Assembly (NCBI GenBank): GCA_017436905.1
Contig: JAFSCF010000012.1
Coordinates: 62,001 to 126,000, forward strand
Direction: 5' to 3'
Source: Clostridia bacterium
GTDB lineage: Bacteria; Bacillota; Clostridia; UMGS1810
DNA: 64,000 bases
Below the pieces are notes generated by a model, which made no database searches, had not been told where the DNA came from, and saw nothing but the letters and a program-made list of their open reading frames with translations. Position numbers and translations under genes: made by a program. Positions 1-64,000 of this stretch are shown here, in pieces. How positions within the stretch are numbered: the first letter of the stretch is position 1; each line of letters begins with the position of its first letter.

Positions 1-401
1 GTATCTTCAAGCGAGTCTATAGCAGAATTACTAAGTCCATACCCCTCGTCAATACGGTCGGGAATATAATAATCAACATTATCTGTTTTAGTTTTAAGAT
101 AAGTATATAAAATGTACGCAGCGGTAATTCCGTCAGCATCATAATCGCCATAGACAGTGATTTTTTCGTTATTGTCAAGCGCTTCGTCAATGCGTTCAAC
201 AGCCCTGTCCATATCCTTTAAAAGATACGGATTGTGAAACGACGTTGCATCACGGCGGGTAAAGCGTTCAATATCCTCTCTGTCAGTAAGATTTTTAGAA
301 AGCAATACCGCTGCCACAAATTTCGGCACATTATTAAGGCGGGCAATTTCTTCTATCTGTTCGGTTGTATAATCTGATATAATCCACTTGCTGTTTTTCA
401 T
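1..401 (-). CDS. recJ: RecJ single-stranded-DNA exonuclease, N-terminal part (gene runs off the window)
   Basis: Reading the minus strand from ATG at 401 gives 133 codons without a stop up to the window edge. The N-terminus is followed by the DHH-family motif VYGDYDADGITA and then YYIPDRIDEGYGL, which are motif I and the following conserved stretch of RecJ. RecJ is a 5'-3' single-strand DNA exonuclease of recombination and mismatch repair; the DHHA1 and OB domains would lie beyond base 1. A purine-rich ribosome site (GGGGG) lies 9 bases upstream of the start. It diverges from the DUF554 gene. Identification is strong because of the motif pair; only the C-terminal two thirds are missing. Confidence 0.93.
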   Translation of the reverse strand, partial: MKNSKWIISDYTTEQIEEIARLNNVPKFVAAVLLSKNLTDREDIERFTRRDATSFHNPYLLKDMDRAVERIDEALDNNEKITVYGDYDADGITAAYILYTYLKTKTDNVDYYIPDRIDEGYGLSNSAIDSLED

Positions 402-480
402 AACGCATCTGCCCCCTTTTAACAGTTTATAATATTATAATTATACCATCTGTAGAAGGTAAATTCAATACTTTTATATG

Positions 481-509
481 TTGCAAATTAAAATTAAATA
501 TGGTATTAT
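481..509 (+). promoter_or_regulatory. sigma-A promoter of the DUF554 gene
   Basis: TTGCAA at 481-486 and TATTAT at 504-509 are separated by 17 bp, which puts transcription start near 516, about 28 bases before the chosen ATG. Confidence 0.6.
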
Positions 510-543
510 TCTAATTGACAAAAACATGAAAGGTCGAATACAT

Positions 544-1242
544 ATGACAGCAACTTTTATAAATGTAATTCTGGTAATCGCAGGCAGCCTCATAGGTCTG
601 CTATTTAAAAACAAAATCAACGAAAACTTTTCTAAAGCGATAGTTACAGGTCTTGCGCTGTGCGTACTGACAATAGGTATACAAAGCGCTGTGCAAACAC
701 AGAATATGACGCTTGTTATAATAAGTATAGTGATAGGAATATTCATTGGCGAAGCACTTAAAATCGAAGACCGCATATACGGCATAGGCAACAAACTTAA
801 ATCTAAATTCAGCAAAGGCGATACCTCTAATTTTGCTGAGGGCTTTTTATCAGCATCACTGCTGTTCTGCGTGGGCAGTATGGCGATTATGGGTTCTATG
901 GAGGCAGGCATCAACCATGACTATTCAATCATAATATCCAAAAGCGTTATAGATGGTATAACGGCGATTTCTTTAGCCGCAACGCTTGGTATAGGTGTAA
1001 TGTTTTCGGCGGCATTTGTGCTTGTGTATCAGGGGGCGATAACAATTATCGCAATGTATGCAGGCAACTTTATGAGCGAGGTAATGATAAACGAAATGTC
1101 TGCCGTCGGAGGACTTTTAATTATCGCTTTGGCGATAAATATGCTGGGAATCAAAAAAATACGCGCAGGAAATATGCTGCCGGCAATTTTTGTTCCGCTT
1201 GTTTATTATCCCTTGTTTAATTTACTTACATCAATATTCTAA
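544..1242 (+). CDS. DUF554 family membrane protein (YdfK-like)
   Basis: A 232-residue, strongly hydrophobic protein with about six or seven membrane segments. The start MTATFINVILVIAGSLIGLL is the usual N-terminus of DUF554 proteins, so I chose ATG 544 rather than the in-frame GTG/ATG codons between 478 and 526, most of which would lie upstream of or at the transcription start implied by the promoter. The GSMAIMGSMEAG segment and the glycine-rich helices fit the family. Function is unknown; transport is often assumed but not shown. It is a single-gene unit between recJ (divergent) and spoIIID (convergent). Confidence 0.85.
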   Translation: MTATFINVILVIAGSLIGLLFKNKINENFSKAIVTGLALCVLTIGIQSAVQTQNMTLVIISIVIGIFIGEALKIEDRIYGIGNKLKSKFSKGDTSNFAEGFLSASLLFCVGSMAIMGSMEAGINHDYSIIISKSVIDGITAISLAATLGIGVMFSAAFVLVYQGAITIIAMYAGNFMSEVMINEMSAVGGLLIIALAINMLGIKKIRAGNMLPAIFVPLVYYPLFNLLTSIF

Positions 1243-1245
1243 TAA

Positions 1246-1277
1246 GCAAAAAGGTCTGCTTTAGCAGACCTTTTTGC
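1246..1277. terminator. bidirectional intrinsic terminator between DUF554 gene and spoIIID
   Basis: A perfect 15-bp stem (1246-1260 with 1263-1277) of GCAAAAAGGTCTGCT type has A-run and T-run flanks, so it can stop transcription from both sides. Its right half includes the stop codon of spoIIID at 1261-1263. Confidence 0.85.
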
Positions 1278-1518
1278 TTTTATATTTATTTTTCGTAGCA
1301 ATGCCGCCTCGTATGTGCCTTTGAGATTTATTTTCGTCAAGTATTTCTTTAGCCAGCATAGCCATATGCGGATTGATTTTCTGTAAACGCTCGGTGATAT
1401 CTTTATGTACTGTGGATTTTGAAATCCCAAATCTTTTGGCGGCGGCACGGACAGTTGCTTTATTTTCAATAATATATTGAGCCAGCGTCACAACTCTCTC
1501 CATTATGTAATCTTTCAC
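1261..1518 (-). CDS. spoIIID: sporulation transcriptional regulator SpoIIID
   Basis: An 85-residue DNA-binding protein with the helix-turn-helix VRAAAKRFGISKSTVHKDIT followed by the family signature ERLQKINPHMA and the basic tail RHIRGGIATKNKYK, nearly as in Bacillus SpoIIID. In Bacillus it works in the mother cell with sigma-E and sigma-K to switch genes on and off. I start it at GTG 1518 because AGGGGTG lies at the right distance; the upstream in-frame ATG at 1533 falls inside the ribosome site itself. A perfect palindrome covers that ribosome site (separate entry). Single-gene unit. Confidence 0.93.
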   Translation of the reverse strand: MKDYIMERVVTLAQYIIENKATVRAAAKRFGISKSTVHKDITERLQKINPHMAMLAKEILDENKSQRHIRGGIATKNKYKSKKVC

Positions 1519-1521
1519 AAC

Positions 1522-1555
1522 ATCACCCCTCATATAATACTATATGAGGGGTGAT
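1522..1555. promoter_or_regulatory. perfect 15-bp palindrome over the spoIIID ribosome binding site
   Basis: Arms 1522-1536 and 1541-1555 are exact inverse complements with a 4-base loop. On the spoIIID strand the second arm holds the AGGGGTG ribosome site, 4 bases before GTG 1518. It could be an RNA hairpin hiding the ribosome site or a DNA operator; the CATATAGT inside it also resembles a sigma-E/sigma-K -10 box. Confidence 0.7.
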
Positions 1556-1614
1556 TGGCAGTTATGTACTATTTTTTATTCTATAAACATAATACTAAAA
1601 ATGTTTTACCAACT

Positions 1615-2499
1615 TTATAATTCGTGTGTGTGTTTTGTTCCCATATATACATCTGCAACCTCGGTAATGGTCATAAACGCTTCGGGGTCAATCTCGTGGG
1701 CGATTTCTTTTACATTTGGAATCTGAAATCTGTTTACTATAAAATACACAGCCGTTTTTTCCATTTTTGAATAATGTCCTTTTGCAAGCAGTTGTGTTAC
1801 GCCGCTTTCGTATTCATTACTCAATGCGTCACACACTTCATCTGCTTTATCCGTTATAATCATTATTGCTTTTGAGCGGTCGATACCCTCTACTATAAAG
1901 TCAATCGTTTTAAGCCCTGCTCCGTAAGTAACAATCGAGTAAAGGGGCAATACCCAACTACCAAGTACCATACCACTTATAACATACAGAATTACATTAT
2001 AAATCATTACAAATGTACCTACTGTAACGCCTATCTTTTTTGCAAAGATAACTGACATAACCTCTACACCATCGATTGCACCTCCAAGACGTATGGTAAG
2101 ACCGCTGCCGACACCAGATATTATACCACCGAAGATTGAGCAAAGCAGTAAATCCTCTCCTGCCAGAGGCGATGTGATACTTACATCTATCGGGAATACA
2201 TCGGTAATTAAAAATGCACCCAAAGCATACATTGCAACGGTGTATAAAGAATACACAGTAAAAACTTTACCCTGTTTTTTAAATCCGTAAAGAAATAGCG
2301 GGATATTTAAAACCAACAAAAATACTGACAACGGCAATGGTGTGATTTGAGATAAAAGCATAGATGTACCCGAAATACCACTGTCGTAAAGTTTTACAGG
2401 CGCAAGGAAAACCGTTATTCCAAAAGCATTTATAAAACCCGCTGTGGTAAGCCCTATAAAATTCAATATCTTAAATTTATGAATTATCTTTTTATTCAA
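1615..2499 (-). CDS. YitT family membrane protein (DUF161 + DUF2179)
   Basis: A 294-residue protein with an N-terminal membrane part of about five or six helices (GGAIDGVEVMSVIFAKKIG is the conserved YitT segment) and a C-terminal soluble DUF2179 domain from about residue 200 (SKAIMIITDKADEVCDAL... GVTQLLAKGHYSK). Function is not established; family members occur in many copies in Firmicutes. I start it at TTG 2499, 8 bases after AAAGGAG, because the frame open up to 2583 would overlap queH and has no ribosome site. It lies just downstream of queH and is probably co-transcribed. Confidence 0.88.
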   Translation of the reverse strand: MNKKIIHKFKILNFIGLTTAGFINAFGITVFLAPVKLYDSGISGTSMLLSQITPLPLSVFLLVLNIPLFLYGFKKQGKVFTVYSLYTVAMYALGAFLITDVFPIDVSITSPLAGEDLLLCSIFGGIISGVGSGLTIRLGGAIDGVEVMSVIFAKKIGVTVGTFVMIYNVILYVISGMVLGSWVLPLYSIVTYGAGLKTIDFIVEGIDRSKAIMIITDKADEVCDALSNEYESGVTQLLAKGHYSKMEKTAVYFIVNRFQIPNVKEIAHEIDPEAFMTITEVADVYMGTKHTHEL

Positions 2500-2512
2500 A
2501 TTGAATTCTCCT

Positions 2513-3118
2513 TTATGTTTGCTTTGAATATATGCATCCGCAATAATTCTGCCTGTAAAGATTGTACTGCGCAGAAAGTGCACAAGAGCGTTTGTACCCC
2601 TCGCCTTTTTTAAAGTCAGAGCACAAATATTTTACTCCGTACCTCTCTGCAAGTTCCAAGCCGATTTCATTAAGCCATTGCGCATTTTTATACGGACTTA
2701 TAGAAAGTGTTGTAGTTACATAATCAAAGCCGTTTTCTTTTGCATACGCAACCGAACTTTCAAGCCGCAAGCGGTAGCATTTAGCACATCTTGCACCACC
2801 CTCAGGGATGTCTTCCATACCCTTTGCAATATTTTCAAATTCCGAATAATCATACGGCGGTGCAATAATTTTGATATCGCTCAAATCCATTTCGGCAGTT
2901 AATCTCTCTAACTCCTCTAAGCGGAATATAAATTCGCTTTCGGGGGATATATTCGGATTGTAGAAAAACAGAGTGATTTCAAAAACATCGCACAATTGCT
3001 CTAAAACAGCACTTGAACACGGTGCACAGCAGGCATGCAAAAGCAATTTCGGTTTTACCCCTGATTTTTTGATGTTTTCTATTTCTGCATCCATTTTAAG
3101 TTTATAGTTTAATTTCAT
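2513..3118 (-). CDS. queH: epoxyqueuosine reductase QueH
   Basis: A 201-residue protein of the DUF208/QueH family. It carries HACCAPC near residue 28, GGARCAKCYRLRLE in the middle, SISPYKN and a C-terminal CGC, the cysteine set that binds the iron-sulfur cluster and second metal in QueH. The enzyme makes the last step of tRNA queuosine synthesis, reducing epoxyqueuosine in GUN-anticodon tRNAs. No other queuosine genes are in the window. It lies upstream of the yitT-like gene with 13 bases between, and 9 bases after the acyltransferase gene. Confidence 0.93.
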   Translation of the reverse strand: MKLNYKLKMDAEIENIKKSGVKPKLLLHACCAPCSSAVLEQLCDVFEITLFFYNPNISPESEFIFRLEELERLTAEMDLSDIKIIAPPYDYSEFENIAKGMEDIPEGGARCAKCYRLRLESSVAYAKENGFDYVTTTLSISPYKNAQWLNEIGLELAERYGVKYLCSDFKKGEGYKRSCALSAQYNLYRQNYCGCIYSKQT

Positions 3119-3127
3119 TTTTACCTC

Positions 3128-4252
3128 TTAATTATTTTTTATATGTAACCTTTGAAGAATTTTGCTTTCAATAACTACAAACCATTTCATAATTCCATTA
3201 TACTTTTTGTCCCACAATGCAAATAATGGTTTTTCTACATATTTAATTCTTAACAAATCAATCATAGAACAAAGAGTAAAAATAATTAAAACACTTGACA
3301 CTGCATGAAGAACTAAAAATGGTGAATTATACATTCCTACATTATTTAATACATCTTTCCATAACCATTTACGCATAACATCACTATTTGCATGAATTAA
3401 CAAAACACCAAAGCAAGTGGAAGATATTTTATTTATAAATTTACTGTTCTTCATTTTCAAGTTTTTAAAAGTCAAAAATGAAGAAACTGATACTAAAACA
3501 GCAAGCAAGGTATTTGAGTCTTGGACAAAATAATATGCCATTCTCTTGTTAAACCAATGTGACAAAAACGCACATGCAATTACAGAAAAAATTGAAATTA
3601 TAACAAAAATTAAAGTAATCCATTTCCACAACTTAACATTCTCAAATATTCTTTTGGGATAATTCCTTATATATGATGCTATGAAATATAAAACCATAAA
3701 CCACGAAACATAATTCATATTAACTGAAAAATACGGAAACGTGCCTAAAAATATGTATGTAAAAGAAAGCAATAACAGCAATAATAAATGTTGCTTTTCT
3801 GTGATATTATTAATCAAAATATTTAAAAACGGAATAAAGAGAAAGAATACAAGATACGCAGGTGAAAATCCTGTAGCAATGCTCCTTACAGGTAATATTA
3901 TATTTATAATTCCTGTTAAAGTAACCTGATTATACGAAGTAATCCAAAAAACCAAGTTGATTATAATTCTGTAAAACCATATTTCAAATAAAAGTTTTAA
4001 AAATTTTTTCAGTGTTATATTGGATTTACACATAAAATATCCTGTAATTAAAACAAAACAATTAATTCCTGTCTTTCCCCAAGCACCAAAAATCAACAGA
4101 AACATAGATCTAATTGTTAATACATTAGAATAAATAGGACCTGTTGCATCTGTCAATCCGGAATTAACAACATAATGATGCGCTACAATCAAAAGCATAA
4201 CAATAATACGATATAATTCCAGATTAGAGTCTCTTTCTTTTGTTTTTTGCAT
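3128..4252 (-). CDS. acyltransferase family 3 membrane protein
   Basis: A 374-residue integral membrane protein with about ten hydrophobic segments. The start ERDSNLELYRIIVMLLIVAHHY with the paired histidines, and GKTGINCFVLITGYF, mark acyltransferase family 3 (O-acetylation of surface polysaccharide or sugar). The substrate cannot be read from context: the neighbours are queH and an AlkD-like gene. The gene is clearly more A+T-rich in codon use than its neighbours, which may point to transfer. ATG 4252 follows AAGGGGCG. Confidence 0.87.
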   Translation of the reverse strand: MQKTKERDSNLELYRIIVMLLIVAHHYVVNSGLTDATGPIYSNVLTIRSMFLLIFGAWGKTGINCFVLITGYFMCKSNITLKKFLKLLFEIWFYRIIINLVFWITSYNQVTLTGIINIILPVRSIATGFSPAYLVFFLFIPFLNILINNITEKQHLLLLLLLSFTYIFLGTFPYFSVNMNYVSWFMVLYFIASYIRNYPKRIFENVKLWKWITLIFVIISIFSVIACAFLSHWFNKRMAYYFVQDSNTLLAVLVSVSSFLTFKNLKMKNSKFINKISSTCFGVLLIHANSDVMRKWLWKDVLNNVGMYNSPFLVLHAVSSVLIIFTLCSMIDLLRIKYVEKPLFALWDKKYNGIMKWFVVIESKILQRLHIKNN

Positions 4253-4273
4253 AAATTCGCCCCTTTTCTGTAT

Positions 4274-4954
4274 TTATATTTTAAGTTTACGCAGATAATT
4301 CTTCTGCTCACCTGTTATTCTGTAACTCTCTACAGCCTTTTGAATAGTTTTGTTGTGCACCCATGCAGGCAAGCGATTTTGTTCTATATAAGGAATTGTG
4401 CTTTCCCATTGCTTCGCAAGGGCTGTGGCAAAATACCATGCAAGCATCATATTAACGTAGTATTCATCGCTTTTAACGGAAGATACCATATTCAAATAAT
4501 TTTCATTAAATTCCGCATCAAGGTAATGAACCATAAGCATACCTATAGCATAACGCACAGTATACGCATGATCTGATTCAAGCCAGTTTTCAATCTCCAA
4601 TAGCAGTTTATCAGTATTTTTTGCAAAGCATTTAGGGCGCATACCATCGCACGTTGCCCAGTTATCCACATATGGCAAAAATCGGTTTACTTCTTTAATG
4701 CACAAATCATACTCTTTTATACTCTCCAGCAAGAAAGCGTGCAGATTATTCTCCTCATAATATTTATGCGGAAGTCGATTTAAAAAATCACTTGATTTTT
4801 TACTGCCTGAAATTTCTTTTGCAATTTTTCGAAGAACGGGCACGCGCACGCCGATAATTGTTTCCAAATTGACAGTGGGCATAAGTTTTGAGTGGAAATC
4901 CTTATATTTTAAATCCTGATATTTAAAAAGTAACTCTATCATATATTTATCCAT
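4274..4954 (-). CDS. DNA alkylation repair protein, AlkD-like HEAT-repeat
   Basis: A 226-residue protein built of short helical repeats, with PTVNLETIIGVRVPVLRKIAKEI near the N-terminus and YVDNWATCDGMRPKCF and TVRYAIGMLMVHYLD in the middle, all typical of AlkD-type glycosylases that remove alkylated bases by wrapping the DNA. The D and W of VDNWATCD fit the family's conserved acidic and aromatic positions. There is no good ribosome site: ATG 4954 sits 5 bases after the terminator stem-loop of gatB, and ATG 4942 is an equal choice. Confidence 0.85.
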   Translation of the reverse strand: MDKYMIELLFKYQDLKYKDFHSKLMPTVNLETIIGVRVPVLRKIAKEISGSKKSSDFLNRLPHKYYEENNLHAFLLESIKEYDLCIKEVNRFLPYVDNWATCDGMRPKCFAKNTDKLLLEIENWLESDHAYTVRYAIGMLMVHYLDAEFNENYLNMVSSVKSDEYYVNMMLAWYFATALAKQWESTIPYIEQNRLPAWVHNKTIQKAVESYRITGEQKNYLRKLKI

Positions 4955-4959
4955 AGATA

Positions 4960-4992
4960 AAAGGACAGTTTTGGTACGTAAAACTGCCCTTT
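4960..4992 (-). terminator. intrinsic terminator of gatCAB
   Basis: Stem arms 4960-4972 and 4980-4992 (AAAGGGCAGTTTT pairing with its complement, one G-U pair) with a 7-base loop lie just after the gatB stop, followed on the minus strand by only a short T stretch. Confidence 0.7.
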
Positions 4993-4999
4993 AATGTTA

Positions 5000-6442
5000 T
5001 TAACTGTTTTTATATGCTTCCAATCTTTCAAGTATCATTTTATTAATAATCTGCGGATTGCCTTTGCCTTTAGACTCTTTCATAACCATACCTACTAAGA
5101 ATCCGAGCGCACGGGTTTTACCGTTTTTATAATCTTCAAACGACTGAGGATTTTTATCTAAAACGTCATTAACCATTGCCTCTATGGCAGATTCGTCATT
5201 TATCTGCGCAAGACCTAAATCGTCAACTATCTTGGATGGTTTTTCGGCAGTTTCAAACATTTTTGCCAAAACTTTTTTGGCGGCAGTTATGCTGATAGTA
5301 CCTTTATCAACAATAGATGCAAGTTCGTTAAGATCTTCGGGAGTAAATGAAATATCGTCAAAAGTAATATCCTGTTCTTTAACCACTTTCATAATATCAC
5401 CCTGAAGCCAATTCGCAACGGCTTTAACATTACCGCCGAGTTCCACGCATTTATCAAAAAATCTTGCCATACTCTTGTTGCCAACGATAATGCCTGCCTC
5501 GTAATCACCAAGACCGAGTTCGCCCGTGTATCTTGCTTTTTTAACATCAGGCATTTCAGGCAGAGTGGCACGTATGCTTTCAATCCACTCGTCATCAACA
5601 ACTATAGGCATGAGGTCGGGCTCGGGGAAATATCTGTAGTCGTGTGCTTCTTCTTTACTTCTTAAAAGCACGTTCTCGCCTTTGGCATCGTCCCAACGTC
5701 GTGTTTCCTGCTCAATAACTCCGCCATTATCAAGTATTTCGCTCTGGCGGCCGATTTCATATTCTATAGCACGCTGTGTACCGCTGAGGGTTGACACATT
5801 TTTCATTTCAGAGCGTGTGCCGAATTTATCGCTACCTACGGGACGCAAAGATACGTTGATATCACAACGCAGAGAGCCCTCCTCCATCTTACAGTCGGAA
5901 ACCTCTATATACTGAAGAATGGATTTTAATGTTTCAAGGTAAATTCTTGCTTCTTCGGCACTTCTAAGGTCAGGCTCGGAAACAATCTCTATAAGCGGAA
6001 CACCGCAACGGTTAAAATCAACGTATGACTCATCACCCATTACAGAGTGGATAAGTTTGCCTGCATCCTCTTCAATATGAATACGTGTAATGCCAATTCT
6101 TTTTTTCTCGCCGTTTACATCAATATCAACATATCCGTCTGTGCAAAGCGGCAAATCAAACTGCGAAATCTGGTAAGCCTTTGGCAGGTCGGGGTAGAAA
6201 TAATTTTTTCTATCCTGCTTGCCCTCACGAGTGATGGAGCAGTTAAGCGCCAAACCTGCTTTAATGGCATACTCTACAACCTTTTTATTTAAAACGGGCA
6301 ATGTACCTGGCATACCTGTGCATATAGGACAGCAGGAAGTGTTAACATCTAAACCGAACTCATTTTTGCATGAGCAGTAAATTTTTGTATTGGTGGAAAG
6401 TTCTGCGTGAACTTCCAGACCGATAACGGATTCATAATTCAT
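5000..6442 (-). CDS. gatB: Asp/Glu-tRNA amidotransferase subunit B
   Basis: A 480-residue protein starting MNYESVIGLEVHAELST, the family's signature. The zinc-site cysteines appear as CSCKNEFG and SCCPICTGMPGTLPVLN; the DRKNYFYPDLPKAYQISQFD and RIHIEEDAGK segments of the kinase-like active site follow, and the C-terminal YqeY-type helical domain (from about residue 330) ends in GMVMKESKGKGNP. With GatA and GatC it turns Glu-tRNA(Gln) and Asp-tRNA(Asn) into the correct charged tRNAs in the cytoplasm. Last gene of gatC-gatA-gatB, 18 bases after gatA, with a terminator behind it. Confidence 0.97.
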   Translation of the reverse strand: MNYESVIGLEVHAELSTNTKIYCSCKNEFGLDVNTSCCPICTGMPGTLPVLNKKVVEYAIKAGLALNCSITREGKQDRKNYFYPDLPKAYQISQFDLPLCTDGYVDIDVNGEKKRIGITRIHIEEDAGKLIHSVMGDESYVDFNRCGVPLIEIVSEPDLRSAEEARIYLETLKSILQYIEVSDCKMEEGSLRCDINVSLRPVGSDKFGTRSEMKNVSTLSGTQRAIEYEIGRQSEILDNGGVIEQETRRWDDAKGENVLLRSKEEAHDYRYFPEPDLMPIVVDDEWIESIRATLPEMPDVKKARYTGELGLGDYEAGIIVGNKSMARFFDKCVELGGNVKAVANWLQGDIMKVVKEQDITFDDISFTPEDLNELASIVDKGTISITAAKKVLAKMFETAEKPSKIVDDLGLAQINDESAIEAMVNDVLDKNPQSFEDYKNGKTRALGFLVGMVMKESKGKGNPQIINKMILERLEAYKNS

Positions 6443-6460
6443 ATTATCCTGCCTCCTTTC

Positions 6461-7921
6461 TTATAACGTAGGACGAATTGTGTGGTAATCCGTGTTCTGT
6501 TCAAACGCATATGATGCACGCAGAAGTGTCGCCTCGTCAAATGCTTTGCCGATTAACTGCATACCTACCGGCATACCATTTGTATCAAAGCCTGCAGGAA
6601 CAACTATACCGGGCAGACCAGCAATATTTACTGAAACTGTGCAGATATCGCCGAGGTACATCTGTACTGCATCGCTTATTTTACCGCCGATTTCAAATGC
6701 AGTGTTGGGGTATGCGGGTGAAAGTATCAAATCGTACTTTGCAAATGCGTCGTTGAAAGACTTTTTAATCAATGTGCGCACCTGCTGTGCCTTTTTGTAA
6801 TACGCATCATAATAACCTGACGAAAGTGCATAAGTACCAAGCATTATACGACGTTTAACCTCACTGCCAAAACCCTCTGTACGTGATTTTGCATACAAGT
6901 CGTTTAAATCTTCAAATTCCTTTGTACGATAGCCGTATTTAATTCCGTCAAAACGTGCAAGGTTAGAACTTGCCTCTGCAGACGATATAATGTAATATGC
7001 ACTCAAGGCATAGTCTGTCATAGGCAGGCTGAATTCTTCAACTATCGCACCCATTTCCTCGTATTTTTTAGCAGCAGCCAGTATGATTGTCTTAACGTCG
7101 GGTGCTATACCCTCGCCCATATATTCAGCAGGGATACCTATTTTCATTCCTTTAACATCATTTACCAATGCAGATTTATAATCAGGCAGTTTGATATTTG
7201 CAGATGTTGAGTCCATAGAGTCGTGACCTGCGATAGCGTTTAATGCAATAGCGCAGTCTGTAACGTCTTTTGTCATAGGACCAATCTGGTCGAGCGACGA
7301 TGCAAACGCAACAAGACCAAAACGTGAAACCAAACCGTAAGTAGGTTTTAAACCTACTACCGAGCAGAACGATGCAGGCTGACGGATTGAGCCGCCCGTG
7401 TCACTTCCAAGAGAAAAAATAGCCTCATCTGCCGCTACAACAGCAGCACTGCCGCCTGATGAACCGCCCGGAACTTTAGTTAAGTCGTACGGGTTTTTGG
7501 TTATTTTAAAATATGATGTTTCGGTAGACGAACCCATAGCAAACTCGTCCATATTTGCTTTACCTACAATAACACCGCCGTTTTCTTTTATTTTTTTAGA
7601 AACAAACGCATCGTACGGCGGGACAAATGTTTCAAGCATTTTAGATGCACAAGTGGTGGCGATGCCGTTTGTGCAGATGTTATCTTTAACGGCTACGGGG
7701 ATTCCGCAAATATCAGAAACACTCTCCCCTGCGGCAATTTTTTCGTCAGCCACTTTTGCCTGCTCAAGCGCAGACTCTGCCGCAACGCTTATATAGCCGC
7801 CTACTTTATCCTCTACAGCGTCTATACGCCCTAACACAGATTCGGTAATTTCAACACTTGAAATCTCTTTTGCTTTAAGCATTGAGGAAAGTTCATGTAT
7901 GGTTTTTTCGTGCAAATTCAA
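6461..7921 (-). CDS. gatA: Asp/Glu-tRNA amidotransferase subunit A
   Basis: A 486-residue amidase. It shows the Ser-cisSer-Lys triad: Lys in AVKDNICT, and the serines of [10 protein letters not shown] and [35 protein letters not shown] is the usual family block. It frees ammonia from glutamine for transfer by GatB. The start is TTG 7921, 7 bases after GGGGGAG. It lies 13 bases downstream of gatC in the same operon. Confidence 0.97.
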
Positions 7922-7934
7922 TATACTCTCCCCC

Positions 7935-8216
7935 TTACTCCACTACCTTCGGCACGAGAACACAGCCTCTTGCCTTGGCAGGTGCATTTTTTAAAATATC
8001 GTCTCTGTCATAAGACGGAACTTCCACATCTTCACGGAAAACATTATATATATCAGACACATGGTTAGTAGGTGCAATCTGCTCGGCATCGAGTTCGGAA
8101 AGTTTGTCCGCAAACTCAATAACCGCCTCCATGTTGAGCGATTTAACCTCTTCGTCAGTCAGTTTAAGACGTGCAAGTTCTGCTACGTGCTTTATCTGCT
8201 CAGTAGTTACTTTCAT
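7935..8216 (-). CDS. gatC: Asp/Glu-tRNA amidotransferase subunit C
   Basis: A 93-residue protein; [22 protein letters not shown] is the typical GatC N-terminus and [31 protein letters not shown] the typical end. It holds GatA and GatB together. I start at ATG 8216, 7 bases after AAAGGAAG; the in-frame codon at 8234 overlaps that ribosome site. First gene of gatCAB. Confidence 0.95.
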
Positions 8217-8249
8217 AAGTATACTTCCTTTCAATTAGCAATCACTATT

Positions 8250-8278
8250 ATTATACACTATATTTAACCATTTTGCAA
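8250..8278 (-). promoter_or_regulatory. sigma-A promoter of gatCAB
   Basis: On the minus strand TTGCAA (8278-8273), a 17-bp spacer and TATAAT (8255-8250) lie about 35 bases before gatC. Confidence 0.7.
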
Positions 8279-8281
8279 CAT

Positions 8282-8310
8282 AAAAACACCGCTTTTTAGC
8301 GGTGTTTTTA
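8282..8310 (-). terminator. intrinsic terminator of the DMT transporter gene
   Basis: AAAAACACCGC and GCGGTGTTTTT form a perfect stem with an AAAAA-type loop, ending in a T-run, just after the transporter stop at 8324 and directly before the gatC promoter. Confidence 0.85.
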
Positions 8311-8323
8311 TATGTATTCAAAA

Positions 8324-9220
8324 TCAATTACGAAGAATTATGGCTATAATTGCAAGAACAATGGATATGTAATTATCTCGGGTAAGGCGTTCTTTAAACA
8401 CTATCAGCGAAAGCAACGCCGCACCGATAAGCACCATTGAAGATGTAAGTATGCTATGTACAGACAACGGCATATACCGAAGTAATATCACACCTACCAG
8501 CGTTATACCGTTGGTAGGAATAGTATTTATACCCATAGGTATCAGAACACGGGGGCAAAATACATCTTTTGATACACCACGCATATATTGCAAACCATTT
8601 TTTATACTTCCTATCAAAAGAATTAAACTGCAGTTAATAAACGAGAATACATTAGTAAAGAGGAACATACTGTTTGTGTCGGTAAGACGTACATCAGTGG
8701 AATAAATTTTACTGAAAATTGACATTCCAGCCGCCACACAAATCCAAAGCGCACAAATTAAAAATGTCACCATACCGCCATTTGCAGAAAGCATTTTGCG
8801 TCCGGGCAAAAATACGGCTGTAATCAAAAGCGCAATAGCAATCAACAACTGAAACGAAAAAGGTTCTTTAAAAACAAATATTCCGAATATGGTTGAAAGA
8901 ATAATTACTCCGCAGGTGTTAAGCAACGAACTTAATGCTATAGATATTCTGGAATATACTATTATCTGCAAAATCATATTTCCTGAAACAAACAGAGAAA
9001 AAACCAAAGCATATATCAGTATAACAGGGCTTACGGATATATGAAATTTTCCAAGAATATAAAAGCAAGCGGCACCAAATATGCTGTTTATTAAATTTAT
9101 TGCAACAACATGGAAAAATGTCATCTTAATGCCTTGCTGCGTTTTCTTCAGGATAGCAGTTGTTGACATCGACAGAATTGTATAAAGAATATATAAAATA
9201 ACAGTAAGATAAATATTCAT
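8324..9220 (-). CDS. EamA/DMT superfamily transporter
   Basis: A 298-residue protein with ten predicted membrane helices in two repeated halves, each ending in a variant of the EamA pattern (STIFGIFVFKEPFSFQLLIAIALLI and GAALLSLIVFKERLTRDNYISIVLAIIAI). Such proteins export or import small metabolites; the substrate is unknown. It has its own promoter and terminator, so it is a single-gene unit between ligA and gatCAB. Confidence 0.85.
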   Translation of the reverse strand: MNIYLTVILYILYTILSMSTTAILKKTQQGIKMTFFHVVAINLINSIFGAACFYILGKFHISVSPVILIYALVFSLFVSGNMILQIIVYSRISIALSSLLNTCGVIILSTIFGIFVFKEPFSFQLLIAIALLITAVFLPGRKMLSANGGMVTFLICALWICVAAGMSIFSKIYSTDVRLTDTNSMFLFTNVFSFINCSLILLIGSIKNGLQYMRGVSKDVFCPRVLIPMGINTIPTNGITLVGVILLRYMPLSVHSILTSSMVLIGAALLSLIVFKERLTRDNYISIVLAIIAIILRN

Positions 9221-9249
9221 ACTTGTTTTCTCCTTTCACAATCGGGAGA

Positions 9250-9278
9250 ATTATATCATACTATACATTTGCCGTCAA
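9250..9278 (-). promoter_or_regulatory. sigma-A promoter of the DMT transporter gene
   Basis: TTGACG and TATAAT on the minus strand, 17 bp apart, about 30 bases before ATG 9220. Confidence 0.75.
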
Positions 9279-9309
9279 TTCAAAAATGTGCACAATAATA
9301 AACATCGGT

Positions 9310-11931
<2,622 letters not shown>

Positions 11932-11939
<8 letters not shown>

Positions 11940-13773
11940 AACATACCCCTCCCTTAAAACAAGCCGCACCGCAAGCTGCACATTTTTCACGGCAGTTAGG
12001 GGTAACTATTGCCTGTTCTGCTTTTTTCGCTTCGTTTATAAGAAATTTCTTTGTAACGCCTACATCTATCATATCCCAAGGCAAAATTTCGTCAAACGAG
12101 CGCTCACGTGTATAGAAAAACGGATCAATTCCGCACTCTTCAAAAACGGATATCCATTTATCGTAATCAAAAACTTCGCTCCAACCGTCTAAGCGTATAC
12201 CTCGTTCAACCGCTTTTAAAAGCACTTTTGAAAGGCGTCTGTCACCACGGGCAAACACACCCTCTAAAACGCTTACAGGGGCTTCGTGATAGTTATATTT
12301 AATCTTGCGGTCGGTTATGTTGTCTTTTAAAAGCATCTGTTTAACTTTAAGTTCATCCATAGTGTTCTGCCTTGTCCATTGGAAAGGAGTAAACGCTTTC
12401 GGAACAAACGAAGATACACTTGTAGTTACACGCAAGCCTTTGCCACGCTTGTCCTTGTCAACCTTAAAGTATTGGTCAACAACTTTCTTGGCAAGGTCGG
12501 CAATACCTACAATATCTTCATCTTCTTCATATGGAAGACCTATCATAAAATAAAGTTTAATACTGCTGTAGCCGCCCTCAAACGCCATAGCAGACGCATT
12601 CATAAGGTCTTCTTCTGTAATACCCTTATTTATAACGTCACGCATACGCTGAGTACCTGCCTCAGGTGCAAAGGTCAAACTGCTTTTACGCACTTTCTGT
12701 ACCTTTTGCATCAAATCCATAGAAAAAGAGTCCAGACGAAGTGACGGCAAAGAAAGGTTTACGCACTCGCTTTCGGTAATTTTTATAAGTTCGTCAGTTA
12801 ATTCTTTAAGCCCTCTGTAGTCGCTGGTAGAAAGTGAAGAAAGGGAAATTTCTTCAAAGCCTGTTGATTTGAGCAGGTTTTTAGCATTTTCGAGCAAAGT
12901 TTCAGGGCTTTTTTCACGCACGGGGCGATAAATCATACCCGCCTGACAAAATCTGCAACCACGTATGCAACCACGGAAAACCTCAAGCATAATGCGGTCG
13001 TGCACAACCTCCATATAAGGCACTATAACCTCTTGAGGCACGAACATAGTGTCAAGGTTTTCAACCACTCTTTTACGCACTGTTTTGGGGATAGTTTCAT
13101 CTATAGTATTAATAGCGGCAACTGTGCCGTCATCGTTATATTCAATATTATAAAAACTCGGCACGTATACACCGTCAATTTTTGCAACCGCACGAAGATA
13201 CTCTTCCCTCGGTGCGCCGCTTTTTTTCCACTCGGCATACGCATCCATGACCTCCATCATAACCTCTTCGCCCTCGCCAAGCATATAATAATCGGCAAAG
13301 TCGGCAAGGCACTCGGCACTATACGCACACGGACCGCCCATAACAACAAACGGATCACCATCGCTGCGGTCTTTCTGAAGTTTAGGTATACCTGCAAGGT
13401 CTAACATATTGAGTATATTTGTATAACTCATCTCATACTGGAGAGTAAATCCTAAAAAGTCAAAATCTTTTATGGCATCGAAAGACTCCATGCCGTAAAG
13501 TGGTATATTATTCTTGCGCATTTCGTCTTCCATATCTGTCCACGGGGCAAAAACACGCTCGCACCACGTATCCTCGCGTGAGTTTAAAAGATGGTATAAA
13601 ATTTTAAGACCAAGATGCGACATTCCCACCTCATAAATATCAGGAAAGCAAAACGCAAACCTGATATCTACATCCTTAGCATTTTTATGAACGCTGTTGA
13701 ATTCATTACCTATATATCTCGTCGGCTTTGAAACCTTAGGTAATATTTTATACACCATATCTTTTGTGTTCAT
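11932..13773 (-). CDS. TIGR03960 family B12-binding-like radical SAM protein
   Basis: A 613-residue protein. The N-terminal part (DIRFAFCFPDIYEVGMSHLGLKILYHLLN) is a cobalamin-binding-like fold and the middle carries the radical SAM cluster motif CIRGCRFCQAGMIYRPVREK (CxxxCxxC) near residue 278, with SLPSLRLDSFSMDLM and SSIKLYFMIGLPYEEDEDI further on. The C-terminal extension ends in a cysteine group (CREKCAACGAACFKGGVC) that may bind a second cluster. The function is unproven; the gene pairs with TIGR03936 across Firmicutes. It overlaps the end of spoIVFB by 26 bases. Confidence 0.93.
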
Positions 13774-14572
13774 TTGTTCCTCCCAATAATCTGCCTACAG
13801 TTATATCTGCTCCGTGATTGATAATGCCGTCTATAATTTCGCTCTGTTGCAAAGTGCCCAGCAAATTCATATCATCGTCATATACAAAGAAATGGCAGAT
13901 GTAGTTATAACCAAAATAATCCGTCAGCGATATTGCTGAAACATTCTGCATAACGGCACGATGCTTTACCGCAAGTGCCCTGCTCTGACGATCAAATTCT
14001 TTTGAATATATCATACGGCGCAGAAAAATAAGTTTTTTTCGCTCTTCCTTTAGATTATACACTAAAAATGCCGAGATAACAAGAAGAGAAATATTATATT
14101 TGCTTAACAAAAGAAAAATCATTCCGAAAAACGCAAATAATACAGCCGTAACACGTGTGAATTCCATAGCAAGTTTGTGTGATTTTACATATCCGTATCT
14201 GTAGGAGAATACGTTTTTTAAAAAAACTCCTCCATCAAGCGGTAGCGCAGGGAATATATTAAGTGCAAAAACGGCTATGTTTGACGCTTTAAATATCCTC
14301 ATAAAAGGCGAACTATAACTCCCGAAGAAGCATATCAACAGTAAACTTGTAACAGGGCCGGCAACAGAGATAATCATTGAGTGTATGGGATTTACTATAT
14401 TTTCTGTACAAAGATTTGCACCGTAAGGCATAAAACGCAGTTTAACAACTTTTTCGTCAAGCATAATGCAGGCAACAAAATGCCCTGCCTCATGTAACAT
14501 AACGGCAAGGTACAAAACGGCAAGGCTTGTTATCTCCCCTAAACAATACGCCGCAAAAACAATCAGTACCAC
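13748..14572 (-). CDS. spoIVFB: site-2 protease family M50, SpoIVFB-like
   Basis: A 274-residue membrane metalloprotease with the zinc motif HEAGH near residue 27 and the second motif NIFPALPLDGG near residue 107, followed by a soluble CBS-like tail. In Bacillus, SpoIVFB cuts pro-sigma-K in the outer forespore membrane and is controlled by SpoIVFA; here the M23 gene directly upstream fills that place. The start is unclear. GTG 14572 has no ribosome site, while GGGAG at 14622-14618 lies 9 bases before ATA 14608, and reading from there adds KISKYLYIDSF, the kind of sequence homologues start with. See findings. Confidence 0.88.
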   Translation of the reverse strand: MVLIVFAAYCLGEITSLAVLYLAVMLHEAGHFVACIMLDEKVVKLRFMPYGANLCTENIVNPIHSMIISVAGPVTSLLLICFFGSYSSPFMRIFKASNIAVFALNIFPALPLDGGVFLKNVFSYRYGYVKSHKLAMEFTRVTAVLFAFFGMIFLLLSKYNISLLVISAFLVYNLKEERKKLIFLRRMIYSKEFDRQSRALAVKHRAVMQNVSAISLTDYFGYNYICHFFVYDDDMNLLGTLQQSEIIDGIINHGADITVGRLLGGTNEHKRYGV

Positions 14573-14625
14573 AAAACTGTCTATGTATAAATACTTAGAT
14601 ATTTTTATTTAAAACAACTCCCGAC

Positions 14626-15438
14626 TTATCTATGCTCCATTTTAATATATTTTTCGGGGTCTGTAGGCTCGTCGTCAATACGCACGCCAAAGTGCAGATG
14701 CGGTCCCGTTGCAACACCCGTAGAGCCTACAGCGCCAATTACGGCAGACTCTGCTACAATATCGCCCTCTGCCACATACACTTCGTCAAGATGTGCATAA
14801 AAAGATTTTATCCGCTCGGTATGTTGGATAAGAATGCAGTTTCCGTAAATATCGTGTACTTTAACCTCTATAACTCTGCCGGGCGCAGTAGTTACAACAG
14901 CATCACCTCTGCTTCCTGCAATATCCACACCGTAATGGCTTGCATCCTGACCGGACACGGGGTGTTCTCTTAACCCGAACGGCGATGTAACTTTACCGTT
15001 TAAAGGCATAATCATATTTACATTTTCAGGGTATATAAACTCCTGAGGTGCTGCTTTTGCCACCAAATCCAAGGCTTCATCAACAGGTTTTGGCTCTGGT
15101 TGTTCAGTTTGCTCAGGCTGTATAACCTCGTTATCCTCTTTTATAAAATCCATAAATCCATTCCACATTACATTATCAGATAACACAGGATATTTATTAG
15201 TTAAACGTACACACATTTCATTAAAATGTATCTTTGCCTGCTGGACATTGCTGCTTACGGTTAAAGTTTTTGAAATGTATGCTCTGATACCCGTTTGTGT
15301 TTTTGATATCGGAAGGCATACTAAAAATACAGACGTACAGATAAGCAGTTGCCACACCAGTTTACTCACAAACTTAGCAGGTTTTTTTGATTTGGTTTTT
15401 GTTTTATGCGTTCCGTATCTTATATTTTTGCTGTGCAT
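14626..15438 (-). CDS. spoIVFA: M23 family peptidase, probable SpoIVFA-type protein
   Basis: A 270-residue protein: basic cytoplasmic N-terminus, one membrane helix (LVWQLLICTSVFLVCLP, residues 29-45), a linker rich in Pro, Glu and Gln, and a C-terminal LytM/M23 domain. The zinc ligands and catalytic residues are in place: HYGVD near residue 188, YAHLD and GPHLHFGV near the end, so it could be an active endopeptidase, unlike Bacillus SpoIVFA. Its place directly before the SpoIVFB-like protease suggests the SpoIVFA role of holding and inhibiting that protease. First gene of a five-gene operon ending in ligA; AAAGGGG precedes ATG 15438. Confidence 0.8.
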   Translation of the reverse strand: MHSKNIRYGTHKTKTKSKKPAKFVSKLVWQLLICTSVFLVCLPISKTQTGIRAYISKTLTVSSNVQQAKIHFNEMCVRLTNKYPVLSDNVMWNGFMDFIKEDNEVIQPEQTEQPEPKPVDEALDLVAKAAPQEFIYPENVNMIMPLNGKVTSPFGLREHPVSGQDASHYGVDIAGSRGDAVVTTAPGRVIEVKVHDIYGNCILIQHTERIKSFYAHLDEVYVAEGDIVAESAVIGAVGSTGVATGPHLHFGVRIDDEPTDPEKYIKMEHR

Positions 15439-15503
15439 TAAATCATCCCCTTTCTATCAAATATATTCCATTGGGGATAATATTATGAAACGCACAAACA
15501 ATA

Positions 15504-15532
15504 TTGAAAACAGTTAAACTTTAGTATATAAT
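15504..15532 (+). promoter_or_regulatory. sigma-A promoter of the metallo-beta-lactamase-fold lipoprotein gene
   Basis: TTGAAA at 15504-15509 and TATAAT at 15527-15532 with a 17-bp spacer; a second TATAAT overlaps at 15532-15537. Confidence 0.7.
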
Positions 15533-15560
15533 ATAATTACAAATACATTGGGGGGATACT

Positions 15561-16436
15561 ATGAAACGTCTGATTTGTATTTTACTTACGCTCGTTATGG
15601 CATTTACGATTGTCGGCTGCGAACAGGAACTTAGTCAGTTAAACGCACTTTTTACAGAGGAATACCAGCAGATTGCATACGACGGAATGTTGCATGTATA
15701 TTATCTTGATGTCGGTCAGGCAGACAGTATTTTTATATTACTGCCAAACGGCGAAAATATGCTTATTGATGCCGGCACCAAAGAAAGCGGCGAAGATATT
15801 GTAAATGTGCTTGGCAGCCTTGGTGTAACCGATATTGACTATCTTATCGGCACGCATCCGCACGCAGACCATATAGGTGGTATGCAACAAGTTGTGGAAG
15901 ACTTTGATATTGGCAAAATTTATATGCCGAAAGTTTCAACTAATACAAAAACATATAAAAATCTGCTTCAGGCAATAAAAGATAAAAGATACACCATAAC
16001 TACTGCAAAAGCAGGAGTAAATATTTTATCTGAAGACAACATTACCGCAACAATAGTTGCACCAAACAGCAACGAATACGACGACCTTAACAACTACTCC
16101 GCCGTGATTAAACTTACCTATGGAATGACATCATTTGTCTTTACCGGCGATGCAGAAAAACTATCCGAAGACGAAATCCGAACAAATATTAAATGCGATG
16201 TTTTAAAGGTCGGTCACCACGGCAGCAGCACCTCAACATCAAAAAACTTCCTTAAAAAGACCAGCCCCACATACGCAGTAATCTCTTGCGGTGCAGACAA
16301 TGACTATGGTCATCCGCACAATGAAGTTATACAAAGACTTTACAAATCAGGTATATCAACTTACAGAACCGATTTAAACGGAACTATAGAAGCCATTTCA
16401 AACGGATACACAATTACATTCAATTCTGAGAGGTGA
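15561..16436 (+). CDS. ComEC/Rec2-like metallo-beta-lactamase-fold lipoprotein
   Basis: A 291-residue protein with a lipoprotein signal (hydrophobic helix ending FTIVGC, cysteine at residue 20) and one metallo-beta-lactamase domain: DVGQADSIFI, LIDAGTK, the metal motif THPHADHIGG near residue 108, FTGDAE and KVGHHGS. This is the ComEC C-terminal hydrolase type, here free-standing and anchored outside the cell. Secreted relatives are probably nucleases or phosphodiesterases, but the substrate is not shown. The DUF3006 gene follows 7 bases later, a pairing common in Clostridia. Confidence 0.9.
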   Translation: MKRLICILLTLVMAFTIVGCEQELSQLNALFTEEYQQIAYDGMLHVYYLDVGQADSIFILLPNGENMLIDAGTKESGEDIVNVLGSLGVTDIDYLIGTHPHADHIGGMQQVVEDFDIGKIYMPKVSTNTKTYKNLLQAIKDKRYTITTAKAGVNILSEDNITATIVAPNSNEYDDLNNYSAVIKLTYGMTSFVFTGDAEKLSEDEIRTNIKCDVLKVGHHGSSTSTSKNFLKKTSPTYAVISCGADNDYGHPHNEVIQRLYKSGISTYRTDLNGTIEAISNGYTITFNSER

Positions 16437-16443
16437 ACTAAAA

Positions 16444-16638
16444 ATGGAAATTATAATAGACAGAATTGAGGGCGATTTTGTCGTCGTAGAAACACCTGAC
16501 GGCAACACGTACAATCTGCCGAAATCACTTTTTAAATCATGTGCTGAGGGCGATGTGTTTATCATAAAGAAGGATGCAGACAAAACACAACAGCAGAAAA
16601 AAGAAACAGAAAAACTTATGGACGAATTGTTTAAATAA
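16444..16638 (+). CDS. DUF3006 domain protein
   Basis: A 64-residue acidic protein, IDRIEGDFVVVETPDGNTYNLPKSLF..., which matches the small beta-barrel DUF3006 family. It follows the lipoprotein gene with a 7-base gap and a GAGAGG ribosome site, and shares its terminator, so the two are one operon. The function is unknown; the family repeatedly accompanies ComEC-type hydrolases. Confidence 0.85.
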   Translation: MEIIIDRIEGDFVVVETPDGNTYNLPKSLFKSCAEGDVFIIKKDADKTQQQKKETEKLMDELFK

Positions 16639-16654
16639 ATTTTTCGCACAACAA

Positions 16655-16688
16655 AAAAGAGAGTTGTTATCATTAACAACTCTCTTTT
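16655..16688. terminator. bidirectional terminator between DUF3006 gene and rplQ
   Basis: Perfect 15-bp stem (16655-16669 with 16674-16688) of AAAAGAGAGTTGTTA type with a TCAT loop and A/T runs on both sides. It ends the short plus operon and the long ribosomal operon. Confidence 0.9.
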
Positions 16689-16701
16689 AATTTTGTTTGA
16701 A

Positions 16702-17043
16702 TTAAACCAATTCGATAATAGCCATTTCAGCAGCGTCACCGCGTCTGGGGCCAACTTTCAAAATACGCGTATATCCACCGTTGCGCTCAGCATATTTGGG
16801 AGCGATTTCAGCGAACACCTTGGTCACAACGTCTTCTTTAGTAATAAAAGCCAACGCCTGACGTCTTGAATGGAGCGTATTATCCTTGCCCAATGTAATC
16901 ATTTTCTCTGCAAGGCTTCTTACTTCTTTAGCCTTCGCAAGAGTTGTTTCGATTCTGCCGTTCTCCAGAAGTGAAGTAACGAGATTGCGAAGCATAGCCA
17001 TTCTATTATCGGTTGCTTTACCTAATTTTCTTGTTCCGGGCAT
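16702..17043 (-). CDS. rplQ: 50S ribosomal protein L17
   Basis: A 113-residue protein starting [34 protein letters not shown] with the family's [25 protein letters not shown] end. L17 lies near the exit tunnel of the large subunit. It is the last gene of the cluster, directly downstream of rpoA as usual. Confidence 0.98.
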
Positions 17044-17101
17044 ATCAGTACCTCCTTTTTACAATAGTTATCTAAAACGTTAAATGCTTAAAACGTTTAT
17101 C

Positions 17102-18055
17102 TTATTCGTCGTAGTCCTTAGCAAACGTAAAGCCAAGTGCAGCCAGTTTGCCAATAACTTCTTCCAATGACTTTCTGCCAAGATTTCTTACCTTCATCAT
17201 TTCGCTTTCAGATTTGTTTACCAAATCTTCAACAGTGTTGATGCCGGCACGTTTGAGGCAGTTGAATGAACGTACAGAAAGATCAAGTTCTTCTATAGTC
17301 ATTTCCAGAACCATATTCTTTTTGTTATCCTCTTTTTCAACCATGATGTCTGTGTTCTTGATTTCATCAGTGAGGTCAATAAACAGACTCATGTGGTCAT
17401 TGATTACCTTAGCGCTTAAAGAAAGTGCTTCTTCAGGAGTGATGGTACCGTCTGATGTAAGTTCAATGGTGAGTTTGTCATAGTCGGTTACCTGACCAAC
17501 CCTTGTATCAGTAACATAATAGTTAACCTTTTCGATTGGAGAATAGATAGAGTCAACGGGGATTACACCGATGATGTTCTGAATTTTCTCCTTATTCTTC
17601 TCGCTGGTAACATAACCTCTGCCGTTTGAAAGAGTGATTTCCATATACAGTTTTGCACCTTCGTCTAATGTAGCGATGTGCAAATCAGGATTTAAAATCT
17701 CCACTTCATGGTCGTAGCGGATATCCCTTGCGCAAACCTCACCGGGGGTATTAGCCTCGATGTAAACGGTTTTTGTTGTATCGGAATGAACTTTGGTTAT
17801 AAGTTTTTTAACATTTAAAACTATTTCAGTAACGTCTTCTTTTACTCCGGGGATAGTGGAAAACTCATGAAGAACGCCATCAATTTTAATGCTGGTAGCA
17901 GCACTTCCGGGCAAAGACGAAAGTAAAACACGTCTTAAAGCGTTACCTATTGTGGTACCGTAGCCACGCTCTAACGGTTCAATCTCGAATTTGGCGAAGG
18001 TGTTGTCTTCACTTTTTTCTACACATTCAACCCTAGGCTTTTCCATTTCAATCAT
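17102..18055 (-). CDS. rpoA: DNA-directed RNA polymerase subunit alpha
   Basis: A 317-residue protein with the alpha N-terminal dimerisation domain ([25 protein letters not shown]) and the C-terminal helix-hairpin-helix domain ([27 protein letters not shown]...LGRKSLEEV) that contacts UP elements and activators. I start at ATG 18055, the usual MIEMEKP N-terminus, 8 bases after GGAGG; the ATG at 18070 overlaps that site. Confidence 0.98.
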
Positions 18056-18102
18056 GCTATAATCCTCCATTCCGGCTTATTGATAACATAAGTAACTCGA
18101 TA

Positions 18103-18128
18103 TTCTCTGCCGCAAAAACGGCAGAGAA
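18103..18128 (-). other. intercistronic stem-loop between rpsD and rpoA
   Basis: Perfect 10-bp stem TTCTCTGCCG/CGGCAGAGAA with a 6-base loop in the 111-base gap. No T-run follows on the transcribed strand, so it is more likely a processing or stability element than a terminator. Confidence 0.6.
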
Positions 18129-18166
18129 ATCTTATTACACAGTTATACCAACTGATAAGACAATTA

Positions 18167-18760
18167 TTATTTAGAGTACAACTCTACGATTAAGTGTTCT
18201 TCAACATCGAAATCAATATCATCTCTCTCAGCCAAAGCAATAACTTTACCTGTAAGAGTGTTTTTGTCCATATCCAGCCATTTCGGAACTATTCTTGAAG
18301 AATTTGCTTCAACGATTTCTTTCATTCTGTCAGAGCCCTGAGTTTTCTCTTTAAGAGAAATCACATCGCCAACTTTTACACGATATGAAGGGATATCAAG
18401 TTTTTTGCCGTTTACAAGAATGTGACCATGGTTAACCAACTGTCTTGATTCTCTTCTTGTGTTGGCAAGACCTAATCTGAACACTACGTTATCCAGTCTT
18501 GATTCCAAAATCTGAAGCAGATTTTCACCGGTAACGCCGGGCATTTTCATTGCTAATTCATAGTATTTATGGAACTGTTTTTCCAACATACCATAGATGA
18601 ACTTAACTTTCTGTTTCTCGGTAAGCTGGCGTCCGTACTCGCTTTGCTTTCTTCTCATAGGTCTGGGATTTCTGTTAGATGATTTGTCAATACCCATAAC
18701 AGAAGGCTCAATACCTAAGGTCCTGCATCTTTTCAATACAGGTTGCATATTTCTAGCCAT
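18167..18760 (-). CDS. rpsD: 30S ribosomal protein S4
   Basis: A 197-residue protein starting MARNMQPVLKRCRTLGIEP, with the S4 RNA-binding domain (LESRLDNVVFRLGLANTRRESRQLVNHGHILVNGKKLDIPSYRVK). It is the zinc-free form, lacking the four-cysteine N-terminal knuckle. S4 starts 30S assembly and often represses its own operon by binding the leader. Confidence 0.97.
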   Translation of the reverse strand: MARNMQPVLKRCRTLGIEPSVMGIDKSSNRNPRPMRRKQSEYGRQLTEKQKVKFIYGMLEKQFHKYYELAMKMPGVTGENLLQILESRLDNVVFRLGLANTRRESRQLVNHGHILVNGKKLDIPSYRVKVGDVISLKEKTQGSDRMKEIVEANSSRIVPKWLDMDKNTLTGKVIALAERDDIDFDVEEHLIVELYSK

Positions 18761-18792
18761 TTGTTTATCCTCCTAACTTCAAAAATTAAAAA

Positions 18793-19182
18793 TCAAACTC
18801 TTCTTCTTTTGGGCGGTCTGCAACCGTTATGAGGAATAGGTGTTACGTCTTTAATCATACTAACTTCCAAGCCTGCGGTCTGCAAAGCGCGGATAGCCGC
18901 TTCTCTGCCTGCGCCGGGGCCCTTAACATAAACCTCTACTGTTTTCAGTCCGTGCTCCATAGCAGCTTTAGCAGCAGTTTCTGCAGCCATCTGCGAAGCG
19001 AAAGGTGTGCTCTTTCTTGAGCCGCGGAAGCCGAGGCCGCCGGAACTTGCCCATGAAAGCGCGTTACCTGCTGTATCAGTGATAGTTACGATTGTATTAT
19101 TGAAAGTGGAAGCGATATGAGCTGCTCCACGTTCAATATTTTTCTTTTCACGTCTTTTACGTGTTCTTTTTGGTTGAGCCAA
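18793..19182 (-). CDS. rpsK: 30S ribosomal protein S11
   Basis: A 129-residue protein with [23 protein letters not shown] and the conserved end [19 protein letters not shown]11 forms part of the 30S platform near the E site. Between rpsM and rpsD as usual. Confidence 0.98.
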
Positions 19183-19199
19183 TTCTTATCCCTCCCTGA

Positions 19200-19568
19200 T
19201 TATTTCTTCTTACCAGCGATAGTCTTCTTAGGACCTTTTCTGGTACGTGCATTATTTTTGGTGTTCTGACCTCTTACGGGCAGACCGCGTCTGTGACGCA
19301 GACCACGGTAGCAACCGATTTCGATAAGTCTTTTAATATCAAGAGCAGTCTGTCTGCGCAGGTCACCTTCAACAGTGTAATCTCTGTCGATGATTTCTCT
19401 GAGCTTTGCTACTTCTTCATCTGTCAAGTCTTTAACTCTTGTATCCGGATTAATACCGGCTTCGCTTAAAATTTTCTTTGAGCTGGGCAGACCAATTCCG
19501 AAAATGTAGGTAAGGCCAACCTCTACTCTTTTTTCTTTTGGTAAGTCAACGCTTGCTATTCTCGCCAT
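19200..19568 (-). CDS. rpsM: 30S ribosomal protein S13
   Basis: A 122-residue protein starting [26 protein letters not shown], with the helix-two-turn-helix region and the conserved [25 protein letters not shown] tail that reaches P-site tRNA. I start at ATG 19568 after AGGAGGTGTGAAA; the frame open to 19616 is not conserved. Confidence 0.98.
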
Positions 19569-19634
19569 TGAATTTTCACACCTCCTGTGTTTGTTTCGCT
19601 TTCCTTGTATATTCATTATAAATAACTACAAGGT

Positions 19635-19659
19635 TATAAAACGTATCTCACGTTTTATA
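19635..19659 (-). other. intercistronic stem-loop between rpmJ and rpsM
   Basis: Perfect 10-bp stem TATAAAACGT/ACGTTTTATA with a 5-base loop in a 151-base gap, the longest gap inside the ribosomal cluster. It could belong to a control site for the alpha operon; no T-run follows. Confidence 0.5.
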
Positions 19660-19719
19660 CAGCCGCCCCTGTAAGCTATAAACAATTTATAAAATCCAAA
19701 GTCAAAGGAAAAGGTTTAA

Positions 19720-19833
19720 TCAACCCTGTCTCTGTTTGTGCTTGGGATTTTCACAGATAACCATAATGTTACCTTTTCTTTTAATAATTTTGCATTTTTC
19801 GCAAATCGGTTTAACAGATGGTCTTACTTTCAT
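19720..19833 (-). CDS. rpmJ: 50S ribosomal protein L36
   Basis: A 37-residue protein starting [21 protein letters not shown] and continuing [16 protein letters not shown]. The three cysteines and the histidine of the zinc-binding C+ form are all present. Ribosome site GGAGGTAATG lies before ATG 19833. Too short for simple ORF finding but unmistakable, and in its usual place after infA. Confidence 0.98.
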
Positions 19834-19866
19834 AATTACATTACCTCCATTTAATTTTATCGTGAA

Positions 19867-20085
19867 TTATTTTGCCCTCCAAGTAATGCGGCCTTTGGTA
19901 AGGTCATAGGGTGACAGTTCAACTGTCACTTTATCACCGGGCAAAATTCTGATAAAATTCATCCTGAGTTTGCCCGAAATATGAGCAAGAACCCTGTGCC
20001 CGTTTTCAAATTCTACTTGAAACATTGCGTTTGGCAAAGCCTCAATGACTGTGCCTTCAAGTTCTAATACATCTTCTTTAGCCAA
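19867..20085 (-). CDS. infA: translation initiation factor IF-1
   Basis: A 72-residue OB-fold protein starting [30 protein letters not shown] and ending [15 protein letters not shown]. It blocks the A site during initiation. Two bases separate it from the KOW gene upstream. Confidence 0.98.
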
Positions 20086-20087
20086 GA

Positions 20088-20381
20088 TTAAAACCTCCCT
20101 GTTATAATGTCGCTCTCCGCGGTGAGATTACCTTTGAATTGTGATAACGTCTTACGGATTGCCTTATCGGTTATTCCGTTTTGCAGTTTTTCGCAAACAT
20201 CACTGTTTGTCGAACCTGCGTACTCTGTATGCTTTATCTTCTTTTTCTTCGGTGTACTCACTTTTCTGTTTTTACCGTCACATAAATATAAAAATTGGTT
20301 TTCAACTGATAAAACTACAAAACATTTACCCTTTTCTCTGCCTGATGTGGCAATTACTAAATCTCCGGGTTTAATGTTCAA
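20088..20381 (-). CDS. KOW-domain RNA-binding protein (L14e/L6e/L27e-like)
   Basis: A 97-residue basic protein with an N-terminal KOW motif ([24 protein letters not shown]) and a lysine-rich middle. It belongs to the small KOW family placed between map and infA in Clostridia, probably a ribosome-associated RNA binder; the role is not established. I prefer TTG 20381, 6 bases after AGAGGTG, over GTG 20390, which overlaps the map stop codon. Confidence 0.85.
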
Positions 20382-20386
20382 GCATA

Positions 20387-21139
20387 TCACCTCTGTAAAT
20401 CAGTAAGCAATTCGGGCTGTCCGTCTGTTACCAGAACGGTGTTTTCATAATGTGCTGCCAGCGACCCGTCTGCAGTGACAACTGTCCAGCCGTCACGCAG
20501 AGTGTTGATAGCAAACCCTCCTTGGTTAACCATTGGCTCTATAGCAAGGGCCATACCCTTAACGAGCCTTATTCCATGTCCCGCTTTTCCATAGTTTGGA
20601 ATTTCGGGGTCCTCATGAAGATTTTTGCCTATACCATGCCCACAGTAATTTCTGACAATGCTGAATCCGTTTTTCTCTACATATTCTTGTATTGCTGCAG
20701 ATATAGTGTAGAGCCTTTCACCGTGACGTGCGTATTTGATACCTTCGTAAAAACTCTGTTTGGTAACATCAATGAGTTTTTGAGCCTCATCTGAAATATT
20801 ACCTACAGCGAAAGTTCTGCACGCATCGCCGTGATAACCGTCTATCACAGCACCGATGTCCAGACTTATGATATCGCCTTCTTTGAGTTTATCCGAAGAC
20901 GGAATACCATGAATTACAACATTGTTTACAGAAGCACAGATACTTGCGGGGAAGCCGTTATAATTAAGGAAAGACGGCTTCGCTCCTTGACTTAATATAA
21001 ATTCTTTTGCAATCGTATCAAGTTCTTTAGTTGTTACTCCGGCTTTAACATAAGGTTTAAGCGCTTCAAATGTGCCGTACACGATTTTTCCTGCGCGACG
21101 CATTTTATCTGCTTCTGATGATGATTTAATATAAACCAT
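20387..21139 (-). CDS. map: type I methionine aminopeptidase
   Basis: A 250-residue enzyme that removes the initiator methionine from nascent proteins. The five metal ligands can be seen: Asp in SLDIGAVIDGYHGDACRTF (two), His in NYCGHGIGKNLHEDP, Glu in LAIEPMVNQG and Glu in HYENTVLV. It lacks the N-terminal zinc-finger extension. Between adk and the KOW gene, as in other Firmicutes. Confidence 0.97.
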   Translation of the reverse strand: MVYIKSSSEADKMRRAGKIVYGTFEALKPYVKAGVTTKELDTIAKEFILSQGAKPSFLNYNGFPASICASVNNVVIHGIPSSDKLKEGDIISLDIGAVIDGYHGDACRTFAVGNISDEAQKLIDVTKQSFYEGIKYARHGERLYTISAAIQEYVEKNGFSIVRNYCGHGIGKNLHEDPEIPNYGKAGHGIRLVKGMALAIEPMVNQGGFAINTLRDGWTVVTADGSLAAHYENTVLVTDGQPELLTDLQR

Positions 21140-21160
21140 AATTTACTCGCTCCATTACAC

Positions 21161-21802
21161 TTAAACCAACTCGTAGCCGATAGCCTTAAAAACTTCCTCC
21201 GTAGTGTGGCGAACATCGTCCTTACCAACAACGGTAACCAGTTTACCGGTTTCCTCATAATATTTGATGAGGGGTTCGGTCTGTTCATGATAAACAGCCA
21301 ATCTTTTTGCGATTGTTTCAGGATTATCATCTGCTCTGGTAACGAGTGCTTCGCCGCATTTATCGCAGAACTCGCCTTTAGATGAAGGATTCATAACCAC
21401 ATGGTATGTGGCGGCGCATTTAGGGCATTCTCTTCTGCCTGAAAGACGCTCCATAATAACTTCGTCATCTACATGAAGTGAAATAACATAGTCAATATCT
21501 ACCTTTTTATCATCTAATGCTTTAGCCTGCGCAATAGTACGTGGAAATCCGTCTAATATAAAACCGTTTACACAATCCGGCATAGAAATGCGCTCGTCTA
21601 AAAGACGAATAACTACATCATCGGGAACGAGCTGCCCGTTATCGATATATTTTTTAGCCTCTATGCCTACCTGTGTACCACTCTTAATTGCATTTCTTAT
21701 TATTGCGCCTGTGGAAATAGCAGGGATTGAAAGTTTTTCTTTAAGTTCTGCTGCCTGAGTTCCTTTACCCGCACCGGGAGCGCCTAACATAATAAGTTTC
21801 AT
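21161..21802 (-). CDS. adk: adenylate kinase
   Basis: A 213-residue kinase with the P-loop GAPGAGKGTQA near the N-terminus, DGFPRT near residue 84 and a LID domain holding a zinc-type four-cysteine site (CPKCAATYHV...CDKCGEA), the long Gram-positive form. It balances AMP, ADP and ATP. 24 bases after secY. Confidence 0.98.
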   Translation of the reverse strand: MKLIMLGAPGAGKGTQAAELKEKLSIPAISTGAIIRNAIKSGTQVGIEAKKYIDNGQLVPDDVVIRLLDERISMPDCVNGFILDGFPRTIAQAKALDDKKVDIDYVISLHVDDEVIMERLSGRRECPKCAATYHVVMNPSSKGEFCDKCGEALVTRADDNPETIAKRLAVYHEQTEPLIKYYEETGKLVTVVGKDDVRHTTEEVFKAIGYELV

Positions 21803-21826
21803 ATTACCACCTACAGTCTTAAATGA

Positions 21827-23092
21827 TTATTCTAAAAATCCTTTGTAGTGGCGCATTAACATCTGAGATTCAATCTGTTTAACAGTTTCAAGTGCAACAC
21901 CAACCATGATGAGCAATGAAGTACCGCCGATTGAAATCTGGAATCCGATAAATTTACCCATAATTAAAGGTAATGCTGCGATAACACCCAGGAACAGTGC
22001 ACCTGTAAGAGTAATCTTAGATAAGATTCTGCTTATAAAGTCGCTGGTGGGTTTACCGGGACGAATACCGGGTACAAAGCCGCCGTTCTTCTTCATATTG
22101 TTTGCAATTTCAATTGGATTGAACTGAATTGCTGTATAGAAATATGTGAAGAATATGATAAGCAATACATACATAACAATATAGAACCATGAGTTAGGTG
22201 AAAGAACGTTGAGAACTTTCAGCCAGAAACCACCGGTAGGAGCACCGAACAGGTTCATAAGTGTTGATGGGAATGCCATTATCGACATAGCGAAGATAAT
22301 CGGAATAACGCCTGCCATTGACACTTTAATCGGAATATGTGTGCTCTGGCCACCATACATTTTACGGCCAACCATACGTTTTGCATACTGAACAGGGATA
22401 CGTCTTTCAGCGTCGTTGATGAATACTACGAACACTACCATAGCGATTGCAATAACTGCAATTGCGATAAGTGCCCAGATATTGAGTGCACCAGCCTTGA
22501 AGTTGTTGAACAGACCGATTACACCTGAAGGAATACCTGAAACGATACCCGCAAAGATAATCATTGAAATACCGTTACCAATTCCGTTTTCGGTAATCTT
22601 CTCACCCAACCACATAAGGAATGCTGTACCTGCTGTAAAGGTAACAACGATTGTGATGAATGACAACACACCGGGATTTTCAACTGCGCCTTTAATACCG
22701 AAGTACAAACCTGTTGCCTGAATAAGCGCCAGAATAATTGTACCATATCTTGTCCAGGAAGCAATTTTCTTTCTGCCCTCTTCGCCTTCTTTAGACATAC
22801 GTTCAAGAGCAGGGATTGCTACAGTTAACAGTTGCAAAATAATTGAACTGTTAATGTATGGGGTGATACTCATTGCAAATATTGTTGCGTTTGAGAACGC
22901 ACCACCGGAGAAAGAATCCATCAGCGCAAACAGTGAACTGCCGTCGCTAACGAGTTCGGCAAGTGCTGCACTGTTAAGACCGGGAACAGGAATAAATGTA
23001 CCGAGTCTGAAAACTGCGAGCATTAAGAGTGTAAAAAGCATTTTCTTTCTCAAATCAGGGATTTTCCAAGCATCTCTAATTGTCTGAAACAC
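21827..23092 (-). CDS. secY: preprotein translocase subunit SecY
   Basis: A 421-residue protein with ten membrane helices forming the Sec channel. Recognisable parts are RLGTFIPVPGLN at the N-terminus, SMTPYINSSIILQLL-like ITPYINSSIILQLLTVAIP, RRIPVQYAKRMVG in a cytoplasmic loop and PGIRPGKPT before helix 9. One base separates it from rplO, so the two are tightly coupled. Confidence 0.98.
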   Translation of the reverse strand: MFQTIRDAWKIPDLRKKMLFTLLMLAVFRLGTFIPVPGLNSAALAELVSDGSSLFALMDSFSGGAFSNATIFAMSITPYINSSIILQLLTVAIPALERMSKEGEEGRKKIASWTRYGTIILALIQATGLYFGIKGAVENPGVLSFITIVVTFTAGTAFLMWLGEKITENGIGNGISMIIFAGIVSGIPSGVIGLFNNFKAGALNIWALIAIAVIAIAMVVFVVFINDAERRIPVQYAKRMVGRKMYGGQSTHIPIKVSMAGVIPIIFAMSIMAFPSTLMNLFGAPTGGFWLKVLNVLSPNSWFYIVMYVLLIIFFTYFYTAIQFNPIEIANNMKKNGGFVPGIRPGKPTSDFISRILSKITLTGALFLGVIAALPLIMGKFIGFQISIGGTSLLIMVGVALETVKQIESQMLMRHYKGFLE

Positions 23093-23093
23093 T

Positions 23094-23534
23094 TTATATC
23101 ACCTCTGCCTTTCCGCCGGCAGCTTCGATTTTCTCCTTAGCGCTTGCGGTGAATTTTGAAGCCTTTACGGTAATCTTTTTATCAAGTGTACCATTACCTA
23201 AAACTTTAATTCCATCACATACTTTTTTGATAACGCCTGCTTCTTTCAAAGCTTTTGCATCAACAACTGCACCATCTTCAAAAATATTAAAATCGGAAAC
23301 CTTGACTTCCGCATATTCTGTTGCAAAAATGTTTGTAAAACCGCGTTTAGGCAGACGTCTGTAGATAGGCATCTGGCCACCCTCAAAGCCCAGTCTTACG
23401 CCGCCGCCTGAGCGTGCGTTCTGACCTTTGTGACCGCGACCTGCTGTTTTACCGTTACCGGAGCCGTGACCTCTACCAATTCTTTTAGAGTTCTTTGTAG
23501 TACCAGCAGTGGGAGCAAGTTCATATAATTTCAT
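23094..23534 (-). CDS. rplO: 50S ribosomal protein L15
   Basis: A 146-residue protein starting [38 protein letters not shown], the basic glycine-rich extension of L15. I use ATG 23534, 6 bases after GGAGGTG; the ATG at 23543 lies too close to the site. Confidence 0.97.
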
Positions 23535-23554
23535 GCAAGGCACCTCCTTTTTTA

Positions 23555-23734
23555 TTAGATTTCTTCTACTTTTACTAAGTGATTAACTTTTTTAACCATA
23601 CCTCTTATTTGAGGTGTGTCGTTATGAATTTTTTCGCTTCTGATTTTAGTCAGACCCAAAGCAGCAACGGTTGCAATCTGATCTTTTTTGCTGCCGATTG
23701 TGCTTTTGACTAAAGTAACTTTTAAATTAGCCAT
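23555..23734 (-). CDS. rpmD: 50S ribosomal protein L30
   Basis: A 59-residue protein, [19 protein letters not shown] at the start, then [10 protein letters not shown] and ending [10 protein letters not shown], the L30 fold. GAGGTAAAGCGAA precedes ATG 23734. It lies between rpsE and rplO as usual. Confidence 0.97.
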
Positions 23735-23773
23735 TTCGCTTTACCTCCTCAAATATTTTAAACGCTCAAACTA

Positions 23774-24274
23774 TTAACCTAATAACTCTTCAACGGTTTT
23801 GCCTCTGAGTTTTGCAACTTCTTCAGCAACCATAAGGTTTTTAAGTCCGTCGATTGTAGCATTTACCATATTACGAGGATTGTTGCTGCGCAGTGACTTA
23901 GTTCTGATGTCACGGATGCCGGCGAGCTCTAATACTGCTCTAACTCCGCCACCTGCGATAACACCGGTACCTTCACCGGCAGGCTTTAACAATACTCTAC
24001 CTGCACCAAACTCACCGATAATTTCGTGAGGGATTGTGGTATTTACCATAGGAACGGTAATCATATTTTTCTTAGCGTCGTCAATAGCTTTTCTAACAGC
24101 GTCGGGGATTTCAGCAGATTTACCTGCACCGGCACCTACGTGACCGTTTCCGTCACCAACTACTACCAATACGCTGAAACGCATTGTTCTACCGCCCTTT
24201 ACAGTTTTAGCAACACGATTGATGCTGACAACCTTTTCCTGTAAATCTAAAGTACTTGCATCTATTCTTTCCAT
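23774..24274 (-). CDS. rpsE: 30S ribosomal protein S5
   Basis: A 166-residue protein with the double-stranded-RNA-binding-like N-terminal domain ([37 protein letters not shown]) and the C-terminal domain ([25 protein letters not shown]). S5 affects accuracy of decoding. ATG 24274 is preferred to the TTG at 24286, which touches the ribosome site. Confidence 0.97.
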
Positions 24275-24298
24275 AAAACTGGCCAAACCTCCTTTTTC

Positions 24299-24667
24299 TT
24301 AGAAATCTAATCCGCCTTCTCTAGCACCGGCGGCAAGTTCTGCAACTCTACCGTGATAGATATATCCGCCACGATCGAAAACTACCTGCTTAATACCTTT
24401 TTCGATAGCTTTCTTTGCAACTGCAATGCCTACTGCCTTTGCTGCTTCTTTATTACCACCATTGGTAATGCTTGCCTTTACATCAGCATCAAGTGAAGAA
24501 GCGGCTACTAAAGTAACACCTGCAGTATCATCAATAATCTGTGCGTATATATTGCTGGAACTTCTGAATACGTTCAGTCTGGGACGTTCAGCAGTACCGC
24601 TTACATTTTTTCTTACGCGGTAATGTCTTTTAATTCTCTGATCGTTACTGCTCTTTTTATTAACCAT
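24299..24667 (-). CDS. rplR: 50S ribosomal protein L18
   Basis: A 122-residue protein with [37 protein letters not shown] and the end [27 protein letters not shown]18 binds 5S rRNA. ATG 24667 lies 8 bases after AGGAG. Confidence 0.97.
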
Positions 24668-24772
24668 GACCATAACTCCTTTCTTAAAAAGTAAATCTGT
24701 ATCTCCGCTTTAAACAGCGGGATTAACTTTTTCAGGATATGAAAATCAAAATGGGTTTCAAGAAATACTGAA

Positions 24773-25318
24773 TTATTTCTTACCGCCTGTTTTACCTTCT
24801 TTTCTCCTGATATGCTCATCAGCATATTTAATACCTTTGCCCTTGTAAGGCTCGGGGGGACGTTTCTCACGAATCTGTGCGGCAATCTGTCCTACGATCT
24901 GTTTGTCGATACCTTTAACGATAATTGTGTTGGCATCGGGTGCCTCCAGTGTGTAATCGTCAGTATCTTCAAACTCTACCGGATGAGAAAAGCCCAGGTT
25001 CAGAGTTAATTTCTTTCCCTGTTTTGCACAACGGTAACCTACACCGTTGATTTCGAGTTTTTTCTCGAAGCCATCTGTAACACCTACAACCATGTTGTTC
25101 AAGAGTGTTCTTGTCAGGCCGTGGAAAGATCTGTTTTCTTTTTTATCGTTAGGTCTGGTCACAACGATCTGTGCGCCATCCTGTGCAATAGTTATTTCCT
25201 TGCGGAATTTCTTTGTTAAAGTACCTTTAGGGCCTTTAACTACTACCTCGTTCTCAGGGCTTACTTTTACTTCAACACCTGCGGGAACGTTGATAGGCAT
25301 ATTTCCTATTCTTGACAA
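24773..25318 (-). CDS. rplF: 50S ribosomal protein L6
   Basis: A 181-residue protein starting [32 protein letters not shown] and ending in the [27 protein letters not shown] tail, with the two L6 repeats. L6 lies near the factor-binding site. Confidence 0.98.
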
Positions 25319-25340
25319 TTATCTCACCTCCTGAAAGTCA

Positions 25341-25739
25341 TTACCAAATAAATGCTAATACTTCGCCACCTACGTTTTCACTTCTTGCTTTTTTGTCGGT
25401 CATAATACCTTTAGAAGTTGAAATGATAGCGATACCGAGACCTCTTAATACTCTCGGAAGTTCATCTTTACTTGCGTATACTCTCAAACCGGGTTTTGAA
25501 ATCCTCTTGAGTCCTGTAATAACCTTCTGTTTGTTAGGACCGTATTTAAGAGTAACTTTTATAATGCCTTGCAGTCCGTCCTCTATAACTTCATAACCTG
25601 CAATATAACCTTCTTCCAGTAAAATCTTAGCAATTTCTACTTTAATCTTTGATGAAGGAATATTAACGGTTTCATGTTTGGAAGAATTCGCGTTTCTGAT
25701 ACGTGTGAGCATATCAGCAATCGGATCTGTTATCTGCAT
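25341..25739 (-). CDS. rpsH: 30S ribosomal protein S8
   Basis: A 132-residue protein starting [31 protein letters not shown], ending [19 protein letters not shown]8 binds central 16S rRNA and in E. coli represses the spc operon. Confidence 0.98.
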
Positions 25740-25790
25740 TTTGCTACCTCCTTTTTTGTAGTCTGTAGTTCTATATTATTTAGTCCGGTT

Positions 25791-25976
25791 TTACCAACTT
25801 GCTTTTCTAACACCGGGAATCTGACCCTTATAAGCCAACTCTCTGAAACAGATACGGCAAATGCCATATTTTCTAAGGTATGCGTGGGGTCTGCCGCAGA
25901 TTTTGCATCTGTTATATTCTCTTGTACTGAATTTCTGCTTTTTCTGCTGCTTTAATATCATTGCCTTTTTAGCCAT
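25791..25976 (-). CDS. rpsZ: 30S ribosomal protein S14, zinc type
   Basis: A 61-residue zinc-binding S14 with the paired cysteines CKICG and CRICF and the end [11 protein letters not shown]. It is the short C+ form, distinct from the 89-residue zinc-free form. Confidence 0.97.
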
Positions 25977-25992
25977 GTATTGTTACCTCCCC

Positions 25993-26535
25993 TCAAGCCT
26001 TTATAAACGGAGCACCCATCAGTGAAAGAAGTTCTCTTGCTTCTTCGTCTGTGTTTGCTGTTGTAACGAATATAATGTCCATACCTCTGATTTTGTCTAT
26101 CTTATCATAGTCAATTTCCGGGAATATGAGTTGCTCTTTAATACCAAGCGCGTAGTTACCGCGGCCATCGAAAGAGTTAGCACTGATACCATGGAAGTCT
26201 CTTACACGGGGAAGAGCAACTGAGAACAGTCTATCCATGAATTCGTACATCTTATCGCTTCTTAAGGTAACTTTGCAGCCGATGTTCATGCCTTCTCTGA
26301 GTTTAAAGTTAGCAACAGATTTTTTTGCTTTAGTAATAACGGGTTTCTGGCCTGTTATAGCAGCAAGGTCTGAAACGGCAGCTTCAAGTGCTTTTGCATT
26401 ATCCTTAGCTTCGCCTACACCGATGTTAACAACGATTTTCTCGAACTTAGGAATCTGCATGGGGCTTTTGTATCCGAACTTCTCCATCATAGCACTTCTA
26501 ACTTCGTTTTCGTATTTATCTCTAAATCTTGCCAT
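25993..26535 (-). CDS. rplE: 50S ribosomal protein L5
   Basis: A 180-residue protein starting [41 protein letters not shown], ending [23 protein letters not shown]5 binds 5S rRNA. ATG 26535 lies 10 bases after GAGGAGG. Confidence 0.98.
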
Positions 26536-26563
26536 TGCCGAAAATCCTCCTCTCAATCAAAAA

Positions 26564-26890
26564 TTATTTCTCAAATACTTCTGAGCAGTTTTTGCATACT
26601 CTTACCTTTGAACCGTCGTCGAGTAATTTGTAACCGATACGGGTTGCTTTACCGCAAGAAGGGCACACGTGCATAACTTTGCAAGCGTAAAGTGCTGCTT
26701 CCTGAGTGATAATTCCGCTCTGGTCACCCTGTTTTCTGGGTTTAACATGTTTTGTAGCCATGTTAACACCTTCAACGATTACTTTTCTTGAAGCGGCGTC
26801 AACTGATAAAACTTTGCCTTTTTTGCCTTTATCTTTACCGGAGATAACTACTACGTTATCACCTTTTTTAATGCTTACTCTGTTTCTCAT
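26564..26890 (-). CDS. rplX: 50S ribosomal protein L24
   Basis: A 108-residue protein with an N-terminal KOW motif (KKGDNVVVISGKDKGKKGKVLSVD) and a C-terminal four-cysteine cluster (CPSCGKATRIGY...CKNCSEVF) as in many Clostridia. It starts large-subunit assembly. Confidence 0.97.
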   Translation of the reverse strand: MRNRVSIKKGDNVVVISGKDKGKKGKVLSVDAASRKVIVEGVNMATKHVKPRKQGDQSGIITQEAALYACKVMHVCPSCGKATRIGYKLLDDGSKVRVCKNCSEVFEK

Positions 26891-26904
26891 TTATCGACAC
26901 CTCC

Positions 26905-27273
26905 TTAAAGTACTTCCGGTGCTAATGACAATATCTTCATGTACTCCTTCTCACGAAGTTCTCTGGCGATGGGGCCAAAGATACGAGTACCTGTTGGGTT
27001 TTTATCATCTCTTATAATAACAGCTGCATTTTCATCAAATTTGATGTAAGTGCCGTCAGATCTTCTAAGACCTTTTACACTTCTTACTACAACTGCTTTT
27101 ACAACGTCACCTTTTTTAACAACACCGCCGGGTGTTGCTTTTTTAACAGAAGCAACTACTACGTCGCCAATGTTTGCATACTTTCTGCGGCTACCGCCCA
27201 GAACTCTGATGCACATAAGTTCCTTAGCGCCTGTGTTATCGGCAACTTTTAATAAAGTCTGCTGTTGTATCAC
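26905..27273 (-). CDS. rplN: 50S ribosomal protein L14
   Basis: A 122-residue protein starting [27 protein letters not shown] and ending [27 protein letters not shown]14 bridges to 16S rRNA helix 14. Confidence 0.98.
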
Positions 27274-27299
27274 TTAAACTCTCTCCTTCCATTAAAAGA

Positions 27300-27554
27300 T
27301 TACTGAGCTTTCTCGGTAATTTCAACCAGTCTCCATCTCTTATCTTTAGAAAGTGGTCTTGTTTCCATAACCTTTACTCTGTCGCCTACTCTTGCCACCT
27401 GATTTTCATCATGAGCTTTCAGCTTATAAGTTCTCTTCATAATTTTACCGTAAAGCGGATGCTTAACGTTATATTCAATAGCAACTACAATGGTTTTGTC
27501 CATTTTGTCACTTACAACTTTACCTATACGGGTTTTTCTGTAATTGCGTTCCAT
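27300..27554 (-). CDS. rpsQ: 30S ribosomal protein S17
   Basis: An 84-residue OB-fold protein, [27 protein letters not shown]...[19 protein letters not shown], a primary 16S rRNA binder. Confidence 0.98.
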
Positions 27555-27579
27555 TTACATGTTCCTCCTCTCTTATTAA

Positions 27580-27774
27580 TTAAACAGTTAATTCTCTTTC
27601 GCGAAGGATTGTTTTAACTCTTGCAATTGTACGCTTAACATCGGTTATTCTCTGAGGGTTGTCAAGCTGATTTGTAGCGTGCTGGAATCTTAAATTAAAC
27701 AGCTCAGCTTTCAACTCATCTAACTTCTGGTTCAGCTCCATGTCGGTAAAATCTCTGATTTCATTAACCTTCAT
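27580..27774 (-). CDS. rpmC: 50S ribosomal protein L29
   Basis: A 64-residue helical protein starting [31 protein letters not shown]. It lies at the tunnel exit where trigger factor and SRP dock. Its start overlaps the end of rplP by 11 bases. Confidence 0.97.
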
Positions 27775-28201
27775 TCAAATCACCGTCCATTTCCTGAGCA
27801 GCAGAAATGATTTTGCATTTTACAGGAAGTTTGTGAATAGCGAGACGCAGTGCCTCTCTTGCAACTTCCTCATCAACTCCGCCGATCTCAAATAATACTC
27901 TGCCGGGTTTAACAACTGCTACCCAGTACTCAGGTGAACCTTTACCGCTACCCATACGAGTTTCAGCAGGTTTCTCTGTAACAGGTTTATCCGGGAAAAT
28001 CTTAATCCATACCTGACCGCCTCTCTTTGTATAACGTGTCATCGCTATACGGGCAGCCTCTATCTGGTTACTGGTAATCCAAGCGGGTTCTAATGCCTGA
28101 ATACCAAAATCACCGTTAGAAACAGTATTGCCGCGGAGAGCCTTACCTTTCATGCGACCGCGCATTACTCTTCTGTATTTAACTCTTTTTGGTAATAACA
28201 T
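27764..28201 (-). CDS. rplP: 50S ribosomal protein L16
   Basis: A 145-residue protein starting [33 protein letters not shown], with [26 protein letters not shown]16 shapes the A-site tRNA pocket. Confidence 0.98.
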
Positions 28202-28204
28202 TGC

Positions 28205-28966
28205 TTATTTACCTCCTTCACCGTTGGCGCCTTTAGCGGCTCTGGGAGCTCTTGCAGGTCTCTGACCACCCTGACGGGGTGCTCTGTTAGTTCTTGGAGC
28301 ACGTTCTTCTTTACGTTCTCTGCCGAACTGTGCACTTGCATTGAGGATCTCGCCTTTATAAATCCAAACTTTTACGCCGATTTTGCCGTATGTTGTGTCA
28401 GCCTCATAGAAACCGTAATCGATGTCTGCTCTGAGTGTCTGCAGCGGAATAGTACCTTCATGGTAGTGCTCGCTTCTTGCAATTTCAGCACCGCCCAAAC
28501 GACCTGATACGCAAGTTTTGATACCTTTAGCACCCATTTTCATAGCGCGCTGCATGCACTGTTTCATAGCACGTCTGAAAGAAATTCTGCGCTCTAACTG
28601 TGCAGCGATATTCTCAGCAACCAACTGTGCATTAACATCAGCATTTCTAACTTCAACAATATTGAGAACTACAGTTTTATTAATGAGTTTCTCAACTTTT
28701 GCTTTAACTTTCTCTTTTTCTGCTCCACTGCGGCCGATAATGATACCGGGTTTAGCGGCATGAACATTAATAACAACTCTGTTATTTGCTCTTTCAATTT
28801 CAATAGCAGCAATGCCGGCAGCAAAAAGTTCTTTCTTTAAGAATTTTCTTATGTTGTAATCTTCTACAAGATTATTACCGAAATCTTTTTTGTTAGCATA
28901 CCATTTGGAATCCCAATCTTTGATAACGCCAACTCTTAATCCGTGCGGATTTACTTTCTGACCCAA
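28205..28966 (-). CDS. rpsC: 30S ribosomal protein S3
   Basis: A 253-residue protein starting [30 protein letters not shown] with the KH domain ([24 protein letters not shown]) and the C-terminal S3 domain. The last 35 residues form an Arg/Pro/Ala-rich, low-complexity tail ([21 protein letters not shown]), longer than in Bacillus. Confidence 0.98.
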
Positions 28967-28984
28967 AATCGTTACCTCCTTTGC

Positions 28985-29329
28985 TTAGTTCTTTTCCTTC
29001 AGCACAACTGTAATGTGTGAAGTTCTTTTTCTAATTCTGAACGCTCTACCCTGAGCTCTAGGTCTAATTCTTTTAAGTGTAGGTCCCTGAGTAGCATAGA
29101 TTTCTGCAACGTAAAGTTTTTCAACGTCCATTTCATGGTTGTTTTCAGCATTAGCGATTGCAGATTTCAAAAGTTTCTCAACTAACTCAGCAGCAGCTTT
29201 AGGTGTGAATTTCAAAACTGCCAGAGCTTCGCCTACGGATTTATTTCTGATAAGGTCGATAACAACCTTTACCTTTCTGGATGAAATACGCGCATAGCTT
29301 AATTTAGCTTTTGCAACTTTCTGTTCCAT
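28985..29329 (-). CDS. rplV: 50S ribosomal protein L22
   Basis: A 114-residue protein with [42 protein letters not shown] and the tunnel loop [20 protein letters not shown]. Its loop lines the exit tunnel, where macrolides act. Confidence 0.98.
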
Positions 29330-29373
29330 AGTTAATCCTCCTCTCGTGGAATTTCAGTTACCATTATGATTGA

Positions 29374-29646
29374 TTATTTGGATGTTTTTGAACCTGCATG
29401 ACCTTTAAAGGTACGTGTAGGAGCAAATTCTCCCAACTTGTGTCCTACCATATCCTCTGTTACATATACAGGCACGTGTTTTCTGCCGTCATGAACTGCG
29501 ATGGTATGACCAACCATATCGGGGAATATTGTAGATGCACGTGACCAAGTTTTGATAACTCTTTTTTCACCTGCATTATTCATATCGATAATCCTTTTTA
29601 AAAGGCGTTCTTCCACATAAGGTCCTTTTTTAACTGATCTTGACAT
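29374..29646 (-). CDS. rpsS: 30S ribosomal protein S19
   Basis: A 90-residue protein starting [19 protein letters not shown] and ending [20 protein letters not shown]. It sits in the 30S head next to S13. Confidence 0.98.
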
Positions 29647-29684
29647 TAGTGAACCTCCTTCCGAAACATTTAAGTTTTACGCGG

Positions 29685-29708
29685 CAGTTTGTGCAGTTGC
29701 ACAAACTG
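29685..29708 (-). other. intercistronic stem-loop between rplB and rpsS
   Basis: Perfect 10-bp stem CAGTTTGTGC/GCACAAACTG with a 4-base loop, 38 bases before rpsS. No T-run follows, so it is not a typical terminator. Confidence 0.6.
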
Positions 29709-29734
29709 ACCGGCGAATTAATGTCAAGCAAAAA

Positions 29735-30568
29735 TTATCTGCCGTTTCTGCGTTTAACGATAAATTTGTTGCTTGCTTTTTTCTTGGAACGTGTCTTGTG
29801 ACCAAGAGTAGGTTTACCCCAGGGGGTAACAGGTCCGGGTTTACCGATAGGTGATTTACCTTCACCACCACCGTGGGGGTGATCACAGGGGTTCATTACT
29901 ACACCACGTACGGTAGGTCTCCAACCCATGTGTCTTTTTCTACCTGCTTTACCGATTGACATGTTCTCGTGATCGCCGTTACCAACTTCACCGATTGTTG
30001 CTTTGCAGTCAAGTCTGATTAATCTAACTTCGCCAGAGGGAAGTCTAACCTGTGCATAGCCGTTCTCTTTAGCCATAAGCTGTGCAGAGTTACCTGCTGC
30101 TCTAACTAACTGACCGCCTCTGTTGGGGAACAGTTCGATGTTGTGGATTAAAGTACCAACGGGAATGTTCTGAATGAAGAGTGCGTTACCGGGTTTGATA
30201 TCGCAGTCAGCACCTGAACGTACAACGTCGCCAACTTTTAAACCGTTGGGAGCGATGATGTAACTTTTTACGCCGTCTTCGTACTCGATAAGAGCGATGT
30301 TTGCGCTTCTGTTGGGGTCGTACTCGATTGTACGAACAGTAGCGTTGATACCGTCTTTATTTCTTTTGAAATCAATAATTCTGTATTTTCTTTTGTTTCC
30401 GCCGCCTCTGTGACGAACAGTAATTCTACCGTATGAGTTTCTGCCTGAGTGCTTCTTTAAAGGTTCAAGCAAAGATTTCTCGGGAGCAACCTTGGATAAT
30501 TCCTCAAAGGTTGATACTGTCATAAATCTGCGGGCGGGTGATGTAGGATTAAAACTTCTTAATGCAAT
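29735..30568 (-). CDS. rplB: 50S ribosomal protein L2, with an ATT start
   Basis: A 277-residue protein; from Met 30523 it reads [33 protein letters not shown], and the C-terminus has the catalytic-centre block [24 protein letters not shown]2 supports subunit joining and peptidyl transfer. Upstream of 30523 the same frame reads [14 protein letters not shown], which matches the conserved L2 N-terminus ([14 protein letters not shown] type), and it is preceded by ATT at 30568-30566 and, two codons further, a stop. No ATG, GTG, TTG or CTG lies in this stretch. AAGGAG and AAGGA lie just before the ATT. I therefore call an ATT start, giving the usual family length. Confidence 0.93.
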
Positions 30569-30601
30569 TCCTTATTCACTCCTTCTGCTTTATCTATTTA
30601 A

Positions 30602-30892
30602 TTAAGCCATGCCTTCAAAGAATTCAATGGTTTTGCTGTCTGCTGTTAATTTAACAGTAGCCTTTTTCCAGTCAGGACGTTTGCCCATGTGGACACCCAT
30701 TCTCTTCATTTTTCCGCGAACTCTTGAAGTAGTTACCTTTTCAACTTTAACGCCGAAAATCTGCTCTACAGCTTTTCTGATTTCGATTTTGTTTGCGTTA
30801 AGGGCTACTTTAAAGGTGTACTTGCGATCAGCCAACTGATCCATGCTTTTCTCAGAAACGATAGGCTTTATGATGATATCGTGCATAGTCAT
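30602..30892 (-). CDS. rplW: 50S ribosomal protein L23
   Basis: A 96-residue protein starting [50 protein letters not shown]. It docks trigger factor at the tunnel exit. ATG overlaps the rplD stop by one base (TAATG), with GGAGGTG 8 bases upstream. Confidence 0.98.
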
Positions 30893-31515
30893 TATGCATA
30901 CACCTCCTCAAGTTTTGATACAGCGTCTTTAGTAATGATGAGTTTATCGTGATTGAGAATCTCATATACATTCAGACTGCCTGTGAATGCAGTGCCAACT
31001 CCGGGAATGTTTTTAGCGGATTTCACTACATTATCATTTTTATCGCATGTTACGATAAGTGCTTTAGAATTTACATTGAGGTTTGTGAGCATATTTGCGA
31101 TAGTTTTTGTTTTGATTTCTGTCATAGCAATCTCATCGACAACTATGATTTCCTGCTCAGCAACCTTGCTTGAGAGTGCAGATTTAAGAGCAACTCTCTT
31201 AACTTTTTTATTAAGTGTATAACTGTAGTCTCTGGGTTTGGGACCGAGTGCGATACCGCCCTTAATCCACTGTGGAGCACGGATAGAACCCTGTCTTGCA
31301 CGGCCAGTACCTTTCTGTCTCCAAGGTTTAATGCCGCCGCCGCGAACTTCTGAACGAGTTTTTGTGCTCTGTGTACCCTGTCTCTGATTAGCCAGGTAAT
31401 TAACTACAACCTGATGCAATACAGAAGTGTTTACTTCCTGTCCGAACAGTGCGTCGTTCAGGTTAATATCACCAACCTGTTTGCCTTCCATGTTATATAC
31501 TGCTACGTTAGGCAT
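30892..31515 (-). CDS. rplD: 50S ribosomal protein L4
   Basis: A 207-residue protein starting [25 protein letters not shown] with the tunnel loop region [39 protein letters not shown]. In E. coli L4 represses the S10 operon. ATG 31515 lies 9 bases after AGGAGG. Confidence 0.98.
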
Positions 31516-31543
31516 AATAATTGTCCTCCTTTCCAACCGTTAT

Positions 31544-32173
31544 TTATGCTTTTACTGTATCTTTAACAATCAACAATCCGCCTTTAGCGCCGGGAACTGC
31601 GCCCTTAACCAAAATAAGGTTTTTGTCGTTGTCTACTCTTACAACATCCAGATTCTGAACAGTAACTCTCTCAACACCCATGTGACCGGGGAGTTTTTTG
31701 TTTTTCATAACTCTTGAGGGAGTTGAACAAGCACCCAACGAACCGGGTCTTCTGTGATAACCTGAACCGTGAGTCATAGGACCTCTGTGGCTGCCCCATC
31801 TTTTGATAGAACCTGCAAAGCCCTTACCCTTGCTTGTACCTGTAACGTCTACTTTTTCACCTGCTGCGAAAATCTCAGCAGTAATCTGGTCGCCTACATT
31901 GTAAGCTGCGCAATCATCAAGTCTGAATTCACGAAGAACTTTCTTAAGAGCAACGCCTGCTTTTGCAAAGTGTCCTTTTAAGGGTTTTGTAACTGCTTTT
32001 TCTTTAGCATTTTCAAAACCAACCTGAATTGCATCGTAACCGTCATTTTCAACAGTTTTCTTCTGAACTACGGCAACAGGACCGGCTTCAATAACAGTAA
32101 CGGGGATTACAACGCCGTCTTCTGTGAAAACCTGTGTCATGCCGATTTTTCTGCCTAAAATTGCTTTCTGCAT
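31544..32173 (-). CDS. rplC: 50S ribosomal protein L3
   Basis: A 209-residue protein starting [32 protein letters not shown] with [35 protein letters not shown] reaching the peptidyl transferase centre. Confidence 0.98.
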
Positions 32174-32258
32174 TTTTTCTTCCTCCTATTAGGTTATTGG
32201 TTGAAGCCCTATGCTCCAACATGACCGCCGTTCAACGCCCGGCAAGCGGAAACTCCAG

Positions 32259-32573
32259 TTAGATCTGTTTGATCTCGATATCTACGCCGGCAGGCAAAGA
32301 AATCTTGAGCAGAGTTTCGATAGTCTTCTGTGTGGGTTCAAGGATGTCGATGAGTCTTTTGTGAGTTCTCATTTCGAACTGCTCACGGGAATCCTTGTAC
32401 TTATGAACCGCTCTTAAGATTGTAACAATCTCTTTCTTTGTCGGGAGCGGAATAGGACCTGAAACCTTAGCGCCTGTACGCTGTGCTGTTTCTACGATCT
32501 TCTGAGCCGACTGGTCGATGAGCTGATGGTCATAAGCTTTAAGTTTGATTCTGAGTTTTTGACTATTAGCCAC
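32259..32573 (-). CDS. rpsJ: 30S ribosomal protein S10
   Basis: A 104-residue protein, [44 protein letters not shown], ending GVDIEIKQI. First gene of the cluster; it also joins NusB in antitermination. I start it at GTG 32573, 6 bases after GAAGGAGGG; the frame open to 32645 runs through the leader stem-loop and is not conserved. Confidence 0.97.
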
Positions 32574-32797
32574 TTTAGTACCCTCCTTCTGAGTATTTTT
32601 GTGCTTGACAGCCAGAAAAACTTCACACCCTGCCGGGTGTGTCACACATTATGCATTAATAATCCCAGTTCACAAGAACTGGGCATAATACACCTATCCT
32701 GTGTTCTGACGCCCAAATTCATGATTCGGACATTCTCCGCGGAAATTGTATCCCTAAGATACTTAACCTCCCGCATCATCGTCTGTCATATCACACA
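32574..32797 (-). promoter_or_regulatory. untranslated leader of the S10 operon
   Basis: About 220 bases lie between the expected transcription start and rpsJ. Two perfect stems stand out: CCCAGTTC/GAACTGGG at 32663-32682 and CACACCC/GGGTGTG at 32625-32642. S10 leaders in other bacteria are bound by r-protein L4; whether this one is regulated that way cannot be read from sequence. Confidence 0.5.
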
Positions 32798-32804
32798 CAG
32801 ACCT

Positions 32805-32833
32805 ATTTTACTACATTTCATCAAGGTTTGCAA
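32805..32833 (-). promoter_or_regulatory. sigma-A promoter of the S10-spc-alpha operon
   Basis: On the minus strand TTGCAA (32833-32828), 17-bp spacer and TAAAAT (32810-32805), just downstream of an A/T-rich tract that may act as an UP element (32836-32880). Confidence 0.75.
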
Positions 32834-32948
32834 GGGTTTTTTTCGTTTTTTTTGAAAAAAAGGCGTTTTTTTGAAATTTCGTGAAAATTAAACATCAAAT
32901 CCACAAACTTTAAAATCATTTATGTGCATTTTTGCAGAATATATAGTA

Positions 32949-33542
32949 TCAGAACAGATTTTTAAATATAAAAGGAGAAATCAAAGCGTCGTATAGCGAG
33001 CAAACAGCCATAACAGCAAAAATAATTGCAAGGGCGGGAACTATCCCCATAGCAGCACGTGCGCCTATATCCCTTCTTTTACGTCTGTCTGCGGCAAAAT
33101 TTATACAAACCACCGCAGCAAAAAAATGCATCGGAAGAATAAGCAAACAAGACGGCAATATAGCAAGCAACACATACGCAACACCGTGTGCCGCATAATT
33201 TGCAATTAAAAAAGCAGACGTAAATCCCGCCGCAAACCCTTTAACTGCGGGAACTGCCACGCAGCACCATGCACTGTATGCCGTCATTGAAAGCACAAAA
33301 TAAGCCACTGTATATTTTAAATTTGAGATAAGGCAGTTTTTAAACACCTCTGTAAAAGTTGCCGCAGCCCCATCAACTGCCGACTCAGAAAAATATGTTA
33401 CAAGCGACTGTGCATTGTCTGCACTCAGGGTTGAATGTCTGCTGCACCCAACACATGTCCCGGCGAGGAGTAAAATTATACATAAGATATATTTAACAGA
33501 ATTATTCCGTATATGTTCTTTAAAAAAACTATTCTTTTTCAA
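32949..33542 (-). CDS. spoIIM: stage II sporulation protein M
   Basis: A 197-residue membrane protein with five or six helices. LISNLKYTVAYFVLS, PAVKGFAAGFTSAFLIANY, VLLAILPSCLLILPMHFFA and the end SLYDALISPFIFKNLF match the SpoIIM pattern. SpoIIM works with SpoIID and SpoIIP in thinning septal peptidoglycan and engulfment. The start is TTG 33542, 7 bases after AAGGGGG. That ribosome site lies inside a terminator-like stem-loop behind proC (separate entry). Confidence 0.85.
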   Translation of the reverse strand: MKKNSFFKEHIRNNSVKYILCIILLLAGTCVGCSRHSTLSADNAQSLVTYFSESAVDGAAATFTEVFKNCLISNLKYTVAYFVLSMTAYSAWCCVAVPAVKGFAAGFTSAFLIANYAAHGVAYVLLAILPSCLLILPMHFFAAVVCINFAADRRKRRDIGARAAMGIVPALAIIFAVMAVCSLYDALISPFIFKNLF

Positions 33543-33584
33543 AAAAAGTCCCCCTTGTCCAATAAAATATATGAACAAAGGGGA
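33541..33584 (-). terminator. terminator-like hairpin of proC that covers the spoIIM ribosome site
   Basis: Arms 33573-33584 and 33549-33560 form 12 pairs (two G-U) around a 12-base loop; T7 follows at 33547-33541. The second arm contains AAGGGGG, the spoIIM ribosome site, and the T-run ends in the TTG start. Confidence 0.7.
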
Positions 33585-33591
33585 AATATAA

Positions 33592-34410
33592 TTACTTATT
33601 TTTATTTGCCATTCCGTTTTTCATTGATTCTGCTTTTTTAGTGCACGCTTCCACCGCATTGAGAACAGCGTTTCTGAATCCGTCTGCCTCTAAAGAGCAC
33701 ACAGCATCAATTGTAGTTCCGGCAGGCGAGCACACCATATCTTTTAAAACCGCCGGATGTTTACCGGTATCAAGCACAAGTTTTGCAGAGCCAAGTACTG
33801 TCTGTGCGGCAAGTTCGTATGCATCTTTTCTGGGAACTCCGTTTTTAACCGCACCGTCTGCAAGTGCCTCAATAAACATAAAGACATATGCAGGCGCACT
33901 GCTGTTTATAGCAATGCACTTATCAATCATATCTTCATTAGCAGAAACAGCAGTTTTGCCAACGCAAGAGAAAATCTTTACCGCCGCAGCAAGTTCATGC
34001 TCTTCAACTTCGTCGCTAGCACATATAACAGACATACCCTCGCCTACACTCATGGGCAGGTTGGGCATAACACGCACAATTTTTTTCTTTTTACCGAGTC
34101 CGGCTTTCATATATGCTATATCAACGCCGGCTGCAATGGTAATAAAAACCTTGTCATCAGTCTGGGTGATTTTTGAAATTTTCTCCAGAACGTCACCAAT
34201 AACATTAGGTTTAACAGCCAAAACTATATAATCAGATTTTTTAACAGTTTCTTCAATATCGCAGACATTAACACCGAGCGATGTAATTTCTTCTGCAATA
34301 CGTGGTTCGGTAACATACACATCTTCAGCCGCAACACCGCCACGGATAATCATACCCGAAATTATGGAACCACCCATATTGCCTGCGCCTACAAAACCGA
34401 TTGTACTCAT
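33592..34410 (-). CDS. proC: pyrroline-5-carboxylate reductase
   Basis: A 272-residue enzyme, last step of proline synthesis. The NAD(P)-binding motif IGFVGAGNMGGSIISG is at the N-terminus; the family signature PAYVFMFIEALADGAVKNGVPRKDAYELAAQTVLGSAKL and the SPAGTTIDAV block are near the C-terminus. No other proline genes are nearby; it lies between hup and spoIIM. Confidence 0.96.
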   Translation of the reverse strand: MSTIGFVGAGNMGGSIISGMIIRGGVAAEDVYVTEPRIAEEITSLGVNVCDIEETVKKSDYIVLAVKPNVIGDVLEKISKITQTDDKVFITIAAGVDIAYMKAGLGKKKKIVRVMPNLPMSVGEGMSVICASDEVEEHELAAAVKIFSCVGKTAVSANEDMIDKCIAINSSAPAYVFMFIEALADGAVKNGVPRKDAYELAAQTVLGSAKLVLDTGKHPAVLKDMVCSPAGTTIDAVCSLEADGFRNAVLNAVEACTKKAESMKNGMANKNK

Positions 34411-34447
34411 ATTAAGATACCCCTTTTCTTTTTGTTATGCTTTGTTG

Positions 34448-34493
34448 TTTTTTTATTAGCACCGCAAGCCAACTTGCGATTCTAATAAAAAAA
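34448..34493 (-). other. long A/T-clamped stem-loop between hup and proC
   Basis: A 12-bp outer stem (TTTTTTTATTAG with its complement), a 3x3 internal bulge and a 6-bp inner stem CGCAAG/CTTGCG around CCAA. Its outer T-run is also the T-run of the hup terminator, so the two folds compete for the same bases. Confidence 0.6.
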
Positions 34494-34516
34494 CCCTGCT
34501 CCATAACAAAGCAAGG
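34487..34516 (-). terminator. intrinsic terminator of hup
   Basis: CCTTGCT pairs with AGCAGGG (34516-34510 with 34500-34494, one G-U) and T7 follows, 25 bases after the hup stop. Confidence 0.75.
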
Positions 34517-34541
34517 CCCTTTTATTAAATTAAGATGTCAA

Positions 34542-34814
34542 TTATTTAACTGCGTTTTTCAAACCCTGGCCTACTTTGAAAGCAGGAACCTTAGCAGCGG
34601 GAATGTTGATAACTTCGCCAGTTCTGGGGTTTTTACCCTTTCTAGCAGCACGTTTCTTTGTTTCGAAAGTACCGAAGCCAACCAGAGAAATCTTGTCATC
34701 AGCAGCCAGTGTTTCTGTAACTGTGTCGATGAAAGCGTTCAAAGCTTTTTCAGCATCTTTCTTTGTCATTCCAGCTTTGTCTGCGATTTTTGCGATTAAA
34801 TCACTTTTTTTCAT
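34542..34814 (-). CDS. hup: HU family DNA-binding protein
   Basis: A 90-residue histone-like protein starting MKKSDLIAKIADKAGMTKKDAEKALNAFIDTV with GFGTFETKKRAARKGKNPRTGE (the DNA-bending arm) and IPAAKVPAFKVGQGLKNAVK. It compacts DNA as a dimer. Own promoter and terminator. Confidence 0.97.
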   Translation of the reverse strand: MKKSDLIAKIADKAGMTKKDAEKALNAFIDTVTETLAADDKISLVGFGTFETKKRAARKGKNPRTGEVINIPAAKVPAFKVGQGLKNAVK

Positions 34815-34857
34815 TTTTTACATCCTCCTGATAATTAAAATACTACGGAATAACTTG

Positions 34858-34886
34858 ATTATATCAAATAAAATCCGTTTTTTCAA
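34858..34886 (-). promoter_or_regulatory. sigma-A promoter of hup
   Basis: TTGAAA and TATAAT on the minus strand with a 17-bp spacer, about 45 bases before ATG 34814. Confidence 0.8.
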
Positions 34887-34987
34887 TATTTTTTACAACA
34901 AAGTTATTAATTTGTTGGATTTTCCCAAAAAAACCATTTTTTATTACACAGTTTGTCTAAAATTAATGGCTATATTGTGGTGGTTTC

Positions 34988-36100
34988 TCAGTTAATCTTC
35001 AATGTTTCCCATAATGTGTTGATGTAACCGAGCATTTCTGGTGTTAAATTATGGTAAGCATTCGCCTCATAATGCTGTGCAAAATCGTCTACATATTTAT
35101 ACAGAATATCCATAGCCTCATCGCCCATTGATTCAATATAACCTTCGTTTTCATAAACAAGACGGTTAGGAGATGCATAATAGGTATATTCTGCATTGGC
35201 AATGGCAGGTTCTTCAGAAAGCATATAATTGATAAAAATTTCTGCCAGTTCCTTGTTTTCGCAGCATTTAGGAATGCACATAGCGTCTATATAATAATTT
35301 GTACGTTCAGGATAGTAAAATTTCAAATCTACATTCTCCGCCTGCGCATCAACCATTGTGAAATAATCTCCTGCATAATAAGCACCGATGGCAGCCTCGC
35401 CGGATTCCATCATATTATAGATTTCGTCCATAACCAGACTGTACACCAACGGTCTTTGGAGAAGCAACTCTTCATAAGCAGTATCCCATACTGCGGTATC
35501 CTCAGAATTCACATCCAGACCAAGTTTGTACATAGCCATACCAAAAGCATCTCGTGAGTTATTGAACTGCAAAATTTTATCTGTATATTTTTCGTTCCAC
35601 AAAAGGTCCCAACTGCCTGTATCTGCCTCGTCAACCTCGTTGGCATTATAAATAACACCTATTATTCCATAAGCATAAGGAACTGTATACTGCCCTTGAG
35701 GGTCGTAATACAAGCCTTTAAAATCTTCATTAATATACTGATAATTAGGGATATTATCATAATTAAGCGGAAGCAGCATATCTTCAGACGCCATACGGGC
35801 AATCATATAGTCAGACGGAATAATAACGTCATAACTTACAGCACCGCTTGATATTTTACTGTACATATCTTCATTGGAAGAAAAGGTTGTATAATTTACC
35901 TTAACTTTTGTACCGTAGGTCTGCTCGTACCATTTTTCAAACTCCCTTATGGTATCAAAACTGCCTTCACTTCCGTCAGAGATGTACTCTCCCCAGTTAT
36001 ATACATTTAAAGTCAGCGCCTCTTCGCCGCCGCAACCGGTTAAACACAAACCGCTCAAAATAACCAAAACAAGACAAATCGCTAATATTTTTCTGTTCAT
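34988..36100 (-). CDS. potD: spermidine/putrescine ABC transporter substrate-binding lipoprotein
   Basis: A 370-residue lipoprotein (signal ending CLTGC, cysteine at residue 23). LNVYNWGEYISDG, YDVIIPSDYMIARM, PYAYGIIGVIYN and EAAIGAYYAGDY are PotD-type blocks; the aspartates and tryptophans of these blocks grip the polyamine amino groups in E. coli PotD. Last gene of potABCD. Confidence 0.95.
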   Translation of the reverse strand: MNRKILAICLVLVILSGLCLTGCGGEEALTLNVYNWGEYISDGSEGSFDTIREFEKWYEQTYGTKVKVNYTTFSSNEDMYSKISSGAVSYDVIIPSDYMIARMASEDMLLPLNYDNIPNYQYINEDFKGLYYDPQGQYTVPYAYGIIGVIYNANEVDEADTGSWDLLWNEKYTDKILQFNNSRDAFGMAMYKLGLDVNSEDTAVWDTAYEELLLQRPLVYSLVMDEIYNMMESGEAAIGAYYAGDYFTMVDAQAENVDLKFYYPERTNYYIDAMCIPKCCENKELAEIFINYMLSEEPAIANAEYTYYASPNRLVYENEGYIESMGDEAMDILYKYVDDFAQHYEANAYHNLTPEMLGYINTLWETLKIN

Positions 36101-36115
36101 TTTCTCCTCCTTTAT

Positions 36116-36973
36116 TTATTTTGCAAGCACATACTTTTTATTCTTTCTGTTCTTTTTGATTTTACGCAAATTACGGCTGTCTTCATTGTCTATCAGATTA
36201 TTGATAAGCAAAAGCGACAATGTTATAAAGAATATGATTGTTGCAAGAGCATACATCTTAGGTGTAACTGTTTTTTTAGTCATACTGTATATACGAACCG
36301 GCAAAGTTTGAAAATCATTGCCCGATGTGAAATAACTTATTACAAAGTCATCAAGCGACAATGTGAACGCCATAATCGCACCTGTAATAATACCGGGGAA
36401 AATTTCAGGCAAAGTTACTTTGAAAAAAGCACGGAACGGCGTACATCCCAAATCCTGCGCCGCCTCAAGCAAAGCCCCGTCCATCTGCTGCAATTTGGGC
36501 AACACCTGCAAAATAACGTACGGCAGGCAAAAAGTTATATGTGCAATCAGGATAGTCCAGAAATTCAAACTGGTAGACGCCCCGAAAAATTGCCCCACAA
36601 ACACAAACACCAACATCATTGAAATACCTGTAATAATATCGGGATTAACCATAGGTATATTGGTAACTGTGTTCATCAAAACTTTATACCATTCTTTTCT
36701 TATACGATAAATGCCAAATGCTGCCGCCGTACCCATCACTGTTGAAACAGCAGTAGCGGCAAGAGCAAGAATAACAGAGTTCTTTACAGACTCAAGCGTG
36801 CTACGGTCATTAAAAAGTTCCTTGTACCATTTAAAAGAAAAATCCGAAAAAACCGAAAGACTTTTAGATTCATTAAACGAAAATATCAGCAAAATAACAA
36901 TAGGAGCAAACAGAAACGCAAAAATAACAGCAGTATAAATTTTAGATGAAAGTTTCGTATTACTCACCCCCAT
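36116..36973 (-). CDS. potC: polyamine ABC transporter permease PotC
   Basis: A 285-residue permease with six helices and the cytoplasmic loop EAAQDLGCTPFRAFFKVTLPEIFPGIITG that docks the ATPase. It overlaps the end of potB by 14 bases. ATG 36973 is chosen; GTG 36967 is also possible, and no strong ribosome site decides between them. Confidence 0.93.
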   Translation of the reverse strand: MGVSNTKLSSKIYTAVIFAFLFAPIVILLIFSFNESKSLSVFSDFSFKWYKELFNDRSTLESVKNSVILALAATAVSTVMGTAAAFGIYRIRKEWYKVLMNTVTNIPMVNPDIITGISMMLVFVFVGQFFGASTSLNFWTILIAHITFCLPYVILQVLPKLQQMDGALLEAAQDLGCTPFRAFFKVTLPEIFPGIITGAIMAFTLSLDDFVISYFTSGNDFQTLPVRIYSMTKKTVTPKMYALATIIFFITLSLLLINNLIDNEDSRNLRKIKKNRKNKKYVLAK

Positions 36974-37844
36974 AAACGAATTTTGCCGCAAGATATTTCA
37001 AAAGTCCCATACATACCAGCAAAATAACCATAAGAATAAAGGCAATCGCCGCAGCAAAATGCAGATTATTGGCAATATACTGCCCCTCTATGGCATCACC
37101 TATTAAAAAGAATTTTCCGTTACCGAGTTTTTGTGAAATGTAAAACGTGCTGACAGACGGTATAAGTACCATATTAATACCTGACAAAACGCCAGGCAGA
37201 CTGAGTGGAAAAATCACACGTTTCAGCACGCCAAAGCCATTGCATCCCAAATCACGTGCCGCCTCAAACAGTTTCATATCCATCTTCGCCATAATAGAAT
37301 AAATAGGTAAAACCATATATGGAAAATAATCGTAAACCATGCCGATAACAACTGCCGCCTCTGTACCGATAATACGCACCGGCCCAAGACCTACTACCGA
37401 CAACATACTGTTTAAAATACCCGTATCCTGCAAAATAGTCATCCATGCATATGTACGGATTAAAAAGTTCATCCACATAGGTATCATTATTAAAGTTACA
37501 AGCATCTTCTGTGTTCTTGCTTTAGCGCGCGCTATGATGTATGCCAGAGGATAGCCCATAAGTAAACAAATTACCGTAGAAATTGCCGCAAGTTTAAGCG
37601 AACGCATAAAAATAACCAGATAGGTATGCACCTCTCGCAAAGTGCCGTCGTCTTCTTTCAAAGCACTTGTGGCAGTAAAAAATCGAGTGATATTTTCTGT
37701 AGTAAACCGGAAGTTGTCATCAGTAAAAGCATAGTACGCAACAAAAACAAGAGGCACTACAACAAAAATAAGCGACCAAAAAGAATAAGGCATCAACGAT
37801 AAATTTGTGCGTCCTTTTCCGCTTCTCGGTTCGATTTTGTTCAT
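36960..37844 (-). CDS. potB: polyamine ABC transporter permease PotB
   Basis: A 294-residue permease starting LMPYSFWSLIFVVVPLVFVAYYAF after a short polar N-terminus, with the loop EAARDLGCNGFGVLKRVIFPLSLPGVLSG. With PotC it forms the channel. Two bases separate it from potA. Confidence 0.95.
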   Translation of the reverse strand: MNKIEPRSGKGRTNLSLMPYSFWSLIFVVVPLVFVAYYAFTDDNFRFTTENITRFFTATSALKEDDGTLREVHTYLVIFMRSLKLAAISTVICLLMGYPLAYIIARAKARTQKMLVTLIMIPMWMNFLIRTYAWMTILQDTGILNSMLSVVGLGPVRIIGTEAAVVIGMVYDYFPYMVLPIYSIMAKMDMKLFEAARDLGCNGFGVLKRVIFPLSLPGVLSGINMVLIPSVSTFYISQKLGNGKFFLIGDAIEGQYIANNLHFAAAIAFILMVILLVCMGLLKYLAAKFVYGGE

Positions 37845-37846
37845 TA

Positions 37847-38962
37847 TTATTCGTCCCTCCCCGGATCAGAAAGTTCGTCCAGTTCGTTAGAATATGAAGA
37901 ATAATCGCCGAACATACCGGAATATTCGGATTTTTTCATAATATGGATAGCGTCAGGATCTAACGAAATGCCTATGCGCTCACCAACATTTACAGAATCG
38001 GTAGTCTGAATCATCCATTTAAAGCCACCGATATCAACAATAATCTCATTATGAACACCCATAAATGTAACCTGTGTTACATTGCCGCAAAGCATCCCTT
38101 CGCCCTCGGGAACGATATCAACATCCTCTGGACGTACAACTACGTCAACCGGTTCACCCTCGGCAAAGCCTTTATCAAGGCACTGGAATGTGTGTCCTGA
38201 AAAACTCGCTTTGTAATTTTCAAGCATAACGCCGTCGATTATATTACTTTCGCCGATAAAATCTGCAACAAACGCATTGCGCGGCTCGTTATAAATATCA
38301 CACGGGGCTCCTATCTGCTGAATTTTACCCTCATTAAGTACCACAATAGTATCAGACATACTAAGTGCTTCTTCCTGATCGTGAGTTACATATATAAATG
38401 TAACGCCGAGTTCTTTTTGCATATTTTTAAGTTCGATCTGCATATCCTTACGCAGTTTAAGGTCAAGTGCAGCCAAAGGCTCGTCCAGTAAAAGTACGTG
38501 AGGTTTATTTACTATAGCACGGGCAATGGCAATTCTCTGCTGCTGACCGCCCGAAAGAGAATCAACAGAGCGTCTGTCAAAACCTTTTAAATTAACAAGT
38601 TCCAACACTCTGCCAACCTCGTATTCAATTTCTTTTTTGCTTTTTTTCTGTATCTTCATACCGAAAGCGATATTATCATACACGTTCAGATGAGGAAAAA
38701 GCGCATATTTTTGAAATACAGTGTTTACCTTACGCTTATGCGGAGGTATAGAAGACAAATCCTGTCCTTCAAACAAAAGTTGTCCATCGGTGGGCGACTC
38801 AAATCCTGCGATTAAGCGAAGCAATGTGGACTTGCCGCAACCGGAAGGACCCAAAAGAGTCAAAAATTCATTTTCATCTACATAAAGGTTAATATTGCTT
38901 AATGCCTCTGTGGTGTCAAAAGTCTTGCTGACATTTTTAAACTCAATCAGATGATTGTGCAT
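37847..38962 (-). CDS. potA: polyamine ABC transporter ATP-binding protein
   Basis: A 371-residue ATPase with Walker A GPSGCGKST, Q-loop VFQKYALFPHLNVYDN, signature LSGGQQQRIAIARA, Walker B VLLLDEPLAALD and the switch histidine in VTHDQEEA, followed by a C-terminal TOBE domain (VVVRPEDVDIVPEG). First gene of potABCD. Confidence 0.96.
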   Translation of the reverse strand: MHNHLIEFKNVSKTFDTTEALSNINLYVDENEFLTLLGPSGCGKSTLLRLIAGFESPTDGQLLFEGQDLSSIPPHKRKVNTVFQKYALFPHLNVYDNIAFGMKIQKKSKKEIEYEVGRVLELVNLKGFDRRSVDSLSGGQQQRIAIARAIVNKPHVLLLDEPLAALDLKLRKDMQIELKNMQKELGVTFIYVTHDQEEALSMSDTIVVLNEGKIQQIGAPCDIYNEPRNAFVADFIGESNIIDGVMLENYKASFSGHTFQCLDKGFAEGEPVDVVVRPEDVDIVPEGEGMLCGNVTQVTFMGVHNEIIVDIGGFKWMIQTTDSVNVGERIGISLDPDAIHIMKKSEYSGMFGDYSSYSNELDELSDPGRDE

Positions 38963-39001
38963 TTCGCCTACCCCTCCTTTTAATTTTTAACAGTAATTTT
39001 A

Positions 39002-39030
39002 ATTATATTATTAAACTGTAAAAAATTCAA
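39002..39030 (-). promoter_or_regulatory. sigma-A promoter of potABCD
   Basis: TTGAAT and TATAAT on the minus strand with a 17-bp spacer about 40 bases before potA. Confidence 0.75.
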
Positions 39031-39110
39031 TATATTTTTTGCATTTTTCTTATTTTCTGCAATTTTTAACGAAAAAAGTCGTTATCACAGCGTTTTTAAG
39101 CAAATTTACA

Positions 39111-39145
39111 ATGAAAAAGGCACTATAATATAGTGCCTTTTTCAT
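39111..39145 (-). terminator. intrinsic terminator of the DUF4091 gene
   Basis: Perfect inverted repeat of 17 bp (39111-39127 with 39129-39145) of AAAAAGGCACTATA type ending in T5, just after the stop at 39149. Confidence 0.85.
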
Positions 39146-39148
39146 TAC

Positions 39149-40798
39149 TCATCTGCAAACAATACTCTCGATTTTTGCATTTATTGCTTCTCTTAATCCA
39201 AGAATATAATCGTTGTTGCGCGGGTAAACATCAAACCCCACAACATCGTCAAGCATTTTCATAACTGTTTCACGGTCTGTGAGCGACTCTAAAAGTTTGA
39301 GCGCACGCATATCCTGAAGTCCGTCGTTAAATACATATAGTCTGTGCGAACACACCACATTGCCGTCGGTATCAAGCGGATAAACTACAAACGGATCACC
39401 TCCGGGCCATGCTGTGCTGCCGGTGGTATTGATATAAGGATTAATTACACTTTGAGAGCCTTTGGAAAACCAAAAATTAAATCCCCACTGCAAAAAGCCC
39501 TCAATATTGTATTTATAAAGTTGGTAACCCAGTATACGGTTACGGTAAGACGGCTGTGCAAGAAAACGATTTGCGACGCCGCCTCTCTGTGCCATACAAT
39601 AGTATGTCCATAAATTTTTAACACCGTTCTCCATAAACTTTTTAATATGGTTACTTGCAACAACGGGTTTTTTAATAATACCTTTTTCATAGTATCTGTA
39701 CTCAGCAAGGGCATCAAAGAGTTTGTCTTCACTTACAAATGCAGATATAATCTCTTTTGCCTCTCTGTAGCGTTTTTCGTGTTCTTCGCTGCTGTCAGGC
39801 TCGTCAGACACATGGAAATAGCAACATTCGTATATACCTTCTTTTTTTAAAAACGCTGTAAGTTCAGATAAAAACTCAGTCATAAATGTTTTGTACTCAT
39901 CAGATGTGCCCTCGGTTTCCCAACCGAAAATACGTTTATACTCTCCGTCAACAGTTGCCATAACTTTTGGAGCAAATTTTGCACCCCACTGCGTAAACAA
40001 ATGCGAAATTTCATAATACTCTATGCCATTTTTACGGCACAGGTCTATCCAATGCCCTAATTTTTCAAATCCAAAAGAATACTTACCATCTGTAACGGCA
40101 ACATCAACCAACTGGTTTGTAGGGCGTTCAGAGCCAATAGCGGTATCAAGCGGAGGAGTAAACACGGGAGTTAAAATCATATTATGACCGAATTTTGCGT
40201 AAACCCTCATATACTTATCAACAATTTCAAAATACTTTTCGCTGCCGATTTCCACATTGTGAAGCACCGCAAGACAATCACCATGGAACCAGCCGGTATT
40301 TAAAAGTTCCTGCTTAGGCAACTCGGCATCGATGATTTTAAGTGTATATGTAAGTTCGCTTGATAGAGCACCGTCTTTATCAAACAGACGGAATTTAATC
40401 GGGAATATACCGTTTATTTTACCTTCTGGCTCAACGGCTACCCACAAGCCCCTTACCTGATGGTCAACAAGTGTGAATTTTCCGTCTTTCACTTTATGCA
40501 ACGGATCAGGAAAAAGTCCCGGCTCTTTTGTGATATAATCGTCGTCATCTTCTATTTGAATAGACGGCATATCGTTTACCGAATATCCTATTTTATATAT
40601 ACTTATATACGGCAAAAGTTCAGACTCTATTTCTACTTTGCATTCAACAGTTACAAATTCTGTGTTTTCAAATTCGCCTGCCAACTGAAATGAATGTATT
40701 TCGTTTTTTAGCATACTCCCGCTTACAGTTTCTTTAAGTTCATCAAAATTATGAAAAAATATTTTTTCTAAACTGTTTGTAAGTTTCCATCTGTACAC
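39149..40798 (-). CDS. DUF4091 domain protein, glycoside-hydrolase-like
   Basis: A 549-residue cytoplasmic protein (no signal peptide). The middle and C-terminal parts look like a TIM-barrel of the DUF4091 family: TGWFHGDCLAVLHNVEIGSEKYFEIV, YFHVSDEPDSSEEHEKRY, NLWTYYCMAQRGGVANRF, QLYKYNIEGFLQWGFNFW and GDPFVVYPL. The HVSDEP acidic pair is a candidate active site. The substrate is unknown. It is probably co-transcribed with the metallophosphoesterase gene 17 bases upstream. Confidence 0.85.
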   Translation of the reverse strand: MYRWKLTNSLEKIFFHNFDELKETVSGSMLKNEIHSFQLAGEFENTEFVTVECKVEIESELLPYISIYKIGYSVNDMPSIQIEDDDDYITKEPGLFPDPLHKVKDGKFTLVDHQVRGLWVAVEPEGKINGIFPIKFRLFDKDGALSSELTYTLKIIDAELPKQELLNTGWFHGDCLAVLHNVEIGSEKYFEIVDKYMRVYAKFGHNMILTPVFTPPLDTAIGSERPTNQLVDVAVTDGKYSFGFEKLGHWIDLCRKNGIEYYEISHLFTQWGAKFAPKVMATVDGEYKRIFGWETEGTSDEYKTFMTEFLSELTAFLKKEGIYECCYFHVSDEPDSSEEHEKRYREAKEIISAFVSEDKLFDALAEYRYYEKGIIKKPVVASNHIKKFMENGVKNLWTYYCMAQRGGVANRFLAQPSYRNRILGYQLYKYNIEGFLQWGFNFWFSKGSQSVINPYINTTGSTAWPGGDPFVVYPLDTDGNVVCSHRLYVFNDGLQDMRALKLLESLTDRETVMKMLDDVVGFDVYPRNNDYILGLREAINAKIESIVCR

Positions 40799-40815
40799 AA
40801 TAGTTGTTCTCCTTT

Positions 40816-42042
40816 TTATTTCGATTTAATAGGCTTTGAATAATTATCCCAGAAACCAAAAGCATAAACTTCAGCCGAAATATCATCGTCGCATACGTTT
40901 TCAAAAGTTGTACTGTACATATCTTGTTGGTGTAAACGCATAAAATCAGATACTATACCCTTTTGTGCAATAACTGTATCGCCGGATTTAATACGCACGT
41001 TGTAACCAAAAACTCTTTCATTTTCGCAATGAGCACCCGGAAATTCCACCTTAATATTATTTTCGCTACGCACTATAGACACTTTTGCTTCAATATCAAA
41101 ATAAGGTGTGGACGCAGTTTTTGCCCGTTGCTGAGTATATTTATGTTTGCTTATATCATACGCATCTTCTATGTAATAATCATTTTCAAAAAAGTCGCCC
41201 GCAACAACGTCCACCTTTCTTATACGCACAGTACCTTTGCCGTCAACCTCTACAATAAGCATATGTGCGCATCCTTTAATCATATGAGGTTTTTCTTTAT
41301 CAGTATAGGCATATTCATCAAACCGTGCATTTGTGTATTTTTTGAAAATACCAAGAGAAATATAATACAAAGTGCCTGTGCTTACAGATGTGTAGTTGCA
41401 TTGATGGATTTCTCTGGGGTCATTAACAGGGCAATGGCTGTGGCCCGAAAAATCTATGACCTGCGGATATTGAGAAAGTATTGAATGAATTTCCGAATTC
41501 CCGTAAAATCCGCCTGAAATCGTGTCAACTTGTCCGGGATGCTGAAAAACAAATATTGGTTTATTGCCACCGTCTTTACGTGCTTTTTCAAGTTCGGTCT
41601 TTAAAAACTCACGCTTTGTTATATCGAATGAATCAGACCAAGGGCCTTTATCTTTAATAGTTGACAAAGATATAAAATGATATCCGTTGATAACTTCGTG
41701 GCGGTCATAATCCATATCAAAAACTCTTTTAAAATCCTGTAATGCAACATTTGCATCAGGAACAAATTGTAGTTCGTGTCCACCGATTATAGGCACAAGT
41801 TTTGTACTGTCTTTTACATATGCCTTGCAATCTTCAGCAAACATTTCAAATTGCTCGGTTTTGCCCAAATCGGTAAAATCCCCAACCACATAAAGAGCGT
41901 CAAGATTTTTATATTCTTCGTTTTCACTATAATTATAAACAAATTCCATAGCCGATTTAAAACGTTCTCGCTGGAAAGAGTCCTTTTCCTGATAATGAAC
42001 GTCACTCATAACGGCAAATCTAACTATAGGTGTAAATTCCAT
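40816..42042 (-). CDS. metallophosphoesterase (calcineurin-like)
   Basis: A 408-residue protein with the dimetal motifs FAVMSDVHYQ, VVGDFTDLG, IIGGHE, HPGQVD and DFSGHSHCPVND in the right order, and a beta-rich C-terminal domain of about 120 residues. It has no signal peptide. Substrate unknown. ATG 42042 lies 6 bases after GGAGGG; the frame upstream to 42174 covers the promoter. First gene of a pair with the DUF4091 gene. Confidence 0.9.
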   Translation of the reverse strand: MEFTPIVRFAVMSDVHYQEKDSFQRERFKSAMEFVYNYSENEEYKNLDALYVVGDFTDLGKTEQFEMFAEDCKAYVKDSTKLVPIIGGHELQFVPDANVALQDFKRVFDMDYDRHEVINGYHFISLSTIKDKGPWSDSFDITKREFLKTELEKARKDGGNKPIFVFQHPGQVDTISGGFYGNSEIHSILSQYPQVIDFSGHSHCPVNDPREIHQCNYTSVSTGTLYYISLGIFKKYTNARFDEYAYTDKEKPHMIKGCAHMLIVEVDGKGTVRIRKVDVVAGDFFENDYYIEDAYDISKHKYTQQRAKTASTPYFDIEAKVSIVRSENNIKVEFPGAHCENERVFGYNVRIKSGDTVIAQKGIVSDFMRLHQQDMYSTTFENVCDDDISAEVYAFGFWDNYSKPIKSK

Positions 42043-42145
42043 AATAATCCCTCCATATGCATTTGCGAGTATTTTAACAAAGCAGTGGCGCAAAAACCTA
42101 TGCCCAAAACGGGTTCGGGTATTAACGCATCTGCTTATGCACAAA

Positions 42146-42174
42146 AGCATATCACCGTCCAAAATGTTTGTCAA
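42146..42174 (-). promoter_or_regulatory. sigma-A promoter of the metallophosphoesterase/DUF4091 operon
   Basis: TTGACA and TATGCT on the minus strand with a 17-bp spacer, about 100 bases before ATG 42042. Confidence 0.65.
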
Positions 42175-42202
42175 TGGTTCATTTTTTAGAAAATATATAA
42201 TT

Positions 42203-42316
42203 TTTCTTTTATTATTAATTATTCATCAGCGAAGCGACTTCATCATTCATTATTCATTAAAAAATCCTGTCGACTTAATGAATGATGAATAATGAATATT
42301 GAAAAATGAATAATAC
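42203..42316. repeat. ATTCATT-type low-complexity inverted repeat
   Basis: Units such as ATTCATC, ATTCATT and their inverse ATGAATA recur on both sides of AAAAAATCCTGTCGA (42259-42273). That 15-mer is also the inverse complement of 42337-42351, part of the tRNA terminator. Similar runs are common in intergenic DNA of gut Clostridia. No gene is visible here. Confidence 0.65.
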
Positions 42317-42321
42317 AAAAC

Positions 42322-42352
42322 AAAAAATCCTATCTTTCGACAGGATTTTTTG
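42322..42352 (-). terminator. intrinsic terminator of the tRNA gene
   Basis: ATCCTGTCGAAAGATAGGAT folds into a stem and is followed by T6 on the minus strand, 7 bases after the tRNA. Confidence 0.8.
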
Positions 42353-42358
42353 TTTTTA

Positions 42359-42432
42359 TGGGCCTTCAGGGACTCGAACCCCGGACCCACCGGTTATGAG
42401 CCGGTTGCTCTGACCAACTGAGCTAAAGGCCC
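42359..42432 (-). tRNA. tRNA with CAT anticodon (elongator Met, or Ile2 read with lysidine)
   Basis: 74 bases fold as a full cloverleaf: acceptor GGGCCTT/AAGGCCC, D-stem GCTC/GAGC, anticodon stem ACCGG/CCGGT around CTCATAA, T-arm CGGGG-TTCGAGT-CCCTG, discriminator A. CCA is not encoded. Position 4 and 5 are C (pairs C4-G69, C5-G68), the recognition pairs of TilS, and the GCCTTTAGCTCAG start resembles Ile2 of Bacillus, so tRNA-Ile2 is likely; a simple anticodon reading would call tRNA-Met. Confidence 0.93.
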
Positions 42433-42541
42433 TTGCTTGTTCAACGCAAATTATTATAACATTGAAAACGCCTCGTGTCAAGACTTTTATTAAAACTTTT
42501 CCATTTATTATTTACGTTTGTTTACATTTTATTGACGAATA

Positions 42542-42569
42542 TTGACAAAACAAACCTTAATGTTACAAT
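42542..42569 (+). promoter_or_regulatory. sigma-A promoter of the solute-binding-like lipoprotein gene
   Basis: TTGACA at 42542-42547 and TACAAT at 42564-42569 with a 16-bp spacer. Confidence 0.75.
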
Positions 42570-42602
42570 ATAAGTATAAGTTATTTAAAAGAGGTGCTAT
42601 AT

Positions 42603-44051
42603 ATGAAAAATAAGATGCTTGCCATAGCAACTTCGCTTCTTATAATATTTACTCTCACTGCTTGCGGAGGAAAAATTTCTAATAAGGCTCTGCAAAAGAT
42701 GCTTAAAAGCGATACAGATTTTACTGATATTGATTTTTCGTCTGCCAAAACAATTACAGAAACAGAACTTGGCGAAAGCGAAAAAACCGTACTGTTCAGC
42801 GCAAAAGAAACCGAAAACGCAAAACTCGCTTATTATATAGCCATAGTAAATACAAAAAGCGACGACCTATCACCCGTAAATATTACATACGAGCCTTTAC
42901 AGTTTCTTCAAAAAGAAATATCTGCAAACCGCCCGCAAAGCATGAATATGGAATACTACACAAAGGTTACGGAACGCCTTTCCAATAATAACGAATATTT
43001 TAATAACGAAGAAAATAATATTCAATTTCTTCGTGATATAACAGGAATAAACGGAATAATTTCAACCGACACCGCTCAGAGCGCAATAACCACCATTGCT
43101 AAAGAGGAATTTGCCGGAAATGACGCCGAAGATTTTTTGATTATATTTGAAGAGGATAACGCAAATCCAATACAATACGCAGTTAAAGATGTAGATTCTG
43201 TATACAGTTGGGACTGGCTGCCGGAGTCGCAATATCTTACATTTATAAGTTCATCAAATAAAGACGAACTTGAAAAAGCCGAGGACGAGTACGGCCCTGC
43301 ATACAGCGACGAAAGCGTTTGGATTGCTTACGACCTTAATAAAGAAAAAAATGGTGTGTACAAAACTAAAGCCGAACTTTACGAAGCAATAACGGGCAAC
43401 AAGAGCGAATTTGAAGATGAACCCGAGAAGCCTGACGGTGTACTTACACTTGCCACAGTAACAGACAAAGCGCCTTTTGCATATGTAAACGGCGGCATAC
43501 CCGTAGGTGCAGATATTGATATTGCAAGAGCCATAGCAGAAGAACTTAATATGGAACTTGAAATATCGACAATGTCACAAACCGCTGCTGTAAACGGCAC
43601 CGCAAAAGGTACATACCATATGGCAATGGCTGCATATAACGCATCTGTAGAAAATGACTCCATACGCTTTACCGATAACTATTACGGCGATTACGTTATA
43701 TTACTCAGCAAAAACGGTGGTAAAATAAACGATAAAATTTGCAGTGCACTGGCAACATTAAAAACCAACGGAACAATAGAAAAAATCATAAGCAAACATA
43801 ACGCAGACAAAGCACCGCAAAAAACCGAAGAAAAAGTTGAGAAAAAACCGACAAACTCAACTGCAACAGAACAAGTACAAGAAAGTACAAACACCGCTAT
43901 CTCCTACCGTGTCCGCAAAAGTGCCGACGACAGTAAATCGCAGATAGGCGCATTTGCAAGTCTGGAAAATGCAAAAAAAGAGGCCAACGCACATAAAGAC
44001 GAAGGCTACAAAGTTTACGATATGTCTGGCAAACTTGTTTATACTCCTTAA
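42603..44051 (+). CDS. lipoprotein with a shortened solute-binding domain and an endolysin-type C-terminal tail
   Basis: A 482-residue protein. Residues 1-21 are a lipoprotein signal (LTAC). Residues 22-275 match nothing I recognise. Residues 278-400 resemble family-3 solute-binding proteins (LTLATVTDKAPFAYVNGGIPVGADIDIARAIAEEL) but the second lobe, about 90 residues, is missing between RFTDNYYGDYVILL and INDKICSALATLKTNGTIEKI. After a Lys/Thr/Glu linker, residues 434-482 (SYRVRKSADDSKSQIGAFASLENAKKE...YKVYDMSGKLVY) match the short C-terminal domain found on clostridial amidases and phage endolysins. It may sense or hold a ligand at the cell wall. ATG 42603 lies 6 bases after GAGGTG. Confidence 0.75.
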   Translation: MKNKMLAIATSLLIIFTLTACGGKISNKALQKMLKSDTDFTDIDFSSAKTITETELGESEKTVLFSAKETENAKLAYYIAIVNTKSDDLSPVNITYEPLQFLQKEISANRPQSMNMEYYTKVTERLSNNNEYFNNEENNIQFLRDITGINGIISTDTAQSAITTIAKEEFAGNDAEDFLIIFEEDNANPIQYAVKDVDSVYSWDWLPESQYLTFISSSNKDELEKAEDEYGPAYSDESVWIAYDLNKEKNGVYKTKAELYEAITGNKSEFEDEPEKPDGVLTLATVTDKAPFAYVNGGIPVGADIDIARAIAEELNMELEISTMSQTAAVNGTAKGTYHMAMAAYNASVENDSIRFTDNYYGDYVILLSKNGGKINDKICSALATLKTNGTIEKIISKHNADKAPQKTEEKVEKKPTNSTATEQVQESTNTAISYRVRKSADDSKSQIGAFASLENAKKEANAHKDEGYKVYDMSGKLVYTP

Positions 44052-44054
44052 AGC

Positions 44055-44088
44055 AAAATGCAGTAACGAAAATTCGTTACTGCATTTT
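44055..44088. terminator. bidirectional terminator between lipoprotein gene and GH28 gene
   Basis: Perfect 16-bp stem (44055-44070 with 44073-44088) of AAAATGCAGTAACGAA type with A/T flanks, between two convergent genes. Confidence 0.88.
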
Positions 44089-44091
44089 TTA

Positions 44092-45588
44092 TTACCTACA
44101 ATAAATATTTTCAAAACTTATGCCTTCACAGCATTGCAGATATATAGTCTGTCGTCTGCTATGGGTATCGTTATCAATAGCAATATTTTTAAACTTAACA
44201 TTTTTTATAAAATGTCCTGGGATATCAAAGCCCGAAAGTTCTATAGCCTCGCAATATTCATCGGTATCTTCTCGACTGTGCATACGTGCAGTAACCTGCA
44301 TATTTTCAAATGTGCAATTCTCAAATACTGGTGCAGTGGGTGCGCCTTCGCCGTCATCATTATACCCCACGGAATGCATTAAAATTCTGCACACTTTAGA
44401 ATAACTTACGTGAACATCACGTACATATCCACCGCGTTTTTTAGTGCCTTTAATTTCAACGCCGTATACAGAGTTACCCATATCACAGTTCCATATACGT
44501 ACATCGCTTACACCACCGGACATCTCACTACCGATAGTTATACCGTGACCAAAATGGCTCACGCAATCAAACACTCGTATATGCTCACAAGGGCGGTTGA
44601 TAACATTGCCCTCAGGATTTTTGCCGGATTTAATTGCAACAGCATCATCACCAGTGAAAAATTCACTACCAAAGAGTGTGCAGTTGGTAGAAGAATCCGG
44701 GTCCCAACCGTCACCATTCCATACACCTTGCGATCGGAACGTACAATCATATGTAACTATATTATCAGAGTAAATCATATGCACATTCCAACTTGCACCG
44801 TTCATAACAGTAATACCTGTTATGGTTATATCCTTGGCACAACTTACATTCACTAATCTTGGGCGTGCTCTGCCGGGTATAGTCTGCGGAAGTTCGCACT
44901 CTTCGATTTTATTGCCGAGCGATTCAAGGTAATCTTTCATAAGAACGGTTTCAACATCAATTACGTTCTGCGCCAAAGTTTTTCCGCCACCGCAGATAGT
45001 GCCCTCGCCACTTATTTTAACATTAAAACAAGTGCAGCCTTTTTCACGATCAAGTTCGCCTATATTTATAAGCCCTGCATAGCACATCATCTCGTGTCCT
45101 TCAAAACGGCTTTTTATTTTAGGCTCATAATCTTTAACTTCTGTAGTGCCGTGAATAACGGCATCTTTATCGATATACAACTCCATATCAGAATGAAGAT
45201 ACAGCGAACCGGTCATATAATCGCCTGCAGGCACATATACGCACTCTCCTGCTTTGCAATCATTAATAGCCGCCTGAATACGTTCGGTGTTAAGCGTTTT
45301 GCCGTCGCCCATAGCATTATACGGTGATTTTGTAATATCAATTCTGTTTTTAACTGCTTCTGTGATAATTGTATCTTTACCGATTTCGCACACAGTATTG
45401 CCAACCATTGAAACCTCAAAATCATAAGAAGTTTCAGGGGTGAGTTCTGTTACCTTGTAATGACACTTTTCTGTTTCAGCCACAACATTTCCGTTTACAG
45501 AAACTGTATATCGGTTGCCTTTTTCGTAATTTTCAGGCAAGTCCCAGTAAAGGACTATATAATTCGATGCAGTTATATTTTTAATCAT
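44092..45588 (-). CDS. glycoside hydrolase family 28 protein (polygalacturonase-like)
   Basis: A 498-residue protein without a signal peptide. Residues 1-75 look like a fibronectin-III-type domain; the rest is a right-handed beta-helix of GH28 with the catalytic blocks NGDGWDPDSSTN, GDDAVAIKSG, GHGITIGSE and VEIKG. GH28 enzymes hydrolyse galacturonan chains. Lack of a signal suggests it acts on imported oligogalacturonides. Single gene with a consensus promoter; no transporter is adjacent. Confidence 0.92.
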   Translation of the reverse strand: MIKNITASNYIVLYWDLPENYEKGNRYTVSVNGNVVAETEKCHYKVTELTPETSYDFEVSMVGNTVCEIGKDTIITEAVKNRIDITKSPYNAMGDGKTLNTERIQAAINDCKAGECVYVPAGDYMTGSLYLHSDMELYIDKDAVIHGTTEVKDYEPKIKSRFEGHEMMCYAGLINIGELDREKGCTCFNVKISGEGTICGGGKTLAQNVIDVETVLMKDYLESLGNKIEECELPQTIPGRARPRLVNVSCAKDITITGITVMNGASWNVHMIYSDNIVTYDCTFRSQGVWNGDGWDPDSSTNCTLFGSEFFTGDDAVAIKSGKNPEGNVINRPCEHIRVFDCVSHFGHGITIGSEMSGGVSDVRIWNCDMGNSVYGVEIKGTKKRGGYVRDVHVSYSKVCRILMHSVGYNDDGEGAPTAPVFENCTFENMQVTARMHSREDTDEYCEAIELSGFDIPGHFIKNVKFKNIAIDNDTHSRRQTIYLQCCEGISFENIYCR

Positions 45589-45621
45589 GCTGCCACCTCT
45601 TGAAAAAAATAATACATCTCA

Positions 45622-45650
45622 ATTATAGAGTTTTGTGCATATTTTGTCAA
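45622..45650 (-). promoter_or_regulatory. full-consensus sigma-A promoter of the GH28 gene
   Basis: TTGACA and TATAAT, both exact, with a 17-bp spacer on the minus strand. The rest of the gap up to 45787 holds only an 8-bp inverted repeat (GTTCAAAA/TTTTGAAC, 45730-45764) and no gene that I can see. Confidence 0.85.
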
Positions 45651-45786
45651 TATTACTATTTACTTTACATTAAACCAAACTGTTCAATACCGGATGTGTA
45701 CGTAATGGCAAATTAGCGCCGTGACCACAGTTCAAAACACTTTGGGGTGCATATCATTTTGAACGGGAATTTTTGTTTTGAAAATA

Positions 45787-46398
45787 TCAATACTGACCTA
45801 CATATTCACGCACTCGAAGTGGTATTCCCATATCGTCTGCGATTTTTTGGCAGCGTTCGATATCTGCTTTTGAAATAACGTCTACCACAGTGAACGTCAC
45901 CTTATCTACAACAGTTTTACACTCAGCGGCAAATTTAAGCATTGCATCGAACGATTTTTCGCCATAGCAACTGTTAGTTACTTTCTGGTAAGACATCGCA
46001 TCGGGTGCGTTAAGGCTGATAGATACAGCATCAACCAAGCCTTTGAGTTCAAGTGCGGTATGCTCTCTGCCGTGTATGAGGTCGGAAAGACCGTTTGTGT
46101 TTATGCGTATAGGCAGGTTAGTTATAGTTCGTATATACTTTGCCACATCGCACACCACGTCTAACCTTTCCAAAGGCTCACCGTATCCGCAGAATACTAT
46201 TGAAGAAAATTTGGTCAAATCCCAGTTTTTGAACTCGGTCTTGATGTCGCCTGCTGTGGGCTCCGTTTCCTCAAACCACAAACTGCCCGACTCACGTATG
46301 GTATCACCATTATTACGTATACAAAACACGCACGCACAAGGGCATTTATTAGTTACATTAATATATAAACTTCCTTCAAGTTCGTATAAAGTTGTCAT
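45787..46398 (-). CDS. TatD-associated radical SAM protein (TIGR04038-like)
   Basis: A 203-residue protein starting MTTLYELEGSLYINVTNKC, with the cluster motif CPCACVFCIRN (CxxxCxxC) and FCGYGEPLERLD, matching the short radical SAM family usually found beside TatD nucleases. The reaction is unknown. No tatD gene is in the window. ATG 46398 is 11 bases after AAGGA. Last gene of the operon. Confidence 0.85.
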   Translation of the reverse strand: MTTLYELEGSLYINVTNKCPCACVFCIRNNGDTIRESGSLWFEETEPTAGDIKTEFKNWDLTKFSSIVFCGYGEPLERLDVVCDVAKYIRTITNLPIRINTNGLSDLIHGREHTALELKGLVDAVSISLNAPDAMSYQKVTNSCYGEKSFDAMLKFAAECKTVVDKVTFTVVDVISKADIERCQKIADDMGIPLRVREYVGQY

Positions 46399-46412
46399 TA
46401 AAATCACTATCC

Positions 46413-46913
46413 TTAATTTAAATTAAATCTCTTTTTAACATTTGATTTATCAAGAGCATATCCCAAAGCAACAAACACAACTATGCTTGAAAAAGGCTGT
46501 ACCATTCCTGCAAACATATTGGCAAGCGCTGTTGCCATATTGGTATATATAATCCAATCCGCAACAAAATATCCCGCAATGCCGATAACGCTGGCAACTA
46601 TTGATGCTGCAAGTGTGCGTAACGTTATTATCTTATCGCCCTTTGCGGAAAAAGGCAATATAAGCAACGCCTTTATAATTACAGTCGGCAAAACATACAC
46701 TACATAACCGCTGAAAGCGTCTGCCAATCCTGCACCGATAGCACTTGCCGCCATTGCATACGGCATAGGAAGCATTGCTGCAGCAAGATATATAAATGCA
46801 TCGCCGATATGTACGTATCCGCCGGTCATAGGCACGGGGAGATGTATAAACATTGTCGCAATGCACACCAACGCCGCAAACAGTGCGGTCATAGTCAATT
46901 TGCGTGTTTTCAC
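46413..46913 (-). CDS. ECF transporter S component (TIGR04002-like)
   Basis: A 166-residue membrane protein with about five or six helices; ALFAALVCIATMFIHLPVP...GYVHIGDAFIYLAAAMLP is the substrate-binding S-component pattern. S components bind a vitamin and use a shared ATPase module that is not in this window. The GTG start overlaps the kinase stop by 4 bases (GTGA), and the kinase phosphorylates B6, so a B6 vitamer is the likely substrate (inference). Confidence 0.85.
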   Translation of the reverse strand: MKTRKLTMTALFAALVCIATMFIHLPVPMTGGYVHIGDAFIYLAAAMLPMPYAMAASAIGAGLADAFSGYVVYVLPTVIIKALLILPFSAKGDKIITLRTLAASIVASVIGIAGYFVADWIIYTNMATALANMFAGMVQPFSSIVVFVALGYALDKSNVKKRFNLN

Positions 46914-47746
46914 AGTAAACAAATCTCCTTTATAAATTTTTCAAAGCAGATACCTTCTAAATATGTAAGTCCCTGCTCATAAGAATACTTTGCTGCTTTT
47001 TCAATAAACTTTGTAGCAAACTCCACTCCGTCGTGAATATGTTTACCTTTTGCCAGAAAGCCGCATACAATAGATGCAAAAACATCTCCCGTACCCGAAT
47101 AATAAACGGGAACAATCGGTGAGCAATATTCGTGTTCGCCATTGGGAGAGTATATATAGTTTATGGCTTTGCCATCACGTTTAATACCGGTGATAACCAC
47201 ATTCTGCGTTCCAAGAGTGCAAATCGCCTCTGCCATTGCACGTGCCGTTTCAGCAGATATACTATCACCTGAATATCCAATTCCACTCAATATTGACGCT
47301 TCTGTAACATTGGGCGTTACAACATCGGCGTGGCTTATAAGACGCTTCATTTTTTCGCAAAGTTCATAGGTATATGTTGAATATATCTTGCCGTCATCGC
47401 CCATTACAGGGTCTACAAGCACCTTTGTATTTTCCTCACGGAAAGTGCTGAAAAATTTTTCAGCAATATCAATTTGTTTTTCAGAGCCGAGAAAACCCGT
47501 GTATATACAACCAAAATGCATATCATACGCTTTCCAGTCCTCTATAAAACGTTCCATCTTATCAGTATAGTCGTCAAAGAAATATTTATCGTACCCCGTG
47601 TGGTTAGAGAGTATAGCCGTAGGAAGTGCGCAGCATTGCAAACCGAATGCGCCAAGGATTGGCATTGCCGCAGTTAAAGAGCATCTGCCTGAGCCTGACA
47701 TATCGTTTATCGCTGCAACCGATATAATATCTGACACTTTTTTCAC
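46910..47746 (-). CDS. pyridoxal/pyridoxamine kinase
   Basis: A 278-residue PfkB-like kinase. AAINDMSGSGRCSLTAAMPILGAFG, VLVDPVMGDDG, VTPNVTEASILSG and the catalytic YSGTGDVFASIVCG fit B6 kinases of the PdxK/PdxY type. It traps pyridoxal, pyridoxine or pyridoxamine as the phosphate. The start is GTG 47746 or GTG 47737; the latter is better spaced from AAGGA. It is coupled to the ECF-S gene by a GTGA overlap. Confidence 0.88.
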   Translation of the reverse strand: MKKVSDIISVAAINDMSGSGRCSLTAAMPILGAFGLQCCALPTAILSNHTGYDKYFFDDYTDKMERFIEDWKAYDMHFGCIYTGFLGSEKQIDIAEKFFSTFREENTKVLVDPVMGDDGKIYSTYTYELCEKMKRLISHADVVTPNVTEASILSGIGYSGDSISAETARAMAEAICTLGTQNVVITGIKRDGKAINYIYSPNGEHEYCSPIVPVYYSGTGDVFASIVCGFLAKGKHIHDGVEFATKFIEKAAKYSYEQGLTYLEGICFEKFIKEICLL

Positions 47747-47753
47747 TTCCTTA

Positions 47754-48947
47754 TCATCTACAAATAGTATCTATTTTTTCAATAAAATCATCAAATGTGG
47801 TGGTGAAAATATAGTTCATAATGAGTATATCGTCAACATCATATTTTTCTACAAGTTCGTCTACAGTTCCGTAGTATGAGCGGGGGTCTACCGCCAATAC
47901 GGTTGTGTAATTATTTGTAAGCAAAGGCAAAAGCGCATTTGCATAAGAGTCTTTTATAACAAGTACAGTTTTGCCATTTGGAACGTCTGTATTAATCTCG
48001 GCAAGCGAGTGGTCACCACCCATAAACACGCTATATTTAGGTGTACCCTCGGGCGCAACGTAAATTCTGCTGTTATACTCAACCACTTTGCCGTTTTCCA
48101 TTGTAGATGCTTTTACGGCATAGTTGGTATCGCCCTCAAACCACTCAATTGTATCGGGCTTATTTGCAAGGCTTGTGTCGTTTGCCTGATTATATAAAAA
48201 GCCTAAAAATCCGTCGGCAGTTTTAAGTTTTAAAGACGAGAGTTCTACAGGCGTATGCCCTGCCGCCTCTGCAAATTTACTATACGCAAGGTATGCACCC
48301 CTTTGAGTCCAGTGATGGTCTGTACGGAAATATATATAATCGCCTGCATTTTCTTTCATTACATCATATGCGTTTACTTTGACCACATCATCAGAAATCG
48401 CGCCGTAAATTCTGTCTATAGCAGTTTTCTGGCTGTCAGATGATTTTGCATAAATATCTGCCGCAAATTCAATCTGCGTAGGTATAAGCATAGAGTACAC
48501 ATTTGCTTTGCCCGAAAAAGTATCTGCATATTTATTAACCGCAGCAGCGTATGCCGCACCGCTTTCAGGTTTATCTTTGTATATCTCCATAATGCGGTCA
48601 CCAAGCACAAGCAAACGTGAACTTTCGTTACTCTCTCCACCTGCACCGAGGTCTTTTTTAACAGACACTATATTTCCAAAGTTTGTTTTAATTCCTTTGA
48701 ACTCATTCACTTTAGACGAAAATGCAGTGAACTTACTGCGCATACCAACGTTATCGGCAAGGTATTCTTCAAACTCACGGGAAAAAGTTCCCGAAAACAG
48801 CGTTTGTGAAGTTAGTTCGGGCATTTCTTTCAAAGTTCTGTTTTCGTTTACGGCACTTTGCTCGTCTTCAGGCATAACAACGCCTATAACAAAAAATGCA
48901 AGGAGCAATGCCACAAAAACTGAAATTGTAATCTTTGTTTTCATCAT
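47754..48947 (-). CDS. DHHW family protein (AlgX/AlgJ-like O-acyltransferase partner)
   Basis: A 397-residue protein with one N-terminal membrane anchor and an SGNH-type extracellular domain. The DHHW motif lies at residues 210-213 in FRTDHHWTQRGAYLAYSKFA, and VFMGGDHSLAEIN and LVIKDSYANALLPLL (Ser of the SGNH fold) follow. With the MBOAT protein upstream it fits a module that transfers acyl groups to an exported polymer. ATG 48947 or 48944. Confidence 0.88.
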   Translation of the reverse strand: MMKTKITISVFVALLLAFFVIGVVMPEDEQSAVNENRTLKEMPELTSQTLFSGTFSREFEEYLADNVGMRSKFTAFSSKVNEFKGIKTNFGNIVSVKKDLGAGGESNESSRLLVLGDRIMEIYKDKPESGAAYAAAVNKYADTFSGKANVYSMLIPTQIEFAADIYAKSSDSQKTAIDRIYGAISDDVVKVNAYDVMKENAGDYIYFRTDHHWTQRGAYLAYSKFAEAAGHTPVELSSLKLKTADGFLGFLYNQANDTSLANKPDTIEWFEGDTNYAVKASTMENGKVVEYNSRIYVAPEGTPKYSVFMGGDHSLAEINTDVPNGKTVLVIKDSYANALLPLLTNNYTTVLAVDPRSYYGTVDELVEKYDVDDILIMNYIFTTTFDDFIEKIDTICR

Positions 48948-48959
48948 AATGCTCCTTTC

Positions 48960-50354
48960 TTAAAATCTGAAATACAAAAACGGATTGTATGTGGAGCCTA
49001 CCAGTAAGGTGAAAGATATTATAAGTACAACCGCAACAAGCAACGGCGAGCATACCACGCCTACCGCAGGATGTTTTTCTGTAATTTTAAGATACAGATT
49101 TTTCGGGTACGGTGTTGACGATACAAAAAGCAGAACAAGCAGAAAAACATTAGATGCCAATGTTGAAAGCGCTGTTAAATCCACCAATGCTCCGTTAGCG
49201 CCGAATGCTGCTTTTAAAAACAACCATATACTGCTCATATCAGTAAAATAGAACAGAGTCCAGCCGAAGAAAATGATTATGCTGCTATATATAAGTCCAA
49301 CCGGTTTTGGCAATTTCATAAGTTTTCCGCCAAAAAGTTTCTTTTCCACAATAAGAAGAATTCCGTAATAAAGCCCCCAAAGGATAAAGTTCCAACTTGC
49401 ACCGTGCCAAAAGCCTGTGAGCATCCACACAACAAGGATATTGCGTATCTGGAGTTTTCTGTTGCCGCCAAGCGGGATATACACATAATCCCTGAAAAAA
49501 CTGCTGAGCGACATATGCCATCTGCGCCAAAATTCGGTTACACTTGTAGATATATAGGGGTAGTTAAAGTTCTCAAGAAATTTAAACCCGAAAAATCTGC
49601 CCATACCTATAGCCATATCGGAATATCCTGAAAAATCAAAATAAATCTGGAATGTATACATTATCATTCCAAGCCAAGCGCCAAGTACCGAGGCAGAGGT
49701 TAAATCTCCGCCGATTAACGATGTGGCAACTGAACCTGCGCTGTTTGCAAGTATAACCTTTTTAAACATACCCTGCGCAAACCGGTACACACCGTATTCA
49801 AAATCCTGTGCAGTAACGGTACGGTTATTAATCTGCTTGTCAATATCTGCATAGCGCACAATCGGGCCTGCAACAAGCTGAGGGAACATTGAAAGATACG
49901 TAAGATATTTAAGCGGAGATTTCTGCACGTTTGTATCGCCACGATACACATCAATTGTATACGAAATTGTCTGGAATGTGTAAAAAGATATTCCAAGCGG
50001 CAGAGAAAATCCGTTAAACGGAATATCAAGTCCAGTTATCATATTGATATTATCAACAATAAATCCCGAATATTTGAACACAAACAATATACCAAGGTTT
50101 ATTATAAGTGAAGAAAGCAACGCCGTCTTAGCCCGCCAATCCCCTCTGAATTTATCTATCACTCGGGCACAGGTATAGTCTACCATTGCACTGAAAACAA
50201 GCATCAGCACCCACACGGGCTCGCCCCATGAATAAAATATTAGCGATGATATAACCAATACGATATTTTTATACGTTAAGTTCTTTGACAAGTTATATGC
50301 CAAAAGTACCGTCGGCAAAAATATGCATAAAAAGAGTAAACTTGAAAATACCAT
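48960..50354 (-). CDS. MBOAT family O-acyltransferase (AlgI-like)
   Basis: A 464-residue protein with about ten membrane helices. YFDFSGYSDMAIGMGRFFGFKFLENFNYPY, TEFWRRWHMSLSSFFRDYVYIPLGGNR and the catalytic histidine in LTGFWHGASWNFILWG are the AlgI/DltB pattern. It moves acyl groups across the membrane for transfer by the DHHW partners. Between two DHHW genes in one operon, 15 and 12 bases from them. Confidence 0.93.
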   Translation of the reverse strand: MVFSSLLFLCIFLPTVLLAYNLSKNLTYKNIVLVISSLIFYSWGEPVWVLMLVFSAMVDYTCARVIDKFRGDWRAKTALLSSLIINLGILFVFKYSGFIVDNINMITGLDIPFNGFSLPLGISFYTFQTISYTIDVYRGDTNVQKSPLKYLTYLSMFPQLVAGPIVRYADIDKQINNRTVTAQDFEYGVYRFAQGMFKKVILANSAGSVATSLIGGDLTSASVLGAWLGMIMYTFQIYFDFSGYSDMAIGMGRFFGFKFLENFNYPYISTSVTEFWRRWHMSLSSFFRDYVYIPLGGNRKLQIRNILVVWMLTGFWHGASWNFILWGLYYGILLIVEKKLFGGKLMKLPKPVGLIYSSIIIFFGWTLFYFTDMSSIWLFLKAAFGANGALVDLTALSTLASNVFLLVLLFVSSTPYPKNLYLKITEKHPAVGVVCSPLLVAVVLIISFTLLVGSTYNPFLYFRF

Positions 50355-50369
50355 TATTCAAACTCCTTA

Positions 50370-51800
50370 TTATCTTACCATATCGAGTATTGACTGCCGT
50401 ATGCCGGTAGAGCCTACAGATACCGGATAATTGATAATCACCAAATCGTCAAAATGTGTAAAGTTATAAAAATCAACAAGGTTAAAACGTTCGGTATTGC
50501 CGCCAAATCCGTTGAACTTGCGGGGGTCTATCACGTAAACCTCCTGATAATTATTAAGCGCCCACGTAGCAAAAGCGTTACCAAACGACTCTTTAATTAT
50601 TACCAGTTTTTTGCCGTTGTTTACGTTTGTAACCATAACTGCAAGCGGGTTGTCGCCACCTATAAAGCATGAATATGAATTGAGTTTTGCAGAAACAGGA
50701 GATATGTTTGCAATTTTATCGGTCATATACATATCTCTGTACGCACACGCCTGAACATCAACTATTGGTATAAAACGCTCTAAAAGTTCAGGGTTGGCAC
50801 GGATTTTATCACTAAGAGGTGTGTCTTTTGTAAAATTGGCAAATGAGCCTACGTGCGTTTCAGAATTATTTGCCGTAAAAGCAGAAAGTTCGGGCACGCT
50901 CCAACCTTTATTTGCGGCATATGCCCTGTACGCATAGTATGCACCGCGCTGTGTCCAGTGGTGGTCGGTTGAAAAATATATTTTTTCGTCTGCGTGCTCC
51001 ATAAGCGGCTTAACTGCGTTTATGGGAGTTACGTTAATCGCAAGGTTCTGATAGATTGTTTTAATGCCGTCTGTCTGGTAAGGTGCCATTTCTTTCGGAG
51101 CGTAGAACTCACCCGATGTAGGCACTACGATATTATATGTTTTAACCAAAGGCAGCGCAGACGCAACAGCGTTTACCACGTTTGCATAGTTAACAGCATT
51201 TTCACCCGACAATCCCACTCGTTCAAAGGCAAATGTACCAGCCATAGTTACACCGCCTCCGTAGGCAATATCTTCATTTGGCAGTCGGTAATCGTCTGTA
51301 ACATATGTATTTAAAAGCAGATCACGTTTATTAAACTCGGTTTCAGTAAGTTTACCGTCTAAAGTAACATAAAATCCCGTAAGATCTGAAAACATAGCAA
51401 GGCTCATATACAGTTTATCATGATACACCATGGTAGGCAGGTCGTATTCAAATCTTTGCGGTCCAACCCACATAACAGGGCTGTTCATAATTATGTACGA
51501 AGTTACATTACTTTTAACCGCAACAGTTGCCGGAAGCGATGCATCCCACCCCAAAGTAAAACCGCACTTGGGCAGAATATCGTCTACAGGCATAAAGATA
51601 TTGGAATAATAAAGCAGAATATCGTCGGAAAGTTCATACGACACACCGTTTATATCAAACTTTTTTTCTTCAGCATAAAGAGCCAACACCTTACTTTCAG
51701 GGTCGGCAGATGTATGGTAAGCGGTGCTGGGCGACAAAAGCATTGCAACCGCCAGAAATACAACTGTTAAAATCTTAGCGATTTTTTCTTTGTTTTTCAT
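50370..51800 (-). CDS. DHHW family protein with an N-terminal copper-amine-oxidase-like stalk domain
   Basis: A 476-residue exported protein (signal or anchor at residues 8-26). Residues 47-148 (FDINGVSYELSDDILLYYSNIFMPVDDILPKCGFTLGWDASLPATVAVKSN) match the copper-amine-oxidase-like N-terminal domain that is often surface-attached in Clostridia. The DHHW domain follows, with the motif at residues 279-282 (FSTDHHWTQRGAYYAY), FIGGDNPLAVM and VIIKESFGNAFATW. First gene of the operon. This fusion is unusual. Confidence 0.87.
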   Translation of the reverse strand: MKNKEKIAKILTVVFLAVAMLLSPSTAYHTSADPESKVLALYAEEKKFDINGVSYELSDDILLYYSNIFMPVDDILPKCGFTLGWDASLPATVAVKSNVTSYIIMNSPVMWVGPQRFEYDLPTMVYHDKLYMSLAMFSDLTGFYVTLDGKLTETEFNKRDLLLNTYVTDDYRLPNEDIAYGGGVTMAGTFAFERVGLSGENAVNYANVVNAVASALPLVKTYNIVVPTSGEFYAPKEMAPYQTDGIKTIYQNLAINVTPINAVKPLMEHADEKIYFSTDHHWTQRGAYYAYRAYAANKGWSVPELSAFTANNSETHVGSFANFTKDTPLSDKIRANPELLERFIPIVDVQACAYRDMYMTDKIANISPVSAKLNSYSCFIGGDNPLAVMVTNVNNGKKLVIIKESFGNAFATWALNNYQEVYVIDPRKFNGFGGNTERFNLVDFYNFTHFDDLVIINYPVSVGSTGIRQSILDMVR

Positions 51801-51831
51801 CAGGTAAAATCCTTTCGCATATACTTTATTA

Positions 51832-51861
51832 ATTCTACCATATTCTGCGCTATTACGTCAA
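51832..51861 (-). promoter_or_regulatory. sigma-A promoter of the DHHW/MBOAT operon
   Basis: TTGACG and TAGAAT on the minus strand with an 18-bp spacer, about 30 bases before ATG 51800. Confidence 0.65.
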
Positions 51862-51913
51862 TTATTTACATAGAAAAAAATCAATAAAAATTAAGGTTTT
51901 TTTATCTGGATTA

Positions 51914-51942
51914 TTGCTACATATTTTATTTTGTGATAGAAT
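51914..51942 (+). promoter_or_regulatory. sigma-A promoter of the carboxypeptidase-like gene
   Basis: TTGCTA at 51914-51919 and TAGAAT at 51937-51942 with a 17-bp spacer. Confidence 0.55.
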
Positions 51943-51977
51943 TAAAATATCTACCAAACCGAAAGGAAAAAATTTTG

Positions 51978-53237
51978 ATGAACAAATCGATTTTAAAGTC
52001 ACTTTGCACAATTTTGATAATAATAACTCTTATTCCAACCGCTTTTGCAGACGAAATAAAGTTGGACGCAAAAAATGCAATACTTGTTGATATGCAAAAC
52101 TCTATGGTTTTGTACGATAAAAACAGCACAGAAATCATCCAACCCGCAGGATTTACAAAAATTGTTACCGCTATGGTGGTACTTGAAAATTGCGATGATT
52201 TAAGTCAGGTTATAGCCGCACCTAAAGACACAATTTCCAAATGCGATTTTTCGTTCGGTAATATGGGTATACTGGCAGAAGAGGAATTAAGCGCAAAAGC
52301 ATTGCTTGAAGGTATGCTTGTATATGATGCCGCAGAAGCAGCAGAAGTTCTTGCAGGATTTACATTTGGCAATTACGAAAAATTTATAGTTGCAATGAAC
52401 AATCTTGCAAAAGAAGCAGGTGCACAGAATACTGTTTTTAAAAACGCCGGCGGATATTATCACAAAGATCAACAGACAACTGTTGCTGATATTTCAAAAA
52501 TAGCGTTGTATGCCATGAAAAACGATGCGTTTGCCGAAATAGTAAAAAAAGGGATGGTGGAAATTAAGCCAACCAACAAATACCGCGATGTGCGATACCT
52601 TGCAAACACAAATATGTTTGTCGGCAGAACACGTTCGCTTGATTTTTATTCCGAAAGAGTTTTCGGCGTAAAAACATCGTATATGAAAGACCACGGCTAC
52701 GGAATATGCATAGCGTTTGAAAACAGCAAAGGCAAATTCTTGTGTGTAACAGCACAAGGAGCAGGTGCAGCCGCCGCACATACAGATGCGCAAACCATGC
52801 GTGAATACGTGGTTTCGGGATTTGTAAACGTAAAGATTGCCGACAAAGACGATATTATAGAAGAAGTAGAAGTGCCTAACGGAAAAACTTCGCACGTATT
52901 GCTTAAAACGGCTGATGAACTCTCTGTTCGCCTGCCGGTAGATTATGACGAATCAAAAATATTTCAGATGACCACAAAGGACAACAACCTGAGTGCCCCT
53001 ATTGAAAAAGATGAGGTTTTAGGTACACTCAGCGTATCTTACGACGGTAAAGAGGTCGGCAGTGTAGCGCTTATCGCATATGACAGTGTGGCGCACTCAG
53101 CCGGAAAAAGTGTGCAGATATTCTTTGAAAATATCTTTACATCTCCGTTTTTCTACCTGCCCGTTACAGTGCTTGTAATTTACTTTGCAATTATGGCATA
53201 CAAAGCTAACCGCAACAAAATACGCAGAAAAAAATGA
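51978..53237 (+). CDS. D-alanyl-D-alanine carboxypeptidase homologue lacking catalytic residues
   Basis: A 419-residue protein with a signal peptide (cut after about residue 24), a DacA/DacF-type S11 domain and, near residue 395, a C-terminal membrane helix (FYLPVTVLVIYFAIMAYKA). All three active-site motifs are altered: SxxK reads GFTK (residues 58-61, in QPAGFTKIVTAM), SxN reads DAA (residues 117-119), KTG reads KTS (232-234). Members of S11 need the Ser, so it should not cleave D-Ala; it may bind peptidoglycan or act as a scaffold. Divergent from the O-acylation operon. ATG 51978 follows AAAGGA. Confidence 0.85.
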   Translation: MNKSILKSLCTILIIITLIPTAFADEIKLDAKNAILVDMQNSMVLYDKNSTEIIQPAGFTKIVTAMVVLENCDDLSQVIAAPKDTISKCDFSFGNMGILAEEELSAKALLEGMLVYDAAEAAEVLAGFTFGNYEKFIVAMNNLAKEAGAQNTVFKNAGGYYHKDQQTTVADISKIALYAMKNDAFAEIVKKGMVEIKPTNKYRDVRYLANTNMFVGRTRSLDFYSERVFGVKTSYMKDHGYGICIAFENSKGKFLCVTAQGAGAAAAHTDAQTMREYVVSGFVNVKIADKDDIIEEVEVPNGKTSHVLLKTADELSVRLPVDYDESKIFQMTTKDNNLSAPIEKDEVLGTLSVSYDGKEVGSVALIAYDSVAHSAGKSVQIFFENIFTSPFFYLPVTVLVIYFAIMAYKANRNKIRRKK

Positions 53238-53248
53238 CATATAATGTG

Positions 53249-53277
53249 TTGACAATTATATAAATTCATTATATACT
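53249..53277 (+). promoter_or_regulatory. sigma-A promoter of acpP-rnc
   Basis: TTGACA at 53249-53254 and TATACT at 53272-53277 with a 17-bp spacer. Confidence 0.75.
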
Positions 53278-53312
53278 TAAACTTGTAATAATATCCATAA
53301 GGAGGTGAGCGC

Positions 53313-53543
53313 ATGGTATTTGAAAAAGTAAGAGATATTATTGTAGACCAACTCAATATAGACGAAGACGAAGTTGTTATGGAAGCGTCTTTTATAGACA
53401 CTCTCGGTGCAGACTCACTTGATTTGGTAGAACTTATGATAGCCATGGAAGAAGAATTTGAAATGACAATTCCCGAAGAGGACATTGACAAAATTTCAAC
53501 CGTAGGCAATGTAGTTGAATACATCGAATCACATTCTAAATAA
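53313..53543 (+). CDS. acpP: acyl carrier protein
   Basis: A 76-residue acidic helical protein with the phosphopantetheine site [19 protein letters not shown] (Ser in DSL near residue 36) and the end [16 protein letters not shown]. It carries acyl chains in fatty acid synthesis. GGAGGTG lies before ATG 53313. It pairs with rnc as in many Firmicutes. Confidence 0.96.
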
Positions 53544-53556
53544 TTTAAATTTATCT

Positions 53557-53578
53557 GCCCCCGTTTCCAATCGGGGGC
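53557..53578 (+). other. stem-loop between acpP and rnc
   Basis: GCCCCCG/CGGGGGC with an 8-base loop, followed by TGTATTTTAGG. It may weaken read-through into rnc, or set the mRNA ratio; the T-run is poor. Confidence 0.55.
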
Positions 53579-53596
53579 TGTATTTTAGGAGTTACA

Positions 53597-54286
53597 ATGA
53601 ATAATCTTCACGAACTGGAAAAAAAGTTAGGATATACTTTCAAAAATGCTGCTTTTCTGCGTGATGCGCTTACGCACCGTTCGTTTTTAAACGAATGTTC
53701 GAGCGAGGCACGTGTATGCAACGAGCGGTTGGAATTTTTGGGTGACGCTGTACTTGAGATAGCGGTGTCTGAGTATATATATAAAAATTATCCGGACCTC
53801 GGCGAGGGTAAAATGAGCCAGATTCGCTCTGTGGTAGTATGCGAAAGCGGTCTGTACGCATTTGCAAAAGAGATGAACATAGGCAAATTTATTTATATGG
53901 CTCACGGCGAGGACAGCAGCGGAGGCAGAGACAAACCATCTATCCTTTCGGACGCAATTGAAGCCATAATAGCGGCAGTATACCTTGATTCGGATTTTAA
54001 CACTGCTAAAGATTTTGTTATAAAGCATTTTGAAAAATATATTGTTTCTGCAATAAATAATAAAAAAAGCGATGATGACTACAAAAGCAGGCTTCAGGAA
54101 TACGCTCTTTCAAAAGCACACAAAATTGACTATATATTAATAAAAGAAAGCGGTCCCGACCACGAAAAAGTATTTACTGTAAAAGTGCTTTATAATGATG
54201 AAATCTCTTCAACAGGCACAGGCACAAGCAAGAAAAAAGCACAGCAGCAAGCCGCAAAGGCAATGCTTGAAATACTTAAATCATAA
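53597..54286 (+). CDS. rnc: ribonuclease III
   Basis: A 229-residue enzyme with the signature ERLEFLGDAVLEIAVSEYIY and the second metal region ILSDAIEAIIAAVYLDSDF, and a double-stranded RNA-binding domain (DDYKSRLQEYALSKAHKIDY...STGTGTSKKKAQQQAAKAML). It cuts rRNA precursors and other duplex RNA. Confidence 0.97.
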   Translation: MNNLHELEKKLGYTFKNAAFLRDALTHRSFLNECSSEARVCNERLEFLGDAVLEIAVSEYIYKNYPDLGEGKMSQIRSVVVCESGLYAFAKEMNIGKFIYMAHGEDSSGGRDKPSILSDAIEAIIAAVYLDSDFNTAKDFVIKHFEKYIVSAINNKKSDDDYKSRLQEYALSKAHKIDYILIKESGPDHEKVFTVKVLYNDEISSTGTGTSKKKAQQQAAKAMLEILKS

Positions 54287-54287
54287 T

Positions 54288-54348
54288 AAAAATACGTTAG
54301 CATCATCGTCTGTTTTAATTTTGCAGATTATGATACTAACGTATTTTT
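54288..54348 (+). terminator. intrinsic terminator of acpP-rnc
   Basis: AAAAATACGTTAG pairs with CTAACGTATTTTT (54288-54300 with 54336-54348) with T5 at the end. Confidence 0.7.
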
Positions 54349-54358
54349 GTTACACAGA

Positions 54359-54417
54359 AAAATAGCATTGCCCCTCACTGCACTTTTGCATATTTAGTTG
54401 CTGTGAGGGGCAATGCT
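54359..54417 (-). terminator. intrinsic terminator of the Na/Pi symporter gene
   Basis: Perfect 15-bp arms AGCATTGCCCCTCAC/GTGAGGGGCAATGCT (54364-54378 with 54403-54417), followed on the minus strand by ATTTTTC. Confidence 0.75.
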
Positions 54418-54438
54418 TATTATTTAAATTTTTATTAA

Positions 54439-56211
54439 TCAATAACCGAACGAACAGTATGTTGACATATATTCATCAACAAGGTGTTTGTACTCATCAG
54501 AATTCTTTGCATCAGAATTTTTAGAGTATTCGTGCGGGTCGAAAGACATTGTTTTAATTCTCTGCTCTGCCGCCATACCGATATTTGAGCAATGGTCCGA
54601 AATACGTTCCAGATTGTTTACAATATCTAAGAAAGCGATACCCGAATTAATATCACATTCCTGCTTGCTGAGTCTGTTTATATGATACTGACGCAGATTG
54701 CTCTTCAAAGCATCAATTACCGCCTCTAAAGGCTGAATTCTCATAGCAGCATCAATATCATTTTCTTTGTATGCTTTCATACAAAGTTTCATAATTTCTT
54801 CAACAGCGGCAATCATGTTTTTAAGTTCAACAACTGCATTGCTTGAAAATTTAATGTCGTTATTATACATATTCTCGGCAATTTCGCTAATGTTTAAAGC
54901 ATGGTCGCCAATACGTTCAATATCCATAATAGAGTGGAATATTCCCGACGAAGTATTATTTTCTTCTTCGGATAAATCGTGCTCGCTTACCTTAACCAGA
55001 TATTTAGTAATATCAGATTCTGCAATATCTATTACTTCTTCATTTTCGGCGATTTCTTCCATCCTTGATGCTACATTCTTATCTGCAGTAAACACAAGGT
55101 CTGTACAATCTTTAAATGTATTTATTGCCGCATCCATCATATTAACCATGGCTTTCATAGCCTGTGCGATAGCAACTGCGGGTGTCTGCAGAAATCTTTC
55201 ATCAAGCAGATTATGAGTGTCATCGTTTTTCTTACCTTTTTCAGGAACTACTATATAAGCAATTCTTACAAGTAATTTATAGAACGGTAAAAGAACGATT
55301 GCGTTCGTCACGTTAAACAATGTATGAAAATCTGCTATACCGCCGCGGGTAATTCCACCATCCCATCCGGGAATGCCTACAATTGCATTAAAACTATATA
55401 TAGCCACTGATGCAATTATTACACCGATTACGTTAAACGACAAATGTATTGCCGCAGTACGCTTAGCATTTTTAGTTGTACCAATACTTGAAAGTATTGC
55501 CGTTATACAAGTACCTATATTTTGACCGAGAATTATCGGCACGGCTGACGAAAACGTGATAAGTCCGCTTGCAGCAACCGCCTGAAGTATACCTACGGAT
55601 GCAGAAGAACTCTGGATAAGTGCTGTAACTAACGCACCTGTAAGTACGCCAAGGATTGGGTTTTTCCCCATAGCAACAAATGCGTCTGCAAGCCATGGCA
55701 TCTCTTTAAGTCCCGAAACTGCGTTTTCCATAAAATCCATACCTATGAAAAGCACACCGAAGCCCGCAAAAATCTGACCGATGTCTTTTGCTTTTTTGCT
55801 TTTTGCAAACATAATAAGACCAACACCGACTGCGATTGCTATAGGTGCCAGAACGTCAGGTTTGAAAAAAGACAACACACCGCTGCTTTGAATATCTGAA
55901 AGCCTGAGTATCTGCGCAGTAACGGTTGTACCTATGTTTGCACCCAATATAACGCCGACTGCCTGACCTAATGTCATAACGCCTGCGTTAACAAAACCTA
56001 CTACCATAACCGTGGTAGCCGAACTGCTCTGGATAAGTGCTGTAACTATAATACCCACCAGAACACCTTTAATAACGTTGCTTGTTAAAGCCTCAATAAT
56101 CTGCTGCATTTTTTTGCCGGCAGATTTTTCAAGTCCGTCGCCCATGGCGTTCATTCCGTAAAGGAACATACCAAGACCGCCGAACAAACTGATAACATTT
56201 TGAATATTCAT
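54439..56211 (-). CDS. Na/Pi cotransporter family protein with PhoU-like tail
   Basis: A 590-residue protein. The membrane half has two NptA repeats, each with the QSSSATT/QSSSAS motif (TALIQSSSATTVMVVGFVNAG and TALIQSSSASVGILQ), followed by a PhoU-like helical domain from about residue 350 (DIERIGDHALNISEIAENMY; LERISDHCSNIGMAAEQRI). It takes up phosphate with sodium or exports it. Terminator behind it; 49 bases downstream of glnN. Confidence 0.93.
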   Translation of the reverse strand: MNIQNVISLFGGLGMFLYGMNAMGDGLEKSAGKKMQQIIEALTSNVIKGVLVGIIVTALIQSSSATTVMVVGFVNAGVMTLGQAVGVILGANIGTTVTAQILRLSDIQSSGVLSFFKPDVLAPIAIAVGVGLIMFAKSKKAKDIGQIFAGFGVLFIGMDFMENAVSGLKEMPWLADAFVAMGKNPILGVLTGALVTALIQSSSASVGILQAVAASGLITFSSAVPIILGQNIGTCITAILSSIGTTKNAKRTAAIHLSFNVIGVIIASVAIYSFNAIVGIPGWDGGITRGGIADFHTLFNVTNAIVLLPFYKLLVRIAYIVVPEKGKKNDDTHNLLDERFLQTPAVAIAQAMKAMVNMMDAAINTFKDCTDLVFTADKNVASRMEEIAENEEVIDIAESDITKYLVKVSEHDLSEEENNTSSGIFHSIMDIERIGDHALNISEIAENMYNNDIKFSSNAVVELKNMIAAVEEIMKLCMKAYKENDIDAAMRIQPLEAVIDALKSNLRQYHINRLSKQECDINSGIAFLDIVNNLERISDHCSNIGMAAEQRIKTMSFDPHEYSKNSDAKNSDEYKHLVDEYMSTYCSFGY

Positions 56212-56260
56212 TCAGTAAACCTCCTGTCTCTTAGTCATTCGGAAGTTTTCTTCCAAATAC

Positions 56261-58369
56261 CTATACGTAAAATAGCATGTCTGAATACGAAGGTATAGGC
56301 CACATATCTCTGCCTACTACCGATTCCATATAATCTCCAATAACTCTTAAAGAATCCATGATAGCAAGAGTATCATCTCTGTAAAACTGTGCAAGATAAG
56401 CAATATCGTCTGTGATATGCTCGGCTTTATCAATGGACAATTTTAGTTTGTCCAAAGTAGAGCCAAATCTTGCAATTGCATCTGTAATATTTTTAAGCAT
56501 CTCCTCCTGTACTGATGTATCCGCATTAGGTGCGGCTGTTTTAATCTTTATTATGTTATCGCTGAGCGCCGTGGAAAATCTGAGGGCTGCCGGCAGGATA
56601 TCCTTTGCCGCCATGTCTACCATAGTGAGAGCCTCAATGTGAATAACCTTGGCGTATTTCTCCAGTTTGATTTCATAGCGTGAACTCAATTCTGTCTGAG
56701 TATACACACCGTGTTTACTAAACAATTCTACAGTCTGCGGAGAAATAAACTCGCCAATGGCGTCAACGGTGTTGTCTATATTGGGAAGACCACGTCTTTT
56801 TGCTTCTTCCACCCATTCATCTGAATAGCCGTTGCCATTAAAGATAACTCGTCTGTGCTCACGGATAGAGCGCTGAACCACATTGTGCAAAGCGGTATTG
56901 AAATCGCTTGCATTTTCAAGTTCGTCAGCCATATCCGAAAGCGTATCGGCAACGATTGTGTTTATAATAGTACACGGTCCCGCAATGGACGCATTTGAGC
57001 CAACCATACGGAACTCAAACTTATTGCCGGTAAAGGCAAATGGCGAAGTCCTGTTTCTGTCGGCAGTGTCTTTTCTGAAATGCGGAAGCGTGCTTACGCC
57101 AACGTCTAAGCGAACACGTTCTGTATCGCCGGACGGATTGTCGCAAACAATATTATCAAGTATTTCTTCAAGTTGCTCGCCCAAAAAGATTGATATAATT
57201 GCGGGCGGAGCCTCGTTAGCACCCAAACGATGGTCGTTACCTGCACTTGCGGCAGATGCACGCAACAATGGTGCGTGTTTATCGATAGCCTCTATAACAG
57301 CGCAAAGGAACAGCAAAAACTGTGCATTTTCGCTTGGTGTTTTACCGGGGTCTAAAAGATTCTGACCGTCGTCTGTGCTCAAAGACCAGTTTACGTGTTT
57401 GCCCGAACCGTTTACACCGTTAAAGGGACGTTCATGCATAAGGCAGGCAAAATTATGCCTGTGTGCGATTCTTTTTAAAGTTGACATTGTAAGTTGGTTA
57501 TGGTCTGTAGCAATATTACAACTGCTGTAAATAGGTGCAAGTTCGTGCTGGCTGGGTGCAGCCTCGTTATGCTTTGTTTTTGCAGAAACACCCATTTTCC
57601 AAAGTTCACGGTCTACATCGCTCATATAAGATGCAACACGTTCTTTAAGTGTGCCGAAATAGTGGTCGTCAAGTTCCTGACCCTTGGGCGGTTTCTGTCC
57701 AAAAAGAGTTCTGCCCGTAAATTTAAGATCAAGACGTTTTTCGTACAAGTCTTTATCTACAAGAAAATACTCCTGCTCAGGACCGATACAAACGGTTATA
57801 TTTTTAGTTTCTTTATTAAACAGTTTTAAAATTCGCTTAGCCTGAACATTTATCGCCTCGCACGAGCGCAAAAGCGGTGTCTTTTTATCCAGTGCCTCAC
57901 CGGTGTACGAACAAAATGCCGTAGGAATACACAATGTAACACCCGACAAATCCTCCTGCAAAAATGCAGGCGATGTGCAATCCCAAGCGGTATAGCCCCT
58001 TGCCTCAAACGTAGAGCGAAGTCCGCCCGACGGGAATGACGATGCATCAGGCTCGCCTTTTATGAGTTCTTTACCCGAAAATTCCATAATAGCACCGCCG
58101 TTAGGTGTTGGCGAGATAAAGGAATCGTGCTTTTCTGCAGTAATGCCCGTAAGTGGCTGGAACCAGTGGGTATAATGGGTTGCACCTTTTTCAATCGCCC
58201 AGTCTTTCATAGCACCGGCAACAACCTCTGCCACAGAACTGTCCAACGGCAAAGATTCGTCAATGCTCTTTTTAAGTGCGTTGTAAGTGTCTTTAGGAAG
58301 ACGCTCTTTCATAACACGGTCATTAAAAACATTACTGCCGAAAATATCTATGGGATTACAAGAACTCAT
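56261..58369 (-). CDS. glnN: type III glutamine synthetase
   Basis: A 702-residue enzyme of the large GSIII class (usual length about 700). It starts [97 protein letters not shown] and [21 protein letters not shown] are class blocks holding the metal and glutamate sites. It makes glutamine from glutamate, ammonia and ATP. I start at ATG 58369; the frame to 58408 reads into the upstream stem-loop. No PII or glnR gene is adjacent. Confidence 0.96.
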
Positions 58370-58398
58370 TTGCTTCACTGCCTTTCTGTATTCATTAC

Positions 58399-58428
58399 AA
58401 GACGACAAACATTTCTGTTTGTCGTCTT
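58399..58428 (-). other. perfect 13-bp stem-loop in the glnN leader
   Basis: AAGACGACAAACA and TGTTTGTCGTCTT (58399-58411 with 58416-58428) around GAAA on the minus strand, a GNRA tetraloop. No T-run follows (GTAATG), so it does not look like a terminator for the VOC gene; it lies about 30 bases before glnN. Confidence 0.6.
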
Positions 58429-58442
58429 CTTAAAATCATATA

Positions 58443-58829
58443 TTAAATAAGAGGTTCAGGACGGGATATAAGATGCAGAATGTTACCTGCAATATCTCTG
58501 AAGAAAATAGTTTTTACACCGCTTGAAGATGTAACTTCATCGGCAACTATTTCAGTATCGGCTCCTTTAAGTTTAGCAACAACAGCATCAAAATCCGAAA
58601 CAGTTAATGCAATATGCCTGAGCCCTGCATCGGTAAGCGCAGGATTAGACAGCATATCATCAGATGCTTTGCATATTTCAATCATGCTTTTATCGGCAAA
58701 CGCCACAAAATATGTACCCTTAGACGTGTTTTCGTATGCAATGGTGCAACCAAACATATCAATATACCAGTCTGCTAATGCTTTGGAATCTTTTGCATAA
58801 AGTCCAATGTGCTCGATACCTGTTACCAT
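58443..58829 (-). CDS. VOC (glyoxalase/bleomycin-resistance) family protein
   Basis: A 128-residue protein with one VOC domain: GIEHIGLYAKDSKALADWYIDMFGCTIAYE at the start and GLRHIALTVSDFDAVVAKLKGADTEIVADEV, FRDIAGNILHLISRP. Metal ligands HIG, HIA and E/H near the end fit the fold. Substrate unknown. It lies upstream of glnN and could share its transcript. Confidence 0.88.
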   Translation of the reverse strand: MVTGIEHIGLYAKDSKALADWYIDMFGCTIAYENTSKGTYFVAFADKSMIEICKASDDMLSNPALTDAGLRHIALTVSDFDAVVAKLKGADTEIVADEVTSSSGVKTIFFRDIAGNILHLISRPEPLI

Positions 58830-58870
58830 TTAAAACTTCCCCCTATTGTAAATCATCTCATGTTATTTTA

Positions 58871-58899
58871 ATTATACAATAGCGCAAGGTTTAAATCAA
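58871..58899 (-). promoter_or_regulatory. sigma-A promoter of the VOC-glnN unit
   Basis: TTGATT and TATAAT on the minus strand with a 17-bp spacer, about 40 bases before ATG 58829. Confidence 0.7.
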
Positions 58900-58938
58900 G
58901 ACAATTTTTGAGCAAAAATGGCATTTTTTTGATATTCG

Positions 58939-59292
58939 TCAATTATTGCTAATTTCAAGTTGTTTTTTAACGTAGTTTACTGTTTTATATATAAATTCTT
59001 TATTCGTAAAATGCAACCGGCAGTTACTTTCTGCTCCGGTAAGTCGCCTGATATTATCATTCCCAATCTGGCAGGCGTCAGATATAGCCATACGCATAGC
59101 ACGTTCGACTGCCTGCGATGATGTGGCAAATTTTTTTGCCAGATACGGATACAGCGTTTTTGTTATACCTACAACTTCACCGTTGCAGGTTAACATATAT
59201 ACAACCGCTTCTAAAACATATGTATAACCTATACGAATTGAGGAAAAACCCAATTGTTCCACTATCTCTGCAACTTTGTAATTCAAATTCAT
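58939..59292 (-). CDS. stand-alone Spo0A C-terminal (DNA-binding) domain protein
   Basis: A 117-residue protein that aligns with the whole DNA-binding half of Spo0A without any receiver domain: VAEIVEQLGFSSIRIGYTYVLEAVVYML, GITKTLYPYLAKKFATSSQAVERAMRMAISDA, with the recognition helix in SSQAVERAMRMAI. The last 20 residues differ from true Spo0A. Without a receiver it cannot be phosphorylated, so it may bind 0A boxes all the time or compete with Spo0A. ATG 59292 is chosen on homology; the ribosome site is weak and ATG 59310 is possible. Confidence 0.85.
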   Translation of the reverse strand: MNLNYKVAEIVEQLGFSSIRIGYTYVLEAVVYMLTCNGEVVGITKTLYPYLAKKFATSSQAVERAMRMAISDACQIGNDNIRRLTGAESNCRLHFTNKEFIYKTVNYVKKQLEISNN

Positions 59293-59334
59293 ACACACAC
59301 ATCCCGCCATATAAATTTTACCGCATAGTTAGCC

Positions 59335-59376
59335 ATTATATAATATGTCTGCAAACAAAAGTAACAAAATGTCGAA
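59335..59376 (-). promoter_or_regulatory. 0A box and -10 of the Spo0A_C gene
   Basis: TGTCGAA on the plus strand (59370-59376) is an exact core 0A box. On the minus strand TATAAT is at 59340-59335 with no good -35; the box centre is about 45 bases upstream of the expected start point, as in Spo0A-activated promoters. Confidence 0.6.
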
Positions 59377-59425
59377 TGACGATCTATTTTGTTAGAGTCA
59401 ATATGATTTATGAGCGTTTTATGCA

Positions 59426-59471
59426 AATTAAAAGCACGCATTGCATAAATATGCAATGCGTGCTTTTAATT
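59426..59471. terminator. perfect 21-bp hairpin in the divergent gap between the Spo0A_C and HTH genes
   Basis: Arms 59426-59446 and 59451-59471 are exact inverse complements around AAAT, with a GCACGCATTGCAT core and T4 ends on both strands. It looks like a bidirectional terminator, but neither neighbour gene reads toward it. The rest of the gap (59293-59594) holds no protein-coding gene that I can see. Confidence 0.7.
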
Positions 59472-59594
59472 AATTTGTTGATATTTTCTACTATAACACA
59501 TATTTTTCTGTTTGTCAACAGGCAAATTAGGTTTTTTACAAGGTTTAAAATCATCACAATTCCATACAATATTATATTGAGGTGACTTAATATT

Positions 59595-59822
59595 ATGGAC
59601 TTAAAATATTATGATGAATACAGAGCATTAGGGCTGAACATCGCCCATTACAGAAAAGACCGCCGTTACACACAATTACAACTTGCAGAGAAAATCAATA
59701 TCGACAGAAGCCACATGAGTGCAATAGAAATTGCTAGTGTGGGAGTTTCTTTAGATGTTGTGTTTAAAATTTGTGAAGCATTGGAAGTTTCGCCAAAAGA
59801 TTTATTTGATTTCAGATATTAG
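59595..59822 (+). CDS. XRE family helix-turn-helix protein
   Basis: A 75-residue protein that is one Cro/C1-type HTH domain: LGLNIAHYRKDRRYTQLQLAEKINIDRSHMSAIE and VVFKICEALEVSPKDLFDFRY. No effector domain. ATG 59595 follows GAGGTGA with a 10-base gap. Target unknown. Confidence 0.88.
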   Translation: MDLKYYDEYRALGLNIAHYRKDRRYTQLQLAEKINIDRSHMSAIEIASVGVSLDVVFKICEALEVSPKDLFDFRY

Positions 59823-59884
59823 TTATTTTTTTATCCTTACACAAATAAGATTGTAGTAACCTGATTTTTTAAGGAGTAGATACT

Positions 59885-60670
59885 ATGAAACTATTTGTTA
59901 CAAGTAAGGATAATCTTATAATCTACTTTCTCATCATTGTTCTGCTTAGCGGATTAATTCTGTTTAACCACGACGCCGTGGCAGAAGTTTTTGAAAATGC
60001 ATCACCAAAACGTGACCTGCCCATATACTGTGTAGATAAGGGCGACGAGAAAATATGCTCTATATCTTTTGATGCAGCGTGGGGCAACGAAGACACTGCC
60101 GAACTTATATCAATACTGGAAAAGTATAATGTTAAAGCGACTTTTTTTGTTGTCGGTGCGTGGGTGGATAAATATCCGGAATCTGTTAAGCAACTGCACG
60201 ACGCCGGGCACGAGATTATGAACCACTCGGACTCTCATCCGCATATGACGAAACTCGATGCCGAGGGTATAAAAAAAGAAATCAATTCGTGTTCTGACAA
60301 AATACAAGCGATAACAGGTGTGCGCCCTACTCTTTTCCGTCCGCCGTACGGCGACTATAACGACAGAGTAGTTGCCTCTGCAAGAGAGATTAACCACTAT
60401 ACAATCCAGTGGGACGTAGACAGCCTCGACTGGAAAGACCTTGAGCCTTCTGCTATATACGACCGTGTAACAAAGCGTGTGGCACCGGGGTCTATAGTGT
60501 TGTTTCACAATGCCGCTAAAAATACGCCTGCGGCACTTCCTCGGATACTGGAAAAACTTATATCCGACGGTTATAAAATAGTGCCTATATCGGAAATTAT
60601 CTATAAAGAAAATTACAAAATTGACAATTCGGGCAGACAGATACCATTGCCGGCGGAACAAGTTAATTGA
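59885..60670 (+). CDS. pdaB: PdaB-type polysaccharide deacetylase
   Basis: A 261-residue protein with an N-terminal membrane helix (LIIYFLIIVLLSGLILF) and a NodB domain: FDAAWG (motif 1), HSDSHPHM (motif 2, metal histidines), RPPYGDYN (motif 3), WDVDSLDWKD (motif 4) and VLFHN. It matches sporulation PdaB, which in Bacillus is needed for stable dormancy. AAGGAG precedes ATG 59885. It starts a small plus-strand group. Confidence 0.9.
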   Translation: MKLFVTSKDNLIIYFLIIVLLSGLILFNHDAVAEVFENASPKRDLPIYCVDKGDEKICSISFDAAWGNEDTAELISILEKYNVKATFFVVGAWVDKYPESVKQLHDAGHEIMNHSDSHPHMTKLDAEGIKKEINSCSDKIQAITGVRPTLFRPPYGDYNDRVVASAREINHYTIQWDVDSLDWKDLEPSAIYDRVTKRVAPGSIVLFHNAAKNTPAALPRILEKLISDGYKIVPISEIIYKENYKIDNSGRQIPLPAEQVN

Positions 60671-60716
60671 AACTTTTATGCACACGCACATATAATGTGT
60701 AGTGAGGTGATTTTCT

Positions 60717-60923
60717 TTGGATATTAATAATATGACCGTGGGGCAGGTGCTTGCCAACGAGAAAGCGAAATCAATTTTGGCAAGAGAGTTCCCCACTCTT
60801 ATAAATACACCGATAGTTAAACTATACAGTTCAAAAACTGTAAAACAAGTTCTCGCCCTTGCAGCCGGCAAAGTGCCACAGGATAAAATACAACGCATAA
60901 TAAAAGAACTGGAACAAGTATAA
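60717..60923 (+). CDS. small helical domain protein, as found at the C-terminus of some glycosidases
   Basis: A 68-residue protein, MTVGQVLANEKAKSILAREFPTLINTP...VKQVLALAAGKVPQDKIQRIIKEL. The pattern (gxlLANpkakavLek.fP) is one I know as a small tail domain on gut glycosidases, here on its own. Function unknown. Start is TTG 60717, 7 bases after GAGGTGA, 46 bases after pdaB, probably co-transcribed. Confidence 0.7.
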   Translation: MDINNMTVGQVLANEKAKSILAREFPTLINTPIVKLYSSKTVKQVLALAAGKVPQDKIQRIIKELEQV

Positions 60924-60944
60924 TATAACCAACATCGGTCAAAT

Positions 60945-61002
60945 ATTACAATACCATAGTATTTTTAATTTGTCAAGCGTTTTCGTACAATAGTATTGTA
61001 AT
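60945..61002. promoter_or_regulatory. operator-like repeats before the second XRE gene
   Basis: TACAATA-G-TATTGTA at 60986-61000 is a perfect 7-1-7 palindrome, and ATTACAATAC at 60945-60954 is the inverse of GTATTGTAAT at 60993-61002. The TATTGT lies where a -10 would be (TTGTCA at 60970-60975). This fits self-repression by the HTH protein. Confidence 0.6.
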
Positions 61003-61023
61003 AATTTTATCGAGGTGAAGATT

Positions 61024-61296
61024 TTGTTTAACGAAAATATTAAAAATCTGCGTATTGCCGGCGGAATGAACCAAGTTCAACTTGCCAAAAAATTAGGAGT
61101 AAGCAAACAAACTATTTCTAATTGGGAAAATGACAATATACTTCCATCAGTAGAAATGTTAATCAATATAGCAAAGTGTTTTTCTGTAAGCCTTGACTAT
61201 TTGATGGGGTTTGACAATCAAAAATATATTAATGTAACCGGTTTATCGGATAAACAAATATCCAATATACAAAGCATCATAAACGATATGAAATAA
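61024..61296 (+). CDS. XRE family helix-turn-helix protein with short tail
   Basis: A 90-residue protein: IKNLRIAGGMNQVQLAKKLGVSKQTISNWENDNILPSVEMLINIAKCFSVSLDYLMG is a Cro/C1-type HTH and the last 25 residues form a short helix, perhaps for dimerisation. TTG 61024 lies 6 bases after GAGGTG; GTG 61015 overlaps that site. Palindromes just upstream suggest autoregulation. Confidence 0.88.
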   Translation: MFNENIKNLRIAGGMNQVQLAKKLGVSKQTISNWENDNILPSVEMLINIAKCFSVSLDYLMGFDNQKYINVTGLSDKQISNIQSIINDMK

Positions 61297-61300
61297 ATTA

Positions 61301-61330
61301 AAGCACACCGTTTTTTAATACGGTGTGTTT
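61301..61330 (+). terminator. intrinsic terminator of the second XRE gene
   Basis: AAGCACACCG pairs with CGGTGTGTTT (one G-U) around a 10-base loop and ends in T-rich sequence. Confidence 0.7.
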
Positions 61331-61349
61331 TGTTTTGTGTAAAAAATTC

Positions 61350-61378
61350 TTTACAAAACAGTCGATTTAATGTATAAT
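61350..61378 (+). promoter_or_regulatory. sigma-A promoter of nfnAB
   Basis: TTTACA at 61350-61355 and TATAAT at 61373-61378 with a 17-bp spacer. Confidence 0.75.
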
Positions 61379-61421
61379 ATTTAGATGTGTTACAGACATT
61401 TGGAAAGAAGGCTTTAAACAG

Positions 61422-62270
61422 ATGTTTAAAATTTTAAAAAAGCGTGCTTTAAACGAGCAGGTTAAACTTTTAGAAATTGAAGCACCGCTTATTGCTAAAA
61501 AAGCAGAACCGGGTCAGTTTATAATTCTGCGTATTAACGAAGATGGCGAACGCATACCCTTAACCATCGCAGATTTTGACAGAGAACGCGGCACGGTTAC
61601 TATAATATTTCAGGAAGTCGGTATGACAACCAAACTACTTGGCACTTTAAACGAGGGCGACGCACTGCTTGATTTTGTAGGTCCGCTTGGCGTGGCATCA
61701 CATCTTGAAGGATACAAAAAAGTAGCCGTTATAGGCGGCGGTTTGGGAACTGCTATCGCCTACCCTCAGGCAAAAAAACTTCACTCTTTGGGGGCTGAGG
61801 TAGATTCTATTATAGGTTTCAGGAACAAAGACCTGATTATACTGGAAGACGAAGTCAAAGCGGTAAGCACGAATACATTCGTTACCACAGACGACGGCTC
61901 AAACGGTTGCAAAGGATTTGTGTCGGACGTACTTAAAAGTAATATTGAAGCAGGTGCAAACTACGACCTTGTTATAGCGATAGGTCCGCTTATTATGATG
62001 AAAGTTGTATGTGATGTTACAAAACAATACGGAATTAAAACAATAGTAAGTATGAACCCTGTTATGATTGACGGAACTGGTATGTGCGGCGGATGCAGAG
62101 TGTTAGTCGGCGGCGAAACAAAGTTTGCCTGCGTTGACGGCCCTGACTTTGACGGTCATCTGGTGGACTTTGACTCTGCTATGAACAGACAGAAAATGTT
62201 CAAAAGCGAAGAGGCGCAAAGTTCTGAGCACAAATGCCGCATAGGATTGGGAGGTAAATGCAATGGCTAA
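61422..62270 (+). CDS. nfnA: NADH-dependent reduced ferredoxin:NADP oxidoreductase subunit A
   Basis: A 282-residue FAD/NAD protein of the sulfide dehydrogenase/ferredoxin-NADP reductase type. FIILRINEDGERIPLTIAD binds FAD, VIGGGLGTAIAYPQAKKL binds NAD and the C-terminal CGGCRVLVGGETKFAC cysteines bind a 2Fe-2S cluster. With NfnB it couples NADH, NADPH and ferredoxin by electron bifurcation. The stop overlaps nfnB by 8 bases. Confidence 0.92.
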   Translation: MFKILKKRALNEQVKLLEIEAPLIAKKAEPGQFIILRINEDGERIPLTIADFDRERGTVTIIFQEVGMTTKLLGTLNEGDALLDFVGPLGVASHLEGYKKVAVIGGGLGTAIAYPQAKKLHSLGAEVDSIIGFRNKDLIILEDEVKAVSTNTFVTTDDGSNGCKGFVSDVLKSNIEAGANYDLVIAIGPLIMMKVVCDVTKQYGIKTIVSMNPVMIDGTGMCGGCRVLVGGETKFACVDGPDFDGHLVDFDSAMNRQKMFKSEEAQSSEHKCRIGLGGKCNG

Positions 62271-63651
62271 TATGTGTCCTACAAAAACCCCCATGCCCGA
62301 ACAGGCACCAACAGTAAGAAACAAAAATTTTAAAGAAGTTGCACTTGGATATACTCCCGATCAAGCAATAGAAGAAGCAAAACGATGCCTCAACTGCAAG
62401 AACAAACCGTGTGTAAGCGGTTGCCCCGTAAATGTTAAAATCCCAGATTTTTTAGCATTTATAGCAGAGGGTGAATTTGAAAAAGCGTATCTTAAAATTA
62501 CAGAAACCAATGCTCTTCCGGCAATATGCGGAAGAGTGTGCCCTCAGGAAAATCAGTGCGAGGGTAAGTGCGTACGAGGATTAAAAGGTGAGAGTGTTGC
62601 CATAGGCAGGCTTGAACGTTTTGCAGCAGATTACTACAGAGAAAACTGCATCGCCAAAACTAATAAACCCACCTCAAACGGCAAAAAAGTAGCCGTTATA
62701 GGCGGCGGTCCCGCATCACTCAGTTGTGCAGGGGATTTGGCAAAAAAAGGTTATTCCGTAACAATATTTGAAGCATTCCACACAGCGGGCGGTGTACTGA
62801 TGTACGGCATACCTGAATTCAGGCTTCCAAAAGACATTGTGTGCAAAGAAATTGACAACCTTAGAAACATTGGCGTGGATATTCAAACGAATATGGTTAT
62901 CGGCAAAATACTCTCTGTTGACGAGATTTTAGAGTCCGGTTACGACGCAGTATTTATAGGTACCGGTGCCGGTCTGCCTAAGTTTATGGGGATTGATGGC
63001 GAAGCACTTAACGGCGTATACTCCGCTAACGAATTTTTAACACGTATCAACCTTATGAAAGCATATAAATTCCCCGAAACCGACACACCCGTTAAGGTGG
63101 GCAAAAACGTAGCGGTTATCGGCGGCGGAAATGTTGCTATGGATGCCGCAAGATGTGCAAAACGTCTTGGTGCAGAAAATGTGTACATCGTATACAGACG
63201 CAGCGAAGACGAAATGCCTGCACGCAACGAGGAAATTCACCACGCAAAAGAAGAAGAAATTGTTTTTAAAACACTTACAAACCCGACACGTATAATCGGC
63301 GAAGACGGCTGGGTTAAAGGTCTTGAATGTGTCGATATGGAACTCGGCGAGCATGATGCATCTGGTAGAAGACGCCCTGTAGAAAAGAAAGATTCTCAGC
63401 ACATTATAGACGTGCAAACCGTTATTATGGCAATAGGTCAGTCACCAAATCCGCTGATTAAATCAACTACTGACGGGCTTGCTACACAGCCGTGGGGCGG
63501 TATAATAGCCGACGAGCAAACCTGCGCAACCAGCAAAGAAGGCGTGTATGCCGGTGGCGACACAGTAACAGGCGCTGCGACAGTAATACTTGCAATGGGT
63601 GCAGGCAAAAAAGCCGCAGCAGCAATTGATGAATACATTAAAAATAAATAA
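62263..63651 (+). CDS. nfnB: NfnB / glutamate synthase small-subunit-like FAD and iron-sulfur protein
   Basis: A 462-residue protein with two 4Fe-4S cysteine groups (CLNCKNKPCVSGCPVN and CGRVCPQENQCEGKC), FAD motif VIGGGPASLSCAGDLAKKG and NADPH motif VIGGGNVAMDAARCAKRLG, ending YAGGDTVTGAATVILAMGAGKKAA. It is also annotated as gltA or GltD-like; next to nfnA the Nfn role is the better call. Terminator at 63656. Confidence 0.93.
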   Translation: MANMCPTKTPMPEQAPTVRNKNFKEVALGYTPDQAIEEAKRCLNCKNKPCVSGCPVNVKIPDFLAFIAEGEFEKAYLKITETNALPAICGRVCPQENQCEGKCVRGLKGESVAIGRLERFAADYYRENCIAKTNKPTSNGKKVAVIGGGPASLSCAGDLAKKGYSVTIFEAFHTAGGVLMYGIPEFRLPKDIVCKEIDNLRNIGVDIQTNMVIGKILSVDEILESGYDAVFIGTGAGLPKFMGIDGEALNGVYSANEFLTRINLMKAYKFPETDTPVKVGKNVAVIGGGNVAMDAARCAKRLGAENVYIVYRRSEDEMPARNEEIHHAKEEEIVFKTLTNPTRIIGEDGWVKGLECVDMELGEHDASGRRRPVEKKDSQHIIDVQTVIMAIGQSPNPLIKSTTDGLATQPWGGIIADEQTCATSKEGVYAGGDTVTGAATVILAMGAGKKAAAAIDEYIKNK

Positions 63652-63655
63652 TTTT

Positions 63656-63686
63656 AAAAGGAAAGCAATTATGCTTTCCTTTTTTA
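63656..63686 (+). terminator. intrinsic terminator of nfnAB
   Basis: AAAAGGAAAGC/GCTTTCCTTTT with a 6-base loop and T6. Confidence 0.88.
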
Positions 63687-63755
63687 TTTATCTTTGGAAT
63701 CACAAAATTGATATTCCAACCTAACACCAGTAAATAATCCAGCATCAAAATTCAT
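63684..63755 (-). CDS. possible 23-residue small protein
   Basis: ATG 63755 with GGGGGA 6 bases upstream starts MNFDAGLFTGVRLEYQFCDS and ends after DK-type residues at TAA 63686-63684. It resembles nothing I know. A weak promoter (TTGAGT-17-TATGTA) lies upstream on the same strand and shares the TTGAGTT repeats with the divergent HTH gene. It may be chance. Confidence 0.3.
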   Translation of the reverse strand: MNFDAGLFTGVRLEYQFCDSKDK

Positions 63756-63802
63756 AACTATTCCCCCATTACACTTATGATACATAGCAAAACTAAAAAG
63801 CC

Positions 63803-63878
63803 AACTCAATTAAGGTAATTATTTTAACTCAAAAGCGGTAAACTCAAATTATCATATATAAATGAGGTGATTTGAGTT
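63803..63878. promoter_or_regulatory. AACTCAA repeats upstream of the last HTH gene
   Basis: AACTCAA occurs at 63803-63809, 63826-63832 and 63841-63847, and its inverse TTGAGTT at 63872-63878, reaching into the TTG start of the HTH gene. Such repeats may be operator sites. Confidence 0.5.
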
Positions 63879-64000
63879 GAATATTGGCGAAGCAGTAAAA
63901 TTAAGAATTTTAGAATTGTGCAAAAACAAAAATATCACTGTAAACAAACTTGCTATTATATGCGGAATAATGCAATCAACATTAAACAATATAATAAGCG
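63877..64000 (+). CDS. XRE-type helix-turn-helix protein, N-terminal part (runs off the window)
   Basis: TTG 63877, 6 bases after GAGGTGA, starts NIGEAVKLRILELCKNKN, then ITVNKLAIICGIMQSTLNNIIS, a Cro/C1-type HTH start. The gene is open at the window end, so its length and tail are unknown. Confidence 0.75.
   Translation, partial: MNIGEAVKLRILELCKNKNITVNKLAIICGIMQSTLNNIIS

Follow-up and report, generated by a model that had tools for sequence, protein, structure and literature searches.

The stretch of DNA analysed here (the window, 64,000 nt, in contig C12 of genome G000) encodes a protein that belongs, by descent and fold, to the peptidase S11/PBP5-type family and is predicted from its motif residues to be inactive as a carboxypeptidase. 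In this protein and in several relatives the replaced cutting parts suggest a structural or regulatory job and not one of cutting. The reading proposed here as a whole, to which an even chance is given, is that of a PBP5-family pseudoenzyme in which catalysis was lost once and which has been retained as a membrane-tethered non-catalytic module. The features of the gene are listed in Table 1.

Table 1. Features of the inactive PBP5-type gene in the window; aa, residue numbers of the encoded protein.
Feature	Position	Strand	Basis or remark
Inactive PBP5-type (peptidase S11) gene, 419 aa	51978..53237	+	End coordinate includes stop
Signal-peptide-like N-terminus, aa 1-24, ...TAFA/DE	51978..52049	+	Sequence reading; cleavage site putative
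SxxK position, aa 58-61 = GFTK; Gly in place of the nucleophile Ser, Lys retained	52149..52160	+	Alignment
SxN position, aa 117-119 = DAA; second Ser replaced by Asp	52326..52334	+	Alignment
KTG position, aa 232-234 = KTS	52671..52679	+	Alignment
PBP5_C C-terminal beta domain, aa 282-371	52821..53090	+	Pfam E 2.4e-13; relatively conserved across the inactive clade
Likely membrane anchor: hydrophobic helix at about aa 390-410, then basic tail	53145..53207	+	Sequence, with predicted helix 390-418
Promoter-like site TTGCTA-17-TAGAAT, TG before second hexamer	51914..51942	+	Consensus match only

The translation of the gene is one unbroken frame of 419 aa. Residues 26-242 match Pfam Peptidase_S11 (E 6.8e-27, 94.9 bits against a cut-off of 27.6), and PBP5_C follows (50.5 bits against a cut-off of 21.2). 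In an alignment of the protein with 64 intact homologs, G58 takes the place of the SxxK serine, D117 and A119 those of the SxN serine and asparagine, and S234 that of the KTG glycine; all three catalytic D,D-carboxypeptidase motifs are altered (G58, DAA at 117-119 and KTS at 232-234). The motif lysines K61 (SxxK) and K232 (KTG) are both retained. The initial annotation had reported the readings GFTK, DAA and KTS within an intact frame and S11 fold, and the translation, the Pfam matches and the alignment agree with it. Its statement that all three motifs are lost holds for both serines, the Asn and the Gly, but not for the two lysines. As the nucleophile is absent, beta-lactam acylation of the protein is expected to be negative. 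The promoter-like site in Table 1 is weak, since 8 such sites are found in the region and 7.4 are expected in shuffles.

Structure modeling from eight aligned rows gives a mean pLDDT of 84. This second model displays the two-domain PBP5/PBP6 fold, and its best structural match is E. coli PBP6 (3it9_C; Z 38.7, rmsd 2.9, 336 residues aligned; Foldseek, VIA-align). An earlier model, built on three rows, was poor, with a mean pLDDT of 44.7, and is excluded from use. Helices at residues 3-16 and 390-418 are predicted by the second model; the signal peptide and the anchor are otherwise sequence readings.

S11 matches are present in 58 of the 60 relatives searched. Beside G000, six genomes of the same family carry an ortholog of the inactive protein: G002 (64% identity), G008 (40%), G009 (39%), G012 (34%), G013 (33%) and G006 (34%). 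All seven proteins are without both catalytic serines and without the KTG glycine, and the S11 proteins that give the best matches in other families have intact motifs. With profile A1, which was built from the same seven orthologs, these proteins score 577-636 bits, and the next score in the order is 262. By this search the inactive ortholog is carried by 7 of the 16 genomes of the order and is not seen in the other 9; these 16 family genomes are all the genomes of the order in the comparison. No further match above 375 bits was found by profile search in 391 genomes of the class, nor one reaching E 1e-104 in 398 genomes of the phylum, both sets being genome samples. A two-peptide-pattern scan of contigs gave matches in G002 and G008 only, and PADLOC gave no match.

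The seven orthologs form one clade in trees made with the motif columns removed, both in a rapid 71-row tree (SH-aLRT 100) and in a more thorough one of 77 rows (support 100/100). It branches from within the active S11 proteins of the class. It is very probable that catalysis was lost once in the ancestry of the order and that the gene was then retained. Besides the inactive ortholog, every one of the seven carriers has one or more S11 genes whose motifs are intact; in G013 these are partial genes only. A pseudogene peculiar to a single genome was considered and rejected, the losses being common to seven intact orthologs. Given the nine genomes without a copy, either the order can do without the gene or contig breaks conceal it. 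Breaks occur just upstream of the gene in five genomes (L058-L062), and it may be hidden in other assemblies.

A comparison of the inactive clade with the 64 active rows reveals which residues have been given up. Thirty-three positions are conserved in at least 90% of the active rows, and ten of these are lost in the inactive clade, i.e., kept by at most one of the seven orthologs: A57, S58, S117, N119, H165, A169, Y225, G234, T236 and A247. Positions that are kept, by at least six of the seven, include K61, E70, E102, F136, N141, G148, G159, D171, N212, G230, K232, P341 and G349. Both K61 and K232 are present in all seven. Position 117 is acidic throughout (Asp in six, Glu in one), position 58 is G or N, and position 234 is S, A or Y. 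All 69 other S11 rows examined retain S58, K61, S117, K232 and G234; as these rows are intact and six orthologs share the loss with the window protein, the motif loss is not due to chance.

The two domains differ in their conservation. The S11 domain is less conserved in the inactive proteins than in the active paralogs (identity 0.405 and 0.621; ten same-genome pairs, five genomes), whereas C-domain identity is higher for the inactive protein in 9 of the 10 pairs (means of 0.347 and 0.245). G013 was excluded from these pairs, its active paralog being a 302-aa fragment with a TAG. When pairs are matched for S11 identity (0.35-0.40), the identity of the C-domain is 0.336 for 7 inactive pairs and 0.247 for 404 active pairs (62 active rows, two of the 64 having failed the length filter). 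The near-active subfamily has a C-domain identity of 0.479 at an S11 identity of 0.619. Conservation of the C-domain may thus be in part inherited and belong to the subfamily instead of reflecting inactivation.

The substitution pattern indicates that the frame of the inactive gene remains under purifying selection. The orthologs have unbroken frames at identities as low as about 30%; a simple script that applies random mutations left no stop-free copy out of 500 at 0.2 base draws per site. Between G000 and G002 the gene has a dN of 0.268 and a dS of 2.91 (NG86), and the resulting dN/dS of about 0.09 is a rough figure because dS is saturated. The values for the neighbouring rnc gene are close to these, at 0.363 (dN) and 2.99 (dS).

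In G000 the inactive gene is divergent from an operon at window positions 47754-51800 (- strand). Pfam identifies its products as DHHW, MBOAT and DHHW, with ALGX-like matches, and one of the DHHW proteins has a copper amine oxidase N-terminal-type domain. Downstream of the inactive gene come an acyl carrier protein gene with a DSL motif (53313-53543, + strand) and then rnc. A promoter-like site with 11 of 12 matches is located by the acyl carrier protein gene, at 53249-53277. In the genus-mate G002, the inactive gene, rnc and the downstream block are kept, and the inactive gene is directly divergent from a pdxK-like gene; the three-gene DHHW operon is missing between them. PF14286 (DHHW) has no match in the genomes of the carriers G002 and G008. 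Over the 16 genomes DHHW is present in 5 of 7 carriers vs 5 of 9 non-carriers (Fisher p 0.63).

The contig stops shortly upstream of the inactive gene in the other five carriers (G008, G009, G012, G013 and G006). The upstream regions of these five share a divergent TTGACA-type, rRNA-type promoter, and a leader word is common to four of them, the G008 region being without an exact match. L060 starts with the reverse complement of the 16S 5' end, and G012 reaches the 16S start. Rfam gave no match at the contig ends, where the upstream stub is short, so the rRNA neighbour is putative, being read from the sequence.

The S11 genes of the order were surveyed as 48 PF00768 rows. Three rows were unread for motifs, two of them short fragments (G005:C51 and G013:C131) and the third below the cut-off (G012:C128, with no S11 there), and the row G005:C6 is without the SxxK part. 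The other 44 rows comprise 8 inactive proteins and 36 with intact SxxK. Separately, a group of S11 proteins in family f51 (L091, L096, L097 and L098) retains both serines and the lysines, but has SAA at SxN and KAG at KTG.

A second and more degenerate case of an inactive S11 protein is found in G003 (L133:4859-6124). It has V, R, D and Y at positions 58, 61, 117 and 119, and K and D at 232 and 234. The gene is 14 bases upstream of an OmpR-type response regulator gene, which is followed by a HAMP-PAS histidine kinase gene; the label WalRK-like used here for this pair reflects domains and gene order, not a specific model. G007 has an intact S11 protein at the same locus, with the same following genes (L159:1802-3055), and this protein is the best match of the G003 protein at about 28-29% identity. 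The G003 branch is very long (2.99 in the 77-row tree), and tree tests reject neither a grouping with the seven (p-AU 0.614) nor one with the proteins of G007, G005 and G010 (p-AU 0.438). An independent loss, separate from the seven-member clade, is probably represented by the G003 protein, in view of its best match and its shared locus with the intact G007 protein. Its basic-acidic pair (Arg and Asp) matches the Lys-acidic pair of the seven.

Several other explanations of the inactive clade have been weighed. A relic in slow decay, where catalysis is gone and the gene persists by chance under relaxed selection, would account for the faster evolution of the inactive proteins (a median of 1.36 times the path length of the active paralog in 15 genome pairs), a rate that also fits partial relaxation, and for the 9 of 16 genomes without a copy. 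It is nevertheless improbable in the face of seven intact frames over a divergence that saturates synonymous sites, of the low dN/dS (with its saturated dS) and of invariant structural residues together with a shared acidic replacement. The view of the initial annotation, that the gene has been kept for a non-catalytic use rather than decaying, is supported by the seven-member clade, the intact frames, the low dN/dS and the shared substitution pattern. Continued catalysis on another substrate, by a different residue set (e.g., Lys, Asp and a displaced nucleophile), could draw on Lys61, Lys232 and the invariant acidic residue, which remain in the cleft. Neither catalytic serine position has a Ser, Thr or Cys (G or N at the one, D or E at the other) and position 234 is variable, which makes this explanation quite improbable as well.

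The initial annotation had also proposed that the protein may anchor the products of the divergent DHHW/MBOAT operon, an O-acylation system, to peptidoglycan or guide them there. The operon is indeed adjacent and divergent in the window genome, but it is absent from the G002 locus, the carriers G002 and G008 have no DHHW match, and the neighbours differ in the remaining carriers. Neither a conserved neighbourhood nor co-occurrence with the operon is found, and coupling to it is rejected on the locus comparison and on the Fisher test given above. Nor is anchoring through the usual substrate cleft likely: Ser, Ala or Tyr stands in place of the KTG glycine, and E. coli PBP5 S44G loses its midcell localisation (PMC2909392). 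This explanation is hardly credible. A sensor of the cell wall or of beta-lactams, whose dead cleft binds stem peptides or muropeptides in an altered way and reports on the wall via a partner in the membrane, for instance a kinase of the WalK type, is unlikely, yet it is the most serious of these alternatives. It would be in keeping with the retention of K61 and K232 in all seven orthologs and with the G003 locus, where an inactive S11 gene adjoins the response regulator and HAMP-PAS kinase genes and where G007 has an intact one. On the other hand, no kinase gene is found beside the inactive gene in the window or in the Pfam-checked flanks, for the subset of neighbours scanned; the replaced KTG glycine should hinder canonical peptide binding; and G003 and the seven-member clade are probably separate losses. 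A broader and still less likely proposal is that the order has made PBP5-type carboxypeptidases into non-catalytic receptors of wall status at least twice, with a basic-acidic pair each time, signalling to membrane partners and once to a WalRK-like kinase in the same gene run.

The preferred reading, a retained non-catalytic module, can be outlined as follows. The ancestor would have been an active, exported and C-terminally anchored D,D-carboxypeptidase, whose Ser-Lys-Ser centre became Gly-Lys-Asp. In active PBPs the SxxK lysine sits beside the SxN serine. With this geometry Lys61 would probably be held in an ion pair with Asp117, so that the empty site is closed and stabilised; a side chain at the position of the KTG glycine would likewise be an obstacle to D-Ala-D-Ala binding of the usual kind. 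The protein may act through contacts with other proteins on the outer side of the membrane, in which its C-terminal beta domain would have a part. It would most likely modulate or position active wall enzymes, e.g., its own active S11 paralogs, in a manner likened to that of the inactive LytM proteins that regulate wall hydrolases. This regulatory mechanism is put forward tentatively, at somewhat less than an even chance.

A conserved inactive clade would show that the PBP5 fold, a drug target, can serve as a non-catalytic module, and for these genes the automatic annotation 'D-alanyl-D-alanine carboxypeptidase' misleads. The G003 gene beside a WalRK-like system offers a concrete place for testing wall sensing. 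No published description of an inactive PBP5-family pseudoenzyme was found in the open-licence literature.

Among known systems, E. coli PBP5 and PBP6 (DacA and DacC, both S11) share with the window protein the fold, the two-domain layout, a signal peptide and a C-terminal anchor, the last two being putative in the window protein. The window protein differs in that both catalytic serines, the SxN Asn and the KTG Gly are replaced. The anchors also differ, the likely one of the window protein being a hydrophobic helix with a basic tail and that of PBP5 an amphipathic helix (PMC2909392). The closest active homologs, with up to 38% identity and the same layout, are those of an active S11 subfamily of the class Clostridia (e.g., L006 of G025 and L079 of G094). 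This subfamily keeps PAS(T/I)TK, SAN(D/E) and KTG, whereas the window protein does not.

The laboratory mutant S44G of E. coli PBP5 has the same Ser to Gly change of the nucleophile. As described in PMC2909392, it has no penicillin binding and no D,D-carboxypeptidase activity, and its midcell localisation is lost; from this phenotype, a protein with the same change in nature would be expected to show no cutting and no substrate-dependent localisation. In the window protein, however, the change is natural and old and is joined by changes at the other motifs. The DacA of PDB entry 9a4z, cited below, is taken here to be active. That entry, a YxkC-DacA model, has DacA in a protein complex according to its title and suggests that PBP5-type proteins can have partners. 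A parallel for a regulatory role is provided by the LytM proteins DipM and EnvC, which, according to PMC10336132, have a wall-hydrolase fold without catalysis and act as regulators. The inactive LytM regulators differ from the window protein in having a metallopeptidase fold unrelated to S11, and in that their partners are known.
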